Shown here in pieces: positions 1 to 64,000 of a DNA stretch of 64,000 bases. The stretch is taken from positions 186,001-250,000 of the forward strand of contig NZ_FRCS01000007.1 in NCBI RefSeq assembly GCF_900143005.1, given 5' to 3'. The notes under the pieces were generated by a model. That model searched no databases, was not told where the DNA came from, and saw only the letters and a program-made list of their open reading frames with translations. The stretch comes from Cryptosporangium aurantiacum (GTDB taxonomy: Bacteria > Actinomycetota > Actinomycetes > Mycobacteriales > Cryptosporangiaceae). Each line of letters starts with the position of its first letter. The first letter of the stretch is position 1. The translations under genes and the position numbers were made by a program.

Positions 1-132
1 CACATCGACGACATCGCGATCTCGACGAACGGCGCGTTCTCTCCCTCGGCCGGGCTGACCGTCGACCAGCAGCACCGGAAGCTGCAGCTGGTCGAGATGG
101 CTGCCCGCTACTTCTGGGGCAACGAGCTGTAG
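1..132 (+). CDS. C-terminal 43 residues of an unidentified protein (5' end outside window)
   Basis: An open frame runs from the first base of the window to a TAG stop and encodes a 43-residue tail ending in FWGNEL. The acidic and aromatic tail (QQHRKLQLVEMAARYF) looks like a terminal amphipathic helix of a globular enzyme, but I do not recognise the family. The gene runs towards the next gene on the opposite strand, and the two 3' ends overlap by 25 bp. That is common in compact actinobacterial genomes and supports both stop codons. Confidence 0.6.
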   Translation, partial: HIDDIAISTNGAFSPSAGLTVDQQHRKLQLVEMAARYFWGNEL

Positions 133-764
133 ATCTCCGCTCGCGCCAGGCCGCCGATCGCCTCGACCGGCGGTCCGGCAGCGTCCCCGAGCTGCCCCTG
201 ACGGGCTGAGAGTTCTTCACCCATGCCGCGGTAGTGCTCCTCGTCCGCGAGGATCCGCTCGCGGCGGAACGCGTCCGGCTGGCTTCCCCGGATCGCCAAC
301 CCGTCGGTCGTCCAGAACGCCTCCGCCGGGACCTCGGCGGCTCCCTGCGGCAGGAACTTGGTGATCTCGGCCAGCGCGGAGTACGCGGTGTCGACGTGGT
401 ATCCGATGTCCTCGACCGCGGTCCGGTCGAGTCCGCGGCCACCGACCTGCGCGAGCAGCTGGTCCAGGGTGGAGCACGCCCACAGCTCGACGGCTCGCCA
501 CTGTCCGGCGTCGATGAGCGAGGACGGCGTGCGGCCCGTGCCGTAGAGCTCGCCGGGGATCACCGGATCGTGCGAGATCGGCGGCAGGGCGATGTCGAAC
601 TCGTGGTGGTGGCCGGCGTGCAGGCCGTTGACCCGGACCACCGGCCGCTCCGTGTCGAGGACCAGGCCGGTCACGCGGTGCAGATCGACCGGTTCCTCCC
701 GGCCGAGGAGAAGCTCGACGAACAGATAGGCCTCGTCCGGCGTCCTGGCCCGCAGCTCGGTCAT
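108..764 (-). CDS. Hypothetical protein, 218 aa
   Basis: I do not recognise this protein. The start is placed at the ATG giving MTELRARTPDEAY, because GGGAGGAG lies 7-8 bases upstream; the frame stays open further upstream but reads as low-complexity non-coding sequence. The product is acidic and soluble, with no signal peptide or membrane segment. It has a mixed alpha/beta N-terminal half (residues 1-80) and a helical C-terminal half. It is monocistronic and converges with the gene tail at the window edge. Codon use is typical of its neighbours, so it is probably a real gene of unknown role. Confidence 0.7.
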   Translation of the reverse strand: MTELRARTPDEAYLFVELLLGREEPVDLHRVTGLVLDTERPVVRVNGLHAGHHHEFDIALPPISHDPVIPGELYGTGRTPSSLIDAGQWRAVELWACSTLDQLLAQVGGRGLDRTAVEDIGYHVDTAYSALAEITKFLPQGAAEVPAEAFWTTDGLAIRGSQPDAFRRERILADEEHYRGMGEELSARQGQLGDAAGPPVEAIGGLARAEIYSSLPQK

Positions 765-955
765 TCTGGTGCTCCTCCCGGTAGGACAGTTGCCCTCGAT
801 CGTGCCGTCTCGGGCACAAGCGCCGTAAACCGGGGTGGGTAGCCGCTTACCGCAGTAAGGGCGCGGCCGGTGGGTTGTGCACAGCGTCGGGCGCGAGGGC
901 GCCACGCCTGTGGACGACCGGCATTTTGTCGTACCGGTGTGCGACAGTCATTGGC

Positions 956-2626
956 ATGAGTGAAGGCGGAGTGGGTGCGCGGCTCCACGGGGTATGCCCC
1001 GGGCCGGAACTGATTGCCGTACTCGCCGGGCTGGGCCCGGTGCGGCGGCGGGAGATCGACGAGGCCGGGGTCCGAGAGGTACTTCCGGACGCGAGCGAGC
1101 AGGTGCTCGTCGCGCGAGCGTGGCAGCGGGTCTCGGCGTGGGTGGAGTCTCGGCTCGACGATGCAGTGCTGCAGGTCGCCGGGCAATGGTCCGGTGTGAG
1201 CGACGAGGACTGGGGCCGGGAGGAGATCGCCGCCGGACTGCGCTGGTCCGGCCTGGCTACCGCTGACCGCCTCGAGGTGGCCCGCGCGCTGCGCGGCCGA
1301 TGCCTGCTCACCGGCCAGGCCCTCGCCGCCGGTCTGATCACCTACCGGCACGCCGCGGAGATCGTTCACGCTCTTGAGCCTTTGGACGATGAGACGGCCG
1401 CCGCCGTGGAAGCCCGCTTGTTGGATGCGGCTGAGCGCAAGACACCGGCGCAGTTGGCGCGTCAGGCGCGCAAGGAGGTCGCGAAGGCGGATCCGGCGGG
1501 CGCCGATGAGCGGCACAAGAAGGCGCGGAAGGGTCGGCGGGTGGAGTTCACCCCGCTGCCCGACGGGATGGCCGAGATGCGCGCCATCCTGCCCGCCGAC
1601 GCCGCGGCCCGTTTGCGCGCGAACATCGACCAGCTCTCGGGCCGCGTCCGGTCCGGCGACGACACACGCACCATCGACCAGCGCCGCGCTGATGCGCTGG
1701 TGGCTCTGGCCGAACTCGGCGTGCTCACCGCGACCCGCTTCGGCTCAGGCGGGCTCGACGACCTCGGCGCCGACCCCGCCGGTGAGACACCCGACAGCGG
1801 AACGCCCGATGGCGAGGCGGCCCCCGGCCGGACGTCCGCGGGCCCGGTGTCCGGTGGCCGGGCGCGCGATGGCCGGACCCCCGCGGGCCCGGTGTCCGGT
1901 GGTCGGGCGCCCGCGGGCCGGACGTCCGGCGGCCGGGCGTCCGGCGGCCGCACCCCCGCGGGCCGGGCGGCGGCCGGCGCTGGCCAGGCGTCCGATGCTG
2001 AGATGTCGGCGCTGGTCCGGACCGTGCTGGCCGGACGCCGTGCCGCGCCGCCGCGGATCGCGTTGACCGTGCCACTGTCCACCGTGCTCGGCACCACGAA
2101 CACCCCCGGCGACCTCACCGGCTACGGACCCGTCCCACCCTCGATGGCCCGCGAACTCGCCGCCGACAGCCGCTGGGAAAAGTGGATCACCGACCCCGGT
2201 GGCGTGGTCACCGACCTCGGCCGCACCACGTACCGGCCGTCCGCGGAGCTCGCCAAGCTGGTGCGGGCCACCTACCCCACCTGTATGTTCCCCGGCTGCT
2301 CCCAACCGTCCTACCGCTGCGACCTCGACCACAACATCCGCCGCATCGACGGCGGCCCCACCAGCACCAAAAACCTGGTCCCCTTGTGCCGACGCCATCA
2401 CCGCGCCAAAGACGAAGCGGGCTGGGGTCTCGTCCACCACCCCGACACCGGGGCCTGCACCTGGACCAGCCCCGCCGGCCACACCTACACCGTCGCCCCA
2501 CCCGACCAAAGCGATGAACCGGACACCCTGGACATGCCGGCGGACTGGACGCGGGCCCTCGCACCGGAGCCCGCGCTCGCAGGCGCACCGGCCTCGGGCG
2601 GCCTCGACGAGCCGCCGCCCTTCTAA
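956..2626 (+). CDS. DUF222 / 13E12-type HNH endonuclease domain protein
   Basis: A protein of 556 aa. The N-terminal two thirds is the helical DUF222 (13E12 repeat) domain found in hundreds of actinobacterial proteins. The C-terminus (about residues 440-490) is an HNH nuclease with a zinc knuckle: CMFPGC, then DLDH, a central Asn (TKNLVPLC) and RRHHRAK. All expected metal-binding and catalytic residues are present. Between the domains (residues about 287-343) lies a Gly/Pro/Ala/Arg low-complexity linker encoded by imperfect tandem DNA repeats. The start is the internal ATG (MSEGGVG); the upstream in-frame extension looks non-coding. Such proteins are often multicopy and have been linked to mobile DNA, but their function is not established. 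Confidence 0.88.
   Translation: MSEGGVGARLHGVCPGPELIAVLAGLGPVRRREIDEAGVREVLPDASEQVLVARAWQRVSAWVESRLDDAVLQVAGQWSGVSDEDWGREEIAAGLRWSGLATADRLEVARALRGRCLLTGQALAAGLITYRHAAEIVHALEPLDDETAAAVEARLLDAAERKTPAQLARQARKEVAKADPAGADERHKKARKGRRVEFTPLPDGMAEMRAILPADAAARLRANIDQLSGRVRSGDDTRTIDQRRADALVALAELGVLTATRFGSGGLDDLGADPAGETPDSGTPDGEAAPGRTSAGPVSGGRARDGRTPAGPVSGGRAPAGRTSGGRASGGRTPAGRAAAGAGQASDAEMSALVRTVLAGRRAAPPRIALTVPLSTVLGTTNTPGDLTGYGPVPPSMARELAADSRWEKWITDPGGVVTDLGRTTYRPSAELAKLVRATYPTCMFPGCSQPSYRCDLDHNIRRIDGGPTSTKNLVPLCRRHHRAKDEAGWGLVHHPDTGACTWTSPAGHTYTVAPPDQSDEPDTLDMPADWTRALAPEPALAGAPASGGLDEPPPF
1815..1985 (+). repeat. Imperfect tandem repeats in the linker of the HNH gene
   Basis: Short GC-only units of the type GGCCGG-ACGTCC-GCGGGC-CCGGTG-TCCGGTGG recur with small variations across about 170 bp. 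They encode alternating GRTPAGPVSGGRA-like blocks. The repeat stays in frame with the gene. Such a tract can expand or contract by slippage and separates the DUF222 core from the nuclease domain. Confidence 0.7.
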
Positions 2627-2710
2627 CCCGCACAACGCCAGCCCACACCGGGCCTACCACCAGGTAGGCCCGGCACCGGCGCGTGCCCCGGCCCCGGCCC
2701 CGGCCGCGCA

Positions 2711-2737
2711 TGTCACAGCGGGCCGGGCTGTCTCGTC
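2711..2737 (+). promoter_or_regulatory. ECF41-type sigma factor promoter upstream of the SDR/sigma operon
   Basis: TGTCACA at 2711-2717 is followed after 16 bp by CGTC at 2734-2737, 57 bp before the SDR start codon. From memory of the literature, ECF41-group sigma factors recognise a TGTCACA -35 and a CGTC -10 element upstream of their own oxidoreductase-sigma operon. Finding both at this spacing in front of exactly such an operon argues for autoregulation. Confidence 0.75.
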
Positions 2738-2794
2738 TCGGGTCCGGAAGACGAAATCGGAGGGGACGCACCCTCCCGCGGCGAGGAGCTCGTC

Positions 2795-3562
2795 ATGAGT
2801 GAGCAGAACACGTATCGGCAAGTCGCGCTCGTCACCGGCGCGAACAAGGGGATCGGCCGGGCAGCCGCAGAGCAGCTTGCCGACCTGGGCATGACGGTCG
2901 TGATCGGGGCCCGGGATCCGCGGCGCGGTGAGGAAGCCGCTGCCGCGCTGCGGGAGGCAGGCGGCGACGTGCACGCGGTCACGCTCGACGTCACCGAGGA
3001 GGACGTCGTCCGGGCGGCCGCCGCGTGGATCGAGGAGCGGTTCGGCCACCTCGACGTCCTGATCAACAACGCCGGCATCACCGGCTCCGGGCAGGTCTCG
3101 CCCGCCGACGCCACCGATCAGATTCCCAGCGGCGTCGACCTGGACATGGTCCGGTCGGTGTTCGAGACCAACGTCTTCGGGGTGATCGCGGTGACCAACG
3201 CGGTGCTGCCCCTGCTGCGGCGGTCACGGGCGCCGCGCATCGTCAACGTCAGCAGCCACGCGGGGTCGCTGACGCTGAACAGCGACCTGGACGGTCCGTT
3301 CGCGGCGCTGCTGCCGTCGGCCGCGTACTCGCCGTCCAAGAGCGCGTTGACCGCGTTGACCGTGCAGTACGCCAAGGAACTGCGCAAGGACGGCATCCTC
3401 GTCAACGCGGCCGCGCCGGGCTACGTCGACACCGACAGCAACAACCACACCGGTTTCCTGACGCCGGCGCAGGGCGCCGCCGTACTGGTGCGGCTGGCCA
3501 CGCTCGGCGCCGACGGACCGACCGCCGGGTTCTTCGGCGAGGGAGGCAGCATCGTCTGGTGA
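2795..3562 (+). CDS. SDR family NAD(P)-dependent oxidoreductase (ECF41 partner)
   Basis: A classical short-chain dehydrogenase of 255 aa. It has the nucleotide-binding TGANKGIG motif at residues 14-21, NNAG at 91-94, a catalytic serine in VNVSS and the Y178-x3-K182 pair (YSPSK). The basic residues after beta-2 (GARDPRR) suggest NADP preference. The start has AGGAG 6-7 bases upstream. The stop codon overlaps the ATG of the next gene (TGATG), so the SDR and sigma factor are translationally coupled. ECF41 sigma factors are typically encoded beside a carboxymuconolactone decarboxylase, oxidoreductase or epimerase, and this SDR fills that role. Its substrate is unknown. Confidence 0.9.
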   Translation: MSEQNTYRQVALVTGANKGIGRAAAEQLADLGMTVVIGARDPRRGEEAAAALREAGGDVHAVTLDVTEEDVVRAAAAWIEERFGHLDVLINNAGITGSGQVSPADATDQIPSGVDLDMVRSVFETNVFGVIAVTNAVLPLLRRSRAPRIVNVSSHAGSLTLNSDLDGPFAALLPSAAYSPSKSALTALTVQYAKELRKDGILVNAAAPGYVDTDSNNHTGFLTPAQGAAVLVRLATLGADGPTAGFFGEGGSIVW

Positions 3563-4482
3563 TGAGCGACCCGAACCCCGACGAGTTCCAGGATCTGCGT
3601 CCGCTGCTGTTCTCGATCGCCTACCGGATCCTGGGCAGCGTGAGCGAGGCCGAGGACGCCGTCCAGGAGACCTGGCTCCGGTACGCCGCCTCGTCCACGC
3701 AACCCGACTCGGTCAAGGCGTTCCTCTCGACGACCGTGACCCGCATCGCGATCGACGTCCTGCGCTCCGCCCGGGTCCGGCGGGAGGAGTACGCCGGACC
3801 GTGGTTCCCGGAACCGCTGCTCGCCGACCCGTACGACGATCCCGCCCGGGCGGCGGAGCTGGCCGACTCGGTGTCGATGGCGGCCCTGTTGCTCCTCGAA
3901 CGGCTCAGCCCGCTCGAACGTGCGGTGTTCGTGCTGCGGGAGGTGTTCGGCTTCGGTTTCCCCGAGGTCGCGTCCACGGTGGGGCGCTCGGAGGCCGCCT
4001 GCCGCCAGCTCATGGTGCGGGCACGCCGCCACATGGACTCGGGGCGCCCCCGGTACGAGGCCGACCGCGCCGAACGCGAGAAGCTCGCCGCGCGTTTCCT
4101 CGACGCGTTCCGGGACGGGGACGTCGACGGGGTGCGGGACCTGCTGTCCGCCGACGTCGCGCTGATCGGCGACGCTGGGGGCAAGGGGCCGCAGTGGGGC
4201 GACCGCTTCGTCGGGTCCGAGAACGTGGCCGGCGTGCTCGCCGCGCTCATGCCGCTGTTCGACCGGATCGACGCGGGGGTGGAGCTGCGTGAGGTGAACG
4301 GACAGCCCGGCGCGATCTTCCACGATCGGAGCGGCGACATCCTCAGCGTCTGGTCACTCGACATCCTGGACGGACAGATCCAGGCGATCCGGACGTTGAA
4401 CAACCCCGACAAGCTCGGGCATCTGGGTCCGGTCGCGGACGCCTGGGCAGCGCTTCGGGAGGCTCGTGAGCCGACCGAGTGA
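3562..4482 (+). CDS. ECF41-type RNA polymerase sigma factor (SigJ-like, SnoaL-like C-terminal extension)
   Basis: A protein of 306 aa. Sigma region 2 (about residues 10-75, including ILGSVSEAEDAVQETWLR) and region 4 (about 105-155) are followed by a SnoaL-like domain (about 165-300). The C-terminal extension carries DAGGK at 204-208 and NPDKL at 281-285. These correspond to the conserved DGGGR-like and NPDKL motifs that distinguish the ECF41 group, where the extension acts as a built-in regulator in place of a separate anti-sigma factor. No anti-sigma gene is adjacent. The start codon overlaps the SDR stop. The promoter 850 bp upstream matches the group's own target motif. Confidence 0.92.
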   Translation: MSDPNPDEFQDLRPLLFSIAYRILGSVSEAEDAVQETWLRYAASSTQPDSVKAFLSTTVTRIAIDVLRSARVRREEYAGPWFPEPLLADPYDDPARAAELADSVSMAALLLLERLSPLERAVFVLREVFGFGFPEVASTVGRSEAACRQLMVRARRHMDSGRPRYEADRAEREKLAARFLDAFRDGDVDGVRDLLSADVALIGDAGGKGPQWGDRFVGSENVAGVLAALMPLFDRIDAGVELREVNGQPGAIFHDRSGDILSVWSLDILDGQIQAIRTLNNPDKLGHLGPVADAWAALREAREPTE

Positions 4483-4518
4483 CGCCGTCAGGCCTGCGGA
4501 CGGTCAACCTGGGACGAT

Positions 4519-4546
4519 CGGCGGGCTCCCTCCATGGGGCCCGCCG
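4519..4546. terminator. Bidirectional terminator hairpin between convergent genes
   Basis: A stem with GGCGGGC at 4520-4526 pairing GCCCGCC at 4539-4545 extends inwards by two G-C pairs and one G-U pair, giving roughly 11 bp around a small loop. It lies between the convergent sigma factor and Ldh-family genes. It has no U-tract, as usual for actinobacteria. Confidence 0.6.
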
Positions 4547-4575
4547 GTCGCCGGTCTTCGGTGTGACCGCCGGTG

Positions 4576-5625
4576 TTACAGCCCCGCGGGCACTGGGGCG
4601 CCGAGCTTCTCGGCCTCCGCGCGGAGATTGCCGAGCAGCTTCTCGGTCAGCGGGATGCCGTTGGTGAGGCGCTCGTTGAACGTGCGGGAGCCGCGCTCGC
4701 CGGGTACCAGGATCTCGCGGTTCGGGTCGGTCGACGGCAGACCCTTGATCGCGTCCACGGTCTCGTCGACGACGCTCCGGAACTGCTCCACCGGGGTGAA
4801 CGCCGAGATGTCCACCGCGACCAGCACGGCGTTCTGGCGGTGCCGCTTTCCCTCGGGCGTGCCGCCGTGGAAGCTGCTGACGATCGGGTTCGCGGTCAGA
4901 CCACTGGCCAGCAGCTCGAACACCAGCGACATGCCCGCGCCCTTCGCACCGCCCACCGGCAGCGGCACCTTCGCCAGCGCCGCGTCGGTCGTCTCGGTGC
5001 CATCCGCGGCCAGCGCCGAACCCGCGGGCAGCGGCGTGCCGGAAGCCTTGTACTGCGCGATGCGACCCAGCGCGATCACCGCGGTCGCCATGTCCAGCAA
5101 CACCGTGGGGTGCTTGCCCGCCGGGAGCGCCACCGACAGCGGGCTCGTCGCCACCGCGGCCGACGTGCTGCCCGGGTAGGCCATGTTCGGGACGCCCGCG
5201 ACGATGCCCAGCCCGGCCATGCCGTACTGCGCCGCGCAGTCGGTGTAGTACCCGATCGCGCCGGTGTGCACGGTGCCCCGGACCGCGACCCACGCGATAC
5301 CGGCCGACCGCGCCATGCTCACGGCCTGGTGCATCGCGGTGGTCAGCGCCACCGGGCCCGGCGCGGCGTCCGCGTCGACGATCGCGACCGCGGACCGCAA
5401 CTGCTCGACGGTGATCGCCGGCTTGGGGTTCGCCTCACCCTTGTCGAACAGCTCGAGGTAGCGGGGGACCCGGGAGACGCCGTGCGAGTCGACCCCGCGC
5501 AGGTTCGCCCAGACCAGCACGTCGGCGACGGTGTCGGCGTGCTCCCGTGACGTCCCGGCCGCGACGAAGAGGCCGCTGACCAGCTCCCGCAGGGACTGGT
5601 GGGAGATCAGTGTTTTGGGTGGCAT
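4576..5625 (-). CDS. Ldh family oxidoreductase (malate/L-lactate/ureidoglycolate dehydrogenase type)
   Basis: A protein of 349 aa, the usual length for the Ldh_2 family of NAD(P)-dependent 2-hydroxyacid or 2-imino-acid reductases, which are unrelated to classical lactate dehydrogenase. The family signature D-SHGVSRVPRY is at residues 46-55, with the catalytic His48. The PGSTSAAVATSPLSVALP loop and the GGAKGAGMSLV segment match the cofactor-binding parts of the family. It is the last gene of a five-gene minus-strand operon, 15 bp after the ThDP enzyme. A 2-hydroxyacid/2-oxoacid interconversion would feed that enzyme. The exact substrate cannot be read from sequence. Confidence 0.88.
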   Translation of the reverse strand: MPPKTLISHQSLRELVSGLFVAAGTSREHADTVADVLVWANLRGVDSHGVSRVPRYLELFDKGEANPKPAITVEQLRSAVAIVDADAAPGPVALTTAMHQAVSMARSAGIAWVAVRGTVHTGAIGYYTDCAAQYGMAGLGIVAGVPNMAYPGSTSAAVATSPLSVALPAGKHPTVLLDMATAVIALGRIAQYKASGTPLPAGSALAADGTETTDAALAKVPLPVGGAKGAGMSLVFELLASGLTANPIVSSFHGGTPEGKRHRQNAVLVAVDISAFTPVEQFRSVVDETVDAIKGLPSTDPNREILVPGERGSRTFNERLTNGIPLTEKLLGNLRAEAEKLGAPVPAGL

Positions 5626-5640
5626 GAGGGCCTCCAGGTA

Positions 5641-7299
5641 TCAGCGGACGACGCGGACGTCGACGAGCGCGGTGACGCCGGCCCGCACCGAGGCCAGCGC
5701 TGCCTCGAGCGCGGGACGCAGTTCGTCCAGCGAGGTGACCTCCGTGCCGTGCATGCCGAACGGAGCGACGAGTTCGGACAGTGGCGGCTGGTCGGAGAGG
5801 TCGACGCCGAGGAAGTTCTGCTCGGTGACGGCTGCGCCGTCCGGGTAGAACCGCAGGTGGTTGAGCTGCATCGACAGGTACTTCTGGTTGTTGAAGACGA
5901 CGATCAGCACCGGCAGGCCGAGTGATTTCGACGCCGCCAGCGACTGGACGATCGGGTTGTAGAGGAACGACCCGTCGCCGACCGTCAGCACGACCTCGCG
6001 CTCCGGTTCGGCCAGCTTGACGCCGAGCGCGACGCCGATGCCCTGGCCGAGACCGCCCTGCACGTAGCTGTACCGGCCGGGCCGGTCGGCCTGCAGATGC
6101 TGCGAGACCATCCGGGCGTGAGTGATCGTCTCGTCGACGACGGCGGCGTCCGGGTCGATCAGGTCCCGCAGGGCGTCGACGACCGCGGCGGCGTCCAGCT
6201 TTCCGGACGGCGCGGGCAGCGGCGCCGGTGCGAGGGCCGCGCGACGAGCGGCCACGCGTCCTTCGTCGACGCCGATCGCCTTGACCGTGGCCACCAGCGC
6301 GCGCAGCGTCGGCCCGACGTCGCCCTCGAGGTACTGGTCGGCGCCGAGCACCTGGTAGTCGACGTGCGGCCGGTGCGGCACGTCGTCGATGACCAGGATC
6401 TCCGCGTCGGCCGGCCGGTTGCTCGGCGGATACCACGGTGCGCGGGTGCAGGCCAGCACGATCAGGTCGGCGTCCGCGCTGAGCGGTTCCGGATTTCCGC
6501 CCCGGTGCAGCGCGTGTGTCCGAGGGAAGTTGCTGCACACGGCGGACTGCGGCTCGACCACCGGGATCGCCAGCAACTCGGCCAGTTCGACCAGCGCCTC
6601 GAAACCGTCCGCATGGCGTCCGACTGACTCGGTGAGCAGCACCGGGCGCTCGGCGGCGATCAACCGCCGGGCCGCGGCCTGCAGGTCGGGTTCTGTACTG
6701 ACGCGGGAACCCGGCAGGGCCAACGGCCTGCCGACGATCGACGGCGGGTTCCACGGCTCCAGCAGCACCTCGACCGGAACGTTGAGGTACACCGGCCCGG
6801 CCGGGCCGCGGCGCGCGAGCTCGGAGGCGCGCAGCACCATCTGGTACAGGTTCGACACGCTGCCGACCTGCGACGACCACTTGACGAACGGCTGCGCGAC
6901 GGCCTGCGGGCCACCGACGATCGACAGGTTCCGGTACCACTGGGAGCCCGGGTCCACCGCGGTTTCCCCGTAGGAGATCGACTCCGAGGTGGCGACGATC
7001 ATCCCGGCGCCGGACAGCAGTGCACCGTGAATACCGACGGCGCCCTGCAGCAGGCCGGGCACGGTGTGCAGCAGCACCAGCTGTGGACGGCCGGTGGCCA
7101 GGCCGTATCCGGTGGCCATCGCGACGGCCAGCGTCTCGTGCATCAGGTCGACGTACCGCGGGCCGTGCACGCCGTCCCGGTGCTGGCGCGCGAGCGCCTC
7201 CCAGACCGGGGCCCATTCGGACCCCGAGGAACAGAAGATGACGTCGACGTCGAGGTCGCGGGCGGCGGCGAGGAGAGCCTCGCCGCCGTCGACGGTCAT
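5641..7299 (-). CDS. Thiamine diphosphate-dependent enzyme (2-oxoacid decarboxylase / acetolactate synthase-like)
   Basis: A protein of 552 aa with the three-domain ThDP architecture: pyrimidine-binding domain with the activating glutamate in MHETLAV (Glu55), central nucleotide-fold domain, and PP-binding domain with GDGSFLYNPIV through VVFNNQKY (the GDG-x-NN motif). Its length and overall layout resemble benzoylformate decarboxylase and acetolactate synthase-like proteins. The ATG overlaps the amidohydrolase stop by 4 bp (ATGA), so an upstream in-frame extension can be discarded. In the operon it could decarboxylate a 2-oxoacid to an aldehyde for the co-encoded aldehyde dehydrogenase; this is inferred from gene order. 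Confidence 0.87.
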   Translation of the reverse strand: MTVDGGEALLAAARDLDVDVIFCSSGSEWAPVWEALARQHRDGVHGPRYVDLMHETLAVAMATGYGLATGRPQLVLLHTVPGLLQGAVGIHGALLSGAGMIVATSESISYGETAVDPGSQWYRNLSIVGGPQAVAQPFVKWSSQVGSVSNLYQMVLRASELARRGPAGPVYLNVPVEVLLEPWNPPSIVGRPLALPGSRVSTEPDLQAAARRLIAAERPVLLTESVGRHADGFEALVELAELLAIPVVEPQSAVCSNFPRTHALHRGGNPEPLSADADLIVLACTRAPWYPPSNRPADAEILVIDDVPHRPHVDYQVLGADQYLEGDVGPTLRALVATVKAIGVDEGRVAARRAALAPAPLPAPSGKLDAAAVVDALRDLIDPDAAVVDETITHARMVSQHLQADRPGRYSYVQGGLGQGIGVALGVKLAEPEREVVLTVGDGSFLYNPIVQSLAASKSLGLPVLIVVFNNQKYLSMQLNHLRFYPDGAAVTEQNFLGVDLSDQPPLSELVAPFGMHGTEVTSLDELRPALEAALASVRAGVTALVDVRVVR

Positions 7300-8195
7300 G
7301 CGCTCTCCGCGGCGGCGACTGGGGCGAGCTTCCCGGCTGCGGGCACCGGCCAGTCGAGGCACTCGGAGATGCCGCGACCCATGATGTAGTCGAGCTCCTC
7401 CTCGGTGAAGTCGAAGTGCTTCGTGAACTGCTCGATCGTGTCGGTGTAGGTCAGGCCGTGGCCGAGCAGGCGGGTGATGTCGGTGCCCCAGAAGCAGCGC
7501 TGCGGGCCCATCGCGTCGACCATCTCGCGGACGTACTTGCCGATGTTCAGGTTCGGGAACGGCGCGGTCGAGTAGCCCGGGATCGCCGACACCTTCACGT
7601 AGATGTTCGGGTGCTCGTGCAGGTCAGCGGTCTCCTTGACCCAGTAGCCGATCGCGTCGTCGACGCAGCGGGCCATGATGCCCATGTGGTCGATGATGAT
7701 CTTCAGCTGCGGGTGCTTCGCGGCGATCTGACCGAGCTCGGCCTTCCAGATCGGGGCGTGGACCATCGTCTTGATGCCCAGCTCCTCGGCCAGCGGCCAG
7801 TACCAGTCGTTGGTCCCGTCGATCATCCAGTTCCGGTCCTGCGGCCGGTGGAACGTCAGCCGGGTGCCCTTGACGTACGGGTTCTGGGCGAAGTCGCGCA
7901 TGAGGGCAGCGCCCTCGTCGGGCTTGTTCTGCGGGATGCGGGCCATGATGCCGAACCGGTCCGGGAACGCCTCGCACGCCTCGAGGGCGTAGTCGATGCG
8001 GTCGCCCTCCCAGGACGGCGGCAGGATCAGCGCGCGGTCGACACCGGCCTCGTCCATCAGCTCGAGGGCCTCCTCGTAGCTGAAGGGGTCCTCCCGGTGG
8101 CCGTTGAGCCGGATGCGCTCGCGCGCGCCGGGAACCCACGGGCGGTCCGAGGACTCCTCTTTCCAGATGTGGATCTGGGAATCGACGATGAACAT
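7296..8195 (-). CDS. Amidohydrolase 2 family metal-dependent hydrolase
   Basis: A protein of 299 aa with the TIM-barrel fold of the amidohydrolase 2 family, which includes lactone hydrolases such as LigI and decarboxylases such as ACMSD. Visible features are the N-terminal VDSQIHIW strand (D-x3-H in place of the more common HxH), a middle HAPIW, IIDHMGIM and the C-terminal WGTDITRL carrying the catalytic Asp. The start ATG (MFIVDSQ) is 41 bp after the LhgO-like gene, and the stop overlaps the ThDP gene by ATGA. It probably opens or decarboxylates an intermediate made by the other operon enzymes. Confidence 0.87.
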   Translation of the reverse strand: MFIVDSQIHIWKEESSDRPWVPGARERIRLNGHREDPFSYEEALELMDEAGVDRALILPPSWEGDRIDYALEACEAFPDRFGIMARIPQNKPDEGAALMRDFAQNPYVKGTRLTFHRPQDRNWMIDGTNDWYWPLAEELGIKTMVHAPIWKAELGQIAAKHPQLKIIIDHMGIMARCVDDAIGYWVKETADLHEHPNIYVKVSAIPGYSTAPFPNLNIGKYVREMVDAMGPQRCFWGTDITRLLGHGLTYTDTIEQFTKHFDFTEEELDYIMGRGISECLDWPVPAAGKLAPVAAAESA

Positions 8196-8236
8196 CGGTG
8201 GTCCTTCGCAGTTAGGCGGAACGAGGGTGAAGAAAG

Positions 8237-9427
8237 TCAGGAATTCGAGCGGTCGTGCATTTGAGTCACGACGTGCTCGGCGATCGCGAGCGCGGACGTC
8301 GCGGCGGGCGACGGCGCGTTGCGGACCGCGGTGACCGGCCCGAGCGTGCTGATCCGGAAGTCGTCGACGAGCGAGCCGTCGCGGTCCACGGCCTGCGCCC
8401 GGACGCCGGCCGGCGCCGGTACCAGGTCGGACGTTCGCAGCGATGGCACGTAGTCGCGGGCGGCCGCGGTGAACGCGCGCTTGGACACCGAGCCGCGCAT
8501 CTCGTGGATCCCGGCCCGCCAGTGCTGGAGCGCCAGCTTTCGGAATCCCGGCCAGCGCAGCGTGCGCCCGAGGTCGCGCAGGTTCACGTTCCGCCGGTGG
8601 TAACCCTCGCGTGCGGTGGCCAGCACCGCGTTCGGGCCGACGTCGACCGTGCCGTCGATCCGTGGGGTGACGTGCACGCCGAGGAACGGGTACGCGGGGT
8701 CGGGCACCGGGTAGACCAGGCCGTTGACGAGGTCGGCGCGTTCCGGCACCAGCCGGTAGTACTCGCCGCGGAACGGGATGATCGCCGGGCCCGGGTCGTC
8801 GCCGGCCAGCTCGGCCACCAGGTCGGACTGCAGACCGGCGCAGATCACCAGCTGGTCCAGCGTCACCTCGGTACCGCCGGCCCGGACCCGGATCCGCCCG
8901 CCGACCGGATCGATCGCGGTGACCGGCGAGGAGAACCGCACCTCGCCACCGGCCGTGCGGACGTCGTCGGCCATCGCTCGGGCGATCGCCACGTAGTCGA
9001 CGATCGCGGTGGTGGGGGAGTGCAGCGCGGCGGCACCGGCGACGTTCGGCTCGATCTCGCGGAGCGCGGCGGCGTCCAGCCAGCGGACGCCGGGCACGCC
9101 GTTGGCGTGCGCCTTCTTCTCGATCTCGGTCAGCCGGCCGATCTCGACGTCGTCGCGCGCGACGACGACCTTGCCGATCTCGGAGTAGCCGAGTGAGTGC
9201 TCCGCGCAGAACTCCTTGAGCAGGTGGACGCCGCGCCGGCAGAGCGTCGCCTTCAGCGAACCGGGGGTGTAGTAGATGCCCGCGTGCACGACGCCGGAGT
9301 TGTGGCCGGACTGGTGCCGGGAGACGTCGGTCTCCTTCTCGAAGACCACGACGTCGGCGCCCTGCTGGGCGATCCGGCGGGCGACCGCGAGGCCGACGAG
9401 GCCCGCGCCGACGATGCCGACCTTCAT
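8237..9427 (-). CDS. lhgO: L-2-hydroxyglutarate oxidase LhgO-like FAD enzyme
   Basis: A DAO-fold flavoprotein of 396 aa with the FAD-binding GAGLVGLAVARR motif at the N-terminus. The sequences HQSGHNSGVVHAGIYYTPGSLKA and FLGVHVTPRIDG are typical of the YgaF/LhgO family, which oxidises L-2-hydroxyglutarate to 2-oxoglutarate with transfer of electrons to quinone. The length matches the family. The start overlaps the aldehyde dehydrogenase stop (ATGA). Whether the real substrate is L-2-hydroxyglutarate or another 2-hydroxyacid is uncertain, because the rest of the operon (ThDP enzyme, amidohydrolase) is not part of the lysine/glutarate route. Confidence 0.87.
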   Translation of the reverse strand: MKVGIVGAGLVGLAVARRIAQQGADVVVFEKETDVSRHQSGHNSGVVHAGIYYTPGSLKATLCRRGVHLLKEFCAEHSLGYSEIGKVVVARDDVEIGRLTEIEKKAHANGVPGVRWLDAAALREIEPNVAGAAALHSPTTAIVDYVAIARAMADDVRTAGGEVRFSSPVTAIDPVGGRIRVRAGGTEVTLDQLVICAGLQSDLVAELAGDDPGPAIIPFRGEYYRLVPERADLVNGLVYPVPDPAYPFLGVHVTPRIDGTVDVGPNAVLATAREGYHRRNVNLRDLGRTLRWPGFRKLALQHWRAGIHEMRGSVSKRAFTAAARDYVPSLRTSDLVPAPAGVRAQAVDRDGSLVDDFRISTLGPVTAVRNAPSPAATSALAIAEHVVTQMHDRSNS

Positions 9428-10872
9428 AGCGAGTACCGCACGGCGACGGTCTTGGTCTTCGTGTAGAAGCGCAGCGCCTCGGCGCCCTGCTCCTTGAACG
9501 GCGAACCGGAGTCGCCGAAACCACCGAACGGCATGTGGACGTCCCAGCCGGACGTCGGCAGGTTCACCGACACCTGGCCGACCTCGACGCGGTCGGCGAA
9601 CTCGTACGCACGCTGCAGGTTCGTGGTGAACACCGCGGCGGCCAGGCCGTAGACCGAGTCGTTGACCGCGTCCACGGCCTCGTCGAACCCCTCGACGACC
9701 CGCACCGCGATCACCGGCCCGAACACCTCGTCGCGCCAGATCGAGTGGCGCGCGTCCACGCCGGTGACGACCGTCGGTTCGACGTAACAGCCGTGCGTGA
9801 AGGCCTCACCGTCCGGGGCGCCACCGCCGACGCGGACCACGGCGCCCTCGCCGCGGGCCCGGTCGATGTGCTCGAGCACCTCGCTGCGATGGCGGGCGCT
9901 GACGACCGGCCCCATCGTGGTGCCCTCGGCGCCGCCCGGACCGAGCGTCACCTGCTGCGCGGCCTCGATCAGCCCGGCGATCAGCGGCTCGGCGACCGTC
10001 CAGTCGACGACGACGCGGCTGGTCGCGGTGCAGCGCTGCCCGGCCTGCCCGAACGAGGCGGCGGCGATCGTGCTGACCGCGGCTGCCAGGTCGGCGTCGG
10101 CGAGCACGGCGGTCGCGTTCTTGCCACCCATCTCGGTCTGTACCCGGACGTTGCGGCCGGCGAGCCGGTGCTGCAGCTGACGGCCGATCGCGGTGCTGCC
10201 GGTGAACGAGACCGCGGCGATCCGCGGGTCGTCCAGTAACGCCGCTTCGATCTCGCGGACCCGGCCGGTCACCACGCCGAGTACGCCCTCGGGCAGTCCG
10301 GCGGTCTCCAGGCTCCGGGCCAGGTGGTAGGCGACCAGCGGCGTCTCCGAGGCCGGCTTGAGAACGACCGCGTTCCCGGCGATGAGCGCGGGCGCGAGCT
10401 TGCGGGCCGGGGTGAGCAGCGGGTCGTTCCACGGCGTGACGAGCGTGACGACGCCGAGCGGCTCGCGGCGGACGCTGGTCTGCGTGCCGGGCCTGCCGTC
10501 GGCGATCAGCTCGCCGTAGGGCTGCCGTGCCCAGCTCGCGTAGTAGTCGAGGAAGTCGGCGGCCTTGGTCACCTCGACAGTCGCCTCGGCGAGCGTCTTG
10601 CCCATCTCGGCGACCAGATCGCCGGCGATCTCGGCGCTGCGGGCCCGGAGGTCGGCAGCGGCGCGCGCCATGATCTCGGCGCGCTGCAGCGGGTTGGTGG
10701 CGCGCCACCGGACGGCACCGAGCTCGGCGGCGTCGTAGCGGGCGGTGACCTCCGCGGCCGTCAGAGCAGGCACGCGCCCGACTACACGGCGGACGTCGGC
10801 GGGGTCGGTCACCTCGATGGACGCGACCCGCTCCGGACTATCCACCGGCTCCTGCGCCGACTGCAGTGGCAT
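9424..10872 (-). CDS. Aldehyde dehydrogenase family protein
   Basis: An NAD(P)+-dependent aldehyde dehydrogenase of 482 aa. The catalytic Cys281 lies in FGQAGQRCTAT, the general base Glu247 in TEMGGKN, and the Rossmann segment FTGST at about 220-225; the TPWNDPLLTPARK and GGFGDSG motifs are also intact. The start is the ATG giving MPLQSAQ, preceded by AGTGAGGGGG; the longer upstream frame includes the terminator hairpin and is rejected. It is the first gene of the five-gene operon. It resembles the semialdehyde dehydrogenase branch, so oxidation of the aldehyde formed by the ThDP enzyme is a reasonable inference. Confidence 0.92.
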   Translation of the reverse strand: MPLQSAQEPVDSPERVASIEVTDPADVRRVVGRVPALTAAEVTARYDAAELGAVRWRATNPLQRAEIMARAAADLRARSAEIAGDLVAEMGKTLAEATVEVTKAADFLDYYASWARQPYGELIADGRPGTQTSVRREPLGVVTLVTPWNDPLLTPARKLAPALIAGNAVVLKPASETPLVAYHLARSLETAGLPEGVLGVVTGRVREIEAALLDDPRIAAVSFTGSTAIGRQLQHRLAGRNVRVQTEMGGKNATAVLADADLAAAVSTIAAASFGQAGQRCTATSRVVVDWTVAEPLIAGLIEAAQQVTLGPGGAEGTTMGPVVSARHRSEVLEHIDRARGEGAVVRVGGGAPDGEAFTHGCYVEPTVVTGVDARHSIWRDEVFGPVIAVRVVEGFDEAVDAVNDSVYGLAAAVFTTNLQRAYEFADRVEVGQVSVNLPTSGWDVHMPFGGFGDSGSPFKEQGAEALRFYTKTKTVAVRYSL

Positions 10873-10987
10873 GAGTCGCGGCCCCCTCACTGAGAAATCA
10901 TTGGAGATCTCGATCTGGTCGAGCGGGCTTAATCGTAAGAGCGCCGCGACGACGCGGAAGACCTCGTTAATGCAAGCTAAGGTGTAC

Positions 10988-11025
10988 CGCCGTGCTGGTC
11001 GGGGAGGCTTTCCGACCGCACGGCG
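10988..11025. terminator. Strong hairpin downstream of the hemerythrin-like gene
   Basis: CGCCGTGC-T-GGTCGG at 10988-11002 pairs with CCGACC-GCACGGCG at 11012-11025, giving 14 bp with one bulged T and a 9-nt loop. It follows the 3' end of the hemerythrin-like gene on the minus strand and precedes the aldehyde dehydrogenase operon, separating the two transcripts. The remaining 115 bp to the dehydrogenase start should hold that operon's promoter; I could not assign convincing -35/-10 boxes there. Confidence 0.65.
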
Positions 11026-11110
11026 CACGACATGATGAGGGCGTGACTCACTATTCGGAATAGCGGAAGATATGTGCGGCGCGCGGGAGTCCGCGCATTT
11101 CGCGCGCCGT

Positions 11111-11674
11111 TCAGCCGCGGGCGGCGCGACTCCAGTCGCTGACCGCGTCGCGCGCCCGGTCGAACAGCGCGAGCGGCGGCCCGGCGACCAGGTTGACGAT
11201 CGCCGACTCTCCCGCCGCCGGGTGCGGACGCGTGGGCGCGACCGCCTCCGCGGCCTTCACCGCACCGGCCATGCGCCGCAGCCGAGCGGGGTCGATCGTC
11301 CGCCGCAGCGCGGGGAACTCCTCCTGCTCCTCGCGCGTGGCGTGCTGCAGCACCGCCCGCTCCAGCGCGGCGAACCGGGTGTCGAAGTCGGCTGCCTCGG
11401 TGCCCAGGTCGTGCAGGTCGGAGAGCACGCGCTTGGCGTCGTGCTCCTCGTGGAGCCTGGCCTTGATCACGGCGTCCCCGGCGGCGTCCCTGGCTGCCGG
11501 GTGGACGACCTGCTCCTCGGCGGCCTCATGGACGGCCAGCAGCCGGACGAGTTGCCGGAACGCGGTCCGCTTGGCGTCGCCGTCGGCGGCCTTGACCTCG
11601 GCGAACAGCGCCTTGATCTGCTTGTGCTGGTCGAGCAGGAGTTCAACGACGTCCTGGTCCTTGGCGCTCACCAT
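11111..11674 (-). CDS. Hemerythrin HHE cation-binding domain protein
   Basis: A four-helix-bundle protein of 187 aa with the hemerythrin ligand pattern: LDQHKQIK in helix 1, VHEAAEEQVVHP in helix 2, LHEEHDAK in helix 3 and LQHATREEQEEFP in helix 4. These supply the His/Glu ligands for a non-haem di-iron centre. The C-terminal 50 residues are Ala/Pro-rich and lie beyond the domain. Such single-domain proteins in actinobacteria have been linked to oxygen, NO or peroxide sensing. It appears monocistronic, with a terminator after it and the NACHT gene ending 35 bp before its start on the same strand. Confidence 0.9.
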   Translation of the reverse strand: MVSAKDQDVVELLLDQHKQIKALFAEVKAADGDAKRTAFRQLVRLLAVHEAAEEQVVHPAARDAAGDAVIKARLHEEHDAKRVLSDLHDLGTEAADFDTRFAALERAVLQHATREEQEEFPALRRTIDPARLRRMAGAVKAAEAVAPTRPHPAAGESAIVNLVAGPPLALFDRARDAVSDWSRAARG

Positions 11675-11709
11675 CGTGGGTCGTCCTCTCGTTCGTCCGG
11701 GATTCGGGC

Positions 11710-14037
11710 TCAGCGCGGGCTACCCCGTCGGGTCGCGGCTATGCGATCGCGGAGCAGGGCGTGCCGGAACTGCCAGACCCCGCCGGCCTGTCGCAGCACT
11801 CCGCGGCGGTGGGCGTCGCGGAGGAAGCTCATCACCCGCCACGGCAACCGGCCTCGGGCGCACCACCAGAGACGCGCCACCTGCAGCTGTCCCCACGCGC
11901 TGCCGATGAGCCCGTACGTGAGCCCGGCCGCGAGACCGAATCCGACGCCGTGGGACACGGCGGAGCCGAGATACGAGCGGAGTGCCTCCGGGAGCTCGGC
12001 GGGCGGCGCGATCGGGTTCCCGGATGCCAGGCCGAACACGAGGCCGGACGTGAGCCCGACCACGAGCACCCGACGGCGGTCGTCCCGCAGTAGCCCGACC
12101 GGGTCGGTCGCCGCCGGGACGTCGGCGTCACCCTCCTGGAAGAACGTCGTGAACTCGCCCACGAACCCGAACACCATGCCGAACGCGAAACCGAACAGCC
12201 CGGCTTCGTAGCCGGCCGCCAGCCAGTCGGCGACCGGCAGACTGTCGGTGAGCCCGGCCCAGAGGACGCCCGCTGCCACGAACGCCACCGTGAACGTGCT
12301 CCCGAACGCGAACCACTCGGCGAGCCGCCGGACGAGCGGGCGGCCGGTGCGGCGCCACCGGATCCGGCGCCGGGACGGCAGCGGTAACGAGCCGAGCCCA
12401 CCGCCGAACACGCCCCCGAGGCCCACGGCCAGCCAGAGCGCGACCCAGAGCAGTAGCGGTACACCGATCATCGGCACCAGCGCGAACGCGAGGCCGAACG
12501 TGAGGCCGAACGCGAGACTGACGGCGAGAGCGCGATGGAGCGGCCGGTCGCGGGAGCGCCGCCGGGACCCGACCGGTTCCGAGCCGAGCCCGACGAACAA
12601 CCCCACGACGGGACCCATCCCGAACCCGGCGGAGAGCCCGGCCGCGAGCCAGGACGGGAAGGCGGACGGCCGTTCGAGCGGAAGGGTGACGAACCACGTC
12701 GGCAGGCCGATCACGAGCCACAGCGCGAGCCCGACCAGCGTCCGGACCGGACGGGAGAGCGACCGGGTGAGCTCCCACCAGGCGAGATCCTGCGTACCGC
12801 GCTCGCTCATGTCGGTTGCGAGCTCACCCAGCCAGCGCTGTGCGTCGTGGCAACGCCAGATGCGCCCGTCCGGCGCGGGCTCGGGCGGGTCGGGGTACGC
12901 CGCGGGGATGAGGCGGTCGAGCAGGTGGGCGTGGACGGCGGCCGCGTCGGGCAGGCCGAGCAGGTCGGTGGAGTCGTGGCCGGCCCGGTCCGGATCGTCG
13001 TGGGTGGTCCGCGCGAGGTCGACCCACAGCGGCTCCGCCAGTGCGGACGCGAGCCGGCCACGGTGCTCCTCCGCGTCGCGAGCCAGGACGTTCGCCCAAC
13101 CTCCCGGGCGCTCGGCGGTCGTGCTGAGCGTGAGGAAGTCGCGGACCGCCTCGTGGGGCAGCGGCGTGAGTTCGAGGACGGCGGTGGCGGGCAGGACCCG
13201 GCCGGTCAGATCGGCGAGCGTGTCGAGGTACTCGCTGGTGCGGCTGGTCAGGACGAGCGGCGCGCCCGGCGTGAACGCGTGGGTGAGCGCCAGCAGCGCG
13301 CGGCAGCGCCGGGGAGCCGGCATCTCGTCCAGGCCGTCGAGGAGCGGCAGTAACCGCTCCAGCGGGAGCGGGCGGCGATGACCGTAGTCGGTGAGGAGCC
13401 GGCCGGTGATCCACTGCTCCAGCGTGCGGGTGTCGGGGTCCCACGTGGACAGCCGCAGCAGGACCGGAACGGGCAGCTCGGCGTCGTCCGCGCGGGTCTC
13501 GAGCAGCGCGAGGGTCAGCCGGAGCAGCAGCGCGGTCTTGCCCGCGCCCGGTTCGCCGAGGATCACCACGCGGCCGCGGAGCCGAGGGTCGGCGACGACC
13601 TCCTGGAGGGAGTCGGGACGGCGGGGATCCACGACGCCGTCCAGCGCCAGCGGCCGGTCGATCCCGTCGGCCCGGATGTTGGCCCAGTGGTCGGCGACCG
13701 GTGGCCCGATCGTGGTCCACGCGGTGGGCAGCGGGTGCGGGTGGAGGAGCCGGCGATGACGCTCCTCCGGCTTCCAGACCGCGCGCACGGTGTCGGCCAG
13801 CGCGTCCAGGGCGGGTGCGTCGGCTCCGGGCGGGTCGGCGGCGGCGGGCCCCCGCACCAGCGACGCCAGAATGCCGCCGATCGCGGTCACCGCCACCGCT
13901 GCGGCCAGCCACGGCCAGCGGATCCGGCCGTCCTCCAGCACTTGGTTCACCGCGACGCCACTGACCACCGTGAACGCGGCGGCGGCACCGGCCCACGCCG
14001 CCGTCCTCCGGGTCACCGCGTCCCACCGTCGCGTCAT
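11710..14037 (-). CDS. Membrane-embedded NACHT-domain NTPase
   Basis: A protein of 775 aa. Two N-terminal transmembrane helices (about 12-33 and 42-62) are followed by a NACHT P-loop NTPase: Walker A GEPGAGKTALLL at about 160-170, an extended Walker B LLPLLDGLDEMP at about 230-240, and the sensor VLTSRTSEY. From about residue 430 the protein is almost entirely hydrophobic, with Gly-rich helices of GLxFGLxxGL type (about eight to ten spans), and ends in a basic cytoplasmic tail. STAND/NACHT NTPases act as signal-triggered switches, and several bacterial ones are antiphage effectors. This membrane form is known in actinobacteria, but its role is unclear. No defence genes are adjacent. Confidence 0.85.
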   Translation of the reverse strand: MTRRWDAVTRRTAAWAGAAAAFTVVSGVAVNQVLEDGRIRWPWLAAAVAVTAIGGILASLVRGPAAADPPGADAPALDALADTVRAVWKPEERHRRLLHPHPLPTAWTTIGPPVADHWANIRADGIDRPLALDGVVDPRRPDSLQEVVADPRLRGRVVILGEPGAGKTALLLRLTLALLETRADDAELPVPVLLRLSTWDPDTRTLEQWITGRLLTDYGHRRPLPLERLLPLLDGLDEMPAPRRCRALLALTHAFTPGAPLVLTSRTSEYLDTLADLTGRVLPATAVLELTPLPHEAVRDFLTLSTTAERPGGWANVLARDAEEHRGRLASALAEPLWVDLARTTHDDPDRAGHDSTDLLGLPDAAAVHAHLLDRLIPAAYPDPPEPAPDGRIWRCHDAQRWLGELATDMSERGTQDLAWWELTRSLSRPVRTLVGLALWLVIGLPTWFVTLPLERPSAFPSWLAAGLSAGFGMGPVVGLFVGLGSEPVGSRRRSRDRPLHRALAVSLAFGLTFGLAFALVPMIGVPLLLWVALWLAVGLGGVFGGGLGSLPLPSRRRIRWRRTGRPLVRRLAEWFAFGSTFTVAFVAAGVLWAGLTDSLPVADWLAAGYEAGLFGFAFGMVFGFVGEFTTFFQEGDADVPAATDPVGLLRDDRRRVLVVGLTSGLVFGLASGNPIAPPAELPEALRSYLGSAVSHGVGFGLAAGLTYGLIGSAWGQLQVARLWWCARGRLPWRVMSFLRDAHRRGVLRQAGGVWQFRHALLRDRIAATRRGSPR

Positions 14038-14057
14038 CGGACCCCCCGACCAGTGCC

Positions 14058-15427
14058 CTACCAGCCGGGCAGGACGAGTGCGGCCCAGACCAGCAGTGGG
14101 CCGACGAGCACGACGACGATGCTGTACGTGAGGATCTGCTTGTAGAACGCGGCCTCCGGAATCGACTCCGGATGGTTGGCGAGGATCAGCGCCCCGTTAG
14201 TGGAGAACGGGCTGACGTCGACGATCGTGGACGCGATCGCGAGCGCGGCGACGAAGAACGCCGCGTCGACGCCGCCGTCGACGACGAGCGGCACGCCGAT
14301 GGGGATGATCACCGGCAGCAGCGCGGTGGACGACGCGAACGCCGACACCACGCCGCCGACGTAACAGAGGACGAGCGCGCCCGTGCGGCCGCGCCGAGCC
14401 CGGCGGCCCAGTTGCCGACGAATTCCGGCGAGCCGGCCTCGGTGAGGATCGTGGCGTACGTGCTGACGCCGGCGACCAGCAGCACGGTCGGCCAGGCGAT
14501 CTGGCGGACCGCGTCGCGGTGGCGGGACGGGGAGAGCATCACCAGCGCGACCGCCGCGGTGATCGCGACGAAGCCGATGTTCTTGTCGAAGACGAGCGCG
14601 ACGACGGCGACCGCGACGAACGCGAGGAGCGTGAGGATCTGCTCGCGGCGTGTGCCCGGCTCGTCGGAAGCGGTGCCACTCGCGGGCGTCTCGCCGGTGC
14701 CGCCCGCTTCCCTCGCGAGACGGCTGCGGGTCCGCCCGGCGGCCGTACTCCGCACGGTCGCGGCCACGTCCGCCGTCACGTCCGTCTCGGCGGCCACGTC
14801 GCCGGTGGCCGTGGAGACCGTGCGGCGGAGCAGTCCGCGGCCGAACAGCGCGAACAGGATCGCCGCCATCACGGTGTTCACGGCCAGGCTGGCCAGGAAC
14901 ACCGTGATCTCGCCGTTGGGGAGGTTCGCCTCCTCCATCACCGAGTTGGTGATCGTCCCGTAAATGCTGATCGGCGAGAAACCCCCGCCCTGCGCACCGT
15001 GAACGACGAACATCCCCATCATCAGCGGGTTGATCCCGTAGCGGCCGGCGAAGCCGAGCGCGATCGGCCCGATGATCGCGCAGGCTGCCGGGCTCGCCGC
15101 GCCGATCGCGGTCAGCACCGCGGTCACCCCGAACATCACCCACGGGATCAGCGCGACCCGGCCACCGACCACCCGGACCGCCGACTGCACGATCAGGTCG
15201 ACCGTGCCGTTGTTCCGCGCGACCGCGAACAGGTAGGTGACGCCGATCAGCGTGAGGATCAGGTCACCGCTGACCCCGGCGAGGATCTCCTTCTCGTCCA
15301 GGCCGAGCGAGTACATGCCGACCAGCCACGCCGCCACGTAGGCGAGCGCGCCCATGTTGATCGGGAGGACGGTCCCGGCGACGAACAGCGCCACCAGGGC
15401 CAGAATGGCCACCCACTCCGATCCCAT
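14058..15427 (-). pseudogene. SLC13/MatC-like dicarboxylate transporter, frameshifted
   Basis: Two overlapping minus-strand frames together make one SLC13 / malonate carrier MatC-like permease. Frame one starts at 15427 (MGSEWVAILAL) and gives the first half, including SPISIYGTITNS. After VGNWAAGLGA it becomes nonsense, while the other frame resumes with GALVLCYVGGVVSAFAS and ends at 14058 with normal final helices. The switch lies at about 14375-14395 in GC-rich DNA and needs a -1 shift, that is, one base missing or extra. A central hydrophilic loop (about residues 215-270) is intact. Either the gene is recently inactivated or this is a sequencing error; the preserved reading of both halves favours a recent or artefactual event. 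Confidence 0.8.
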
Positions 15428-15482
15428 TTCACTCAGGTGGCCGTGGCGCGCGGGTGATAAACCCCGAACCTAGGATGGGCGC

Positions 15483-16241
15483 ATGAGCTCGACGGCCGAG
15501 TACGTGGCCGTGTTCGCCGCGGGGATCGGCTCCGGGATTCTGATCTCGACGGTCGGCTTCGCCTCGCTGCTGAGCTTTCCGGTGCTGCTGGCGGTCGGGC
15601 TTCCGCCGGTCGTCGCGAACGTCTCGAACACGATCGGGTTGACGCCGGCCGGGCTGAGCGGCTCGTTCGGTTACCGGCGGGAGCTGCGGGAACAGCCGGT
15701 CGTCACCGCGGTCGTGCTGGCCACCTGCGCGGGCGGGGCGGTGCTGGGCGTCGTCCTGCTGCTGAGCCTGCCGTCCGGTGTGTTCGCCGCGGTCGTGCCG
15801 TACCTGATCCTCGTCACCTGCCTGCTCGTCGGCCTGCAGCCGATCATCACGCGGGTCCTGCGCCGCGGCCGGGAACCGGCCGCGCGAGTCCGGCTGTCCG
15901 GCCTGACGACGACGTTCTGCACGCTGGTCGGCGTCTACGGCGGGTACTTCGGCGGCGGCTCCGGTGTGATGATGATGGCCGTGCTGGGCTTCGGCGCGGA
16001 CCTCGAGCTGCGGGTGGTCAACGCGCTGAAGACGCTCTCGGTCGCCGCCGGGAACGTCGTGGCGGCCGCGGTGTTCGTGGTCCTCGCCGAGGTGGACTGG
16101 GCCGCGGCGGGCCTGCTCGCGGTCGGCTCGGGGGCGGGCGGTTACGTCGGCGCGCTGATCGGCCGTCGGCTGCCCGCGACGCTGCTGCGGGTGCTGATCG
16201 TGCTCGGCGGGCTGGTCGCCGCGGTCATGATGCTCGTCTGA
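15483..16241 (+). CDS. TauE/SafE family sulfite/anion permease
   Basis: An integral membrane protein of 252 aa with seven to eight hydrophobic segments and the TauE/SafE pattern: a glycine-rich first helix, VVANVSNTIGLTPAGLSGSFGY, and the repeat GGYFGGGSGVMMMAVLG. The family exports sulfite, sulfoacetate or related organic anions. The start is 10 bp after a stop-rich leader and 55 bp from the divergent MatC-like gene, so the two transporters may share a promoter region. The 3' end overlaps the convergent diguanylate cyclase by 17 bp. Confidence 0.88.
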   Translation: MSSTAEYVAVFAAGIGSGILISTVGFASLLSFPVLLAVGLPPVVANVSNTIGLTPAGLSGSFGYRRELREQPVVTAVVLATCAGGAVLGVVLLLSLPSGVFAAVVPYLILVTCLLVGLQPIITRVLRRGREPAARVRLSGLTTTFCTLVGVYGGYFGGGSGVMMMAVLGFGADLELRVVNALKTLSVAAGNVVAAAVFVVLAEVDWAAAGLLAVGSGAGGYVGALIGRRLPATLLRVLIVLGGLVAAVMMLV

Positions 16242-17736
16242 CGAGTTCGGGCTCCGGCTCGGTGGCGGGTACCGCGGCCAGCGACGCACCGACGGCCACC
16301 CGGTCCCGCCCGCCCTCCTTCGCGGTGTAGAGCAGCTGGTCGGCGAGCATCATCAGCGACTCCGGGTCGGGCGCGTCGACCGGCAGCGTCGCGACGCCGA
16401 CCGAAGCGGTGACCGTGGCGCCAGTGGTCGAGTTGACCGCGATCGGCGTCCGGCGGATCGCCTGGTGCACCCGGTCGGCGACCAGGCGCGCCTCCCGGGG
16501 CGTGACGCTCGGCAGCAGGACGGCGAACTCCTCGCCGCCGTACCGGGCGACCAGGTCACCGGGGCGCACGGCCTCGGTCAGCCGGCGCGAGATCTCGCAG
16601 AGCACCCGGTCACCACCGTGGTGCCCGTACGTGTCGTTCACGGACTTGAAGCGGTCGACGTCGAGGAGCAGCACCGCGAGCCCGGGGCCGCTCATCGCCC
16701 GCTCCGCCAGCGCGCTCAGCGCCTCCTCGAAGTACCGCCGGGTCCGCAGGCCGGTCAGGCCGTCGGTGATCGCCACCCGCCGCTGCGCGGCGACCAGCTG
16801 ACCCATCCGGGCGAGGACGAGCAGGAACAACACCGCGCAGACGACGGCCACCAGCGGGACGTGCAGCGGCGCCTGCCGCAGGTACTGGACCAGCAGCGTC
16901 GCCGGCGCCAGCAACGAGGCCGAGGCCAGCAGCAGCATCCGTCCGAATCCGGCGTCCGGTGCCGCGACCGCGGACTTCTCGCTCAGCTCACGCATCGACG
17001 GGTGCAGACCGGCGGCACCGAGCAGGATCCACGACCCCATCCACAGCGTCTCCAGCCAGCCGCCCTCGGTGTAGGTTCCGGCGAAGATCTGCCAGGTGTA
17101 GAGGGTGTCCGGCACGAGGACCAGCGCGAATCCGGCGGCGAGGAAACCGAACGCGGGCGGGCGGCTGCCGGCGCCGAGCATCAGGCGGGCGCCGACCGAG
17201 AGCAGCACCAGGTCGCCGACCGGGTACGCGGCGGTCGCGAGCACACCCGCCGTGGACAGGCCGCCGCCGCTCGCGCCGGGGCTGATCAGGTACACCCAGG
17301 ACAGCAGGCCCGCGGCGACGGCGACGATGCTCGCGTCGATCAGCGACGGCAGGTCCCAGCCCGGCGTCCGGCGCCGGATCAGCAGGAACAGCGCCGCACC
17401 GGCCAGCGGGTACTGGAGCAGGTAGAGCAGGTCGGCCACGCTCGGGTACGGCAGCGTGACGTCGATCAGGCTCGCGCCGTAGAACGTGATGTCCGCGAAG
17501 AGCGCGGACAGCTGGCCGATCGCGAGCAGCCACCACGGCCACCGGGTGTTCGGCCGGTACAGGCGGACGCCGAGCAACAGGACGACGACGGCCGACGCGT
17601 CGAGCGTCCAGTAGAGGACGTTGCGCGCGAGCTCGGACACCCCGAGCAGCGGCGCGAGCCGGTACGCGACGATCGCGGCCACACCGAAGCCGAGGAACAC
17701 CACCCACGGCGGAACGGCGCGGAGACGGGAGAGCAT
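16225..17736 (-). CDS. Membrane diguanylate cyclase (GGDEF domain)
   Basis: A protein of 503 aa with about ten N-terminal transmembrane helices (residues 1-330) and a C-terminal GGDEF domain. The active-site motif is RYGGEEF at about 397-403. The product-inhibition I-site RxxD (RPGD) stands five residues upstream, so the cyclase should be active and feedback-inhibited. DVDRFKSVNDTYGHHGGD completes the Mg/GTP site. It makes c-di-GMP from two GTP. The start ATG overlaps the hybrid kinase stop codon (TGATG), so synthesis is coupled to that phosphorelay protein. Confidence 0.93.
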   Translation of the reverse strand: MLSRLRAVPPWVVFLGFGVAAIVAYRLAPLLGVSELARNVLYWTLDASAVVVLLLGVRLYRPNTRWPWWLLAIGQLSALFADITFYGASLIDVTLPYPSVADLLYLLQYPLAGAALFLLIRRRTPGWDLPSLIDASIVAVAAGLLSWVYLISPGASGGGLSTAGVLATAAYPVGDLVLLSVGARLMLGAGSRPPAFGFLAAGFALVLVPDTLYTWQIFAGTYTEGGWLETLWMGSWILLGAAGLHPSMRELSEKSAVAAPDAGFGRMLLLASASLLAPATLLVQYLRQAPLHVPLVAVVCAVLFLLVLARMGQLVAAQRRVAITDGLTGLRTRRYFEEALSALAERAMSGPGLAVLLLDVDRFKSVNDTYGHHGGDRVLCEISRRLTEAVRPGDLVARYGGEEFAVLLPSVTPREARLVADRVHQAIRRTPIAVNSTTGATVTASVGVATLPVDAPDPESLMMLADQLLYTAKEGGRDRVAVGASLAAVPATEPEPELVRRAS

Positions 17737-20567
17737 CACGCCGCCGCGGACGGCGCGGGCGCGAACTCCGCCGCGAGACGGTCGGCCAGCCGGGCGGCGC
17801 GCTCGGCCTCGTGGTGCAGCCGGGGCAGCACGGTGTCGGCCGGCGGTGGCGCGTCCGCGCGGGCGCCGTCCTCCACCGCGGCACCGACCCGGGAGAGCCG
17901 GAGCGCGCCGATGTTCGACGCCATCCCCTTGAGGCTGTGCGCGGCCGCGGTGAGCTCCGCGTCGTCCCCGGCCGCGTAGCACGCCTCGACCGCCGCGAGC
18001 GCGCCGGGCAGCCGCTGGACGAACGACGCGAACAGCCGCGCGACCATCGCGCGCTCGGCGTCGTCGGCGTCCGGCTCGAGCAGGTCGTCGGCGCGGGCCC
18101 GCATGTCGGCGAGGTTCTGCCGGTCGATCGAGTCGTCGTCCACGATGTCCTCGTCGGTCGGGGTCTGGGCGTAGGTCGGAGTCGGGGGAGTGGTGGTGCC
18201 CGTGCCGTGCGTGCTCACCGCGGCGAGCGCTGCCGCCAGGTCCGCGGCGCGGACCGGCTTCGGCAGGTAGGAGTCCATGCCCGCCGCGCGGCACGCGGCC
18301 TGGTCCTCGACCAGCACGCTCGCGGTCATCGCGATGATGTGCGGCTGCCGTTCGGCGGGCAGCGCGGCCCGGATGCGGCGGGTCGCCTCCAGGCCGTCCA
18401 GCACCGGCATCTGGATGTCCATCAGCACCGCGTCGTAGTGCGTGCGGGCGAGCGCTTCGACGGCCTCCTGGCCGTTGCCGACCGTGTCGATGCGGTGCCC
18501 GAGCTTTTCCACGATGAGCTGGGCGACCTGCTGGTTGATCGGGTTGTCCTCGGCCAGCAGCACCCGCAGGCGGCGCGCGGCCAGCGGTGCCGGTGCGGCG
18601 TCGGTGGCCCGTCGTCCGCGGCCGGCACCACCGGCGCCGGACTCGTCGAACAGCTGGTCGAGTGTGGCCCTGACCACCGAGGGACGCAGCGGCTTGGCGA
18701 GCATCGCGCGGAACAGACCGGTCCGGGAGGCCTCCGGGTGGCCGATCGCGCCGGTCAGCAGCGTGAGCGGCAGCTCACGGCCGGACGGCAGCTCCCGGAT
18801 CCGCCGGGCCAGCGTGACCCCGTCGGTCCCGGGCAGGCGCAGGTCGACCAGCGCGGCGTCGTACGGGCGGTCGGCGAGGGCGGTGAGCGCGGCGTCCGCC
18901 GACTCCGCCTCGGTGCAGCGCAGCCCCCAGGAGGTCAGCTGTGCCGCCAGGACCTGCCTGCTGGTCGGGCTCGCATCGACGATCAGCACCGACCGGTCGG
19001 CCAGGCCGGGGACCGGGACGCCTGCGGCGGCCCGGCGGTCGGTGCACGCGGTCATCCGCACGGTCAGCGTGAACGTGGTGCCGACGCCGACCGCGCTGGA
19101 CACGCGCAGGTCGCCGCCGAGCGCACGCGCCAGGCGGCGGCTGATCGCGAGGCCCAGCCCGGTGCCACCGTAGACGCGGGTGGTGGACGCGTCGACCTGG
19201 CTGAACTCGCGGAACAGCCGGTCGATGCGGTCGGCGGGGATGCCGATGCCGGTGTCCCGGACGGCGATCCGCAGCTCGACGGGTCCGGTCCCGTCGGGGT
19301 CGGTCGATGCGGCGGCCACGCGGCGGCCGGTCACCTCCACGACGATCTCGCCGCGCTCGGTGAACTTCACCGCGTTGCTCAGCAGGTTGACCACGACCTG
19401 ACGCAGGCGCGTGACGTCGCCGCGCAGGAACGTCGGGCAGGCCGGGTCGAGCCGGCCGACCAGCTCCAGCCCCTTGGCCTGCGCCGGGAGCGCGACGAGG
19501 CTCAACGCACTGTCGAGGCATTCCTGCAGGTCGAAGAGGGTGTCCTCGAGCTCCAGCTCGCCGGACTCGATCTTGGAGAAGTCGAGGATGTCGTTGATGA
19601 TCGCGAGCAGCGCCTCACCGCTGTCCCGGACGGTCTCGGCCAACTGCCGCTGCGGACCACGCAGGTCGGTGTCCAGCAGCAGGCCGGTCATCCCGATCAC
19701 CGCGTTCATCGGTGTCCGGATCTCGTGGCTCATCGTCGCGAGGAACGCCGACTTCGCGGCGGTGGCCGCGATCGCCTCGTCCCGGGCCGCGGAGATCGCG
19801 TCGACCGACGCGTTGATGGCCTCGGCCGCACGACGGAGCTCGACCGGTCCGGTCGGCTCGACGCGCTGGTCGAGGTTGCCCGCAGTGATCTGCTCGGTGG
19901 CGCGCGTGATCCGCCGGACCGGGCTGGTGACCGACCGGGTGATCCACCAGGCGCCGGCGCCGATCAGCAGGGCGGCGGACGCGGTCCCGGCGACCAGCAG
20001 CCGCTGGGTGGCGGCCACCTCGGCCTCCTGCTCGGCCCGGTACGTGGCGAGCAGCGCGCGGGCACGCTTCTCCATGCCGGCGAGCAGCGTCTGGATCCGG
20101 ACCATGTCCTCGGCGCCGCGGTCGGTCAGCACGAGCTCCTGCGCGGCGGCGAATCCCTGGGTCTCGCGCAGCCGAACGGTCTCGGCCATCTCGGCGAGCT
20201 TGACCGCCAGAACCGGACGGAGCGCGGTCAGCACCCGCTGGTGTTCGGCGTCGTCGCGGGTGCGCGTGTCGAGGTCGGCCAACGTGGAGTCGATGTCGCG
20301 GAGCGCCTGGCGGTACGGCTCCAGGTACTGCTGCCTACCGGTGAGGACGTAACCGCGCTGGCCACGCTCGGCGGCCTGCAGGTGGTTCCAGACCGCGGTG
20401 ATGCGGCCGACCACGCGGGTGGTGTCCTCGACCGAGGCCTGGTCCCGGTTGATCGTGTCGAGGCGCGCGTACGCGCTGCCGCCGAGGACCGCGCAGGCCA
20501 GCATCGCGAGGACGTAGCCGAACGCGAGGAGTCGGCCCACGGTCCACGTCCACCTCGTTCCGCGCAT
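17736..20567 (-). CDS. Hybrid sensor histidine kinase with CHASE3, HAMP, two receivers and Hpt
   Basis: A protein of 943 aa. In order: TM1 (about 10-30), CHASE3 sensor domain (about 35-170), TM2, HAMP (about 200-250), HisKA with phospho-accepting His281 in [10 protein letters not shown], HATPase (N box LLSNAVKF; G boxes DTGIGIP and [10 protein letters not shown]), receiver 1 (about 525-640), receiver 2 (about 665-790) and a C-terminal Hpt domain with [12 protein letters not shown] (His at about 876). Receiver 2 is canonical (AEDN, MDIQMP). Receiver 1 keeps the phosphorylatable Asp (VDLRLPG) but has VDAS in place of an acidic pair. The start is the ATG of MRGTRW after a GGGGG stretch. It probably drives a multistep phosphorelay to the divergent response regulator. 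Confidence 0.93.
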
Positions 20568-20785
20568 GACCCCCGCTTTCGTCCACGTCGCCGGCCGGTG
20601 CCGGTGCCCCCGGATCCAGTTATCGGCGGTGCGGGTGCGCCGGGGGCTGTGGCTGGGGAGCAGTGCGGGTGCGGTGATGCGGAAAGGCCTGCTGCAACCG
20701 GAGCGCACCCGGTACACCCCTCGCGCGCGGCGCGGATCTGCCGATGTGTCCGGCAGAGGGACGAGCAGGCTGCGGAGGTGCACAC

Positions 20786-21256
20786 GTGGGTGCGATCGTG
20801 ATCGCCGAGGACGACCCGGATATCCGCGGGATGATCACCGAGAAGCTGGCGCGTGCCGGCCACACGGTGACCGCGACCGAGGACGGGGCTGCTGCCCTGG
20901 TGGCGGTCCGCCAGGGGGTCCCGGACGTCGTCGTGCTCGACATGCAGATGCCCGGGCTCTCCGGCCTGGACGTCGTCCGGTTGCTGCGCGTCGATCCGGC
21001 CACCGCCGAGGTGCCGGTCATCATGGTGACCTCGCACAGCCAGCCGCAGTTCATCGGCGAGAGCTTCAACTCCGGCGTCAACGACTTCCTCGCGAAGCCG
21101 TTCAGCCCGCGAGAGCTCACCGCCCGGATCGAATGCCTGATGTCCGAGCCACCCGCAGCGGCCGTCGAAGCCGTGGCCGACGCGCTCGTCGCGACCGAGG
21201 AGGCGGAGGCGAAGGTCGGCCGTCGCCGGTTCCTGCGCCTGCTCACGTCCTCCTGA
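20786..21256 (+). CDS. Single-domain (CheY-like) response regulator
   Basis: A protein of 156 aa starting at GTG, with GGAGG at 20774-20778. The receiver domain fills residues 1-122: acidic pocket AEDDPD, phospho-accepting Asp in VLDMQMPG, switch residue in MVTSHS, and the conserved Lys in AKPF. A 35-residue Ala/Glu-rich helical tail ends in basic residues ([11 protein letters not shown]) and has no DNA-binding or enzymatic domain. It is divergent from the hybrid kinase across a 218-bp intergenic region and is the obvious acceptor for that protein's Hpt domain. Confidence 0.9.
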
Positions 21257-21289
21257 CCGGGACGCCCGGCGGTCTGGGATGCTGGGTCC

Positions 21290-21769
21290 GTGGCGCACAG
21301 CAGCGTTCCGCGCTGGCCGAGGACCGACCCGGGCGTGGACGAGACCGGCCGCGCGTACGCGGTGCTGGCGTTCGGCGCCGACGCCGAGCGGGTGGCCGCC
21401 CGCTGGCGGGAACGGCTCGCGGTCCTCGGGCGGCCGGTCCGGGCCTGGTCGGGGGAGCGCGCCACCGAGACCGTCCTGAGCGACCTCGCCGACCAGGTCG
21501 GCGCCGCGACCGTGGGGTGGCGGCTGATGCTCGCCGGTCCGCAGGCCGACGTGCTGCGGGCCCGGGCGGTCGCGCTGGCCGGTGGGGCCGTGGACGCGGA
21601 GGTGACGGTGCTCGTCACCGACGACCGGCTTCGCCGGGTCTGGTGCGCGCACTGCGAGACGACGACCGAGGCCGCGGACGACGTCGTGTGCGCCGGATGC
21701 GGCCGGGACCTGGTCGTGCACGCGCACGTCTCGCGGCACCGGGCCGCGTACCTGGGCACCGCGCGGTGA
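21290..21769 (+). CDS. DmmA-like protein (dimethylamine monooxygenase subunit DmmA family)
   Basis: A protein of 159 aa starting at GTG. The C-terminal third is a zinc-ribbon-like module, WCAHC then CAGC at about residues 118-138, followed by HAHVSRHRAAYLG. This matches my recollection of the DmmA family of small subunits in haem-dependent amine monooxygenases. The N-terminal part is a small alpha/beta domain. Its stop overlaps the GTG start of the next gene by 4 bp (GTGA). That gene is a ferredoxin reductase-like protein of the kind that partners DmmA, which supports the assignment. No haem-binding catalytic subunit gene is seen nearby. Confidence 0.72.
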   Translation: MAHSSVPRWPRTDPGVDETGRAYAVLAFGADAERVAARWRERLAVLGRPVRAWSGERATETVLSDLADQVGAATVGWRLMLAGPQADVLRARAVALAGGAVDAEVTVLVTDDRLRRVWCAHCETTTEAADDVVCAGCGRDLVVHAHVSRHRAAYLGTAR

Positions 21770-22701
21770 CCGTGCTGGACCTCGTCGTCCGGCGGAGCAC
21801 CGAGGTCGCCGACGGCATCCGCGAGCTGGAGCTCGCCGCGGCGGACGGCGGCGCGCTCCCGGCGCATCCGGCGGGCAGCCACCTGGTTCTGGAGTGCGGT
21901 GGTGCGCGGAACGCCTATTCGCTCACCAACGTCGGTCGCGACCCGCTCCGGTACACGATCGCGGTGCTGCGGCGCCCGGACGGCCGGGGCGGCTCGCGGT
22001 ATCTGCACGGCTTGCGCCCGGGTGACCGTGTGGCGGCGTCCCGGCCCCGCAGTGCGTTCGCGCCGGTGACGACCGCGCGCAAGCACCTGCTGATCGCCGG
22101 GGGCATCGGGATCACGCCGTTGCTCGCCCACGTCCGCGACGCCGCGCGATGGGGGCGCGAGGTCGAACTCCTCTACGCGCACCGGCCCGGGGCAGGCGCG
22201 TTCGTCGACGAGCTGGCCTCCCGGCTGGGCCCCCGCTTCGGCCGGACCACCGACCGGGTGGCGTTCCGGGCCGCGCTGGCCGCCGCGCTGACCACTCAGC
22301 CGCTGGGTACCCACCTCTACGTCTGCGGGCCGGAACCGCTCACCGACCGGGTGCTCGGCGACGCCGCCCGCGCGGGCTGGGTACCGCAGCGCCTGCACCG
22401 GGAGCGGTTCGCCGCGGTCGAACCACCGCCGGGGCGTCCATTCGTCGCGCGACTCGCCCGCTCCGGGCGGGACGTCGCGGTGCCGTCCGGCACCAGCCTG
22501 CTCGACGCGCTGCGCGCGGCCGGCGTCGACGTGCCGAACCTCTGCCGGCAGGGCCTCTGCGGGGAGTGCCGGGTGCCGGTCCTCGCCGGGGTGCCGCTGC
22601 ACCGCGACGAGTACCTCACCGACGACGAACGTGCGGCCGGGGACGCGATGCTCAGCTGCATCTCCCGGTGCGATTCGGACGGCCTCACGCTGGATCTCTA
22701 A
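21766..22701 (+). CDS. PDR/VanB family oxidoreductase with C-terminal 2Fe-2S domain (DmmB-like)
   Basis: A reductase of 311 aa. The N-terminal flavin domain carries NAYSLTN; the FMN-type phthalate dioxygenase reductase family uses this RxYS-like motif. The NAD domain carries GGIGITPLLAHV and YVCGPEPL. The C-terminal plant-type ferredoxin domain has cysteines at about 260, 265, 268 and 298 (C-x4-C-x2-C ... SC), so the cluster site is complete. It passes electrons from NAD(P)H through FMN to the 2Fe-2S centre and then to a partner oxygenase. The GTGA overlap with the DmmA-like gene implies a joint complex. The terminal oxygenase is not in the neighbourhood. Confidence 0.88.
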   Translation: MTVLDLVVRRSTEVADGIRELELAAADGGALPAHPAGSHLVLECGGARNAYSLTNVGRDPLRYTIAVLRRPDGRGGSRYLHGLRPGDRVAASRPRSAFAPVTTARKHLLIAGGIGITPLLAHVRDAARWGREVELLYAHRPGAGAFVDELASRLGPRFGRTTDRVAFRAALAAALTTQPLGTHLYVCGPEPLTDRVLGDAARAGWVPQRLHRERFAAVEPPPGRPFVARLARSGRDVAVPSGTSLLDALRAAGVDVPNLCRQGLCGECRVPVLAGVPLHRDEYLTDDERAAGDAMLSCISRCDSDGLTLDL

Positions 22702-22803
22702 CCCTGAGGTCGAGGGTGCGACACGGGGACGTAACACCGGCGCCCTATCCTGTTTCTCAGTAGGAGACTAAGTTTCATATTCAGAGACACCATGGAGGAT
22801 GCC

Positions 22804-23973
22804 GTGGCGGAGGTGGTGATCGTCGGTGGCGGGCTCGAGGGTGTCGCCGCGGCCTGGGCCCTGAGCAGCCGCGGCATCACCGACGTCGTGGTGTGCGAGC
22901 GGCACACGGTCGGCTCCGGCGGCACCGGGAAGTCCAGCGGCATCGTGCGCTGCCACTACGGCGTCACGTCGCTCGCCGCGATGGCCGATGCCGCGCTGGA
23001 CGTGTTCGAGAACGCCGCCGACGTCCTCGGCGCCGACGTCGGCTTCCGGCAGACCGGGTACGTGGTGGGGGTCGGCGCACCGAACGTCGCCGCGCTCCGC
23101 GCGAGCCTGGCCGACCAGCGCGCGGTCGGTGTCCGCACCGAGGAGATCGGCCGCGACGACGTCGCGCGGCTCTGGCCCGGCGCCTACCTCGACGACTTCG
23201 CCGCGTTCGCCTGGGAGCCCCGGGGCGGCTACGGCGACGCCTACCGCACCGCGCAGGCGTTCGCGGCCGCGGCCCGGGCCGCCGGCGTCCGGATCCGGCA
23301 GGCGACCCCGGTCCACGACGTCCTGGTGGACGCCGGACGGGTCACCGGCGTGCGCCTGGCCGACGGGGAGACGATCAGCGCCGGGACCGTCGTGGTGGCC
23401 GCGGGACCGTGGTCCGTGCCGCTGCTCGCCGCGCACGGCGTCGAGCTGCCGATCGTCGTCCACCGCGAAGCGATCGTGGTGATCGACCCGGGGCAGCCGC
23501 TCGGCGACGTACCGGTTTTCTCGGATCTGGTCTCGCTGCAGTACGTCCGCGCCGAAGGCGTGGGCGGGGTGCTGTTCGGCAACAGCGACCTGGCGACGCT
23601 CGAGCCGGCCGACCCCGACGCGTACCTCGACCGCGCGACCGAGGACTTCCTCGACGGCTGCGCGCAGAAGCTCAGCCACCGGTTCCCCGGATGGGGTGAC
23701 GCGACGGTGACCAGCACCTATGCGGGCTGCTACGACGTCACGCCGGACTTCAACCCGGTGATCTCCGCGACGCCGATCGACGGCCTGATCGTCGCGGCGG
23801 GCTTCAGCGGCCACGGGTTCAAGATCTCCCCGTCGGTCGGCGAGCTGGTCGCGGATCTGGTCACCGGCGGGGCGAGCCGGTGGCCGCGGAGCGACTTCCG
23901 GCTCTCCCGGTTCTCCGAGGGCGCGCTGCTGCGGAGCCCGCACCCGTACGTCGGCGCGGGCGAGATGCGCTGA
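22804..23973 (+). CDS. FAD-dependent oxidoreductase, DAO / sarcosine oxidase beta-like
   Basis: A protein of about 389 aa with the N-terminal dinucleotide motif VVIVGGGLEGVAAAWAL and the sarcosine oxidase beta/DAO-type SGGTGKSSGIVRCHYG segment, where the flavin sits. The C-terminus has GLIVAAGFSGHGFKISPSVGE, typical of the DAO fold. A GTG start at 22804 is preferred because GGAGG lies 5 bases upstream; an in-frame ATG at 22792 has no ribosome-binding site. The gene follows the DmmA/DmmB-like pair by about 100 bp and could act on the same N-methylated compounds, oxidising a secondary or tertiary amine. The substrate is inferred only. Confidence 0.87.
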   Translation: MAEVVIVGGGLEGVAAAWALSSRGITDVVVCERHTVGSGGTGKSSGIVRCHYGVTSLAAMADAALDVFENAADVLGADVGFRQTGYVVGVGAPNVAALRASLADQRAVGVRTEEIGRDDVARLWPGAYLDDFAAFAWEPRGGYGDAYRTAQAFAAAARAAGVRIRQATPVHDVLVDAGRVTGVRLADGETISAGTVVVAAGPWSVPLLAAHGVELPIVVHREAIVVIDPGQPLGDVPVFSDLVSLQYVRAEGVGGVLFGNSDLATLEPADPDAYLDRATEDFLDGCAQKLSHRFPGWGDATVTSTYAGCYDVTPDFNPVISATPIDGLIVAAGFSGHGFKISPSVGELVADLVTGGASRWPRSDFRLSRFSEGALLRSPHPYVGAGEMR

Positions 23974-23976
23974 GCG

Positions 23977-24837
23977 TCAGGGGCGCGTGGCCGCCAGGCC
24001 CAGACGCTCGGCTTGGCGCCGGAGCGAGGCGACGACCTCGTCCGGCGACCGATCGGGTAACCCCCAGATCGCGTCGGTGACCCCGGCTTCGGCCCAGGAC
24101 GCGAGCAACTCGGGGCTCGGACGCGTGGTGGCGAGCACGTGGAGCTGCGGTGCGCCTTCCCGCCCGGCGGCGGCCCAGGCCGCGCGGAGCGCGTCGGCCT
24201 TCTCGTGCAGCCCGGTCTCGGTCGGGGTCGTCATCCAGCCGTCGGCGGTGCGCGCGATCCACGCGAACGTCTTCGGCCCGCCACCCGCGCCGATCACCAG
24301 CGGGACGTGCGGCTGCACCGGCTTCGGGTACGCCCAGGACGGCCCGAACGCGACGTGGTCGCCCTGGTACTCGGCGACCTCCTGGGTCCAGAGCGCGCGC
24401 ATCGCCTCGACGTACTCGCGGAGGACCGTGCGGCGCCGGGGCGCGTCGACGCGGTGGTCGGCGAGTTCGTCGGTGTTCCAGCCGAACCCGGCGCCGAGCG
24501 TCACCCGGCCGTTCGAGAGGTGGTCGAGCGTCGCGATCGTCTTGGCCAGCGTGATCGGGTCGGACTCCACCGGCAGCGCCACCGCGGTCGCCAGCCGGAT
24601 CCTGGTCGTGGCCTGCGAGGCCGTCGCGAGCGCCACCCAGGGGTCGAGCGTCCTCGAGTAGCGGTCGTCGGGGAGCGCCGCACCGCCGGTGCCGGGGTGG
24701 GGCGCGTCCCGCCGGACCGGGATGTGCGTGTGTTCGGGCACGTAGAACGTGTCGAAGCCGGCCTCCTCGGCCGCGCGGGCCGCGTCGGCGGGCCGGATGC
24801 CGCGGTCACTGGCGAACAACACGACGCCGTGCCTCAT
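23977..24837 (-). CDS. LLM class F420-dependent oxidoreductase
   Basis: A luciferase-like TIM-barrel protein of 286 aa. The motifs GFDTFYVPEHTHIP, LDHLSNGRVTLGAGFGW and IGAGGGPKTFAWIARTADGW are typical of the F420-dependent LLM subgroup in actinobacteria. The start ATG (MRHGVV) has an ideal GGAGGTG 4-5 bases upstream. The 14-bp KstR-type palindrome sits 15-29 bp upstream of the start codon, so transcription is probably repressed by a TetR-family protein. It converges with the DAO-type gene 3 bp away. The substrate is unknown; related proteins act in steroid, lipid and xenobiotic pathways. Confidence 0.9.
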   Translation of the reverse strand: MRHGVVLFASDRGIRPADAARAAEEAGFDTFYVPEHTHIPVRRDAPHPGTGGAALPDDRYSRTLDPWVALATASQATTRIRLATAVALPVESDPITLAKTIATLDHLSNGRVTLGAGFGWNTDELADHRVDAPRRRTVLREYVEAMRALWTQEVAEYQGDHVAFGPSWAYPKPVQPHVPLVIGAGGGPKTFAWIARTADGWMTTPTETGLHEKADALRAAWAAAGREGAPQLHVLATTRPSPELLASWAEAGVTDAIWGLPDRSPDEVVASLRRQAERLGLAATRP

Positions 24838-24852
24838 GCACACCTCCGGAAC

Positions 24853-24866
24853 TAGAACGTGTTCCA
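24853..24866. promoter_or_regulatory. KstR-type operator palindrome upstream of an LLM oxidoreductase
   Basis: The sequence TAGAACGTGTTCCA fits T-NN-AAC-NN-GTT-NN-A, the consensus of KstR, the TetR-family repressor of cholesterol catabolism in mycobacteria and rhodococci. It lies 16 bp upstream of the minus-strand LLM start codon. Two similar sites occur about 10 kb away. Confidence 0.65.
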
Positions 24867-24903
24867 GAACCATGGCATCCGGGACCGCCGGACACAAGCC
24901 TCG

Positions 24904-26283
24904 TCAGGCCCTCCCGGTGACCGTGTCGCCCGCCGTCCGCGGGAGCCGCGCGCCCTCGATCGCCGGGATCACCAGCAGAACCGCGAGCAGGACGAACGCC
25001 ACCCGGAACGGCCCGGCCGCCCCGGAGACGACGCCCACCGCGTCGCCGAACCGGACGAGCAGCGCACCGGCCGCCACCCCGAGGCCGACCCCGAGCTCCT
25101 GCAGCGTCGACTGGAGCGTGCTCGCATGGTTCATGTCCGCCGGGTCGACGTCGGCGAACGCGACGCTGTTGTACGCGGTGAAGCCGGTCGATCGCGCGAC
25201 ACCGCTGAGCGCGAGCAGCGCCAGCACGGCCACCAGCGGCAGGTCGTCGGCGAGCAGCGCCATCCCGACCAGGCACGCGGCGCCGACCACGATCGACGCC
25301 AGCATCACGGTCCGGATGCCGAACCGGCGCATCAGCGGGGTGGTGGCCGGTTTGATGCCGACGTTGCCCGCGAACAGCGCCATCATCGCGAACCCGGCCT
25401 GCGTCGCCGACCAGCCGAACCCCACCTGGAAGAACAGCGGCAGGAGGAACGGGATCGCGGTGATCACCGCCCGGTACGCCGATCCGCTGAGCACCGTCAC
25501 CCGGAACGTCCGTACCCGGAGCAGGCGCAGATCCACCAGCGGGTCCGGCGTCCGGAGAAGGTGACGGATCGCCGCGGCGATCCCGAGGACGGCGACGGCG
25601 AGCGCCACCGCGACACCGACGCCGAACCCGGTGCGCAGGCCCTCGGCGGCCACGATGACCGCGGCCACCCCGGCGGCGATGAGCAGGAACCCGACCCGGT
25701 CGAGCGGCCCCGGCGCGGGCTCCCGCAGGTCCGGTACGAGACGACGGGCGACGATCAGCGCGACGACACCGAGCGGCAGGTTGATCAGGAAGATCCACCG
25801 CCACGACGCGTGCTCGGCGAGCACCCCGCCCACCAGCGGCGCGACGACCGGTGCCAGCAGCGCCGGCCACGTCAGGTACGCGATGGCCCGCACGAGGTCA
25901 GTCTTGGACGTCGTCCGGAGAATCGCGAGCCTGCCGACCGGGACCATCAGCGCACCACCGATGCCCTGCAGCACGCGGGTGCCGGTCAGCACCGGCAGGT
26001 TGGGCGCGGCGGCGCAGCCGGCCGACGCCACCGTGAAGACCAGCAGCGCGGTGAGGAAGACCCGCCGGACGCCGAAGCGGGACGCCAGCCACCCGCTGAC
26101 CGGGATCAGGACCGCGAGCGTGAGCGCGTACGCGGTGATCGCGACGTTGACGTCGACCGGCGCGACGCCGAACTCGGCGGCGATGGCCGGTGCGGCTGGG
26201 GCGATCACCGTGCCGTCGAGAATCTCCATGAAATACGCGGCGGCTACCAGGAGCGCCAATCCTCGCTGCAACCCGGCACTCAC
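24904..26283 (-). CDS. MFS transporter, DHA2 (14-TM drug/proton antiporter) family
   Basis: A major facilitator of about 459 aa with 13-14 predicted helices. Motif A is present (GWLASRFGVRRVFL) and the antiporter motif C-like stretch is LTWPALLAPVVAPLVGGVLAE. MEILDGTVIAPAAPAIAAEFG is the family's first-helix signature, with the Asp in MEILDGT. The start is uncertain: GTG at 26283 (MSAGLQRG) is chosen because upstream alternatives (GTG 26313, TTG 26322) would nearly abut the divergent IclR gene. It presumably exports, or less likely imports, a compound handled by the neighbouring IclR-controlled pathway. Confidence 0.88.
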   Translation of the reverse strand: MSAGLQRGLALLVAAAYFMEILDGTVIAPAAPAIAAEFGVAPVDVNVAITAYALTLAVLIPVSGWLASRFGVRRVFLTALLVFTVASAGCAAAPNLPVLTGTRVLQGIGGALMVPVGRLAILRTTSKTDLVRAIAYLTWPALLAPVVAPLVGGVLAEHASWRWIFLINLPLGVVALIVARRLVPDLREPAPGPLDRVGFLLIAAGVAAVIVAAEGLRTGFGVGVAVALAVAVLGIAAAIRHLLRTPDPLVDLRLLRVRTFRVTVLSGSAYRAVITAIPFLLPLFFQVGFGWSATQAGFAMMALFAGNVGIKPATTPLMRRFGIRTVMLASIVVGAACLVGMALLADDLPLVAVLALLALSGVARSTGFTAYNSVAFADVDPADMNHASTLQSTLQELGVGLGVAAGALLVRFGDAVGVVSGAAGPFRVAFVLLAVLLVIPAIEGARLPRTAGDTVTGRA

Positions 26284-26331
26284 CGCGGCAGTCTCGCACG
26301 GCACCGTGGTCACGGCGCACAATGCCGGTCA

Positions 26332-27141
26332 ATGGAAAACACCGACCCGCCCCGAGCACGCGGCCGGCGTCCACCGCAGGGCGACCCGGTCGTCGACCGG
26401 GCGCTCGCGCTGCTCGCCGCGTTCGACGTGCGCCACCCGGCGCTGAGCCTCGCCGAGCTCAGCAGACGGAGCGCGATCCCGCCGAGCTCCGCGCTGCGGC
26501 TGGCGTCCCGGCTGGTGGAGTGGGGTGCGCTGGAGCGCGGGGCGGACGGGCGGTTCGTGGTCGGGCTCCGGCTCTGGGAGGTCGCGGCGCTCGCGCCCCG
26601 GGCCCGCGGGCTGCGCCAGGTGGCGCTGCCCTACATGCGCGACCTCTCCGAGGTGACCCGGCAGCACATCCTGCTCGCGGTCCGCGAGGGTGACGAGGCG
26701 GTGCTGGTCGAGCGGCTGTCGACGCACCGCGCGATGCCGGTGCTGTACTACGTCGGGGGACGCCTGCCGCTGCACTCCACCGGCGTCGGGCTGGTGCTGC
26801 TGGCGCACGCGCCCGCGGAGTTCCAGGACGAGGTGCTGGCCCGGCCGCTGGTGCACGAGCCGGAGCGGATTCCGGTGTCGGCGGCGGCGCTGCGCCGGAC
26901 GCTGGCCCAGGTGCGCCGGGACGGGCTGGCCGTCGTGCACCGTCAGGCGCCGCGGCCGCTGGTGACGGTCGCCGCGCCGATCTTCGACGGCGACGAGCAG
27001 ATGATCGCGGCGCTGTCGGTGCTGGTGCCGGAGGAGGGCGCCGACCCGCGGGCACTCGGTCCGGCGGTTCGGACGGCCGCGCGGGCCGTCTCCCGCGGCC
27101 TCGGGTCCCGCATCGCGCTCGGCTCCGACGAGCTCGATTAA
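26332..27141 (+). CDS. IclR family transcriptional regulator
   Basis: A protein of 269 aa. A winged helix-turn-helix (about residues 20-80, LSLAELSRRSAIPPSSALRLASRL) is followed by an IclR effector-binding domain (about 95-265) that contains LHSTGVGLVLLA and SVLVPEE. IclR proteins commonly control aromatic-acid or glyoxylate catabolism and respond to pathway metabolites. The gene is divergent from the MFS transporter and lies about 100 bp before a five-gene catabolic operon. A perfect 7-bp inverted repeat just after its stop codon is a likely binding site. Confidence 0.9.
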   Translation: MENTDPPRARGRRPPQGDPVVDRALALLAAFDVRHPALSLAELSRRSAIPPSSALRLASRLVEWGALERGADGRFVVGLRLWEVAALAPRARGLRQVALPYMRDLSEVTRQHILLAVREGDEAVLVERLSTHRAMPVLYYVGGRLPLHSTGVGLVLLAHAPAEFQDEVLARPLVHEPERIPVSAAALRRTLAQVRRDGLAVVHRQAPRPLVTVAAPIFDGDEQMIAALSVLVPEEGADPRALGPAVRTAARAVSRGLGSRIALGSDELD

Positions 27142-27147
27142 GGTCCG

Positions 27148-27162
27148 TGCCATTCAATGGCA
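27148..27162. promoter_or_regulatory. Candidate IclR operator before the catabolic operon
   Basis: TGCCATT-C-AATGGCA is a perfect 7-bp inverted repeat around a single base, the size and symmetry of known IclR-family sites. It stands 81 bp upstream of the cupin gene and 6 bp after the IclR stop. A related AATGCCGG...AATGG sequence lies at the IclR start (about 26320-26336), which may be a second site for autoregulation. Confidence 0.55.
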
Positions 27163-27243
27163 ACCCCTCTGGGACGCCGTGATCGTGGTCACGCATTCTG
27201 GCCGCAGTGTGAAGTGACGGAGCCCTGACCTGACAACGGAGAC

Positions 27244-27807
27244 ATGATGAGCTTCGAGTACCTGGCCGACCCGTCGGGGCGGCCCGCGTGGCAGGGGCGC
27301 CTGCCCGGCAAGCCCGAGCCCTACGTGCTGCGCCGCGGCGAGGGCGAGCACGCGATGCTGTTCACCGACCTGTTCACGGTGCTGCTCTCGGGTGACGAGA
27401 CCAACGGGCAGTTCGGCGTCATCACCAGCGACTGCCCGTCGGGGGACGTCATCCCGACCCACTCGCACGACGACACCCACGAGGTGTTCTACGTGCTCGA
27501 GGGCAAGCTGCGGGTGTTCTTCGAGGACGCCGAGGGCACGAAGTCGTCGTCGCTGCTGCTGGCCGGTGACTTCGCGTACGTCCCGGCGGGCAAGCCGCAC
27601 GCCTACCAGGTCGAGGAGGCCGCACGCATCCTCGGCGTGATGTCCGGCGGGTTCGAACGGTTCTTCCAGCACATGGGGCAGCCCACCGACCACGCCACCG
27701 TGGAGCAGCCGCCGTTCATCCCGGACTTCCCGCGGATGCAGGCGGCCGCCCAGCAGCACCGCATGCAGTTCATGCCGCAGTACACGTGGCCCACGGACCG
27801 CCCGTGA
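27244..27807 (+). CDS. Cupin domain protein (quercetinase-like), first gene of catabolic operon
   Basis: A single-cupin protein of 187 aa. Cupin motif 1 is THSHDDTHEVFYVLEG at about residues 76-91, supplying the two His, one further His and Glu metal ligands. Motif 2 is GDFAYVPAGKPHAYQV at about 105-125, with the final His. All ligands are present, so it should bind Fe, Mn or Ni. Two ATG codons at 27244 and 27247 are equivalent starts. It could be a ring-cleaving dioxygenase or an isomerase of the same pathway; sequence alone cannot distinguish these. It is translationally coupled to the next gene (GTGA). Confidence 0.85.
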   Translation: MMSFEYLADPSGRPAWQGRLPGKPEPYVLRRGEGEHAMLFTDLFTVLLSGDETNGQFGVITSDCPSGDVIPTHSHDDTHEVFYVLEGKLRVFFEDAEGTKSSSLLLAGDFAYVPAGKPHAYQVEEAARILGVMSGGFERFFQHMGQPTDHATVEQPPFIPDFPRMQAAAQQHRMQFMPQYTWPTDRP

Positions 27808-28649
27808 GGATCGTCGGTGTGCGCCGCGGCGACGCCGCCGGCGTCGAGGTGGCCGACCTGGCCGCGGACGGTTCCGCGGTCACGGTCGTCGCCGGCCTGG
27901 AGGAGTTCTGGGCGGACGCCGCGGCGCACCTGGCCCGGCCCGCCACCGGACCGACGCTGGCCGTCGCTGACGTGGAGCTCGTGCCGCCGGTGCTGCCCGG
28001 CGCGCGGGTCATCTGCATCGGCCTGAACTACCTCAAGCACGTCGCCGAAGGGTCGTTCGCCGAGAGCGGTGTCCCGCCCTACCCGACGCTGTTCGCCCGC
28101 TGGACCCAGTCGCTCACCGTCGACGGCGCCGAGGTGCCGGTGCCCTCCAACGAGGACGGCATCGACTGGGAGGGTGAGGTCGTCGCCTGGGTGGGGTCGA
28201 CGCTCGTCGACGCCGACCCGGACACCGCGCTCGCCGCGGTCGTCGGGTACTCGGCGTTCAACGACCTGACCTCTCGCAAGGCCCAGAAGCTCACGTCGCA
28301 GTGGATCCTCGGCAAGAACGGGGACAACTCCGGCCCGCTCGGCCCGCTGGTGCCCGCCGCCGAGGTCGGTGACCTGCGCGACGGCCTGCGGGTGCGGACC
28401 CGGGTCAACGGCGAGACCGTGCAGGACGGCCGCACCGACGAGATGGTCTACACGGTCGGCGACACGCTCTCGCTGATCTCGCACACGTTCACGCTGCGCC
28501 CCGGCGACCTGCTCGCCACCGGGACCCCGTCCGGCGTCGGTTACGCCCGCGACCCGCAGTGGTTGCTGCACCCCGGGGACGTCGTCGAGGTGGACGTCGA
28601 GCGGATCGGCGTGCTGCGCAACACGATCGTCGGTAACGAGGCACGATGA
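27804..28649 (+). CDS. Fumarylacetoacetate hydrolase (FAH) family protein
   Basis: A protein of 281 aa starting at GTG and overlapping the cupin stop by 4 bp. The FAH core carries ICIGLNYLKHVAEG, DGIDWEGEVV with the Glu metal ligand, FNDLTSRKAQ, NGDNSGPLGPLV, and the C-terminal GDLLATGTPSGVGYARDPQ loop. The family includes acylpyruvate hydrolases, 2-hydroxyhepta-2,4-diene-1,7-dioate isomerases and decarboxylases that act after ring cleavage of aromatic acids. It probably processes the ring-opened product in this operon. Its stop overlaps the DUF3500 gene by ATGA. Confidence 0.92.
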   Translation: MRIVGVRRGDAAGVEVADLAADGSAVTVVAGLEEFWADAAAHLARPATGPTLAVADVELVPPVLPGARVICIGLNYLKHVAEGSFAESGVPPYPTLFARWTQSLTVDGAEVPVPSNEDGIDWEGEVVAWVGSTLVDADPDTALAAVVGYSAFNDLTSRKAQKLTSQWILGKNGDNSGPLGPLVPAAEVGDLRDGLRVRTRVNGETVQDGRTDEMVYTVGDTLSLISHTFTLRPGDLLATGTPSGVGYARDPQWLLHPGDVVEVDVERIGVLRNTIVGNEAR

Positions 28650-29881
28650 GCTTCCGGAAGTACTTGTTCCCGCACGACCACCCGCGGCTGGCGGAGGTCC
28701 GGGGTCTGGACCCGTACGCGTACCGGGAGTTCGCCAGGAAGCCGGGCACGTTCACCGGTGGGCTGGTCGAGGGCTGGACACCGCTGTACCTCAACGAGTT
28801 CCGCGGGGTCACCGAATCCGGGGTGCTCCGCCAGGGCCTCTACCCGCTGGTGCCGGCCGCGCGCGGGGCGGAGGCACCGGTGGCGGCCATGGTGGAGGCG
28901 GCCGGTGCGCTGCTGGCCGCGCTCGCGCCGGAGGACCGGGAGCGGGTCTCGTTCCCGGTGGACGCGGTCGAGTGGCAGACCTGGGCCAACCCGGAGTTCC
29001 TGCAGTTCGACACCGGGCTGCGGCTGGAGTTCCAGCCGGTCGAGGTCCGGGAGAAGGCACTGGACCTGATGCGCGCGTCGCTGTCCCCCGAGGGATTCGA
29101 GCTGGCGCACACGATGATGCTGATCAACGGGTTCCTCGGCGAGGTCGTGGACCTGGAGACGATCCTCAACGAGTTCAGCTACAACCTCGCGCTCTACGGC
29201 GAGCCGGACCCGCACAAGCCCTGGGGCTGGCAGCTCTACGGGCACCACTGCGCGGTCAACTGCCTGGTGGTGGAGGGCCGGATGGTCGTCTCCCCGATCT
29301 TCCTCGGTGCCGAACCCAACGAGATCGACGCCGGGGAGCACGCCGGGCGGGGTTCGTTCGCCGACCACATCGCGCTCGGTCGTGCCGTGATGGCGGCGCT
29401 GACCCCGCCGCAGCGGGCGGCCGCCACGGTGTACGCGCAGATGGTCGACCCCGCGATGCCGGAGGGCCGGGTCCACCCCGGCGACGAACGGCACCTGGCC
29501 GGTGCGTTCCAGGACAACCGGGTCATCCCGTTCGAAGGTGTCCGGGTCGCCGAGCTGCCGGCGTCCGCGCAGGACCTGGTGCTGGCGCTGGTCGAGCGGT
29601 TCGTGTCGGTGCTGCCTGCCGGGCCCCGCGCGGCCCGGCTGCGGGAGCTCCGGGAGCACTGGGACGAGACCTGGTTCTCCTGGATCGGCGGCCACGAGCC
29701 CGGTGACGTCTTCTACTACCGGGTGCAGTCGCCGGTGGTCATCGCCGAGCTCGACCACCACTGCGGGGTGTTCCTCGACTACGACACCCCGCAGCCCTTC
29801 CACATCCACACCGTCCTGCGCACCCCGCACGGCAACGACTACGGCCGGGCATACGTCCGGCAGTGGCAGGAGAAGCAGTGA
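28646..29881 (+). CDS. DUF3500 family protein
   Basis: A protein of 411 aa. The central sequence LYGEPDPHKPWGWQLYGHHCAVNCLVVEGRMVVSP and the following FLGAEPNEI match the recurring GEP...WGWRFxGHHxSLN...PTFxGANP core of the DUF3500 family. Members are common in actinobacteria and have no established reaction. The conserved HH pair, the terminal ELDHHCGV and HIHTVLRTPHGNDYG are possible metal or substrate ligands. There is no signal peptide. It sits in the middle of a five-gene operon with 4-bp overlaps on both sides (ATGA, GTGA), so it is very likely an enzyme of the same pathway. Confidence 0.82.
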   Translation: MSFRKYLFPHDHPRLAEVRGLDPYAYREFARKPGTFTGGLVEGWTPLYLNEFRGVTESGVLRQGLYPLVPAARGAEAPVAAMVEAAGALLAALAPEDRERVSFPVDAVEWQTWANPEFLQFDTGLRLEFQPVEVREKALDLMRASLSPEGFELAHTMMLINGFLGEVVDLETILNEFSYNLALYGEPDPHKPWGWQLYGHHCAVNCLVVEGRMVVSPIFLGAEPNEIDAGEHAGRGSFADHIALGRAVMAALTPPQRAAATVYAQMVDPAMPEGRVHPGDERHLAGAFQDNRVIPFEGVRVAELPASAQDLVLALVERFVSVLPAGPRAARLRELREHWDETWFSWIGGHEPGDVFYYRVQSPVVIAELDHHCGVFLDYDTPQPFHIHTVLRTPHGNDYGRAYVRQWQEKQ

Positions 29882-31494
29882 ACGTCCCGGTGCTGATCGT
29901 CGGCGGCGGCCCCAGCGGGCTGGCCGCGGCACTCGAACTCGGCCGCCGGGGCATCGAGGTGCTGGTCGTCGAGCCGCGTGCCACGCTCGACCCGCTGCGG
30001 GCGCGCGCCAAGACCACCAGCGTCCGGACGATGGAGCACCTGCGGCGGTGGGGTCTGGCCGACCGGCTCCGGGAACTCGCGCCGCTGCCGGTCGAGCACG
30101 CGCAGGACGTCGTCTTCTGCACCGGGCTGTTCGGGCACGAGATCACCCGCTTCCCCGAGGCGTTCGGGCTGGTCACCGATCGCCGGGAGGCGTTCGCCGA
30201 GGCCGGGCAGCAGGTTCCGCAGCCGGTGGTGGAGCAGGTGCTGCGGGACGCGGTCGCCGCGCAGCCGACGGTGTCGCTCCGGATCGGCTGGAGCGCGGAG
30301 TCGGTCGAGGACGGTCCCGACGCGGCCCGGGCGGTGGTGCGTGATCCGGACGGTGGCCGCCACGAGGTCGTCGCCGAGTACGTGCTGGGCTGCGACGGCA
30401 GCAGCGGGATCACCCGCCGGGCGATCGGCGTCCGCTACGAGGGTGCGTCGGGCACGATGCCGAACCTCAGCGTCACGTTCCGGGCCCCGGCGCTGGAGAC
30501 CGGCGCGCTCTGCGCGCTCGGCGTCCACTACTGGGTGATCGGTGCCGAGGCCGGCGGCCTGATGGGCCGCCTCGACCTGGACGGCACGTGGTGGGCCATC
30601 GTGCAGGGCGTGCACTCCGACGCCGACGCGGCGACGCTGGTGCGCGCGCTCATCGGCGTCGACGTGGACGTGGAGGTGCTGGCCACCGACCCGTGGTCGG
30701 CGCGGATGCTGCTCGTCGACCGGTACCGGGGGCAGCGGGTGTTCCTGGTCGGCGACGCCGCTCACCTCAATCCGCCGTGGGGCGGGCACGGCTTCAACAC
30801 GTGCGTCGGCGACGCGGTGAACCTCGGCTGGAAGCTCGCCGCGGTGCTTCGGGGCTGGGCTCCGGCGTCCCTGCTCGACAGCTACCAGGCCGAACGGCGT
30901 CCGGTGGCCGAGCGCACGATCGACGCGGCCGGGTCGCAGGAGGCGTTCCTCGCGCCCGCCCTGAAGAAGGACCTGGACAGCGGCGCCGACCTGACCGACG
31001 CCGGGGAGGCCGGACGCGCGCTGCGGGCCCGGCTCGCCGAGGCACTGCAGGTCAAGGACCCGGAGTTCCACAGCCTCGGGCTGGTGCTCGGCTACGACTA
31101 CCCGGACTCGCCGGTCGTCGTGCCGGACGGCGCGCCGGTCCCGGCGCCGCGGCTGACCGAGTACGTCCCGTCCGCGCACCCCGGTGCCCGGCTGCCGCAC
31201 GCGTGGTTGCCGGACGGTGGTTCGCTCTACGACCGGCTGGGACCCGAGTTCACGCTGCTGAGCTTCGGCTCGGCGGACGTGGACGGCTGGGTTTCGGCGG
31301 CCGGCCGGCTCGGTATCCCACTGCGGACGCTCGACCTCGCGCACCGGCCCGAACTCCGGCCGCGGTTCGGGGCGGACCTGGTGCTCGTGCGCCCGGACCA
31401 GCACGTCGCCTGGCGCGGCGACGCGGTCGAGGACGTCAACGACGTGCTCCGGATGGTTACCGGCGCCGAGACGATGACAGGAGTGCCGCGATGA
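29878..31494 (+). CDS. FAD-dependent aromatic monooxygenase (PheA/TfdB-type)
   Basis: A flavoprotein monooxygenase of 538 aa in the p-hydroxybenzoate hydroxylase fold group. The FAD motif GGGPSGLAAALELGRRG is at the N-terminus, the DG motif is LGCDGSSGITRRAIG at about 165-180, and the GD motif is VFLVGDAAHLNPPWGGHGFN at about 288-307. The C-terminal thioredoxin-like extension (about 430-538) is that of PheA/TfdB-type phenol hydroxylases. It uses NAD(P)H and O2 to hydroxylate an aromatic or other electron-rich ring. A GTG start overlaps the DUF3500 stop, and the stop overlaps the hydrolase start. Confidence 0.9.
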   Translation: MNVPVLIVGGGPSGLAAALELGRRGIEVLVVEPRATLDPLRARAKTTSVRTMEHLRRWGLADRLRELAPLPVEHAQDVVFCTGLFGHEITRFPEAFGLVTDRREAFAEAGQQVPQPVVEQVLRDAVAAQPTVSLRIGWSAESVEDGPDAARAVVRDPDGGRHEVVAEYVLGCDGSSGITRRAIGVRYEGASGTMPNLSVTFRAPALETGALCALGVHYWVIGAEAGGLMGRLDLDGTWWAIVQGVHSDADAATLVRALIGVDVDVEVLATDPWSARMLLVDRYRGQRVFLVGDAAHLNPPWGGHGFNTCVGDAVNLGWKLAAVLRGWAPASLLDSYQAERRPVAERTIDAAGSQEAFLAPALKKDLDSGADLTDAGEAGRALRARLAEALQVKDPEFHSLGLVLGYDYPDSPVVVPDGAPVPAPRLTEYVPSAHPGARLPHAWLPDGGSLYDRLGPEFTLLSFGSADVDGWVSAAGRLGIPLRTLDLAHRPELRPRFGADLVLVRPDQHVAWRGDAVEDVNDVLRMVTGAETMTGVPR

Positions 31495-32417
31495 CCGGAG
31501 TCCACTCGGCAGCCGGGGCGCGTCCACTGCTGCCGCCCGCGCACGAGGGGCCGCTGCCGCCGGCACACGTCGCTGCGGACGGCGTCCGGACGGTGAACGC
31601 GATCCCGTACGCGGGCGTGCCCGGGTACCGGCCGCTGGAGCTGGACCTGATCCTGCCGCCGGAGGCGGTCGGGCCGGTACCGGTCGTCGTGTTCCTGCAC
31701 GGTGGCGGCTGGCGGGTAGGCAGCCGGAGCACGGTCGGCCCGGCGTACGCCGGAACGCGCCCGACGCCGTTCGAGCGGCTCGCGCTGGCCGGAATCGCGG
31801 TCGCGAGCGTCGATTACCGGCTGTCGGCCGAGGCCACCTGGCCCGCGCCGCTGCACGACGTGAAAGCCGCGGTGCGGTGGCTGCGCGCCCGGGGCAGCGA
31901 GGCCGGGCTCGACACCACGCGGATCGCGGCCTGGGGGGAGTCGGCCGGTGGCCACCTGGCCGCGCTGCTCGGCCTCACCGGTAACTCCGCCGCGCTGGAG
32001 GGCGAGATCGGCTACACCGGGCCGTCGAGCGCGGTCGACGCGGTCGTCGGCTGGTACACGCCGAGCGACCTGGGCGCGGTCGCCACCGACCTGGGTGCCG
32101 ACCCGGACGCTCCGGACTCGCGGGAAGCGCAGCTCCTCGGCGGTCCGGTCACCGCGGACCCCGAGCGCACCGCCGAGGCCAGCCCGATCACGTACGCCGG
32201 GCCGGGCGCCCCGCCGTTCCTGCTCCTGCACGGCACGGCCGACCGCCTCATCTCGGTCCGGCAGAGCGAGCGGTTCGCCGCACTGCTCCCCGGCGCGACG
32301 CTCGAGCTGTTCGACGGGGCCGACCACATGTGGCGCGGCGCGCCGGAAGCGGCCGCGGCTGCCCTCGACCGCACGGTCACGTTCCTCCGGGCGCACCTGC
32401 TCCCCTCAGGCCGGTGA
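31491..32417 (+). CDS. Alpha/beta hydrolase (HSL/BD-FAE-like esterase)
   Basis: A protein of 308 aa with the oxyanion motif FLHGGGWRVG at about 67-76, nucleophile elbow WGESAGGHLA with Ser150, and the C-terminal acid and His in HGTADRLIS and GADHMW. This is the hormone-sensitive lipase / carboxylesterase arrangement. No signal peptide is seen, so it acts in the cytoplasm. It is the last gene of the cupin-FAH-DUF3500-hydroxylase operon (ATGA overlap) and might hydrolyse an ester or lactone intermediate or the incoming substrate. The 3' end overlaps the convergent AhpD-like gene by 12 bp. Confidence 0.9.
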   Translation: MTGVHSAAGARPLLPPAHEGPLPPAHVAADGVRTVNAIPYAGVPGYRPLELDLILPPEAVGPVPVVVFLHGGGWRVGSRSTVGPAYAGTRPTPFERLALAGIAVASVDYRLSAEATWPAPLHDVKAAVRWLRARGSEAGLDTTRIAAWGESAGGHLAALLGLTGNSAALEGEIGYTGPSSAVDAVVGWYTPSDLGAVATDLGADPDAPDSREAQLLGGPVTADPERTAEASPITYAGPGAPPFLLLHGTADRLISVRQSERFAALLPGATLELFDGADHMWRGAPEAAAAALDRTVTFLRAHLLPSGR

Positions 32418-32993
32418 CGCCACCTCCCGCTGCGCGAGGGGCGGCAGGCCGCAGGAGGCCGCGAAACCCTCGGACTCGATGCCGAGCGCGACGTTCATCC
32501 GCGTCATCTGGTTGACCAGCGCGACCCACGCCGTGAGCTCGACCAGCGCGGACGGACCGAGCTGCCCGAGCAACCGCGCCGAGAGCTCGTCGGTGACGGC
32601 CGGCGGCGTCTGCGACACCGCCTCGGCGTACTCCAGGACGTCCCGCTCGAGCGGCGTGAAGACGTCCGACCTCCGCCAGCGGGGGACCTCACGGGCCTTC
32701 GTCAGGTCGAGCCCCGCGTGGTGTGCCTCGAAGTACCCGTAGTCGAGGCAGAACGAGCAGCCGACCAGCGACGACACCGCGAGGTGAGCGTAGGCCTTCA
32801 GGGTCTCGTCGCACGCCTTCCACTTCTTGGCCTTCCGGCCGGTCCCGAGGCCGAACCGGAGCACCTGCCGCTGGTGCCAGAGCACCCCGAGTGACTCGGG
32901 CACGGTGCCGATCATCTTCCGGCAGAGGGCTTTCAGGACGGCGCCGTAGGGTCCGGTGATCTCGGCGGCCGGGATCCGCGTGGTGGTGGCCAT
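32406..32993 (-). CDS. Carboxymuconolactone decarboxylase / AhpD-like family protein
   Basis: A protein of 195 aa. The AhpD-like CxxC motif is in VGCSFCLDYGYFEAHHAG at about residues 74-90, with a downstream His that forms the usual proton relay, suggesting a peroxidase or thiol-redox activity over muconolactone chemistry. The start ATG has GAGGAGGAG a few bases upstream; an upstream extension is rejected. The gene is monocistronic, with 63 bp to the lipoprotein stop on the same strand. Confidence 0.88.
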   Translation of the reverse strand: MATTTRIPAAEITGPYGAVLKALCRKMIGTVPESLGVLWHQRQVLRFGLGTGRKAKKWKACDETLKAYAHLAVSSLVGCSFCLDYGYFEAHHAGLDLTKAREVPRWRRSDVFTPLERDVLEYAEAVSQTPPAVTDELSARLLGQLGPSALVELTAWVALVNQMTRMNVALGIESEGFAASCGLPPLAQREVASPA

Positions 32994-33056
32994 GTCTCCT
33001 CCTCGTGGTCGTTGCCGGCATGGAGACACCGGCCGGGCCACGGGTGTGACACCCGC

Positions 33057-33632
33057 CTAACAGGCGCGGCCGACCGGGACCCGCAGGGTCGCCCGCCGGT
33101 CTCCGGCGGAGACCTCGACCGGCACGCACGCCGGTTCGTCGACGACGAAGCCACCCGGGTACGCCATCCACGGCTCCCGGTCCCCGGCCGTCGGCGGGCA
33201 CCCGGGGATCGCGAGCCGGTTCGTCCACCGGCCGCCGTTGGTGCCCCAGGCGATCGCCGCGGTCTCGGGGACCGTGAGCACGACCGGGTGGCCGGCGCGG
33301 ATGACCAGCCCGGTCTTCGCCCACAGCGGATGTGGGTCGTCCGGCCCGGACGCGGTGACCTGCTGGACCGACGCGGTGGCGAGCGCGACCGCGTCCAGCA
33401 CCGAGGTGTACGCCGCCGGCGGCGCGGCGAGGGTATCGATCGGCGATTCGCACCGGAACGCCGACGCGTCCGCGGGAGGCGCGGCGGTCGGCGTTCCCGG
33501 CGTTGGCCCGCCGGACCCGGGTGTGGGCCGGCCGGGCTCCGGCGTGGGGCCGCCGCCGGGCTCCGGTGCGTCGCCGCTGCACCCGGCCAGCAGGAACACG
33601 ACCGTGGCTAATCCCACCAGGCCTGCGCGCAT
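33057..33632 (-). CDS. Putative lipoprotein, unknown function
   Basis: A protein of 191 aa with a typical lipoprotein signal: MRAG, a hydrophobic stretch and the lipobox LLAGC with lipidated Cys18. A Pro/Gly/Thr-rich linker follows (about 25-55). The exported domain of about 130 residues has four cysteines that could form disulfides (FRCESP, IPGCPP, PACVP, GRAC). I do not recognise the domain. The ATG directly follows the TAA stop of the LLM gene upstream, with no gap, so the two are probably co-transcribed. Confidence 0.8.
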   Translation of the reverse strand: MRAGLVGLATVVFLLAGCSGDAPEPGGGPTPEPGRPTPGSGGPTPGTPTAAPPADASAFRCESPIDTLAAPPAAYTSVLDAVALATASVQQVTASGPDDPHPLWAKTGLVIRAGHPVVLTVPETAAIAWGTNGGRWTNRLAIPGCPPTAGDREPWMAYPGGFVVDEPACVPVEVSAGDRRATLRVPVGRAC

Positions 33633-34571
33633 TTATTCGACCAGCGAGCGCAGCGTCCGCCCGGCCAGCTCCACCGCGCCCGGCCGGTGCCCGGTGTACG
33701 GCATGTTGATCGTCAGCCCGGTGATGCCCTGGTCGAGCACCTCCTTCTGCAGGATCTCCGCGACCCGGTCCGGCGTCCCGGCGACGATCCGCGAGCGCGC
33801 TCCCGGCGACAGCGGCTCGAGCAGCGTGGCCAGCTCCGCCTCGCTCTCGGCGATCAGCACCGACGTCAGGAAGCTCGTCGCCAGCGTCTCGGGATCGCGG
33901 TCGGCCTCCGCGCAGCGCTGCCGCAGCGCCTCGATCTTGCGGGGGACGTCGGCCCGGCCGCAGATGACGTTGAGGTGGTCGGCGAACAGCGCCGCGAGCC
34001 GGAACGTCTTCTTCTCGCCGGAGCCGCCGAGCATGATCGGGATCGTCGGCCGCACGCGCGGGTTGTTCAGCGCGTTCCGGACCGTGTACCAGGCGCCGGA
34101 GTACGACGGCGCCTCCCCGCGCAGCATCGGCGCGATGATGTTGAGCGCCTCCTCGAGCCGCTCGAACCGATCGGTGAACGTGCCGAACTCGTAGCCGTAG
34201 TCGTGGTGCTCGCGCTCGAACCAGCCGGCGCCGATGCCCAGGACCGCGCGGCCCTTCGACACCACGTCGAGCGTCGTCACGGCCTTGGCGAGCATCGGCG
34301 GGTTGCGGTAGGTGACGCCGGTGACCAGCGCGGACAGCTGTACGGTCGACGTCGCGGTCGCCAGCGCGCCGAGCGTGGTGTAGCACTCGAGCATCGCGTG
34401 GTCGGGCGTTCCGATGCCGGGCAGTTGGTAGAAGTGGTCCATCACCAGCACGGTGTCGAACCCGGACGCTTCCGCCTCGCGCGCCTGGGCGATCACGACG
34501 TCGAACAGCTGGTCGTTCGGCGTGTCCGGGTAGGTGAAGTTCGGGATCTGGTAGCCCAGACGAATCGTCAT
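33633..34571 (-). CDS. LLM class F420-dependent oxidoreductase
   Basis: A protein of 312 aa with the LLM TIM-barrel. EASGFDTVLVMDHFYQLPG, LDVVSKGRAVLGIGAGWFEREH and IPIMLGGSGEKKTFRLAALFADH are the family's cofactor and phosphate-binding segments, and the FDTV...MDHF pattern is typical of the F420 subgroup. The start codon is 30 bp from a KstR-type palindrome in the divergent intergenic region shared with a SnoaL-like gene. It is the second LLM enzyme in the region with such a box. The physiological substrate is unknown. Confidence 0.91.
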   Translation of the reverse strand: MTIRLGYQIPNFTYPDTPNDQLFDVVIAQAREAEASGFDTVLVMDHFYQLPGIGTPDHAMLECYTTLGALATATSTVQLSALVTGVTYRNPPMLAKAVTTLDVVSKGRAVLGIGAGWFEREHHDYGYEFGTFTDRFERLEEALNIIAPMLRGEAPSYSGAWYTVRNALNNPRVRPTIPIMLGGSGEKKTFRLAALFADHLNVICGRADVPRKIEALRQRCAEADRDPETLATSFLTSVLIAESEAELATLLEPLSPGARSRIVAGTPDRVAEILQKEVLDQGITGLTINMPYTGHRPGAVELAGRTLRSLVE

Positions 34572-34600
34572 GCCCGGACCTTAACCTCGGTCCGGCTCAC

Positions 34601-34614
34601 TAGAACGCGTTATA
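34601..34614. promoter_or_regulatory. KstR-type operator in a divergent promoter, overlapping a -10 box
   Basis: TAGAACGCGTTATA fits the T-NN-AAC-NN-GTT-NN-A pattern. It lies between the LLM gene (minus, start 34571) and the SnoaL-like gene (plus, start 34623). The palindrome runs into a -10-like TATAGT at 34611-34616, which would place transcription start at or next to the SnoaL-like ATG (leaderless). A bound repressor would block both promoters. Confidence 0.65.
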
Positions 34615-34622
34615 GTGCCCTG

Positions 34623-35081
34623 ATGATCGAGTCGGAGTTCATCACCTGGAACGCGCCGGACGGCGAGAACCCGGCGCGGGCCGCCTCGCAGCGGTCGTAC
34701 GACGCGGTCGGACGCAAGTCCAAGGACGAGTGGCTCGCGCTCTTCTCCGAGCACGCGGTCCTCGAGGATCCGGTCGGACCGTCGTTCTTCGACCCGGAGG
34801 CCAAGGGGCACCGGGGCCGCGACGGGATCGGTGCGTTCTGGGATCTCGCGATCGCGCCGGTGAAACGCTTCCACTTCACGATCCACGACTCGTTCGCCAA
34901 CGGCCCGCACTGCGCGAACGTCGCGACGTTCAGCACCGAGCTGGAGGACGGTACGACGGCCGACACCCAACTCGTGAGCGTCTACCGCCTCGACGACGAC
35001 GGGCGGATCGAGATGATGCGCGCGTATTGGGAGGTCGAGCGGACGCTGGCCAGCGTGCGCCCGCCGGCATCCACACCTTGA
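34623..35081 (+). CDS. SnoaL-like / NTF2-fold protein (ketosteroid isomerase-like)
   Basis: A protein of 152 aa with the NTF2-like cone fold: helical start, LFSEHAVLEDPVG, a strand-rich half, and the Asp/His-lined pocket suggested by EDPVGPSFF and FHFTIHDSF. Homologous folds include delta-5-3-ketosteroid isomerase, limonene epoxide hydrolase and SnoaL cyclases; I cannot tell which reaction applies. The ATG is 7 bases after a TATAGT -10 element. The KstR-type box overlapping that promoter links it to a lipid/steroid-type regulon. It heads a likely three-gene set with the APH-like gene and the following unknown gene. Confidence 0.85.
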   Translation: MIESEFITWNAPDGENPARAASQRSYDAVGRKSKDEWLALFSEHAVLEDPVGPSFFDPEAKGHRGRDGIGAFWDLAIAPVKRFHFTIHDSFANGPHCANVATFSTELEDGTTADTQLVSVYRLDDDGRIEMMRAYWEVERTLASVRPPASTP

Positions 35082-35116
35082 CCGCACGGCCTCCGCGCCT
35101 CTACTGTCCGCGAAAC

Positions 35117-35130
35117 CAGAACGCGTTCCA
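35117..35130. promoter_or_regulatory. KstR-type operator before the APH-like gene
   Basis: CAGAACGCGTTCCA matches the KstR-type consensus except for C at the first position. It ends 17 bp before the ATG of the phosphotransferase-like gene. The core AAC-GC-GTT is identical to that of the box 500 bp upstream. Confidence 0.5.
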
Positions 35131-35147
35131 GTGCCGGGAGGCGTGCG

Positions 35148-36287
35148 ATGGCCGAGTCCGAAACCCCCGCGCGGGTGTCCAAGACCATGACGACGACGGT
35201 CACCGACCTGGTGGACCTCCGTCGGCGTCTGACCGAGTGGCTGACGGCGAAAACCGGTGGCCCCGCCGAGGTCGGCGAGTTGCGCCGGCCGGGGGAGACC
35301 GGGATGTCCAGCGTCTCGCTGCTGTTCGACGCCGCCTGGACGCACGAGGGTGAGCGGGTGGAACGTGGCCTGGTGGCCCGGATCCCACCGGACCTCGACG
35401 CCTACCCGGTGTTCCCCGCCTACGACCTGCGGCGTCAGCACGACGTGATCGCGACGGTCGCTGCGCACACCGACGTGCCGGTGCCGCGGCTGCACTGGCT
35501 GGAGGAGTCGCCGGACGTGCTCGGCTCCCCGTTCCTGGTGATGGAGCGCGTCGAGGGCCGGATCCCGGTGGACAACCCGCCGTACGTGTTCGGCGGCTGG
35601 CTGCTGGACGCCGGCCCGGACGAGCAGCGCGAGTTCCAGGACGCGACCGTGCGGCTGCTGGCTCGCGTGCACGCGCTGACCGACGTGCGGCGGCGGCTGC
35701 CGCTGCTCGCCGCCGAGGCGGGCGCCGACCCGCTGCGGCAGCTCGTCGACGACCAGCGCGCGTACTACGAGTGGACCCGGGCCGCGGACGGCCTGCGGAT
35801 CCCGGTCATCGAGGACGCGTTCGCCTGGCTGGAGGAGCACTGGCCGGCCGACCCCGGCGAGGCGGTCCTCTGCTGGGGCGACGCCCGGCCGGGCAACGTC
35901 ATCTACGACGGGTTCCGCCCGGTCGCGGTGCTGGACTGGGAGATGTGCGTGCTCGGCCCGCGCGAGGTCGACCTGGCCTGGATGGTGTTCCTGCACCGGT
36001 TCTTCCAGGACATCGCCGAGGTGTTCGAGTTCCCGGGCATCCCCGGTCTGTTCCGGGCGTCCGACGCCGTCGCGGTCTACGAGCAGGCCTCCGGCCACAC
36101 CGTGCGCGACTTCCCGTTCTTCCTGATGTACGCGGCGGTCCGGCACGCCGTGATCATGAGCCGGATCAAACGCCGGATGATCCATTTCGGGGAGGACGCC
36201 GTGCCACCGACGCCCGACGAATACGTGCTGTTCCACACGCTGCTCCGCGCGATGATCGACGGACGCGCGGAGTGGATGCACGCATGA
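35148..36287 (+). CDS. Phosphotransferase (APH) family protein
   Basis: A protein of 379 aa with the aminoglycoside phosphotransferase/choline kinase fold. The catalytic loop reads CWGDARPGNVIYDG, where the usual HGDxxxxN has Trp in place of His but keeps Asp and Asn. The metal-binding DWE follows in AVLDWEMCVLGPREVDLAW. Relatives of this type are found with acyl-CoA dehydrogenases in lipid and sterol catabolism gene sets, so a role in substrate phosphorylation is more likely than drug resistance. A KstR-type box precedes it, and its stop overlaps the next gene by ATGA. Confidence 0.87.
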   Translation: MAESETPARVSKTMTTTVTDLVDLRRRLTEWLTAKTGGPAEVGELRRPGETGMSSVSLLFDAAWTHEGERVERGLVARIPPDLDAYPVFPAYDLRRQHDVIATVAAHTDVPVPRLHWLEESPDVLGSPFLVMERVEGRIPVDNPPYVFGGWLLDAGPDEQREFQDATVRLLARVHALTDVRRRLPLLAAEAGADPLRQLVDDQRAYYEWTRAADGLRIPVIEDAFAWLEEHWPADPGEAVLCWGDARPGNVIYDGFRPVAVLDWEMCVLGPREVDLAWMVFLHRFFQDIAEVFEFPGIPGLFRASDAVAVYEQASGHTVRDFPFFLMYAAVRHAVIMSRIKRRMIHFGEDAVPPTPDEYVLFHTLLRAMIDGRAEWMHA

Positions 36288-37390
36288 AGCCGACGCCGCT
36301 CGACGAGTACCCGATCCACCAGGCACCGCTGCCGATCGCCCGTGGCGCGACCAGCGACCGGCACTTCTACGACCGTAGCTACTTCCTGGCGCACGACCGG
36401 ACCGGCGAGACCGCGGTCATCACCGGCTTCGGTACCTACCCGCACCTCGGTGTGGTCGACGCGTTCGCGCTCGCCAAGCGCGGCGACGTCCAGTACTCGG
36501 TGAAGTTCTCCGACGCGCTGGAGGCGCGGAGCCTGCAGCAGACCGTCGGGCCGTACCGGATCGAGGTCGTCGACCCGCTCCAGCGGATCCGGGTCATCTG
36601 CGACGCGGCCGACCTGGGCGTCGGGTTCGACCTCACCTGGGAGGGGTCGTTCCCGGCGGTGCTGGAGCAGTCGCACCTGATGCTCAGCGGCCCCCGCGTC
36701 ACGTTGGACGCGAACCGGTTCGCGCAGGTCGGGACGTGGAGCGGGCAGCTCGTCGTGGACGGCATCGACGTGAGCGTCGACCCGGAGGTCTGGCTGGGCA
36801 CCCGGGATCGGTCCTGGGGGATCCGGCCGGTCGGCGAGGCGGTGCCGCCCGGGCGTCCGCTGGACGACCCGAACGAGGGGCTGTGGTGGCTCTACGTGCC
36901 GCTGCGGTTCGACGACTTCGCGATCGTGATCATCGTCCAGGAGACACCGGACGGGTACCGCACGCTCAACGACGCGACCCGGGTGTTCCCGGACGGTCGA
37001 GTCGAGCAACTCGGCTGGCCGCGCATCGAGATCGACTACACCAGCGGGACGCGGATCCCGGTCGGCGCACGTCTGTCCTGTACCACCGCACGGGGTGAGG
37101 CGCTGGTCGTCGACGTCGAATCGCTGGGCGGCATCCCGCTGCACGTCGGCGCCGGCTACGGCGGCGATCCGGACTGGACGCACGGCACCTGGCACGGCCG
37201 CAACTGGTCGCGGGCGGACCGGTACGACATGAAGGACCCGGCGATCGCCGGACGGACGGTGTGGGGTGTCGTCGACCACCCGGCGCGGGCGACCTGCGAC
37301 GGCCAGGTCGGCTGGGGTCTGTTCGAACACGCCAGCATCGGCCGCCACGACCCGTCCGGCTTCGCGGACTTCGGTGCGGTGGCGCCCTGA
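36284..37390 (+). CDS. Conserved hypothetical protein, 368 aa, coupled to the APH-like gene
   Basis: I do not recognise a named family. The protein is soluble, beta-strand-rich and without signal peptide. Two halves each look like a lipocalin/AttH-type beta barrel: residues about 25-175 (YFLAHDRTGETAVITGFGTYPH ... DLTWEGSFPAV) and about 190-360 (GTRDRSWGIRPVGE ... HGRNWSRADRYD). Trp-, Asp- and Arg-rich motifs such as RDRSWG and WHGTWHGRNW-like turns recur. The ATGA overlap with the phosphotransferase-like gene and the upstream KstR-type boxes suggest a shared role in lipid or steroid handling. Confidence 0.78.
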   Translation: MKPTPLDEYPIHQAPLPIARGATSDRHFYDRSYFLAHDRTGETAVITGFGTYPHLGVVDAFALAKRGDVQYSVKFSDALEARSLQQTVGPYRIEVVDPLQRIRVICDAADLGVGFDLTWEGSFPAVLEQSHLMLSGPRVTLDANRFAQVGTWSGQLVVDGIDVSVDPEVWLGTRDRSWGIRPVGEAVPPGRPLDDPNEGLWWLYVPLRFDDFAIVIIVQETPDGYRTLNDATRVFPDGRVEQLGWPRIEIDYTSGTRIPVGARLSCTTARGEALVVDVESLGGIPLHVGAGYGGDPDWTHGTWHGRNWSRADRYDMKDPAIAGRTVWGVVDHPARATCDGQVGWGLFEHASIGRHDPSGFADFGAVAP

Positions 37391-37399
37391 GAGCGGGGT

Positions 37400-38395
37400 T
37401 CAGCCCTCGTCGACGTCGAGGCCGCGGTGCGTCACCCCGTACGGGAAGTAGAGGCGCACCGCGGTGCATCCCACGTCGGTGTGCGTGAGCAGTACGTCCG
37501 CGAACTGCCGGGCGACCCACAGGCCCATGCCGTCCCCCGGCCGGAGCGGCGGGCGATAACCCGCGTCCGCCGGGATCGGCGTCCCGCCGCGGTCCTCGAC
37601 GTGGACGACGAGCGTCTTGTCGTGGTGCCAGGTGCGTACGCGCACCGGTGGGCGGCCGTGCCGCAGCCCGTTCGTCAGGACCTCGCTCGCGGCCGCGGAG
37701 ACCTGCTTCGCGGCCAGGTCGGCGAAGCCGTGCTCGGTCGCCCAGGCGCTGATCGCCGCTCGGCAGCCGGTCAGCTCGTCCAGTTCGTCGATGACGAGGT
37801 CCAGGTCGGAGGCCTCGGGCGCGGGCGGCATCGTCACGTCCGCGCGCCCGTCGAGGTACCGGTCGGTGGGGATGAAGCCGTCGTTCTCCAACCGGCCGTC
37901 GACGGTCAGCTCGTGGTCGTGGATGCTGCGGACGTTCTCGATGACCAGCGTCGGGTGGCGCCGGCTGTCCCAGATGCAGGTGATCGGGCAGCCGTACGCG
38001 GCGTAGACGTCGTTGCACATCGACTCGTAGCTCAGGTACGCGGCGACCCGGTCGACCGGGGCCTCCAGATCCGTCGCGACGTCGGGCTCGGCGATCACGT
38101 GCACGCTCCGGCCCTGCGCGTGCTGCTCCCGCAGGTACTGCCGGAAGTTCGCGAACGCGAAACCGAGCCGCTGGTAGAACGCGTCCGGTGTGCCCCACTC
38201 GAGGGTCTCGGCGACCGGGCCGAGCTCGGCGCGGAGCACCCGTTCGGTGTGCGGGCCGACGACCAGGAGCACCGGTGTGCGGTCGGTCGCGTGTCTGCGC
38301 AGCACCGGCACCAGCAATTGCTGGACGGTGTCGTCCGAGTCGACGATCAGCGCGGCGTGGTCGAACCCGGTTCCGGTGGAGTGCGCGGCGGTCAC
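37400..38395 (-). CDS. MEDS-domain anti-sigma kinase (RsbA-like)
   Basis: A protein of 331 aa starting at GTG. Residues about 1-180 form the MEDS (DcmR-type) sensory domain, seen in FDHAALIVDSDDTVQQLLVPVL and the IWDSRRHP region. Residues about 195-330 form a RsbW/SpoIIAB-type HATPase with AASEVLTNGLRHG (N box) and DGMGLWVARQFAD (G box). Such fusions are known in streptomycetes as RsbA-family anti-sigma regulators. It overlaps the STAS gene stop (GTGA), forming a partner-switch pair. Its target sigma factor is not in the window. The 3' end stands 9 bp from the convergent unknown gene. Confidence 0.88.
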   Translation of the reverse strand: MTAAHSTGTGFDHAALIVDSDDTVQQLLVPVLRRHATDRTPVLLVVGPHTERVLRAELGPVAETLEWGTPDAFYQRLGFAFANFRQYLREQHAQGRSVHVIAEPDVATDLEAPVDRVAAYLSYESMCNDVYAAYGCPITCIWDSRRHPTLVIENVRSIHDHELTVDGRLENDGFIPTDRYLDGRADVTMPPAPEASDLDLVIDELDELTGCRAAISAWATEHGFADLAAKQVSAAASEVLTNGLRHGRPPVRVRTWHHDKTLVVHVEDRGGTPIPADAGYRPPLRPGDGMGLWVARQFADVLLTHTDVGCTAVRLYFPYGVTHRGLDVDEG

Positions 38396-38835
38396 TGAGC
38401 GGCCTTGGACGAAGTATCGGTGCCTGCTCGCGTCGAGGGCTCGAAGAGCAGTCCGCTGACCTCGGCGACGCCGCAGAGCGCCACGATCCGCCAGACGGCG
38501 GTCGAGCACCGCACCCGCAGCCCGGAGTCCGTAACACCCACGGCGGGGCCGACCAGCAGCAGCATCCGCACCCCGGCCGCGCTGAAGAACGTCACGCCAC
38601 GCAGGTCCAGCAGCGTGATCCGGTCGGCCAGCGCGGCGCCGATCCGGTCGGCCAGCGCGGAGGCGTTCGCCTCGTCGATCTCGCCGGTGATCGCCAGGCA
38701 CTCGCCCGATCGAGTCAGGTCGCAGCGGACCAGGCTTTCCGAACGCCCCGTGTGCATGAGGTACCCCATCGAGCCGACGACAGCGTCAGGTCCCGGAACT
38801 TCGGTCAGCTTGCCACTACCCGCTGTGATGTGCAT
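38392..38835 (-). CDS. STAS domain anti-sigma factor antagonist
   Basis: A protein of 147 aa. The STAS core occupies about residues 35-135, with ITGEIDEANASAL and LLDLRGVTFFSAAGVRMLL. The Ser of the FFSAAG turn is at the position phosphorylated by RsbW-type kinases. About 30 residues precede the domain. The first ATG, with AGAGG upstream, is taken as the start; a second ATG at residue 23 (MGYLMHTG) is possible. In the unphosphorylated state it should bind the co-encoded MEDS/HATPase protein and release a sigma factor. Confidence 0.87.
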   Translation of the reverse strand: MHITAGSGKLTEVPGPDAVVGSMGYLMHTGRSESLVRCDLTRSGECLAITGEIDEANASALADRIGAALADRITLLDLRGVTFFSAAGVRMLLLVGPAVGVTDSGLRVRCSTAVWRIVALCGVAEVSGLLFEPSTRAGTDTSSKAAQ

Positions 38836-38866
38836 CCTCTGGCTCGAACAATTGCGAACGCGTCGC

Positions 38867-38898
38867 GGGCGCCTTCCCGCCGTAGCGGGAAGGCGCCC
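38867..38898. terminator. Perfect 14-bp stem terminator
   Basis: GGGCGCCTTCCCGC at 38867-38880 pairs perfectly with GCGGGAAGGCGCCC at 38885-38898 around a CGTA loop. It lies just after the 3' end of the PadR/HAAS operon and before the STAS gene (all minus strand), so it insulates the two transcription units. Confidence 0.75.
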
Positions 38899-38914
38899 GG
38901 AGGGGGCACGACGG

Positions 38915-39898
38915 TCAGCCGGCGGTCACCGTCAGGTTGCCGGTTCCCGCGACCGGAGTGGCCAGACCGCGGCGGGCCCGCTCGGCGCGGATCGCGACGT
39001 CGACGACGTCGTAGACCGCACCGACGATCGCGACGACGATCACAATGCCCCGCAGCCAGGCGAGCGGGTCCTCGGTGCCCCAGTCCAGCCCGGCGACGAA
39101 CTCCGGGTTGAAGAAGCGGTCGGTGGCCAGCAGCCAGACCACCGGCCCGGTCAACAGCACGGCCAGCACGGCGTTCGCGGCGGTCACCGCGTGGGTCCAG
39201 GCGCCGCGGCGGTGCAGCCAGACCGCGTAGACGATCTCCAGCACCAGCACGCCGATGAGGAACGGCCACCAGAACGTCCAGTTGTCCGGGTCGAGCACCG
39301 GGACGTCGGTGAACGTGAACTGCTGCAGCACCAGCCCGGCGATCAGCAGGACCGGCCAGAGCACGGTCAGGGCCAGCTGGCCGAGGGACAGCGACGCGGG
39401 CTCGTACTTCGGCAGGTGGGCGAGCGTCCACTCGGCGCCTAGGTCCCGGCGGGCGACGCCGGTGCGTTCGAGGATCGCGAACACCAGCGTGGTCCAGAAC
39501 GCGAGGTGCGCGCCGGTGGTCATCAGCGCGCCGATCCCGGCGCCGATGGCCGGCCCGATCGCCGGATCCTCGAGGACCGTCACGATGACCACGACCGTGA
39601 CGACGATCGGCAGCACGATCGAGAACAGCATCAGCAGCAGCCGGCGCCAGATGTCGTACAGCTCCGGGCCGATGAGGACGCGCGGCCGGTCGGCGTACCC
39701 GTCGGCCAGGCGGTCGGGGTCGCCGAGCTCGAGCAGCGTGGCCTCGGTGGCGGCCTCGGGTGGCTCGCCGTTCTCGACCCGGGCGTCGACGGCGTCCGCG
39801 ATCGAGGCCCGGAGCTCCCGGTCGATGTCGGCGCGCTGTCGCTCGGGGACACGGCGGAGGACGGTGAAGACGTAGCGGTCGACGAGGTCGGTACTCAT
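38915..39898 (-). CDS. HAAS-type membrane protein downstream of PadR
   Basis: A protein of 327 aa. The N-terminal helical segment (residues 1-70, DRYVFTVLRRVPERQRADIDRELRASI ... LLELGDPDRLADGY) is the HAAS / permease-prefix type module regularly encoded beside PadR regulators. Six transmembrane helices follow (about 85-300) with no catalytic motif. The start ATG overlaps the PadR stop (ATGA). PadR-HAAS pairs are thought to sense envelope or antibiotic stress, with the membrane protein relaying a signal, but the mechanism is unclear. Confidence 0.85.
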   Translation of the reverse strand: MSTDLVDRYVFTVLRRVPERQRADIDRELRASIADAVDARVENGEPPEAATEATLLELGDPDRLADGYADRPRVLIGPELYDIWRRLLLMLFSIVLPIVVTVVVIVTVLEDPAIGPAIGAGIGALMTTGAHLAFWTTLVFAILERTGVARRDLGAEWTLAHLPKYEPASLSLGQLALTVLWPVLLIAGLVLQQFTFTDVPVLDPDNWTFWWPFLIGVLVLEIVYAVWLHRRGAWTHAVTAANAVLAVLLTGPVVWLLATDRFFNPEFVAGLDWGTEDPLAWLRGIVIVVAIVGAVYDVVDVAIRAERARRGLATPVAGTGNLTVTAG

Positions 39899-40251
39899 GA
39901 AGCGTCCTTCGGGGCGAGGGTGGGGGCGTCGAGGTCGGTGACCGCGCGGTCGAGCCGGGACCACTCGGCGCGCAGTGCGCGCGCGATCGCGTCGCCCTGC
40001 TCGGTGGTCCGGTAGAACTTCCGCGGCCGTGCTTCGTCGGTGTTCCAGGAGCTGGTGAGGAGGCCCTGGGCCTCCAGGCGCCGCAGCAGGGGGTAGAGCG
40101 TGTTGGCCTCCACCTCGAACCCGGCCGCGCTGAGCGTTTCGAGCAGCGAGTAGCCGTAGCCCGGGGTGCGCAGAACGGTGAGGCTCGCGACGACGACCGT
40201 GCCGCGGCGCAACTCCTGCAGGTGGCCGGAGAGCGTCGCATCGCTTGTCAT
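39895..40251 (-). CDS. PadR family transcriptional regulator
   Basis: A small winged-helix regulator of 118 aa, typical of the PadR-s2 subgroup: VASLTVLRTPGYGYSLLETLSAAGFEVEANTLYPLLRRLEAQGLL is the DNA-binding domain, and YRTTEQG with the C-terminal helix is the dimer arm. The ATG giving MTSDATLSG is chosen because a well-spaced promoter (TTGCCA-17-TATGGT) places transcription start almost on this codon, so the mRNA is probably leaderless. In-frame ATGs at 40263 and 40275 would fall inside the promoter. It overlaps the HAAS gene and likely represses the pair. Confidence 0.88.
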   Translation of the reverse strand: MTSDATLSGHLQELRRGTVVVASLTVLRTPGYGYSLLETLSAAGFEVEANTLYPLLRRLEAQGLLTSSWNTDEARPRKFYRTTEQGDAIARALRAEWSRLDRAVTDLDAPTLAPKDAS

Positions 40252-40258
40252 GTCCAAC

Positions 40259-40287
40259 ACCATACTGTGTCTCACACACTATGGCAA
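40259..40287 (-). promoter_or_regulatory. PadR autoregulatory promoter with operator in the spacer
   Basis: On the minus strand, -35 TTGCCA (40287-40282) and -10 TATGGT (40264-40259) are 17 bp apart. The spacer and flanks hold an inverted repeat, ATACTGTGT (40262-40270) and ACACACTAT (40274-40282), with one mismatch and a 3-bp centre. Binding of PadR there would block RNA polymerase. Predicted transcription start is one or two bases before the ATG at 40251. Confidence 0.6.
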
Positions 40288-40326
40288 CGTAATACACCAA
40301 CGTGCGTCACCGCTCAGTGTGGAAGC

Positions 40327-41904
40327 TCAGCCCCGCGGGTGGTCGGCGTCGTCGAGCGTGACGCCGGGCCGCCCGGCCTCGACGACGAACCGCGCGGCCG
40401 TGCGTGTCGTCGTCGGACCCGGGCTCAGCACCGTGTCGACCACCCGCAGCCGGGCCTCCAGCCGGTCGGCGGTCAGGTCGCCGACCAGGTAGCCGCGCCG
40501 GTTGTCGACGTACTTGAAGTGCGGGTTCTCGGCGCGCAGCGTGTCGTGCACCCGGCGGAAGGCGGCGACATCCGCGTCACCGCCGGACGTGATCGACGTC
40601 CCGACCAGCTCGGCGGCCACGGCCGGGGAGTCGTCCGCCTCGAAGTCCGGCCGCAGGTCGCACGCCCAGGTCGCGTGCTGGTCCCCGGTGAGAACGACCG
40701 GGTTGGACGCGACGCCGCTTCCCAGGTACTCCAGCAGCCGCGTCCGCTGCAACCGGTACCCGTCCCAGCTGTCGAAGCTGTACCGTTCGCGCGGCCCGGC
40801 GCGGCGGTCACCCGCGGCCCACGCCACCTGGTTGGCCAGTAGGTTCCAGCCGCTCTCGGCCCGGGCCAGCCCGTCGAGCAGCCAGCGTTCCTGCGCCGCG
40901 CCGGTCATCGTCCGCCACGGCTCGTCGGCCTGCGCGAGCGTGCGCGGGTGCGGCGATCGGTACTGACGGGTGTCGAGAACGTGCAGCGTGGCCAGCGATC
41001 CGAACCGCAGCCGCCGGTAGAGCCGCGGCTCGGCGCCGACCCCAGCCCGCCCCAGCCGAATCGGCATGTGCTCGCAGAACGCCCGCAGCGCGGCGGCCTT
41101 CCGCGCGGCGAACGGCACCGCCTCCCGGAGCGTCGGATCGGCCGGGAGCGCGCCGGTCCAGTTGTCGTCGACGTCGTGGTCGTCGAGCGAGACCACCCAC
41201 GGGGCCGCCGCGTGCATCCGGGCCAGATCCCAGTCGGTGCGGTACTGGGCATGGAGGTTGCGGTAGTCCTCCAGCGTGTACGGCTGGCCGGTGCCGACGT
41301 GGTCTCGCAGCCGGTCGGGCCCCGGCGCGGCCTCGTAGATGTAGTCGCCGAGGAACAGGACGAGGTCGACGTCCTCCTCGGCCATCGCCCGGTACGCCGT
41401 GTAGAAGCCGTCCTGCCAGTTCTGACAGGACGCGGTGGCGAACCGCAGGTGCCCGGGGCGCGCGTCGGGCGCCGGTGCGGTGCGGGTGCGGCCGACCGGC
41501 GACGACTGGCCGTCCACCCGGAACCGGTAGAAGTACTCCGCGCCGGCGCGCAGTCCGCGGACGTCGACGTGGACGGTGTGCGCCGAGGCGGGGTGTGCCA
41601 CTGCGGTACCGGAGCGCACGATCGTCCGAAAGCGTTCGTCGGGCGCGACCTCCCAGTGGACCGGTACTGGGGTCCGTGGCATACCGCCGCCCTCGGTGGG
41701 GCGCGGCGCCAGCCGCGTCCAGAGCACGACGCCGTCGGGTAACGGGTCGCCGGACGCCACCCCGAGCGTGAACACGTCGGCCGGGACCCGGGACGGCCGG
41801 GCCGACCGCACCCGGCTCCGCTGGCCGTCGGCGCTCAGCAGGACCGGGATGAGCAGCCCGGACGCCAGGAAGCGACGCCGGGGGAGCGGGTAGGAGAGCG
41901 GCAC
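40327..41904 (-). CDS. phoD: Alkaline phosphatase D / PhoD-like phosphodiesterase, Tat-exported (copy 1)
   Basis: A protein of 525 aa. A Tat signal PLPRRRFLASGLL lies at residues 7-19. The N-terminal Fn3-like domain (FTLGVASGDPLPDGVVLWTRLAP) is followed by the calcineurin-like PhoD catalytic domain: FATASCQNWQDGFYTAYR, LFLGDYIYEAAPG, SLDDHDVDDNWTG and LTGDQHATW. The metal ligands (Cys/Asp/His pattern) match the Ca/Fe PhoD family, which releases phosphate from phosphodiesters outside the cell. The GTG start lies 20 bp after the TetR gene; upstream extension would run through that gene. A closely similar paralogue lies at 46740-48362. Confidence 0.9.
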   Translation of the reverse strand: MPLSYPLPRRRFLASGLLIPVLLSADGQRSRVRSARPSRVPADVFTLGVASGDPLPDGVVLWTRLAPRPTEGGGMPRTPVPVHWEVAPDERFRTIVRSGTAVAHPASAHTVHVDVRGLRAGAEYFYRFRVDGQSSPVGRTRTAPAPDARPGHLRFATASCQNWQDGFYTAYRAMAEEDVDLVLFLGDYIYEAAPGPDRLRDHVGTGQPYTLEDYRNLHAQYRTDWDLARMHAAAPWVVSLDDHDVDDNWTGALPADPTLREAVPFAARKAAALRAFCEHMPIRLGRAGVGAEPRLYRRLRFGSLATLHVLDTRQYRSPHPRTLAQADEPWRTMTGAAQERWLLDGLARAESGWNLLANQVAWAAGDRRAGPRERYSFDSWDGYRLQRTRLLEYLGSGVASNPVVLTGDQHATWACDLRPDFEADDSPAVAAELVGTSITSGGDADVAAFRRVHDTLRAENPHFKYVDNRRGYLVGDLTADRLEARLRVVDTVLSPGPTTTRTAARFVVEAGRPGVTLDDADHPRG

Positions 41905-41924
41905 GGGAGTCGGGCGCGGGGGTT

Positions 41925-42530
41925 TCAGCGCTGCGGCCCCAGCAGCGACTCGGCCAGCAGGCGGAGCCGGTCGACCGCGGCCGGGTCGCCGAAGCGGAGC
42001 GCGGTGTTCGTCGCGCAGAGCAGCGCGTCCAGGCCGAACGCGGCGTGCTCGGCGTCCACCGCGGGGATCTCGCCCGCCGCGACGGCGATGCGGATCTGCG
42101 CGGCGAGCAACCCGATCCAGTCCCGCTGGTCGCGCGCCAGCGCGTCGTGCACCGGGCCGGGGTGGCTGTCGAACTCGGCCAGGTTCGCGACCCGGAAGCA
42201 GCCGCCGGTGAACAGCGGCGTCGTGGCGTAGGTGATCCACCCGTCGAGCAGCGCCAGCAGGCGGGCGCGGCCGGGCGGCGCCGACCGTGCAGGTCGCACC
42301 ACCGCATCGACGAACAGGTCCCTGGCGGTGTCCACGGTGGCCAGCTGGAGCGCCTCCTTCGTCCGGAACAGCGTTTGGATACCGGCCTTGCTCATCCCGG
42401 TGTCCTCGGCCAGCCGCCCGAAGCTCAACCCGCCGAGCCCGTCGAGCGAGGCGACGTCGACGGCGCGACGGAGCACGGTCTGCCGTGTCCGCGCCCCGCG
42501 CAACAGGCGCTTGTCGGTCGTCACCGCCAT
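41925..42530 (-). CDS. TetR/AcrR family regulator
   Basis: A protein of 201 aa. The N-terminal HTH (GLGGLSFGRLAEDTGMSKAGIQTLFRTKEAL) matches TetR region 1-60; the C-terminal helical domain resembles the TetR_C subgroup with LLDGWITYA and GGCFRVANLAEFDSHPGPV. It lies between an upstream SGNH hydrolase gene (16 bp) and the phoD copy (20 bp), probably in one operon. The AT-rich palindrome before the SGNH gene is the likely operator. Confidence 0.88.
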   Translation of the reverse strand: MAVTTDKRLLRGARTRQTVLRRAVDVASLDGLGGLSFGRLAEDTGMSKAGIQTLFRTKEALQLATVDTARDLFVDAVVRPARSAPPGRARLLALLDGWITYATTPLFTGGCFRVANLAEFDSHPGPVHDALARDQRDWIGLLAAQIRIAVAAGEIPAVDAEHAAFGLDALLCATNTALRFGDPAAVDRLRLLAESLLGPQR

Positions 42531-42546
42531 ACCGGCGATCGTAGGG

Positions 42547-43203
42547 TCACCGGGTCAGCTGACGAGCGAGCGCCCGCACCATCTCGGCCGCGAGGACCGC
42601 CTGCCCGGCGGTGGAGAAGTGGATCCGGTCGGCGCTGAGCAGGTCGTCCCGCGCGTTGACCGGGTGGTCCTCCATGTCGACGAGGACCGCGTCGAACTCC
42701 GCGGCCAGCGCGCGGACGAGCGCGTTGAGCCGCCGGATCCGGTCGCGCCAGTCCGGGAACACCGGGACGACGTACTCGGACGAGAGCGTGAACGTGGTGA
42801 GCAGCGCGCCGCTGGTGGCCGACCGCGTGTAGAGGACGCGCAGCAGCCGGGCGATCCGCTCGTAGTCCGGCTGTCGCCGCAGCAGGTCGTTGGCGCCGCA
42901 CGGCAGGTGCAGCAGGTCCGGCCCGAACGAGAGCGCCTCGTCGAGCTGGGAGCCGAGCGTGTCCGCGGTCGTGGCGCCGACGACCGCGGTGTTGAGGTAC
43001 GCGAGCCGGGGATGGACGTCACGGAGGTGGCCGGCGAGCCGGTCGGACCATCCGGCGGCCCGGTAGCCGGGGATGGCGTCGCCGGTGCCCGCGGAGAGGC
43101 TGTCGCCGATCACCGCGTACCGACGCCAGGGCGCGGCGGCGAGTAACGCGGACGCGCTGTCCGGCGGGAGGCACATCGGGTCGGCGTCCTCGAGAATCAT
43201 CAT
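42547..43203 (-). CDS. SGNH/GDSL hydrolase
   Basis: A protein of 218 aa with blocks I-V of the SGNH fold: VIGDSLSAG (nucleophile Ser), a block II Gly region around NTAVVGATTADTLGSQ, CGANDLL (block III Asn) and the terminal SADRIHFSTAGQ with Asp and His. It has no signal peptide, so it is probably a cytoplasmic esterase or acyl hydrolase. The ATG at 43203 is 6 bases after a TATTCT -10 box on this strand, suggesting a leaderless mRNA. The gene heads the SGNH-TetR-phoD operon. Confidence 0.88.
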   Translation of the reverse strand: MMILEDADPMCLPPDSASALLAAAPWRRYAVIGDSLSAGTGDAIPGYRAAGWSDRLAGHLRDVHPRLAYLNTAVVGATTADTLGSQLDEALSFGPDLLHLPCGANDLLRRQPDYERIARLLRVLYTRSATSGALLTTFTLSSEYVVPVFPDWRDRIRRLNALVRALAAEFDAVLVDMEDHPVNARDDLLSADRIHFSTAGQAVLAAEMVRALARQLTR

Positions 43204-43209
43204 GAGAAA

Positions 43210-43233
43210 AGAATACGTCCGACCGTATGTATT
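43210..43233 (-). promoter_or_regulatory. Promoter/operator of the SGNH-TetR-phoD operon
   Basis: On the minus strand, the -10 element TATTCT lies at 43215-43210. It overlaps a 22-bp imperfect palindrome with outer arms AATAC (43212-43216) and GTATT (43229-43233) and an inner ATACG/CGTAT pair (43214... to 43228 area). This fits a TetR-type operator controlling the operon that encodes the TetR protein. The region is clearly more AT-rich than its surroundings. Confidence 0.5.
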
Positions 43234-43270
43234 TTTTCAGCAAACGGAAGATGAACAACTGGCATCCGAA

Positions 43271-43298
43271 TTGTCCTACTGCGACCACTGTGTACTCT
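43271..43298 (+). promoter_or_regulatory. Putative promoter of the PstS-like gene
   Basis: TTGTCC at 43271-43276 and TACTCT at 43293-43298 are 16 bp apart, with TG before the -10. Predicted transcription start is about 43305, giving a 5' leader of about 30 nt with AGGAG at 43315-43319 and the ATG at 43334. This supports the downstream start over an earlier in-frame ATG at 43202. Confidence 0.4.
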
Positions 43299-43333
43299 GC
43301 GCTCGTGCGCCCGCAGGAGAACGGCTGACGTTC

Positions 43334-44887
43334 ATGCTCAGCAGCATCGGCGACAACGCCGACACGATTCTGACGTTCCTCACCACGATCGCGACGCTGG
43401 TCACCGCGGCCGGCTGGCTGTTCGAGCGGGTCAGCAGCCGGAGCCGCAAGCGGTTGAACTACCGGGTGCACTGGAACGAGTCGCTCACCCGGCCCGAGGG
43501 AGAGCCGTTCGCCGACGATCTCGTACTGAGCCACAAGGGCGACGTGGTCAAGGACCCCCAGGTCGCGGTGATCCGGGTCGAGAACACCGGCGGAACGTTG
43601 ACCCGGGACGACTTCGACCAGCCGCTGGTATTCGGGTTCGGTAAGCGCCAGGTCATCCACGCGGTCGTCGGGGAGACGGAGGGCGCCAAGCTCAAGAACG
43701 CGTTCGGCGAGCTCGGCAAGGAACCGGTGTCCACCTCCGAGCTGCGCCTTCCGGCCGTGGAGATGCGACACGGCGACCGCTTCAAGCTCACCGTGCTGCT
43801 CACCGGCGTCCGCGACGAGGTCACCGGTGCCTGGGATCACCGGGATGGCGGCCGCCTGATCGAGGAGGAACGTCGGGTCCGGCGCAGCCGCCGTGGCCTG
43901 GCCCTCGGTGGTGCGACGCTCGCGTTACTGGGCCTGCTCCTCGGCCTGATCATCGTGCCGTCCGACTCCGAGCCGCGCCGGGTCGCGATCAGCTGCCACG
44001 CCGGCACCGTCTCGATCAGCGGCTCCACCGCACTCAAGCCGGCCATCGAGACGCTGGCGGGCGAGTTCAAGAAACGGTGCCGGGAGGCGAGCCCGGACGC
44101 CGAACCGCAGATCCTGGTCAGCGAGTCCGGGAGCCGGACCGCGCTGGACCGCCTCGTCAAGCTCGGCACCGCGGCCACCAACCAGGAGATCCAGCGCACC
44201 TGGCTGGTGATGTACGACGGCACCGCGGCCGACCCTGGCCGCGTCCTCGCCCGGCACACGCTCGGCATCGGGATCTTCGGCGTCGTCGCGCACCGGGGCG
44301 CGGTCCCGGACGGCGGCCTCTCCCGCGAGGAGGTCCAGCGGCTCTGGGACGGCCGGGCGTCCACGTACGACGTCGTCGGCGGCACCGCCGACCTGGAGGT
44401 CAAGCTCGTCAGCAGGCAGGCGGGCTCCGGGACGCGCGCCACGTTCGAGCAGACCGTGCTCGGGAAACGGCCGGCGGCGGCGCCGGAGACGTCGTCGGAC
44501 TGCAACGGCCTGGACCCGAAGCCGAAGTCGGACGTCGTCCACTGCACGCTGCGGACCACCGACGACGTGCTCCGGGTCGTCGACTCGCTGGACGGGGCGA
44601 TCGGCTACGCGGACGTCCGGACCGCGGCGAAGTACCCGGACGTCGAGGTGCTGCGGCTCGACGGCTACGGCCCGAGCGAGGAGGACGTGGCGTCCGAGGC
44701 CTATCCGTTCTGGGCCGTGGAGAACCTCTACACGTTCGGCGAACCGCCCGCGGGCACCGCGCTCAAGGACTTCCTCGCGTTCCTCGCCACCGACGAAGCG
44801 CGCGAGATCCTCACCGAGAAGTTCGGCTACCTTCCGTGCAGTCACTTCAGCCGGAGTGAGCCCGCTCGGGCATGCGCATCGAAGTGA
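43334..44887 (+). CDS. Two-TM membrane protein with extracytoplasmic PstS-like substrate-binding domain
   Basis: A protein of 517 aa. One TM helix is near the N-terminus (about 10-33). A cytoplasmic alpha/beta domain follows (about 40-175), rich in strands (VHWNESLTRPEGEPF, VAVIRVENTGGTLTRDDF). A second TM lies at about 188-209. The remainder (about 215-517) is a PBP-like domain of the PstS type with SISGSTALKPAIETLAGEF and RQAGSGTRATFEQTVLG, the phosphate-binding loops. It is anchored, not a lipoprotein, and lacks the Pst permease genes. It may therefore be a sensor of phosphate or another oxyanion. PhoD-type phosphodiesterases flank it within a few kb. Confidence 0.82.
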   Translation: MLSSIGDNADTILTFLTTIATLVTAAGWLFERVSSRSRKRLNYRVHWNESLTRPEGEPFADDLVLSHKGDVVKDPQVAVIRVENTGGTLTRDDFDQPLVFGFGKRQVIHAVVGETEGAKLKNAFGELGKEPVSTSELRLPAVEMRHGDRFKLTVLLTGVRDEVTGAWDHRDGGRLIEEERRVRRSRRGLALGGATLALLGLLLGLIIVPSDSEPRRVAISCHAGTVSISGSTALKPAIETLAGEFKKRCREASPDAEPQILVSESGSRTALDRLVKLGTAATNQEIQRTWLVMYDGTAADPGRVLARHTLGIGIFGVVAHRGAVPDGGLSREEVQRLWDGRASTYDVVGGTADLEVKLVSRQAGSGTRATFEQTVLGKRPAAAPETSSDCNGLDPKPKSDVVHCTLRTTDDVLRVVDSLDGAIGYADVRTAAKYPDVEVLRLDGYGPSEEDVASEAYPFWAVENLYTFGEPPAGTALKDFLAFLATDEAREILTEKFGYLPCSHFSRSEPARACASK

Positions 44888-44893
44888 GCGCGG

Positions 44894-44907
44894 CCCCCGA
44901 ACGGGGG
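44894..44907. terminator. Small GC hairpin after the PstS-like gene
   Basis: CCCCC at 44894-44898 pairs GGGGG at 44903-44907 around a GAAC loop, 7 bp after the stop codon. The stem is short, so termination may be weak; transcription could read on into the kinase gene 49 bp downstream of the stop. Confidence 0.35.
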
Positions 44908-44935
44908 ACAGCACGGGCAGCGCAGCCTCCGTAGC

Positions 44936-46774
44936 ATGCGGCTGGTGTCGGGCCACTGGCTCACCCTTCCGAGCACCGTGCCGGTCCTCCGGCACCACGC
45001 GGTGCGGGTCGTCGTGTGCGCGGTGGCGGCCGGGACCCTGGTCGTGCTGATCGGCGCACCGTACTGGCGCACCCACCCGGTGCACGGTGTCGTCGCCACG
45101 CTCGCCTGCGCCGGGTTCGCCGCGGCCGGTGCGATGCTCTCGACCGGCGGTCCGCGGCGGCAGCTCACCGGCCGGTTACTGATCGCGGGCGGGTTCTGCT
45201 GGCCGTTCGCCTGGATGGTCTCCTGGGGCGGCGGCCCGGGCCCGATGCTCTCGTTCCTCGCCCAGTTCGGCTTCTTCGTGTTCCTCGGCACCGCGATCCT
45301 GTCGTACCCCGAGGGCCGGATCACCCGGCGGCAGGACCGGGCCTGGGTGGTCGTCGCGATCGGCGTGCTGATCGGCACGGAAGTCGCGCTCCAGTCCGTC
45401 ACCGCGCCCGAGTGGGTGGGCGTGCACACCGGCGTCTCCTGGCTGCGGGTGGCGGAGAACCGGACCGCGTTCGAGGTCGGCATCCGGAGTCAGGCCGTCG
45501 CGCAGGTGCTGCTCGCCACCTGGTTCGCCTGGCTGCTCTGGCGCCGCGCCCGCTGGCTGTCCAACCTCGACCGGCGGATCGCGATCCCGGTGCTGGTGGC
45601 GACGGCCGCGCTCGGGCTGGTCGCGTCGGTCCAGTCGCTCTTGCAGCCCGAGGCCTGGACGAACGTCGCGGAGCTGCAGGCGTTCTATTTCAACCAGGGC
45701 GTGATTGCGCTGGTCGTGTCGCTGGCCGTGGTCTCCGGCGCGCTGCGTGACCGCTGGTGGGAGCTGAGCGCGCCGTACCGCGTCGTCCGGATCACCTCGT
45801 CCGGGACGTCGGTCGCGACGGTCCGGGGTGCGCTGGCCGACGCGCTCCGCGACGGGACCCTGCGCCTGTACTTCTGGGCGCCTGCCGAGCACGGGTGGGT
45901 CGACCCGGCCGGCCGGCCGGCTGCGCCGGTCCCTACCGGCACGGCCGGCGCTGCGGACCCGGCCGAGACGGCCGACCCGGCCGAGGACCGCCGGTGGCGG
46001 ATCTCGATCGCCGGCGAGCAGCACCCACTGGCGATCGTCGACGTCGACGCCTCGCTGCGGCGCCGTCCGGTTCTGGTGGACGCCGTCCTGCGCGCCGGTG
46101 GCCAGGCGCTGCTCACCGCCCAGTTGCAGGCCGCGGCCAGCGCGCACCTCGCCCAGGTGCTGGCCGCCCAGGACCGGCTGGAGGAGAACAAGCTCGCCGA
46201 GCGGTCCCGGCTGGAACAGGAGCTGCGCGACGGGGCGCAACACCGCCTGGGCGCGCTCGCGGGTCGCCTGGACCGGCTGAGCGAGCAGACGTCCGACCCG
46301 GTGGCGACCGTCGTCGCCACCGAGTGCCGGGACGAGGTGCGCGCGACCCTGCGGGAGCTGGAGCACCTGGCGCGCGGGCTGCTCCCGCCACAGCTGCGCG
46401 AACACGGGCTCGGACCGGCGATGGAGGAGGTGGCCGCGCGGCTCCGGCTGCCGGTGCGGTTCGTGGTCTGCCCGGGACGGTTTCCGGCCGTGGTCGAGGC
46501 GACGCTCTACTACGCGCTCTGCGAGGGCCTGACGAACGTCGCGAAGTACGCGCCCGAGGCGACCGTGCAGGTCGCGGTCACGCTCGCCGACGGCTGGCTG
46601 ACCGCTCTGGTGGTGGACGACGGGCCGGGCGGCGCCGTGGCGAAACCGGGCGGCGGGCTGGCAGGCGTCGAGCGGCGGGCTCGCGCGCTCGCCGGGTGGG
46701 TGCGGGTGGACAGTTCCGCCGAGGGCACCCGCCTGTGCGTCACCGTCCCGGCGGACGCTGCCCTAGTGGCGTGA
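44936..46774 (+). CDS. Histidine-kinase-like membrane sensor lacking the canonical phospho-acceptor His
   Basis: A protein of 612 aa with about eight TM helices (residues 20-275), a variable domain (about 280-400), then a HisKA_3/HATPase module. The dimerisation motif reads SRLEQELRDGAQHRLGALAG: the His of the usual ELHDG is Arg431. The ATP-binding half is intact: EGLTNVAKYAP (N box) and DDGPGGA...GGGLAGVERRARALAG (G boxes). It may phosphorylate through the alternative His434-435 region, act as an allosteric sensor, or be inactive. No response regulator gene is adjacent. It overlaps the 3' end of the convergent phoD copy 2 by 35 bp. Confidence 0.85.
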   Translation: MRLVSGHWLTLPSTVPVLRHHAVRVVVCAVAAGTLVVLIGAPYWRTHPVHGVVATLACAGFAAAGAMLSTGGPRRQLTGRLLIAGGFCWPFAWMVSWGGGPGPMLSFLAQFGFFVFLGTAILSYPEGRITRRQDRAWVVVAIGVLIGTEVALQSVTAPEWVGVHTGVSWLRVAENRTAFEVGIRSQAVAQVLLATWFAWLLWRRARWLSNLDRRIAIPVLVATAALGLVASVQSLLQPEAWTNVAELQAFYFNQGVIALVVSLAVVSGALRDRWWELSAPYRVVRITSSGTSVATVRGALADALRDGTLRLYFWAPAEHGWVDPAGRPAAPVPTGTAGAADPAETADPAEDRRWRISIAGEQHPLAIVDVDASLRRRPVLVDAVLRAGGQALLTAQLQAAASAHLAQVLAAQDRLEENKLAERSRLEQELRDGAQHRLGALAGRLDRLSEQTSDPVATVVATECRDEVRATLRELEHLARGLLPPQLREHGLGPAMEEVAARLRLPVRFVVCPGRFPAVVEATLYYALCEGLTNVAKYAPEATVQVAVTLADGWLTALVVDDGPGGAVAKPGGGLAGVERRARALAGWVRVDSSAEGTRLCVTVPADAALVA

Positions 46775-48362
46775 CCGTGCCGCCGGGGGCGCCGGACAGA
46801 TCGGGCGGCCCGTCCAGAGTGACGCCGGGGCGGTCGTTCTCGACGACGAAGCGGGCGCCCGTGCGTACCGCTCCACCGTGGGGGTCGGTCACCGTGTCGA
46901 CGACCCGCAGCCGGACGCGGAGCGCGGTCGCGGTCAGCTCGCCGAGCAGGTAGCCGCGCCGGTTGTCGATGTACTTGCAGTGCGGGTTCTCCGCCAGCAA
47001 CGGCGCGTGCTCGCGGCGGAAAGCCTCGACGTCCGGGTCGCCGCCGGACGTGATCGACGTCCCGGCCAGCTCGGCGGCGAGAATCGGGGAGCCGTCCACG
47101 CCGGGGTGGGGCTTCACGTCGCAGGCCCAGGTCGCGTGCTGGTCCCCGGTGAGGACGACCGGGTTGCGCGCGGCGCCGCTTCCCAGGTACTCCAGCAGCC
47201 GCCTGCGCTGCACGCGGTAGCCGTCCCAGTTGTCGAAGCTGTACCGCTCGCCCGGGCCCGCGCGACTGTCCACCGAGGCCCACAGCACCTGGTTCGCGAG
47301 CAGGTTCCAGTCGCTCCCGGCGCGGGTCAGCCCGTCGATCAGCCACCGCTCCTGGCCGGGCCCGGTCATCGTCCGCCAGGGCTCCTCGGCCTCCGCCACG
47401 GTGGTGGCGTGCGGCGACCGGTACCGGCGGGTGTCGAGGACGTGCAGCGTGGCCAGCGTCCCGAACCGTAATCGCCGGTAGAGCTCGGTGTCCGGCCCGA
47501 CCCGGACCGGCATGTGCTCGACGAACGCCCGGATGCCCGCCGCCTTGCGCGCGGTGAACGGCACCGCCTCGCGGACCGACGGGTCGGCCGGTTCCGCGCC
47601 GGTCCAGTTGTCGTCCACGTCGTGGTCGTCCAGCGAGACGACCCAGGGCGCGGCGGCGTGCGCCCGGGCCAGGTCGGGGTCGGTGCGGTACTGGGCGTGG
47701 CGGTTGCGGTAATCCTCCAGTGTGTACGGCTGGCCGGTGCCGCAGTGCGCGCGGAGCAGCCCGGTCCACGGCGCGGCCTCGTAGATGTAGTCGCCGAGGA
47801 ACGCGACGAAGTCCAGGTCCTCGTCGGCGAGCGAGCGGTACGCGGTGTAGTAGCCGTCCTGCCAGTTCTGGCACGACGCGGTGGCGAACCGGAGCCGGCG
47901 GGGCCGGGCGTCCGGCGCGGGCGCGGTACGGGTGCGGCCGACCGGGGAGGCCTGGCTCCCGACCCGGAAGCGGTAGAAGTAGTCGGCGGCGGGGCGCAGC
48001 CCGCGGACGTCGACGTGGACGGAGTGCGCCGCCGACGCGTGCGCGGTTGCGGTGCCGGCCTTGACGATCGTCCGGAAACGTTCGTCGGCCGCGACCTCCC
48101 AGCGCACGGGAACCGGTCGCTCGGGCATGCCGCCGCCCTCCGTGGGGCGCGGCGCGAGCCGCGTCCAGAGCACGACGCCGTCCGGTAACGGGTCGCCGGA
48201 CGCCACCCCGAGCGTGAACACCCCCGCGGGGACGACGGTCGCGGCACGGCTGGGGACGCCGGCGCGGACACCGTCGGCGCCGACCAGCGCGGGACCCAGG
48301 AAACCCGCCCCGGCGGAACCGACGAGGGCGAGAAAGCGGCGGCGGGGGAGCGGATAGTCCAC
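46740..48362 (-). CDS. phoD: Alkaline phosphatase D / PhoD-like phosphodiesterase, Tat-exported (copy 2)
   Basis: A protein of 540 aa, colinear with the copy at 40327-41904. A Tat signal PLPRRRFLALVGSAGAG is at residues 4-20; the Fn3-like domain is GVFTLGVASGDPLPDGVVLWTRL; catalytic motifs are FATASCQNWQDGYYTAYR, AFLGDYIYEAAP, SLDDHDVDDNWTG and LTGDQHATW. The C-terminus is about 20 residues longer and Pro/Gly-rich. Several stretches are near identical to copy 1 at the DNA level, so one arose by duplication. The TetR gene starts upstream at 48983 and ends 18 bp before this start. Confidence 0.9.
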   Translation of the reverse strand: MDYPLPRRRFLALVGSAGAGFLGPALVGADGVRAGVPSRAATVVPAGVFTLGVASGDPLPDGVVLWTRLAPRPTEGGGMPERPVPVRWEVAADERFRTIVKAGTATAHASAAHSVHVDVRGLRPAADYFYRFRVGSQASPVGRTRTAPAPDARPRRLRFATASCQNWQDGYYTAYRSLADEDLDFVAFLGDYIYEAAPWTGLLRAHCGTGQPYTLEDYRNRHAQYRTDPDLARAHAAAPWVVSLDDHDVDDNWTGAEPADPSVREAVPFTARKAAGIRAFVEHMPVRVGPDTELYRRLRFGTLATLHVLDTRRYRSPHATTVAEAEEPWRTMTGPGQERWLIDGLTRAGSDWNLLANQVLWASVDSRAGPGERYSFDNWDGYRVQRRRLLEYLGSGAARNPVVLTGDQHATWACDVKPHPGVDGSPILAAELAGTSITSGGDPDVEAFRREHAPLLAENPHCKYIDNRRGYLLGELTATALRVRLRVVDTVTDPHGGAVRTGARFVVENDRPGVTLDGPPDLSGAPGGTVTPLGQRPPGR

Positions 48363-48380
48363 CGGCGCCCCCTCGGCTCG

Positions 48381-48983
48381 CTAGGGTCGGACCGCGGGCA
48401 GCAGGATCTCGTCGATGATCGAGACCAGGAACTCCCGGTCGACCGGACGCTGCTGGAACAGCGTGCGGTAGAACGTCATCGACGGGCTGAGCAGCGCGAG
48501 GAACTCGACGTCACAGTCGGCGCGGATCTCGCCGCGCTCGATCGCCCGCCGGAGCAGGAACCGGTTGGCGGCGGCGCGGGGCTCGATCATCGCGGCGCGG
48601 AGCGCGTCACCGAGCTCGGGGTGCTTGGACAGCATCGAGACCACGCCGGACATGATCTGCAGTTTGCGCGTCGCGTCCTGGATCGTCGGCGGCTTGATCA
48701 TCGCCAGCAGGTCGCCGCGCAACGTGCCGGTGTCGGGCAGCGCCTCCGGCCGGAGGTCTTCCTTCTTCATGCAGCCGATCGCGTCGATGACCAGTTCGGC
48801 CTTCGACGGCCAGCGGCGGTAGAGCGTGGCCTTGCCGGCCTTGGCGCGGGCCGCGACCTGGTCGATCGTCATGCCCTCGTAGCCGGTCTCGGCCAGGACG
48901 TCGAGCGCCGCGTCGAGGATCTCGGGGTCGCGCGTGTGGTCGCGCTTGCGGCCCGGCTTCACGGCGGGCGCGGCGGACGTCAT
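48381..48983 (-). CDS. TetR/AcrR family regulator (divergent from MFS pump)
   Basis: A protein of 200 aa: an N-terminal TetR HTH (DQVAARAKAGKATLYRRWPSKAEL) and a C-terminal ligand domain of the TetR_C_16-like type (LLAMIKPPTIQDATRKLQIMSGVVS). It is transcribed away from an MFS transporter gene, and the 97-bp intergenic region holds a perfect 12-bp palindrome. This is the classical arrangement of a repressor controlling its efflux pump. phoD copy 2 follows 18 bp downstream, so it may be co-transcribed and co-regulated. Confidence 0.9.
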   Translation of the reverse strand: MTSAAPAVKPGRKRDHTRDPEILDAALDVLAETGYEGMTIDQVAARAKAGKATLYRRWPSKAELVIDAIGCMKKEDLRPEALPDTGTLRGDLLAMIKPPTIQDATRKLQIMSGVVSMLSKHPELGDALRAAMIEPRAAANRFLLRRAIERGEIRADCDVEFLALLSPSMTFYRTLFQQRPVDREFLVSIIDEILLPAVRP

Positions 48984-49037
48984 CGGCCGGCTCTCCTCTC
49001 CTGCGTAGTCCGCTCATGGTACGGCACAGTTCCGGAA

Positions 49038-49063
49038 CTAACCAGTTTCGAAACTCGCCAGTC
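49038..49063. promoter_or_regulatory. TetR operator in the TetR/MFS divergent promoter
   Basis: The perfect palindrome AGTTTCGAAACT (49044-49055) sits inside a 26-bp imperfect inverted repeat (arms ACT at each end). It covers the likely -35 region of the MFS promoter, whose -10 TATATG is at 49067-49072, just 9 bases before the MFS ATG (leaderless). It is also about 60 bp upstream of the TetR start. Confidence 0.65.
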
Positions 49064-49080
49064 TCGTATATGGTCGTTGC

Positions 49081-50589
49081 ATGACCTCGACAACTATCTC
49101 GACGCCGCCCGATGTGGCGTCATCCCGGCGCTGGTGGGCGCTGGTCACGGTGGGTCTGGCCCAGCTGATGGTCGTGCTGGACGCCACCGTGGTGAACATC
49201 GCTCTACCGGCCACCCAGGCCGACCTCGGCTTCTCCAACGGCGACCGGCAGTGGATCATCACCGCGTACTCGCTGGCGTTCGGCAGCCTGCTGCTGCTCG
49301 GCGGGCGGCTGTCCGACCTGATCGGGCGCAAGCGGACGTTCGTCATCGCGCTCGTCGGTTTCGCCGCGGCCTCGGCGCTCGGCGGCGCGGCTCAGAGCTT
49401 CGGCGCGCTCGTCGGCGCCCGCGCGCTGCAGGGCGTCTTCGGTGCGCTGCTCGCGCCGACCGCGCTCGCGGTCCTGACCACGACGTTCACCGTGGCGCGC
49501 GAACGCGCCCGCGCGTTCGGCGTGTTCGGCGCCGTGGCGGCGGCCGGTGGTGCGATCGGCCTGCTGCTCGGCGGTGTCCTCACCGAGACGCTGAGCTGGC
49601 GCTGGACGCTCTACATCAACGTGTTCATCGCGGTCGTCGCGGTGATCGGCACGGTCGTGTTCGTCGACGCCGCCGAGCGCACCGGACCGCGTCCGCGCCT
49701 GGACGTCCCGGGCACCGTGCTGGTCTCCGGCGCGCTGTTCGCGGTCGTCTACGGCTTCGCCAACGCCGAGACCGACGGCTGGGGCTCGGCCTGGACCTGG
49801 GGGATGCTGGCCGTCGGCGTGCTGCTGCTGGCCGGGTTCGTGCTCTGGCAGCGCCGGGCTGCTCACCCGCTGCTCCCGCTGGGCATCGTGCTCGATCGCA
49901 ACCGCGGCGCCGCGTACCTGTCGGTGCTGGTCGCCGCGACCGGCATGTTCGGCGTCTTCCTGTTCGTGACGTACTACCTGCAGGGCACGCTGGAGTACTC
50001 GCCGATCCGCACCGGGCTGGCGTTCCTGCCGATGGTCATCGGGCTCGCGGTGGCCGCGCAGCTCTCGACGAACGTGCTGGTGCCCCGGTTCGGGCCGAAA
50101 GTGATGGTGCCGATCGGGCTCGGGCTGGGTGCGGTGGCGATGGTCGCGCTGACCCGCCTCGGTGTTCACTCGACGTACGCGTCGAGCCTGCTCGTGCCGC
50201 TGACGCTGCTCGGGGTCGGAATGGGGACGACGATGCCCGCCGCGATGCAGTCCGCGACGCTCGGCATCGACCGGCAGTTCGCCGGGGTGGCGTCCGCGCT
50301 GGTGAACACGTCTCAGCAGGTCGGTGGCTCGATCGGCACCGCGCTGCTGAACACGCTGGCCGCGACCGCCGCGACGAACTACCTGGCCGCGCACGGGCCG
50401 GTCAGCCCGGCCGTCGCCGCGGAGGCCGCGGTGCACAGTTACGCGGTCGCGTACTGGTGGGGCGCCGGGTTCTTCGCGACCGGCGCGGTGCTCGCCGCGT
50501 TCCTGTTCCGCCGCCGCCCGGCCACGGAGGTGGCAGCGGACACCGCGCCGTCGCTCGCCGCCGAGCCGGTGCCCGCGATCGCACACTGA
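49081..50589 (+). CDS. MFS transporter, DHA2 / EmrB-QacA family
   Basis: A drug:proton antiporter of 502 aa with 14 predicted helices. The signature of helix 1, QLMVVLDATVVNIALPATQADLGFS, contains the Asp that is conserved in the family. Motif A is GGRLSDLIGRKRTFV and the motif C-like segment is AAAGGAIGLLLGGVLTETLSWRWTLYINV. A GC-rich hairpin follows. Located beside a TetR repressor gene, it is likely induced by its own substrates. The substrate range is unknown. Confidence 0.92.
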   Translation: MTSTTISTPPDVASSRRWWALVTVGLAQLMVVLDATVVNIALPATQADLGFSNGDRQWIITAYSLAFGSLLLLGGRLSDLIGRKRTFVIALVGFAAASALGGAAQSFGALVGARALQGVFGALLAPTALAVLTTTFTVARERARAFGVFGAVAAAGGAIGLLLGGVLTETLSWRWTLYINVFIAVVAVIGTVVFVDAAERTGPRPRLDVPGTVLVSGALFAVVYGFANAETDGWGSAWTWGMLAVGVLLLAGFVLWQRRAAHPLLPLGIVLDRNRGAAYLSVLVAATGMFGVFLFVTYYLQGTLEYSPIRTGLAFLPMVIGLAVAAQLSTNVLVPRFGPKVMVPIGLGLGAVAMVALTRLGVHSTYASSLLVPLTLLGVGMGTTMPAAMQSATLGIDRQFAGVASALVNTSQQVGGSIGTALLNTLAATAATNYLAAHGPVSPAVAAEAAVHSYAVAYWWGAGFFATGAVLAAFLFRRRPATEVAADTAPSLAAEPVPAIAH

Positions 50590-50601
50590 CGCTTCGCGTC
50601 A
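50587..50601. terminator. Short terminator hairpin between convergent genes
   Basis: TGACGC (50587-50592), loop TTC, GCGTCA (50596-50601). It begins in the MFS stop codon and lies between the convergent MFS and ABC permease genes. Confidence 0.4.
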
Positions 50602-50621
50602 AGCCGCGGGTGGGCCGTGCG

Positions 50622-51356
50622 CTACGCGTCGCGGCGGTGGAGCAGGACGCCGCCGAGCAGCAGCGCGCTGAGCGTCCACAGCGCCAGCACGCCCAGGCCG
50701 CGCCACGGTGAGATCGCCAGGTCGTCCAGGTTGATCGTGGCCTGGACGGCCAGGCCCGCGTCGGCGGGCCCGAACCGCTGCAGGCGCTCCTGCCAGTCGT
50801 CGTCCTGCACCATCGCGGTGACGAGCGGCGCGACGTAGAGCAGCCCCAGCACCACCCCGACCGCCGCCGCCGAGTTCCGGGTGATCGCCGCGACCCCGAG
50901 CCCGAACAGCGCGATCAGCACCAGGTACAGCACCGAGCCGACCAGCGGACGCCACACCGCCCCGGCCCCGAGTTCGTCCCCGAGCGCGGCCTGCCCCGCC
51001 ACCCAGGCGCCGCCGACGCCGACCGTCCCGGCGACCGCGACCAGCCCTCCGACCAGAGTCGCCTTCGCGGCCAGCATCGACGTCCGGCTCGGCAGCGCGG
51101 CGAGCGTGACCGTGATCATCCGGGTGCCGTACTCGCCGCCCAGCAGCATGACCGCGACCACCGCCGCCACCGCCTGTCCGAGCTGGACGCCGGTCAGCGT
51201 GAGCTTCGTGGTGTCGGTCGCGCACGGGCACGTCACCGGGGCGACCGCGAGCGCGCTCAACCCCGCGATGGCGACCGCCAGCGCGACCACCGACCACAGC
51301 GCGCCGGGCGACGTCCGGAGTTTGGTCCATTCCGCCCGCAGGGCGTCCGTGTACAT
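50622..51356 (-). CDS. ABC-2 type permease (second permease of exporter)
   Basis: An integral membrane protein of 244 aa with six TM helices and the ABC-2 pattern: a short amphipathic N-terminus RAEWTKLRTSPG, a first helix, and GGEYGTRMITVTLAALPSR before helix 3. Its start overlaps the stop of the upstream permease (TGATG). Together with that permease and the ATPase it should make an asymmetric ABC exporter. Homologues are typically linked to antimicrobial-peptide or lipid export with an adjacent two-component system, as seen here. Confidence 0.88.
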   Translation of the reverse strand: MYTDALRAEWTKLRTSPGALWSVVALAVAIAGLSALAVAPVTCPCATDTTKLTLTGVQLGQAVAAVVAVMLLGGEYGTRMITVTLAALPSRTSMLAAKATLVGGLVAVAGTVGVGGAWVAGQAALGDELGAGAVWRPLVGSVLYLVLIALFGLGVAAITRNSAAAVGVVLGLLYVAPLVTAMVQDDDWQERLQRFGPADAGLAVQATINLDDLAISPWRGLGVLALWTLSALLLGGVLLHRRDA

Positions 51357-52897
51357 CAGACGTCCCGCCGGCGGAGCACGACCGTGGCCAGCGTGAACGC
51401 GGCCGCGGCCCAGGCCAGCAGCACGGCCAGGCCACCGGCGGGCGGCAGCGGGAAGTACCCCTCCACCGGGAGGTACAGGTTGTCGACCTGGGCGTACTCG
51501 ACCGCGCTCTGCTGCACCGCGAACGCGGCGGCCGGCGTGATCCGCAGCACCCAATCCGCGGCGTCGGCCGGCAGCACGCTCATCGCCAGCAGATACGGCA
51601 GCACGGTGATCGCCAGCACGACGGTGAGCGCCACCGCCCCGCGCCGCAGCACGACACCCAGGGCCAGCGCCAGCACCGCGCAGACCGCCAGCAGCACCGC
51701 GGTCCCGAGCACGATCCGCACCTCGGTCGCCGTGGACGCCGCATGGACGTACACGCCGTTGCCGCGCAGCACCCGCTGCCCGAGCGTCAGCACGGCCGCG
51801 GCCGCGACTGCGCCGGTGATCGCCGTGACCGCGCCGACCACCAGCGCCTTGGCCACCAGCATCCGGCCGCGCGGCGGACCTGCGGCCAGCGTCGTGCCGA
51901 TCAGCCCCCGCCGGTACTCGGCGGTCACGAACAGCACGCCGACGACGACGAACAGGACCAGCCCGGCGAACGTCCCGACGAGCGTCTGGGTGATGCTGGT
52001 GCCCAGCCCGGCCGCACCGGTGACCGCGGGCGCGATGTCGCCGGACCCGGTCAGCGTGAACACGCCGCCCTCCTCGCGTGAGCCGGTGTCGGCGCCCGCC
52101 GCGCGATCGGTGTCGCCGTCCTCGTCCGGACCACCGCCGGTCGGGACGTCCTCCGGCCGGTCGGGCCCGCCGACCTGGTCGCTGCTCCAGGCGGCCTCCG
52201 CGTCCCCCTCGAGCCGCACCTGGTCGAACACTCCGGTCGCGGTCGACGGGCCGCCCATCGCGCCGGTCGTGCCGAACGACGACTGCGACGACACCTCGGC
52301 GTACTGCGGCGACGTGGTGAACATCCCCGCCTCCAGGGTCTCCGGCAGGTTCGGCAGCGTCGCCTGCCCCACGGTCTGCCACCGGGCGCCGTCCGCCGAC
52401 ACGGCCGCGGTCACCGTGTCGCCGGTGCGGGTCAGCCGCAGCCACTGCGGCGCCGTGTCCCCGGCCGGGCCGGCGACGTCGTGCACGTAGTCGTACTGCA
52501 GGCGGACGCCGTGGGCGCCGGTGAGCATCACGGCCACGTACGAGGACCCGGGGTCGGTGCCGTCCTTCAGGATCAGCCCGGCCTTGGCCCACGACACCAG
52601 CCCCGGTTCCGACGGCCCCTCGGACGACGGCTTCTCGCCGGTCAGCGCCGTGAGCCTGGCGGTGATGCTGCCGTCGCCGGTCAGCGCGCGGTGCACGAAC
52701 CGGAAGTTGTCGGTGACCTCCTGGCCCTCCGGGCCGACCGGCAACCGGCAGCCGGTGCCGCACGTTCCGCCCATGCCGGGCGCGACGCCGAGGCCGACGA
52801 TGAGCACCGCGGCGACGGCGGTCGCGACCACCCAGCCCCGGACCGTGCGGAACTTTGTCCACTCGGCGCGGAGCACCCGCGCGAACTGGCCGGTCAT
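51356..52897 (-). CDS. ABC-2 type permease with large extracytoplasmic beta-sandwich insertion
   Basis: A protein of 513 aa. The amphipathic N-terminus RAEWTKFRTVRGW and TM1 (about 22-42) match its partner permease. Between TM1 and TM2 lies an insert of about 250 residues (about 45-300) outside the membrane. It resembles a DUF1349/laminin-G-like jelly roll (VSWAKAGLILKDG, SYVAVMLTGAHGVRLQYDY, PQWLRLTRTGDTVTAAVSADG, RWQTVGQA) and ends in an acidic Gly/Asp linker. The remaining five TM helices are standard, with AEYRRGLIGTTLAAGPPRGRML. The insert probably senses or binds a carbohydrate or peptide. Overlaps by ATGA with the ATPase gene. Confidence 0.87.
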   Translation of the reverse strand: MTGQFARVLRAEWTKFRTVRGWVVATAVAAVLIVGLGVAPGMGGTCGTGCRLPVGPEGQEVTDNFRFVHRALTGDGSITARLTALTGEKPSSEGPSEPGLVSWAKAGLILKDGTDPGSSYVAVMLTGAHGVRLQYDYVHDVAGPAGDTAPQWLRLTRTGDTVTAAVSADGARWQTVGQATLPNLPETLEAGMFTTSPQYAEVSSQSSFGTTGAMGGPSTATGVFDQVRLEGDAEAAWSSDQVGGPDRPEDVPTGGGPDEDGDTDRAAGADTGSREEGGVFTLTGSGDIAPAVTGAAGLGTSITQTLVGTFAGLVLFVVVGVLFVTAEYRRGLIGTTLAAGPPRGRMLVAKALVVGAVTAITGAVAAAAVLTLGQRVLRGNGVYVHAASTATEVRIVLGTAVLLAVCAVLALALGVVLRRGAVALTVVLAITVLPYLLAMSVLPADAADWVLRITPAAAFAVQQSAVEYAQVDNLYLPVEGYFPLPPAGGLAVLLAWAAAAFTLATVVLRRRDV

Positions 52898-53625
52898 CGG
52901 ACGTCCTCCCGGGTGGAGAATTCCACCGCGCCGCGGGTCAGCGTCAGGTAGGCCTGCTCCAGCGACGAGTGCTCGGCCACCAGGTCGGAGACGCGGCCGT
53001 CGGCGAGGACCCGGCCGCGTCCGACCACGACCAGGTGGTGGGCGGTGTCCTGCAGCTCACCCATCAGGTGACTCGAGACCAGCACCGCGCGTCCCTCGGC
53101 GGCCAGCGACCGCAGGAACCCGCGCAGCCAGATGATGCCGTCCGGGTCCATGCCGTTGAACGGCTCGTCGAGCATCACGGTGGGCGGATCGCCGAGCAGC
53201 GCGGCGGCGAGCCCGAGCCGCTGCCGCATGCCGAGCGAGTACCCGCCCGCGCGGCGCCGGGCCACCGACGTCAGCCCGGTCAGCGCGAGCACTTCGTCCA
53301 CGCGCGTGCCGTCCAGGCCCTGCGAGTGCGCGAGCCAGAGCAGGTGGTTGCGGGCGGTCCGGCTCGGCTGCAGCGCGGCGGCGTCCAGCAGCGAACCGAG
53401 GTGGCGCAGCGGGCGCCGCAGCGACCGGTACGGGGTGTCGTCCACCAGCGCGGTGCCGGCGTCGGCGGCGTCCAGGCCGAGGATCACCCGCATCGTGGTG
53501 GACTTGCCTGCACCGTTCGGCCCGACAAAACCGGTGACCAGGCCGGGCCGCACCGCGAACGTCATGCCGTCCAGTGCGACCGTCGACCCGAAGCGCTTGT
53601 GGAGCCCGTCGACGACGATGCTCAT
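52894..53625 (-). CDS. ABC transporter ATP-binding protein
   Basis: An ABC ATPase of 243 aa with Walker A GPNGAGKSTTM at about residues 36-46, the signature motif SLGMRQRLGLAAALLG in place of LSGGQ (S-LGMRQR, typical of ABC-2 exporter ATPases), Walker B VMLDEPFNGMDPDG and the switch His in VSSHLMGE. It energises the export complex formed by the two downstream permeases and heads their operon. The start ATG (MSIVVDGL) is 113 bp from the divergent response regulator. Confidence 0.93.
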   Translation of the reverse strand: MSIVVDGLHKRFGSTVALDGMTFAVRPGLVTGFVGPNGAGKSTTMRVILGLDAADAGTALVDDTPYRSLRRPLRHLGSLLDAAALQPSRTARNHLLWLAHSQGLDGTRVDEVLALTGLTSVARRRAGGYSLGMRQRLGLAAALLGDPPTVMLDEPFNGMDPDGIIWLRGFLRSLAAEGRAVLVSSHLMGELQDTAHHLVVVGRGRVLADGRVSDLVAEHSSLEQAYLTLTRGAVEFSTREDVR

Positions 53626-53674
53626 CGGTTGTCCTTCCTCTCGGAATGTGGCGGCTCCGGTCTACGCGGCGGAC

Positions 53675-53719
53675 GGTGTCAGCCCGGTGTCGCGCCTTGG
53701 CACCGAACTGACACCGAAC
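53675..53719. promoter_or_regulatory. Direct-repeat response-regulator box between ABC operon and two-component system
   Basis: Two pairs of 11-bp-spaced direct repeats face each other: GGTGTC at 53675 and 53686, and CACCGAAC at 53701 and 53712. The outer GGTGTCAG and CTGACACC also form an inverted repeat. Tandem half-sites one helical turn apart are the standard target of OmpR/PhoB-type regulators. The location in the divergent promoter predicts control of the ABC exporter, autoregulation, or both. Confidence 0.65.
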
Positions 53720-53738
53720 GGCTGGCATCGTGGGGCGG

Positions 53739-54401
53739 GTGAGAGTGCTGGTCGTGGAGGACTTCGAGATCCTGGCCCGGACGCTGGGGACCGGGCTGCG
53801 GCGCGAGGGGTTGGCGGTCGACGTCGTCCTGGACGGGAACACCGCACTCGAGCGGCTCGCGGTCACCCCGTACGACGTCGTCGTGCTGGACCGGGACGTG
53901 CCGGGGGTCCACGGCGACGAGGTGTGTCGCCGGATCGTGGCCGGCCACCCGGCGTGCCGCGTCCTGATGCTCACCGCCGCGAGCACGGTCCGCCAACGCG
54001 TCGACGGCCTGGGTCTGGGCGCCGACGACTACCTGCCGAAACCGTTCGACTTCGCCGAGCTGGTCGCCCGGGTCCGCGCGCTGGGCCGCCGCCCCGGCGC
54101 CGCGCTGCCGCCGACGCTGGAGTGCGGCGACCTGACGCTCGACCCGAACAGCCGGGTCGCGACCCGCGACGGGCGTCGGCTGGAGCTGAGCCCGAAGGAG
54201 TTCGCGGTGCTGGAGTACCTGCTCGCGTCGCCGGGCCGGGTGATCTCGCCGGAGGAACTGCTCGACCACGTCTGGGACGAGGCCGCGGACCCGTTCACGA
54301 CCGCGGTCAAAACCACGATCAAACGATTGCGGACGAAACTCGGCGACCCGCCGGTCGTCCACACCGTGCGCGGCGGCGGCTACCGGGTGGGCGAGCCGTG
54401 A
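53739..54401 (+). CDS. OmpR/PhoB-family response regulator
   Basis: A protein of 220 aa. The receiver domain (about 1-115) has VVEDFEIL (acidic pocket reduced to E-D), phospho-acceptor in LDRDVPG, LTAAS and PKPFDF. The winged-helix DNA-binding domain (about 125-218) has LSPKEFAVLEYLLASPGRVIS and TIKRLRTKLG. GTG at 53739 is taken as start; another GTG is 9 bp upstream. The gene overlaps its kinase partner by GTGA. The binding boxes lie immediately upstream. Confidence 0.92.
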   Translation: MRVLVVEDFEILARTLGTGLRREGLAVDVVLDGNTALERLAVTPYDVVVLDRDVPGVHGDEVCRRIVAGHPACRVLMLTAASTVRQRVDGLGLGADDYLPKPFDFAELVARVRALGRRPGAALPPTLECGDLTLDPNSRVATRDGRRLELSPKEFAVLEYLLASPGRVISPEELLDHVWDEAADPFTTAVKTTIKRLRTKLGDPPVVHTVRGGGYRVGEP

Positions 54402-55438
54402 CGCTGCGCGGGCAACTGACGCTGCTCTACTCCGGGGCGTTCGTGGTGTGCGGTGCGGCGCTGCTCGGCGTCCCGCTGTTGCAGGCCAGCGAGTCGTCGC
54501 CGGTGCCGGGGCAGCCCGGCGTGCCACCCGGCGCCGGACCGTCCAGCGACGGGGTCGGCGTCCGGCAGGAGCTGGTGGTCTCGTCGCTGGTCGGGCTGGC
54601 GCTGACCGTGGTGGTCGCGGTCGTGCTCGGGTGGCTGATCGCCGGGCGGCTGCTCCGTCCGCTGCGGACGATCACCGCGACCGCGCGCGAGATCTCCGCG
54701 TCGAACCTGCACCGGCGGCTGGGCGTCAACCGGCGCGACGACGAGTTCCGCCAGCTCGCGGCCGTGCTCGACGATCTGTTCGCGCGGCTGGAGGCGTCGT
54801 TCGAGGCCCAGCGGCGGTTCGTCGCGAACGCGTCGCACGAGCTGCGGACGCCGCTCACCGCCGAGCGGACGCTGCTGCAGGTCGCGCTCGCCGACCCGGA
54901 TGCGACCGCGGACGACCTGCGCGCGGCGTGCCGCGAGGTGCTGACGCTCGGCACCCAGCAGGAGCGGCTGATCGACGCGCTGCTCACGCTGGCGGGTAGC
55001 GAGTCCGGGATCGAGCACCGCCGGCCGCTCGACGTCGCGGAGATCGTCGGCGGGGTACTGCGGGGGCGGGAGGGGATCACGGGCGAGAGGCGGCCGGCCC
55101 CGACGACCGGCGACCCGCACCTCGTCGAGAGCCTGGTCGCGAACCTGGTCGACAACGCGGTCCGGCACAACGTCGACGACGGGTGGGTCGAGGTCACGAC
55201 CGGGACCGTCGAGGGGCGGGCCCGGCTGACCGTCCGGAACACCGGCCCGGAGATCCCGGCGGAGGACGTCGCCCGGCTGCTCGAGCCGTTTCAGCAGCTC
55301 GGCGGCGCCCGGATCCGGCACGGCGGCGGCTACGGGCTCGGACTTCCGATCGTCCGGGCGATCGCCGACGCGCACCGGGCGACGCTGGACGTCCGGCCTC
55401 GTGAGGGCGGCGGCCTGGACGTGACCGTGACTTTCTAG
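54398..55438 (+). CDS. Sensor histidine kinase (two TM, HAMP)
   Basis: A protein of 346 aa: TM1 (about 8-28), short extracytoplasmic loop (about 30-60, Pro/Gly-rich), TM2 (about 62-85), HAMP, HisKA with SHELRTPLTAERTLLQ, and HATPase with NLVDNAVRHN and HGGGYGLGLPIVRAI. The very short extracellular loop suggests intramembrane sensing or signal transfer from a partner, as in BceS-type kinases that sense through an ABC exporter. That fits the divergent exporter operon with its ectodomain insertion. The start is a GTG overlapping the regulator stop. Confidence 0.92.
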   Translation: MTLRGQLTLLYSGAFVVCGAALLGVPLLQASESSPVPGQPGVPPGAGPSSDGVGVRQELVVSSLVGLALTVVVAVVLGWLIAGRLLRPLRTITATAREISASNLHRRLGVNRRDDEFRQLAAVLDDLFARLEASFEAQRRFVANASHELRTPLTAERTLLQVALADPDATADDLRAACREVLTLGTQQERLIDALLTLAGSESGIEHRRPLDVAEIVGGVLRGREGITGERRPAPTTGDPHLVESLVANLVDNAVRHNVDDGWVEVTTGTVEGRARLTVRNTGPEIPAEDVARLLEPFQQLGGARIRHGGGYGLGLPIVRAIADAHRATLDVRPREGGGLDVTVTF

Positions 55439-55446
55439 AAGTGTTC

Positions 55447-55458
55447 GCTTATATAAGC
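55447..55458. promoter_or_regulatory. ArsR operator palindrome
   Basis: GCTTATATAAGC is a perfect 12-bp palindrome, AT-rich in an otherwise GC-rich region. It precedes a -10-like GATAAC at 55466-55471, which is 10 bases before the GTG start (leaderless transcript likely). ArsR repressor binding here would overlap the -35/-10 spacer. Confidence 0.65.
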
Positions 55459-55480
55459 ATCACCTGATAACGTTGCTCCC

Positions 55481-55846
55481 GTGCATGCGTTCGATGTGCT
55501 CGGCGACCCCGTGCGCCGCCGGATCCTGGAGCTGCTCGCCGACGGTGAGCAGCCCTCCGGTGCGATCACCGAGGTTATCCGGGCGGAGTTCGGGATCACC
55601 CAGCCCGCGGTCTCGCAGCACCTCCGGGTGCTGCGCGACAACGGGTTCGCCACCGTGCGGCCGGAGGGGACACGGCGGCTCTACGCCGTGGAGGCGACGG
55701 CCTTGCGTGAAGCGGACGACTGGCTGCGGCAGTTCCGGCGGTTCTGGACGCCGCACTTCGACGCGCTGGCCACCGAGGTCGCGCGCGGCAAACGACAGCG
55801 GCGAGCGGCCGCGAAGACCGACGACCCCCCTGGAGCGACCGAATGA
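55481..55846 (+). CDS. ArsR/SmtB family winged-helix regulator
   Basis: A protein of 121 aa starting with GTG. The ArsR HTH is complete: DPVRRRILELLADGEQPSGAITEV and ITQPAVSQHLRVLRDNGFATVRPEGTRRLYAVE. There are no metal-binding Cys/His clusters in helix 3 or 5, so it is not a classical metal sensor; it belongs with the ArsR proteins paired with SRPBCC/AHSA1 proteins. Its stop overlaps the SRPBCC gene (ATGA). An AT-rich palindrome overlaps its promoter, indicating autorepression. Confidence 0.91.
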   Translation: MHAFDVLGDPVRRRILELLADGEQPSGAITEVIRAEFGITQPAVSQHLRVLRDNGFATVRPEGTRRLYAVEATALREADDWLRQFRRFWTPHFDALATEVARGKRQRRAAAKTDDPPGATE

Positions 55847-56493
55847 TCGACGTGAAGAGCCAGATCAGCGCCGTACGCCGCACGCTCGGCAGCCGGGTGC
55901 TGGAGGCCGGCGAGGCCCGGGTCTCCACGATCAGCCAGGCCTACGACACCGACATCGAGGACCTGTGGGACGCCGTCTCGAGCGCCGACCGGCTCCCGCG
56001 CTGGTTCCTGCCGATCTCCGGTGAGCTGAAGGAGGGCGGCCACTACCAGCTGGAGGGCAACGCCGGCGGCACGATCACCCGCTGCGAGAAGCCGCACGGG
56101 TACGCCGCGACGTGGGAGTACGGCGGCAACGTCAGCTGGATCGAGGTGCGGCTGACGCCGGAGGGCGCGGGGCGGACGCGCGTCGAACTCGAACACGTCG
56201 CGCACATCGACGACGCGCTCTGGGAGCAGTTCGGCCCCGGTGCGACCGGCGTCGGCTGGGACTCCGGACTCTGGGGCCTGGCCAACTACCTCGCGGACCC
56301 CGCCTCGTCGCCCGCGGCCGACCAGGAGGCTGCCGCGGCATGGGCGGCGTCGCCGGACGGCAAGGAGTTCATGCGGCTGAGCAGCGACGCGTGGGCCGAG
56401 CAGGCGATCGCCGCCGGTGACGACCCGGAGGCGGCCCGTGCCGCCGCCGACCGGACGTACGCGGCCTACACCGGCGAGGCCGAAGGCTCGTGA
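55843..56493 (+). CDS. SRPBCC / AHSA1 family protein
   Basis: A protein of 216 aa with the START-like helix-grip fold: TISQAYDTDIEDLWDAVSSADRLPRWF, then a strand-rich body GHYQLEGNAGGTITRCE, and the C-terminal long helix GWDSGLWGLANYL. A 45-residue C-terminal extension is rich in Ala and Glu. It pairs with the ArsR regulator by a 4-bp overlap, a very common arrangement in actinobacteria. It may bind a hydrophobic ligand, and its activity could modulate ArsR. The ligand is unknown. Confidence 0.9.
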   Translation: MIDVKSQISAVRRTLGSRVLEAGEARVSTISQAYDTDIEDLWDAVSSADRLPRWFLPISGELKEGGHYQLEGNAGGTITRCEKPHGYAATWEYGGNVSWIEVRLTPEGAGRTRVELEHVAHIDDALWEQFGPGATGVGWDSGLWGLANYLADPASSPAADQEAAAAWAASPDGKEFMRLSSDAWAEQAIAAGDDPEAARAAADRTYAAYTGEAEGS

Positions 56494-56528
56494 TCGGTGC
56501 GGCGGCCCGGGGCCGCCGCACCGGCTTT

Positions 56529-56777
56529 CTACCGGCGGATCCCCCGCCGGTACCAGGCCGCCGGGGGTGTCCGACGGCGGCGGCGCCGCCGGACCACGAC
56601 GGCGACCAGCGTCAGCGCTGCGATTCCGGCCGAACCGGCCGCTCCGGCGAGGGCCTTGCGCGGCCGGTCGGCGCGGGTCGCAAGCGCGTCGACGTCGTCG
56701 CCGAGGTCGCGCCGGGTGGTGGCGGACTCCGCGACTAAGACCTCCGGACCACCCTTCGGCGGTGGTGAGTGCGTCAT
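56529..56777 (-). CDS. DUF3618 small membrane protein
   Basis: A protein of 82 aa. The N-terminal half has the DUF3618 motif AESATTRRDLGDDVDALATRAD, a helix seen in proteins with phage-tail or membrane-biogenesis-like roles of unknown function. A TM helix follows (about 45-65), and then a very basic tail RRRRRRRT. GAGGAG is 6-7 bases before the ATG. It is monocistronic and sits between the convergent SRPBCC gene and the AI-2E permease gene on its own strand. Confidence 0.78.
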   Translation of the reverse strand: MTHSPPPKGGPEVLVAESATTRRDLGDDVDALATRADRPRKALAGAAGSAGIAALTLVAVVVRRRRRRRTPPAAWYRRGIRR

Positions 56778-56897
56778 GCCTGCTCCTCTCGCGGGGACGC
56801 GCGGGCGTCCCGGTCAACGGGGTGAGCGGCAGCGCCCCGGTTGCGCTCCGCTTTCGCAGAACTACCCAGCGCGAGGAGGCTTGAACGTTCCCGAGCG

Positions 56898-58037
56898 TCA
56901 GGCTGGTGCGACGCCCTCGGCGTTCTCGACCGCGGGCTCCGGGTCGGGGTCCGGGTCGGGCGCCGGAACCGGTACCGGATCGGTCAGCTGATCGCGGACG
57001 TAATTCCAGGTCACCGCGATCAGCGCGGCGACCGGGACCGCGAGCAGGCTGCCGACGATGCCGGCCAGGCTGCTGCCGAGCGTCACCGCCAGCAGCACCA
57101 CCCCGGCGTGCAGCCCCAGGCCGCGGCTCTGCACCATCGGCTGGAACACGTTTCCTTCCAGCTGCTGCACGACCAGGATGATCGCCAGCACGATCAGCGC
57201 GTCGGTCAGGCCGTTGGACACCAGCGCGATCAGCACCGCGACAAAACCCGCGAACACCGCGCCGACGATCGGCACGAACGCCGAGACGAACGTCAGCACG
57301 GCCAGCGGCAGCACCAGCGGAACGTCCAGGATCCACAGCCCGATCCCGATGCAGACCGCGTCGAGCAGGCCGACGAACGCCTGCGACCGGACGAACGCCC
57401 CGAGCGTGTTCCACCCGCGCGCCGCGACGGTCGGCACGTCGGTCGAGAGGCGGCCCGGGAGCTGGCGGGTCAGCCAGGGCAGGAACCGCGGACCGTCCTT
57501 GAGGAAGAAGAACATCAGGAACAGCGCGAGGATCGCGGTGATCAGGCCGTTGACCACCGTGCTCACGCCGGTCAGCGTCGCGGTCGCGATGCTGCCGACG
57601 CTGTCCTGCAGCTTCGCGGTCGCGCTGTCCAGGGCGCTCGTCACCTGATCGTCACCGATGTTCAGCGGCGGGCCCGCCGCCCACTCGCGCAGGCGCGCGA
57701 TGCCGTCGGCGACGCCGGTCGCGAGCTCGGGTGACTGGGCTGCCACCGGCACCGCGATGCCGACGATCGTACCCGCGGCCAGCGCCAGGAAACCGAGCGT
57801 CACGGTGGCCGCCGCCAGCGCGGGCGGCCACCTGTGGTTGCGCAGGAAACGGGTCGGCGGCCAGGTCAGCGTTGTGAGCAGGAGCGCGACGACGAGCGGC
57901 CAGACGATCGACCACATCCGGCCCAGGATCCACAGCGTCACCGCGGTCATGAGCAGGACCAGCAGCAGCTGCAGGGAGACGCGCGCCGACGTGCGGAGCG
58001 CCGCCCGGGTCTTCGTCGGGCTCAGGGTGGCAGGCAT
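56898..58037 (-). CDS. AI-2E family transporter (TerC/YdiK-like permease)
   Basis: A protein of 379 aa with seven to eight helices. The family pattern VRSQAFVGLLDAVCIGIGLWILDVPLVLPLAVLTFVSAFVPIVGAVFAG and GNVFQPMVQSRGLGLHAGVVLLAVTLG matches the AI-2E/TqsA/PerM permease family. Members transport small solutes or protons, and most are not autoinducer transporters. The C-terminal tail is a Pro/Asp/Glu run. The start ATG (MPATLSP) follows AAGGTGAT. An open frame continues upstream but is judged non-coding. Divergent from the EthD-like gene. Confidence 0.88.
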   Translation of the reverse strand: MPATLSPTKTRAALRTSARVSLQLLLVLLMTAVTLWILGRMWSIVWPLVVALLLTTLTWPPTRFLRNHRWPPALAAATVTLGFLALAAGTIVGIAVPVAAQSPELATGVADGIARLREWAAGPPLNIGDDQVTSALDSATAKLQDSVGSIATATLTGVSTVVNGLITAILALFLMFFFLKDGPRFLPWLTRQLPGRLSTDVPTVAARGWNTLGAFVRSQAFVGLLDAVCIGIGLWILDVPLVLPLAVLTFVSAFVPIVGAVFAGFVAVLIALVSNGLTDALIVLAIILVVQQLEGNVFQPMVQSRGLGLHAGVVLLAVTLGSSLAGIVGSLLAVPVAALIAVTWNYVRDQLTDPVPVPAPDPDPDPEPAVENAEGVAPA

Positions 58038-58163
58038 GGGGATCACCTTAGGAGTCCCACCCGTCACAGCCGTGAATCCGGTCCGTACGAAGTCGTGACT
58101 TACACATTGACTGTTGTCTAAACTTCGAACGCCCAACGGTGTGCCGACCGGGGAGAGGATCCG

Positions 58164-58496
58164 ATGGCCCGGACGATCATGATGGTGTTCACCAATCCCC
58201 GCTCCGCGGAGCAGGAGGCGGAGTACAACGCCTGGTACAACCAGGTCCACCTCAAAGAGCTGCTGGACGTCCCCGGCGTCGTCGCCGCCACCCGTTACCG
58301 GGTCGCGGAGGGCGCGGGCACGACCGAGCCATCGCACCGCTACGTCGCCCTCTACGAGGTGGAGGGCGAACCGGCCGCGGTCTTCGGTGCGCTCGCCACC
58401 CGCACGGCCGACATGTCGATGTCCCCGGCGCTGGATACCGAGGGCGCGCAAGTCGTCTTCTGGGAAGCGATCGACGGCGGCTCGCTCTCCCGGTGA
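58164..58496 (+). CDS. Small EthD-like dimeric alpha/beta-barrel protein
   Basis: A protein of 110 aa. The pattern MMVFTNPRSAEQEAEYNAWYNQVHLKELLDVPGVVAATRY is that of EthD / DUF4286-like ferredoxin-fold proteins with a W(Y)NxxHLxE helix. GGGGAGAGG lies 6 bases upstream of the ATG. It precedes the KstD-like gene by 42 bp and is probably co-transcribed. Such proteins often occur in degradation clusters as accessory isomerases, hydrolases or dioxygenase-like proteins. The exact role is not clear. Confidence 0.8.
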   Translation: MARTIMMVFTNPRSAEQEAEYNAWYNQVHLKELLDVPGVVAATRYRVAEGAGTTEPSHRYVALYEVEGEPAAVFGALATRTADMSMSPALDTEGAQVVFWEAIDGGSLSR

Positions 58497-58538
58497 CCAG
58501 ACCGGATCGCACGTTCCGACCATCGATGGGGATGAGGC

Positions 58539-60218
58539 ATGGCTACGCGGGATGAGTCGTTCGACTTCGTGATCGTCGGGAGCGGTGGAGGTGGCTTGGT
58601 CGCCGCGCTCGCCGCCCACGAGGCCGGCTTGAAGCCGGTCGTCATCGAGAAGCAGCCGTTCCTGGGCGGCTCGACCGGGATGTCCGGAGGCATCATCTGG
58701 GTGCCGAACAACCCGCTGATGCGTGCGGAGCGGGTGCCGGACTCGTTCGAGGACGGGATGGCCTACTTCGAGTCGGTCGTCGGACCGCCCGACCAGGGCT
58801 CCTCGCAGGCGCGCCGGGAAGCGTTCCTCAACGAGGGCCCGGAGATGATCTCGCTGCTCCAGCGCAAGGGCGTCAAGCTGGTGCGCTGCGAGGGTTACGC
58901 CGACTACTACGACAACCGCAAGGGCGGGAAGGCGCGCGGCCGGTCGGTCGAAGGCGTCCCGTGGGACGGGCGGCAGCTCGGCGAGTGGCAGTCCAAGATC
59001 ATCCCCGGCATGGGCAAGGGGATGGGCATGGCGGTCAAGACCAACGAGGTCCGTAGCCTGCCCACGTGGAGCCGCTCGCTCCGGTCGCTGCGCACCACGG
59101 TGCGGGTCGGCTCGCGGACCTACCTCGGCAAGATCCGCCGCAAGGATCTGCTGACCAACGGCATGTCGCTGGTCGGCCAGATCACGAAGATCCTCGTCGA
59201 AGCCGGCGTCCCGCTGTGGGTCAACACCGGCGTCGAGGACCTCGTCGTCGAGAACGGGCGGGTGGTCGGCGTCCGCGCGGTGCGGAACGGCGAACCGGTC
59301 CTGGTCCGCGGGAACCGCGGCGTGCTGCTCGCGGCCGGCGGCTTCGAGCGCAACCCGGAGATGCGGAAGAAGTACAGCGCCGACACGCAGCCGAACGACG
59401 GTCAGTGGACGATGGCCAACCCCGGCAACACCGGGGAGGTGTTGGCCGCCGCGATCGCGGTCGGCGCGAAGACCGACTACATGGACGACGCGGTCTGGCT
59501 GCCCAACCCGCGGATGGAGCTGGCGGGCTCCGCCGTCGCGCTCGGCAGGCAGTACCCGCACGCGCTGTTCGTCAACAAGCACGGCAAGCGGTTCGTCAAC
59601 GAGTCGAACTCCTATCTGGAGGTCGGCAAGGCGATGTACGCGAACGACGCGGTGCCGGCCTGGCTGATCTTCGATGACACGTTCCGGAAGCGGTACCCGT
59701 GGGCACGCGGCCTGCCGACGCTGCGGAAGCTCGCGTCGGTCTTACCCGGGCGGATGCCGGAGGAGCTGGTCACCAGCGGCTGGCTCAAGCGCGCGAACAC
59801 GCTGCAGGAGCTGGCGAAGCAGATCGAGGTCGACCCCGAGGCGCTGCTGGCGACCATCGGCCGGTTCAACGTCCACGCCGCGCAGGGTGAGGACCCGGAC
59901 TTCGGGCGCGGCGAGTCGGCGTACAACAAGGTGCTCGGCGACCCGGGCAACAAGCCCAACCCGGCGCTCGGCCCGGTGGACACCGCGCCGTTCTACGCCA
60001 CCCAGATCTACCCCGGCGACGTCGGCACGATCGGCGGCGTCATCACCGACGAGCACGGGCGGGCGCTCGACGAGGCCGACGCGCCGATCCCCGGCCTGTA
60101 CGTGACCGGCAACATGGCGGCGACGGTCATGGGGCGCACCTACCCCGGCGCCGGGGCGAGCATCTCGAACACGATGACGTTCGGCTACATCGCCGCCCGC
60201 CACGCCGCGGACGCGTGA
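58539..60218 (+). CDS. FAD-binding dehydrogenase, 3-ketosteroid delta1-dehydrogenase-like
   Basis: A protein of 559 aa of the fumarate reductase/KstD flavoprotein family. The FAD motif IVGSGGGGLVAALAAHEAGL is at residues 11-30. EKQPFLGGSTGMSGGIIWVPNN is the KstD-type loop after the FAD motif, and the C-terminal GLYVTGNMAATVMGRTYPGAGASISNTMTFGYIAAR closes the FAD fold. The length is that of steroid Delta1-dehydrogenases. It may oxidise a steroid ring or a related cyclic ketone. No KstR-type box is present upstream, so it need not belong to the same regulon as the genes at 34-37 kb. Confidence 0.88.
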   Translation: MATRDESFDFVIVGSGGGGLVAALAAHEAGLKPVVIEKQPFLGGSTGMSGGIIWVPNNPLMRAERVPDSFEDGMAYFESVVGPPDQGSSQARREAFLNEGPEMISLLQRKGVKLVRCEGYADYYDNRKGGKARGRSVEGVPWDGRQLGEWQSKIIPGMGKGMGMAVKTNEVRSLPTWSRSLRSLRTTVRVGSRTYLGKIRRKDLLTNGMSLVGQITKILVEAGVPLWVNTGVEDLVVENGRVVGVRAVRNGEPVLVRGNRGVLLAAGGFERNPEMRKKYSADTQPNDGQWTMANPGNTGEVLAAAIAVGAKTDYMDDAVWLPNPRMELAGSAVALGRQYPHALFVNKHGKRFVNESNSYLEVGKAMYANDAVPAWLIFDDTFRKRYPWARGLPTLRKLASVLPGRMPEELVTSGWLKRANTLQELAKQIEVDPEALLATIGRFNVHAAQGEDPDFGRGESAYNKVLGDPGNKPNPALGPVDTAPFYATQIYPGDVGTIGGVITDEHGRALDEADAPIPGLYVTGNMAATVMGRTYPGAGASISNTMTFGYIAARHAADA

Positions 60219-60275
60219 CCGGCTCCCCGGGCCGCCACCCACGGGCGGCCCGGGGACCCGTACGATCTCCTGGCT

Positions 60276-61526
60276 GTGGAGCAGACGTCAGCGCTCGTGC
60301 GTGACCTGACCGATTCCGACCAGAACGAGGCCGTGCTCACGCTGGCCTCGGGCGACCCTGCCCCTGGCGACCGGGGGCCGGCCGTAGCGGCGGAGGCCGC
60401 TGCCGTGGCCCGGTCGCGGGAACGCCTCGCCGCGGTTCCCGGGCCCGTGCACCTCACCGTGGTGTGGGCGATGTACGGCGAGACCGGGCGGATCGTGCCG
60501 CGGTCGCAACACCCGCACGGCGAGGACTTCGTCCGGGCCAAGGTCCGCCAGCTCGACTGGCTGACCGCGGGCCTGCCCAGCGTCACCTGGAGCATCGTCG
60601 CCTGTGACGACGGGTGCCCGGACCAGCCGTCCAGTGCGGACGTGATGGAGCGCATCGTGGCGGCCGAGGGCTACCCGGCGAGCGGCCACCGTGGCGTGCG
60701 GGTGCTGCGCCTGGCGGACGTCCTCACGAGCGGAGCGTCGATCAGCCCGGAGTTCGACCGGCTGACCTCGACCGACCAGTCCCGCAAGGGCGGTTCGATC
60801 CTCGCCGCGCTGGCCGCCGCGGTCGCCGACGACGTGCCGGGGCGGCACGTCGTGGCGTACACCGACGCCGATCTCTCGGCGAACCTCGCGCAGCTCGGCT
60901 CGCTGGTGGCGCCGATCGCCGGCGGCTCGGGCGTGGTCGGTGCGCTCGGCCAGCGATACGGCCTCGAGGGCGCGGTGCTGGTCAAGCCCGACGGGCCGCA
61001 CACCGAGCCGCGCAGCACCGGCGACAAGCCCGACAAGCTCATCGTGCTGTTCCGGCACTACGTGCGGGCGCTGCTGATCCCGTCGCTGGCGCACGTGCTC
61101 GACACCCAGGCCGGCTTCAAAGCGTTCGACGCCACGGCGCTGCGCCCGGTCCTGCCGGAGATGACGTCGTTCAACGAGACGTTCGACGTCGAGCTGCTGA
61201 TCCACCTCGCGCAGCGCTACGGCGCCGAGGCGCTGGCCGTCGAGCCGATCGTGTTCACCGAGGACTTCGCCGCGACGAACTTCCCCTCGGTCGACCCGGG
61301 CGCCCGCCACCTCGCGATGGTCCGGCAGGTCGTCGACCTCTACGACCGGTTCGTCGCGCCGGTCGAGCCGGTGACCGGCGAGGCAGCCGACCTGCTCGAC
61401 CTCCTGCGGACGCTCGACCTGGACGGCTACGTGCGGCTGATCGAGCAGCTCCGCGCCGACGACGCCGGCGACCCCACCCTCTTCGAACGCCGCTGGCCGG
61501 TCACGGAGCTGCGCGAGTACCTCTAG
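60276..61526 (+). CDS. Glycosyltransferase-like (GT-A fold) protein
   Basis: A protein of 416 aa starting at GTG. Residues about 70-300 look like a GT2-type nucleotide-sugar transferase: HLTVVWAMYGETGRIVPRSQHP, SIVACDDGCPD, AYTDADLSANLAQLG at about residues 190-205 as the DxD metal site, and FRHYVRALLIPSLAHVLDTQAGFKAFDATAL with the acceptor loop. The N-terminal 60 and C-terminal 70 residues are unlike known GT2 proteins. There is no TM helix, so it acts in the cytoplasm. Acceptor and sugar are unknown. The gene is monocistronic and converges with the AraC gene, overlapping by 4 bp. Confidence 0.78.
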   Translation: MEQTSALVRDLTDSDQNEAVLTLASGDPAPGDRGPAVAAEAAAVARSRERLAAVPGPVHLTVVWAMYGETGRIVPRSQHPHGEDFVRAKVRQLDWLTAGLPSVTWSIVACDDGCPDQPSSADVMERIVAAEGYPASGHRGVRVLRLADVLTSGASISPEFDRLTSTDQSRKGGSILAALAAAVADDVPGRHVVAYTDADLSANLAQLGSLVAPIAGGSGVVGALGQRYGLEGAVLVKPDGPHTEPRSTGDKPDKLIVLFRHYVRALLIPSLAHVLDTQAGFKAFDATALRPVLPEMTSFNETFDVELLIHLAQRYGAEALAVEPIVFTEDFAATNFPSVDPGARHLAMVRQVVDLYDRFVAPVEPVTGEAADLLDLLRTLDLDGYVRLIEQLRADDAGDPTLFERRWPVTELREYL

Positions 61527-62512
61527 GTGCTCGGCCAAGGTGGTTCGGTGGTGGCTCGGTAGCGGCCGGGGGAGTGGCCTACCGTCCGCTTGAACGCCCG
61601 CGCGAACGCGAACTCCGAGTCGTACCCCACGCGCTGGGCCACCTCGCGCACCGGGCGGTGTTCGTCGCGCAGCAGGCGGGCGGCAACGGCCATCCGCCAG
61701 GCGGTGACGTAGGCCATCGGGGACTGACCGGTGAGGCCAGTGAACCGGCGGCTGAACGTCGCCTTCGGGGTGTCGACCGCGCGGGCGAGCGACAGCACGC
61801 TCCACGGCCGGCCCGGTTCGCTGTGGATCAGCGCGAGGGCACGGCCGACGACCGGGTCGTGCAGCGCGCGGATCCAGCCGTGGGAGGCGGCGCTCTGCTC
61901 GGCGAGCCAGGCCCGCAGCACGTAGACGAACAGCAGCTCGACCAGCGAGCTGATCACCGCGGGCGCACCGGGATCGACGCGGTCGACCTCGTCGGACAGT
62001 AAGTCGACCACCGCGGCCAGCCCGGCCATCCGCGAATGCCGGGCCGTGAGGTGGACGACCGACGGCAGCGCGGCGGTGAGCGGGTGCCACGGCCCCGGCG
62101 CGAGCAGGTACCCGCCGCAGAGCAACCGGGTGGCCGGGCCGGGCCCGTCGATGACCAGGTCCTGCACCGGCATCGCGCCCAGCGGACCGCCGATCAGCTC
62201 GGTCAGCGGCCGGGCCGTGCTGCCGGGTGCGTCCACCAGGGAGTGACCGTGGCCGGACGGCACCAGGACGACGTCGCCGCGGGTGAGCTGGATCGGCTCG
62301 GCGTCGTCCGGGATCAGCCAGCACGCCCCGGCGGTCACCACGTGGACGCTCGCCACGTGCCCGCCCTCCACGCGGATGCCCCAGGGCGCGTGGAACCGGC
62401 TCCGGGAGTAGACGGCCGTGCGCTGCCGGGTCGTCGCGACGACGTCGGCGACGATGTCCGCGACGACGTCGGCCGAACGCGTCGCGCTCTGGGCTTCGGC
62501 TAATAGGACCAT
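61523..62512 (-). CDS. AraC family transcriptional regulator (cupin sensor)
   Basis: A protein of 329 aa: N-terminal AraC-ligand (cupin-like) domain (about 40-190; VTAGACWLIPDDAEPIQLTRGDVVLVPSGHGHSL) and a C-terminal double HTH (about 225-325; WSVLSLARAVDTPKATFSRRFTGLTGQSPMAYVTAWRM and VREVAQRVGYDSEFAFARAFKRTVGHSPGRYR). The ligand domain fits the cupin_6 subgroup of AraC activators. It is divergent from the NmrA-like reductase gene (120 bp apart), which is likely its target. The ATG follows GGTCC and lacks a strong SD. Confidence 0.9.
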   Translation of the reverse strand: MVLLAEAQSATRSADVVADIVADVVATTRQRTAVYSRSRFHAPWGIRVEGGHVASVHVVTAGACWLIPDDAEPIQLTRGDVVLVPSGHGHSLVDAPGSTARPLTELIGGPLGAMPVQDLVIDGPGPATRLLCGGYLLAPGPWHPLTAALPSVVHLTARHSRMAGLAAVVDLLSDEVDRVDPGAPAVISSLVELLFVYVLRAWLAEQSAASHGWIRALHDPVVGRALALIHSEPGRPWSVLSLARAVDTPKATFSRRFTGLTGQSPMAYVTAWRMAVAARLLRDEHRPVREVAQRVGYDSEFAFARAFKRTVGHSPGRYRATTEPPWPST

Positions 62513-62631
62513 TCCGAGAACCGTACGCACTGAGTCGATCGGATATGTCTGGGCGCTGAACTGGCATGGTACGTCCCGCGAAGCCGTACCTATCGTCGAA
62601 CAGTCCACATCGCTGATCAGCGGAGGCTTCC

Positions 62632-63504
62632 GTGACTGGCACCATTCTGGTGACCGGCGCCACCGGCAAGACCGGGCGTCGTTTGATACCCCTGCTCGTC
62701 CGCCGCGGCACCACCGTACGGGCGGCGGTCCGGGCTCCCGCCGAGGCGCCGCCGGGCGTCGAGGAGGTCGCGTTCGACTGGGCGGACCCGAGCACGTACG
62801 AGGCCGCCCGCAAGGGCGCGACCGCGATCTACCTCGTCTACGGCGATCCGGGCCGGGCCGGCGACGAGGCCGAGAACGTGCGCGCGCTGCTCGACGGCGC
62901 CGCGGAGGACGGCGTCCGGCGGGTCGTTCTGCTCTCGGCGCTCGGCGTCGACCAGGCACCGGACGACGACCTGCTGCGCCGGGTCGAGCTCGCGGTGGAG
63001 TCCTGCGGCGTGCCGCACACGATCCTGCGGCCCGGCGCGTTCATGCAGAACTTCTCCGAGCGGCACTGGATGCGGATCGTCGACGGCATCCGCGACCGCG
63101 ACGAGATCGACCTCCCCGGCGGCGAGGGCGTCGTCTCCTGGGTGTCCGCCGATGACATCGCCGAGGTGGCGGCCGTCACGCTGACCGAGAACGGCCACGA
63201 GGGGAAGGGGTACACGCTGGTGGGCCCGGAACCGCTGACGATGGCTCAGGTCACCGCGTTCATCTCGGACGCGGCGGGCCGGCCGATTCGCCACGTGGAG
63301 TCCGGGCGGGACGAGGTGCGGGACCGGCTCGTCGCCTCGGGCATTCCGGCGGAGGTGGCCGAGCCGATCAGCGATGTCTACGTCCACGCGCTCACCAGCG
63401 GGGCGTTCGGCCTGGTGAACGACGACGTGGCCACGGTCACCGGCCGCCCCCCGGCCAGCTTCCGGACGTTCGCGGCCGACGCGTACCCCGCGTGGCGCCG
63501 CTGA
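62632..63504 (+). CDS. NmrA/SDR-a type NAD(P)H-binding oxidoreductase
   Basis: A protein of 290 aa starting with GTG, with GGAGG 7 bases upstream. The nucleotide-binding motif ILVTGATGKTGRRLIPLLVRRG is in atypical SDR form (TGATGxxG), and the body lacks the classical YxxxK active site, which fits the NmrA-like / NAD(P)-binding (SDR a5-a7) group. These act as redox sensors, quinone reductases or isoflavone reductase-like enzymes. LSALGVDQAPDDDLL and LRPGAFMQNFSERHW are typical. The gene is divergent from the AraC regulator, which probably activates it in response to a small electrophile or quinone. Confidence 0.9.
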   Translation: MTGTILVTGATGKTGRRLIPLLVRRGTTVRAAVRAPAEAPPGVEEVAFDWADPSTYEAARKGATAIYLVYGDPGRAGDEAENVRALLDGAAEDGVRRVVLLSALGVDQAPDDDLLRRVELAVESCGVPHTILRPGAFMQNFSERHWMRIVDGIRDRDEIDLPGGEGVVSWVSADDIAEVAAVTLTENGHEGKGYTLVGPEPLTMAQVTAFISDAAGRPIRHVESGRDEVRDRLVASGIPAEVAEPISDVYVHALTSGAFGLVNDDVATVTGRPPASFRTFAADAYPAWRR

Positions 63505-63550
63505 GCGCTGCACACTTTGTTCCCCTGGAGGGGCACAAAGTGTGCAGCGC
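63505..63550. repeat. 46-bp near-perfect inverted repeat (possible terminator)
   Basis: The left arm GCGCTGCACACTTTGT (63505-63520) and right arm ACAAAGTGTGCAGCGC (63535-63550) pair over 16 bp. After one mismatch, CCCC (63522-63525) pairs GGGG (63530-63533) around a TGGA loop: 20 of 21 positions pair. It begins immediately after the NmrA-like stop codon and lies between two convergent genes. It may be a bidirectional terminator, but the stem is unusually long and precise. Confidence 0.75.
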
Positions 63551-63563
63551 CGAGAGTGGACGG

Positions 63564-64000
63564 TCAGCCGTGCGAGTCGCCCGCGCCGTTGACGACGGTG
63601 ATGCCCTCGGCGAACGCGGCGCTGCGGGCGGCGTCCCAATGCAGTTGGGCGGGAACCTGGATCTGCACCCAGCGGCCCGACGGGTCTTGGTAGGTGAAGA
63701 TCTGGACGCCGTCCCCCGCGTCGCGGAAGTAGCCGGTGCCGCCACTCATCGGCACCGGGGTGCCTTCGGTGAGCGTCTCGGGTGGGGTGTCCGACGACGC
63801 TGAGAGCACGGTCAGCTTGTTCACGAACGAGTCCGGGTTCTGGTCGGCGGCGTTCGCGGGGGCGATCGTCAGCGAGGCCTCCGAACCGCCCTGGATCACC
63901 CAGCCGTCCGGCAGCTGCTCGACACGGTACCCCTTGGGCTGCTCCCCGGTGTAGGCGACGAGCGTGACCTCCTGGGTTCGCACGGTGGTGCGGTGCTCGG
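63564..64000 (-). CDS. Hypothetical protein (5' end beyond window)
   Basis: An open frame on the minus strand reaches the right edge of the window without a stop, so the gene is truncated at its 5' end; a GTG at 63983 is an internal alternative. The visible 145 residues are strand-rich (VTLVAYTGEQPKGYRVEQLPDGWVIQGG, TGYFRDAGDGVQIFTYQDPSGRWVQIQVP) with a short helical end. The pattern resembles the extracytoplasmic beta-rich domains of actinobacterial membrane or secreted proteins. I do not recognise a family. It converges with the NmrA-like gene across the 46-bp palindrome. Confidence 0.7.
   Translation of the reverse strand, partial: EHRTTVRTQEVTLVAYTGEQPKGYRVEQLPDGWVIQGGSEASLTIAPANAADQNPDSFVNKLTVLSASSDTPPETLTEGTPVPMSGGTGYFRDAGDGVQIFTYQDPSGRWVQIQVPAQLHWDAARSAAFAEGITVVNGAGDSHG

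Follow-up and report, generated by a model that had tools for sequence, protein, structure and literature searches.

The gene at 43334–44887 (+) of the window, the whole 64,000-nt stretch of Cryptosporangium aurantiacum DNA that was analyzed, encodes a 517-amino-acid protein, with the coordinates of the ORF as originally called. On balance, and with moderate confidence, this protein is read as a membrane-anchored receptor derived from PstS, which would be controlled by PhoP and would bind an extracellular oxyanion, with inorganic phosphate as the likeliest ligand. An N-terminal module and two transmembrane (TM) helices precede the PstS-type domain, the residues of its anion site are conserved, a PHO-box-like element is found upstream at the level of the motif, and no permease genes lie nearby. 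The protein had been described in an earlier note as a PstS-like domain joined to two TM helices and a cytoplasmic domain, with no permease genes, and had been taken for a receptor that transmits the binding of phosphate or another anion across the membrane.

Architecture of the protein and its anion site

The gene and the parts of its product are located in the window as follows.

43334–44887, + strand: whole gene, two-TM protein of 517 aa with an extracellular PstS-type domain
43340–43444, + strand: predicted TM1 (residues 3–37), N-terminus outside; AlphaFold2 helix, positive-inside in 37/37
43439–43882, + strand: predicted cytoplasmic beta-sandwich (residues 36–183 as searched), without a Pfam family
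43865–43954, + strand: predicted TM2 (residues 178–207); AlphaFold2, K+R before the helix exceeding K+R after it in 34/37
43997–44875, + strand: predicted extracellular PstS/PBP_like_2 domain (residues 222–514) with conserved oxyanion-site residues

The start at 43334 is supported by the relative in genome G002, which is 81% identical and uses the homologous start codon. Starting instead at the in-frame ATG further upstream (43073) would make the gene run into the divergent GDSL gene (42547–43203). A mis-called start, which the earlier note had named as a way in which the N-terminal part could prove spurious, was dismissed, as that part is kept in homologues. Chance resemblance or a fused ORF was also considered and rejected because the full length is conserved in homologues. 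Moreover, among the 394 genomes of the class, 38 (own genome counted) encode a protein that spans both halves, and this excludes a mis-called fusion.

The AlphaFold2 model, which was built on a 37-member alignment, placed TM1 at residues 3–37, the beta domain at 40–177, TM2 at 178–207, and the PBP domain at 224–514. The mean pLDDT was 86.2, and the pTM was 0.59, which makes the relative placing of the parts uncertain. The alignment (A1) comprised 37 of 42 proteins; L052 was omitted because of its uncertain start, L061 because of its long tail, L065 as a near copy of L064, and L068 and L069 because of their HTH-like module. Lys and Arg residues were more numerous after TM1 than before it in all 37 rows, and more numerous before TM2 than after it in 34 of the 37. 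Based on these positive-inside counts, the beta domain was placed inside the cell. The outer part contained 6.0 Cys per member on average, with six positions invariant, and the beta domain contained 0.16, a distribution that fits an oxidizing outside and a reducing inside. Thus, all the parts described in the earlier note, the PBP-like domain, the two TM helices, and the N-terminal cytoplasmic domain, were recovered from the model and the K+R counts. The predicted layout is that of a transmembrane receptor, with an outer ligand domain, a TM helix, and an inner domain in a single chain.

The outer domain was assigned from both sequence and fold. Residues 222–488 scored 63.6 bits with PBP_like_2 (PF12849), whose cut-off of 27 was also passed by all five relatives scanned. 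The cut-off of the PstS model TIGR02136 (206.6 bits) was missed, the score being 92.2 bits (93.4 in the genome search). Phosphate-binding proteins made up nearly all PDB sequence matches of the protein, the best being PstS proteins. When the predicted outer domain was searched with Foldseek, PstS structures ranked at the top, 4lat with E 9.1e-19 and a TM-score of 0.84 by target length, and the sulfite-sensing domain of YeiE appeared at rank 39. The family profile matched 34 distinct PDB sequences (E ≤ 0.001), and 30 of these had phosphate-binding, phosphate-transport, or DING names; of the remaining four, 1twy is named only as a periplasmic substrate-binding protein, one is Sll0540, and two are named alkaline phosphatase.

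Across the 37 rows, G230, S231, D295, R361, S365, G366, and R368 were invariant, and T232 (35/37), S267 (36/37), and T367 (34/37) were nearly so. In the sequence alignment, the conserved site residues fall on the GST, GS, SRD, and SGTR motifs of 4q8r, a solved phosphate-binding protein, with the Asp aligning less cleanly to 4exl and 4ecf than to 4q8r. The equivalents of these residues bind phosphate in E. coli PstS. Loss of the ligand Asp, as read from a phmmer alignment, was ruled out because the family alignment puts the Asp at D295. The phosphate-site residues on which the earlier note had made its reading depend are therefore conserved, as judged from the 37-row alignment and the fold match.

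The predicted fold of the cytoplasmic domain is an Ig-like or CBM-like sandwich. It has no Pfam family, the best E-value being 0.016 and obtained with only one of the 37 members. Foldseek gave no match at E ≤ 0.001, the PDB sequence search reached E 0.13 at best, and the best result of the VIA fold search (9ifr, Z 7.6, rmsd 3.2 over 108 residues) was in the commonly seen range. Thus, no known output fold was found in the inner domain by Pfam, PDB sequence, or fold searches. Within its approximately 150 residues, R44, V45, R81, N84, G86, P140, and L156 were invariant. In receptors with PBP sensor domains, such as the BvgS-type Venus-flytrap kinases, the ligand-binding PBP is joined covalently to a membrane-spanning protein. 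The window protein likewise joins a PBP domain to a membrane-spanning chain; however, this chain has no kinase or known output domain, and its two TMs flank the predicted cytoplasmic beta-sandwich.

Separation from the Pst transporter and range of the family

In the genome of the window, a PstS gene is followed by pstC, pstA, pstB, and two PhoU-like genes on a different contig, C12. Accordingly, the idea that the protein is the main PstS of the genome was rejected. When the genome's own PstC, PstA, and PhoU were searched by tblastn (E ≤ 1e-8), none was matched in the 120 family contexts, and the pst locus used as a control was matched. The contexts consisted of the window together with 39 loci with up to 19.5 kb and 80 from Streptomyces with up to 5 kb on each side. 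The absence of permease genes reported in the earlier note was hence confirmed for the window and extended to the 119 other contexts. PstB matches were obtained in 18 contexts and are uninformative because ABC ATPases are common. A PstS match, determined with the first 90 residues of the genome's own PstS (E ≤ 0.001), was present in all 30 family-bearing genomes searched, namely 28 from the class search together with G002 and G003.

The outer domain has the same fold and oxyanion-site residues as the PstS lipoproteins (TIGR02136/PF12849; S. pneumoniae PstS1, 4exl/4lat). In contrast to these, the window protein has no lipobox adjoining a signal peptide and carries two TM helices, a cytoplasmic beta domain, and six invariant Cys; moreover, it has no adjoining Pst permease genes and scores far below the TIGR02136 cut-off. 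On inspection, no lipoprotein signal with a lipobox Cys was seen, and TM1 leads into the cytoplasmic domain. C221, approximately 14 residues past TM2, is one of the six invariant Cys.

Family matches (E ≤ 1e-10) were found in at least 43 of 394 genomes of the class and at least 8 of 138 genera, these counts being lower bounds because three candidates were scored per genome. In 38 of the 43 genomes, own genome counted, both halves were spanned. As for the remaining five, the N-terminus differs in G245 and G358, the member of G280 starts at residue 74, that of G146 is broken across two reading frames, and in G136 just the terminal portion of the PBP half is seen. Within the organism's own family, four of five genomes gave a match (E ≤ 0.001), three of them at full length with the own genome counted; the match in G004 was weak and partial, and G001 had none. 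A pattern scan of named GTDB contigs yielded 282 relatives, of which 80, all from Streptomyces, were kept, and it carries little information on the range of the family because the patterns were derived from Streptomyces-like members.

The beta domain was also searched for by itself. Profile A3, which covers it alone, matched at least 25 of 246 genomes (15 candidates per genome), and 24 of these were also in the class family search. The exception, G174 (L180, 1255–1968), has an ORF of 237 aa in which a TM-like stretch and the beta domain occur without the PBP domain; this ORF adjoins an Mrr-TIR protein that resembles a defence gene. Across the phylum, profile A4 matched at least 7 of 296 genomes (12 candidates per genome), each with a family member in the class search. 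In the plasmid search, none of the 18 records covered 80% of the query, and the PBP half only was represented among the matches listed. PADLOC returned nothing informative.

Two relatives have a different inner part. In L068 (8986–10464) and L069 (8972–10516) (−), a PBP domain with the family motifs stands behind a TM-like stretch and an N-terminal XRE-HTH-like module. Pfam HTH_31 matched this module with E-values of only 0.12 and 0.28, and a PDB search with it gave nothing useful. L068 and L069 may possibly be one-component regulators that respond to an anion. If the module is an HTH, fusion of the PBP domain to an inner part able to signal would have happened two or more times. In the actinobacterial proteins L214, L215, and L218–L220, the module is likewise followed by a TM-like stretch, and the C-terminal domains are different ones. 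These XRE-like HTH-TM proteins have a layout in common with L068 and L069, in which the PBP domain is outside, whereas TM1 and the beta-sandwich take the place of the module in the window protein. In the family member L061 (8368–10644, +), the frame continues approximately 250 residues past the usual end.

The upstream repeat and the neighboring genes

The PHO box of Streptomyces is described as two direct repeats of GTTCACCC, in 11-nt units (PMC7866108, PMC7244524). The following features of the window lie upstream of the gene and around it.

43239–43256, − strand: PHO-box-like direct repeat (two 7-bp units, 11-bp period); matrix and plain consensus
43293–43298, + strand: possible −10 hexamer TACTCT, 36 nt past the box; read from the sequence
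44936–46774, + strand: probable histidine kinase of HisKA_3 type, 48 bp downstream of the PBP gene; sub-threshold Pfam scores
40327–42240, − strand: ORF with PhoD-like phosphatase, probably starting further downstream than listed; PF09423, 334 bits
46740–48362, − strand: PhoD-like phosphatase; PF09423, 328 bits
42547–43203, − strand: GDSL-like lipase, divergent neighbor; PF13472, 85.7 bits

For the plain consensus, pairs of GTTCACC units at an 11-bp spacing were scored on both strands of the 200 bp upstream and the best was taken, with a maximum of 14. The test covered 121 of 122 family upstream regions, as one had no 200 clean bases, and the controls were 222 genes that a simple ORF caller predicted in these loci and that had 150 bp or more free upstream. 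A score of at least 11/14 was reached by 88 of the 121 family regions, 5 of the 222 controls, and 17 of 605 dinucleotide shuffles, and a score of at least 12/14 by 39, 0, and 2, respectively. Among the pstS promoters (300 bp) used as the positive control, 27 of 30 reached at least 11/14. Since Streptomyces promoters are related, the promoters were grouped into 31 clusters (the largest with 70), each represented by its first member by name, and scored with a matrix built only from 29 pstS sites. At thresholds passed by 11, 3, and 1 of the 222 controls, 26, 16, and 8 of the 31 representatives passed, respectively (Mann–Whitney p 3.8e-16 for 31 representatives against 222 controls). A candidate Pho-regulon box is thus found in the family, as far as the motif can tell.

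The matrix score of the window site (14.58) was higher than that of all 222 controls, and its plain score was 10/14, a value reached by 38 of the 222. The site also aligns with the position of the G003 site in an alignment of three upstream regions. The putative box of the window is argued from the matrix score and the G003 alignment, a plain 10/14 being insufficient by itself. The family boxes lay on the minus strand in 62/62 cases at the middle matrix threshold and in 84/88 by the plain consensus; the best pstS site was on the plus strand in 30/30, opposite to the family sites. In G001, which has no PBP gene, PhoD and the kinase are divergent neighbors with no box between them (best 8/14). 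In this single case, the box tracks the PBP gene rather than PhoD.

A TA[CT]NGT hexamer was found 28–58 nt past the box in 76 of 98 family regions and in 33 of 1960 single-base shuffles, with the pattern chosen after viewing these sequences and many of the 98 being related Streptomyces promoters. The 98 were those of the 121 regions with a minus-strand box of at least 10/14 and enough sequence behind it. The spacing was 38 nt in 41 matches and 48–49 nt in 30, approximately one helical turn apart. Outside the 80 named loci, the hexamer was weaker (20/35), and the TACTCT of the window departs from the family pattern. If the hexamer is a −10 element, the box would lie upstream of the −35 region, in the position of an activator.

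In the window, G002, and G003, the PBP gene has a PhoD gene on each side and is followed immediately by the kinase gene; the genome of the window has four PhoD matches in all, including the two that flank the PBP gene here. G001 likewise has two PhoD genes around its kinase. That the PBP gene and the neighboring histidine kinase form an obligate pair was ruled out, as G001 keeps the kinase without the PBP gene. In the H-box of the kinase at 44936–46774 (ELRDGAQ), the phospho-acceptor His is replaced by Arg in the window and in G002, and G003 has His.

Other kinases are found beside the gene in other lineages. Among the 70 Streptomyces loci with at least 2.5 kb upstream, a Ser/Thr kinase (STK) gene on the same strand ends within 400 bp upstream in 51; the other 19 have no STK within that distance, but two of them, L132 and L146, have a kinase downstream. 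A HAMP-repeat kinase cluster lies upstream on the same strand in the genus g28 loci L043, L048, and L052 (Pfam on the L043 copy only), and a KdpD/KdpE-type cluster is convergent beside the gene in L038–L041 and further off in L042 (Pfam on L038 only). A PhoX phosphatase gene is upstream in L047, and a gene of the same cluster is found in L050. Taken as raw adjacency across the typed loci, the link with kinases is no more than suggestive. The Streptomyces loci have a further neighbor. In L049, the gene at 10482–11282, adjoining those of YbaB and RecR, encodes a SLATT_2 protein (339 bits; SMODS and SLOG-associating 2TM effector domain 2), and homologues are encoded convergently, downstream of the PBP gene, in many of the 80 loci. 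In S. coelicolor, the putative orthologue of the PBP gene would lie near recR, at about SCO3618–SCO3621.

Sensing, uptake, and the choice of ligand

In the proposed mechanism, the outer domain would close on the anion, and its open or closed state would travel via TM2 (and TM1) to the cytoplasmic beta-sandwich. The latter would probably work through a partner protein, for which the adjacent membrane kinases are the best candidates, that is, Ser/Thr kinases in Streptomyces and histidine kinases in some other lineages. Against a kinase partner, the neighboring kinases differ between lineages, and the kinase of the window and G002 has no H-box His. Of the receptor interpretation in the earlier note, the link to phosphate gained support from the site residues, the PHO-box-like element, and the neighboring phosphatases, whereas the transmission of a signal remains something that we infer, with the HTH-like inner parts of two relatives and the kinase neighbors as indirect support.

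The same site residues and promoter would suit uptake equally well as sensing. The two-TM part might merely be an anchor, with the PstS domain feeding a PstCA encoded elsewhere as an accessory that is induced by phosphate starvation. PstS, PstC, and PstA are indeed encoded elsewhere in the window's own genome, a PstS match is present in 30/30 genomes, and PhoD or PhoX phosphatases are near the gene in some lineages. However, an anchor needs no conserved cytoplasmic domain of approximately 150 residues, a permease gene adjoins in 0/120 contexts, and the inner part is an HTH-like module in two relatives. A tethered scavenger is hence considered unlikely, though it retains appreciable weight. The identity of the ligand was weighed in the same manner. 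Further ligands are known within the PBP superfamily, the sulfite-sensing YeiE domain is among the Foldseek matches (rank 39), and the TIGR02136 cut-off was missed (92.2 against 206.6 bits), all of which would be in line with a receptor or binder that keeps the oxyanion pocket for another anion, such as arsenate, phosphonate, a nucleotide, tungstate, or sulfite. In contrast, 30 of the 34 PDB matches bear phosphate-binding, phosphate-transport, or DING names, Asp is found at position 295 in 37/37, and the promoter is PHO-box-like. Another anion is therefore regarded as improbable.

In a further rival reading, the promoter repeats serve a regulator different from PhoP, and the link to phosphate starvation is spurious; similar repeats could also be used by other regulators of the OmpR or AfsR type. 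The family boxes (62/62 minus) are opposite in strand to the pstS boxes (30/30 plus), and the family sites that were listed often read GTTCGCC/GTTCAAC rather than GTTCACC. However, a matrix derived solely from pstS sites separates the family from the controls (p 3.8e-16), and a different regulator is judged rather unlikely. The reading of the protein as a PhoP-controlled receptor, most likely for phosphate, is thus retained. In its most specific form, a dedicated PhoP-induced receptor would report outside phosphate through a new beta-sandwich module to a membrane kinase, in parallel to PstSCAB-PhoU-PhoR. This form is put forward tentatively, as a possibility that is more doubtful than the receptor itself; if it is true, external phosphate would be coupled to Ser/Thr phosphorylation in Streptomyces.

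The literature search, the scope of which ended before many subscription papers and PhoP target lists, found no description of the family, and a PHO-box-bearing PstS-type membrane protein without a permease is apparently undescribed. The best known route of phosphate sensing is via the Pst transporter. In Streptomyces, phosphate limitation is a trigger for antibiotic biosynthesis (PMC7244524). The present family would be a second phosphate input or else a hidden component of the uptake machinery. Apart from the ordinary transporter, it probably provides soil actinobacteria with a second way to sense or capture phosphate.
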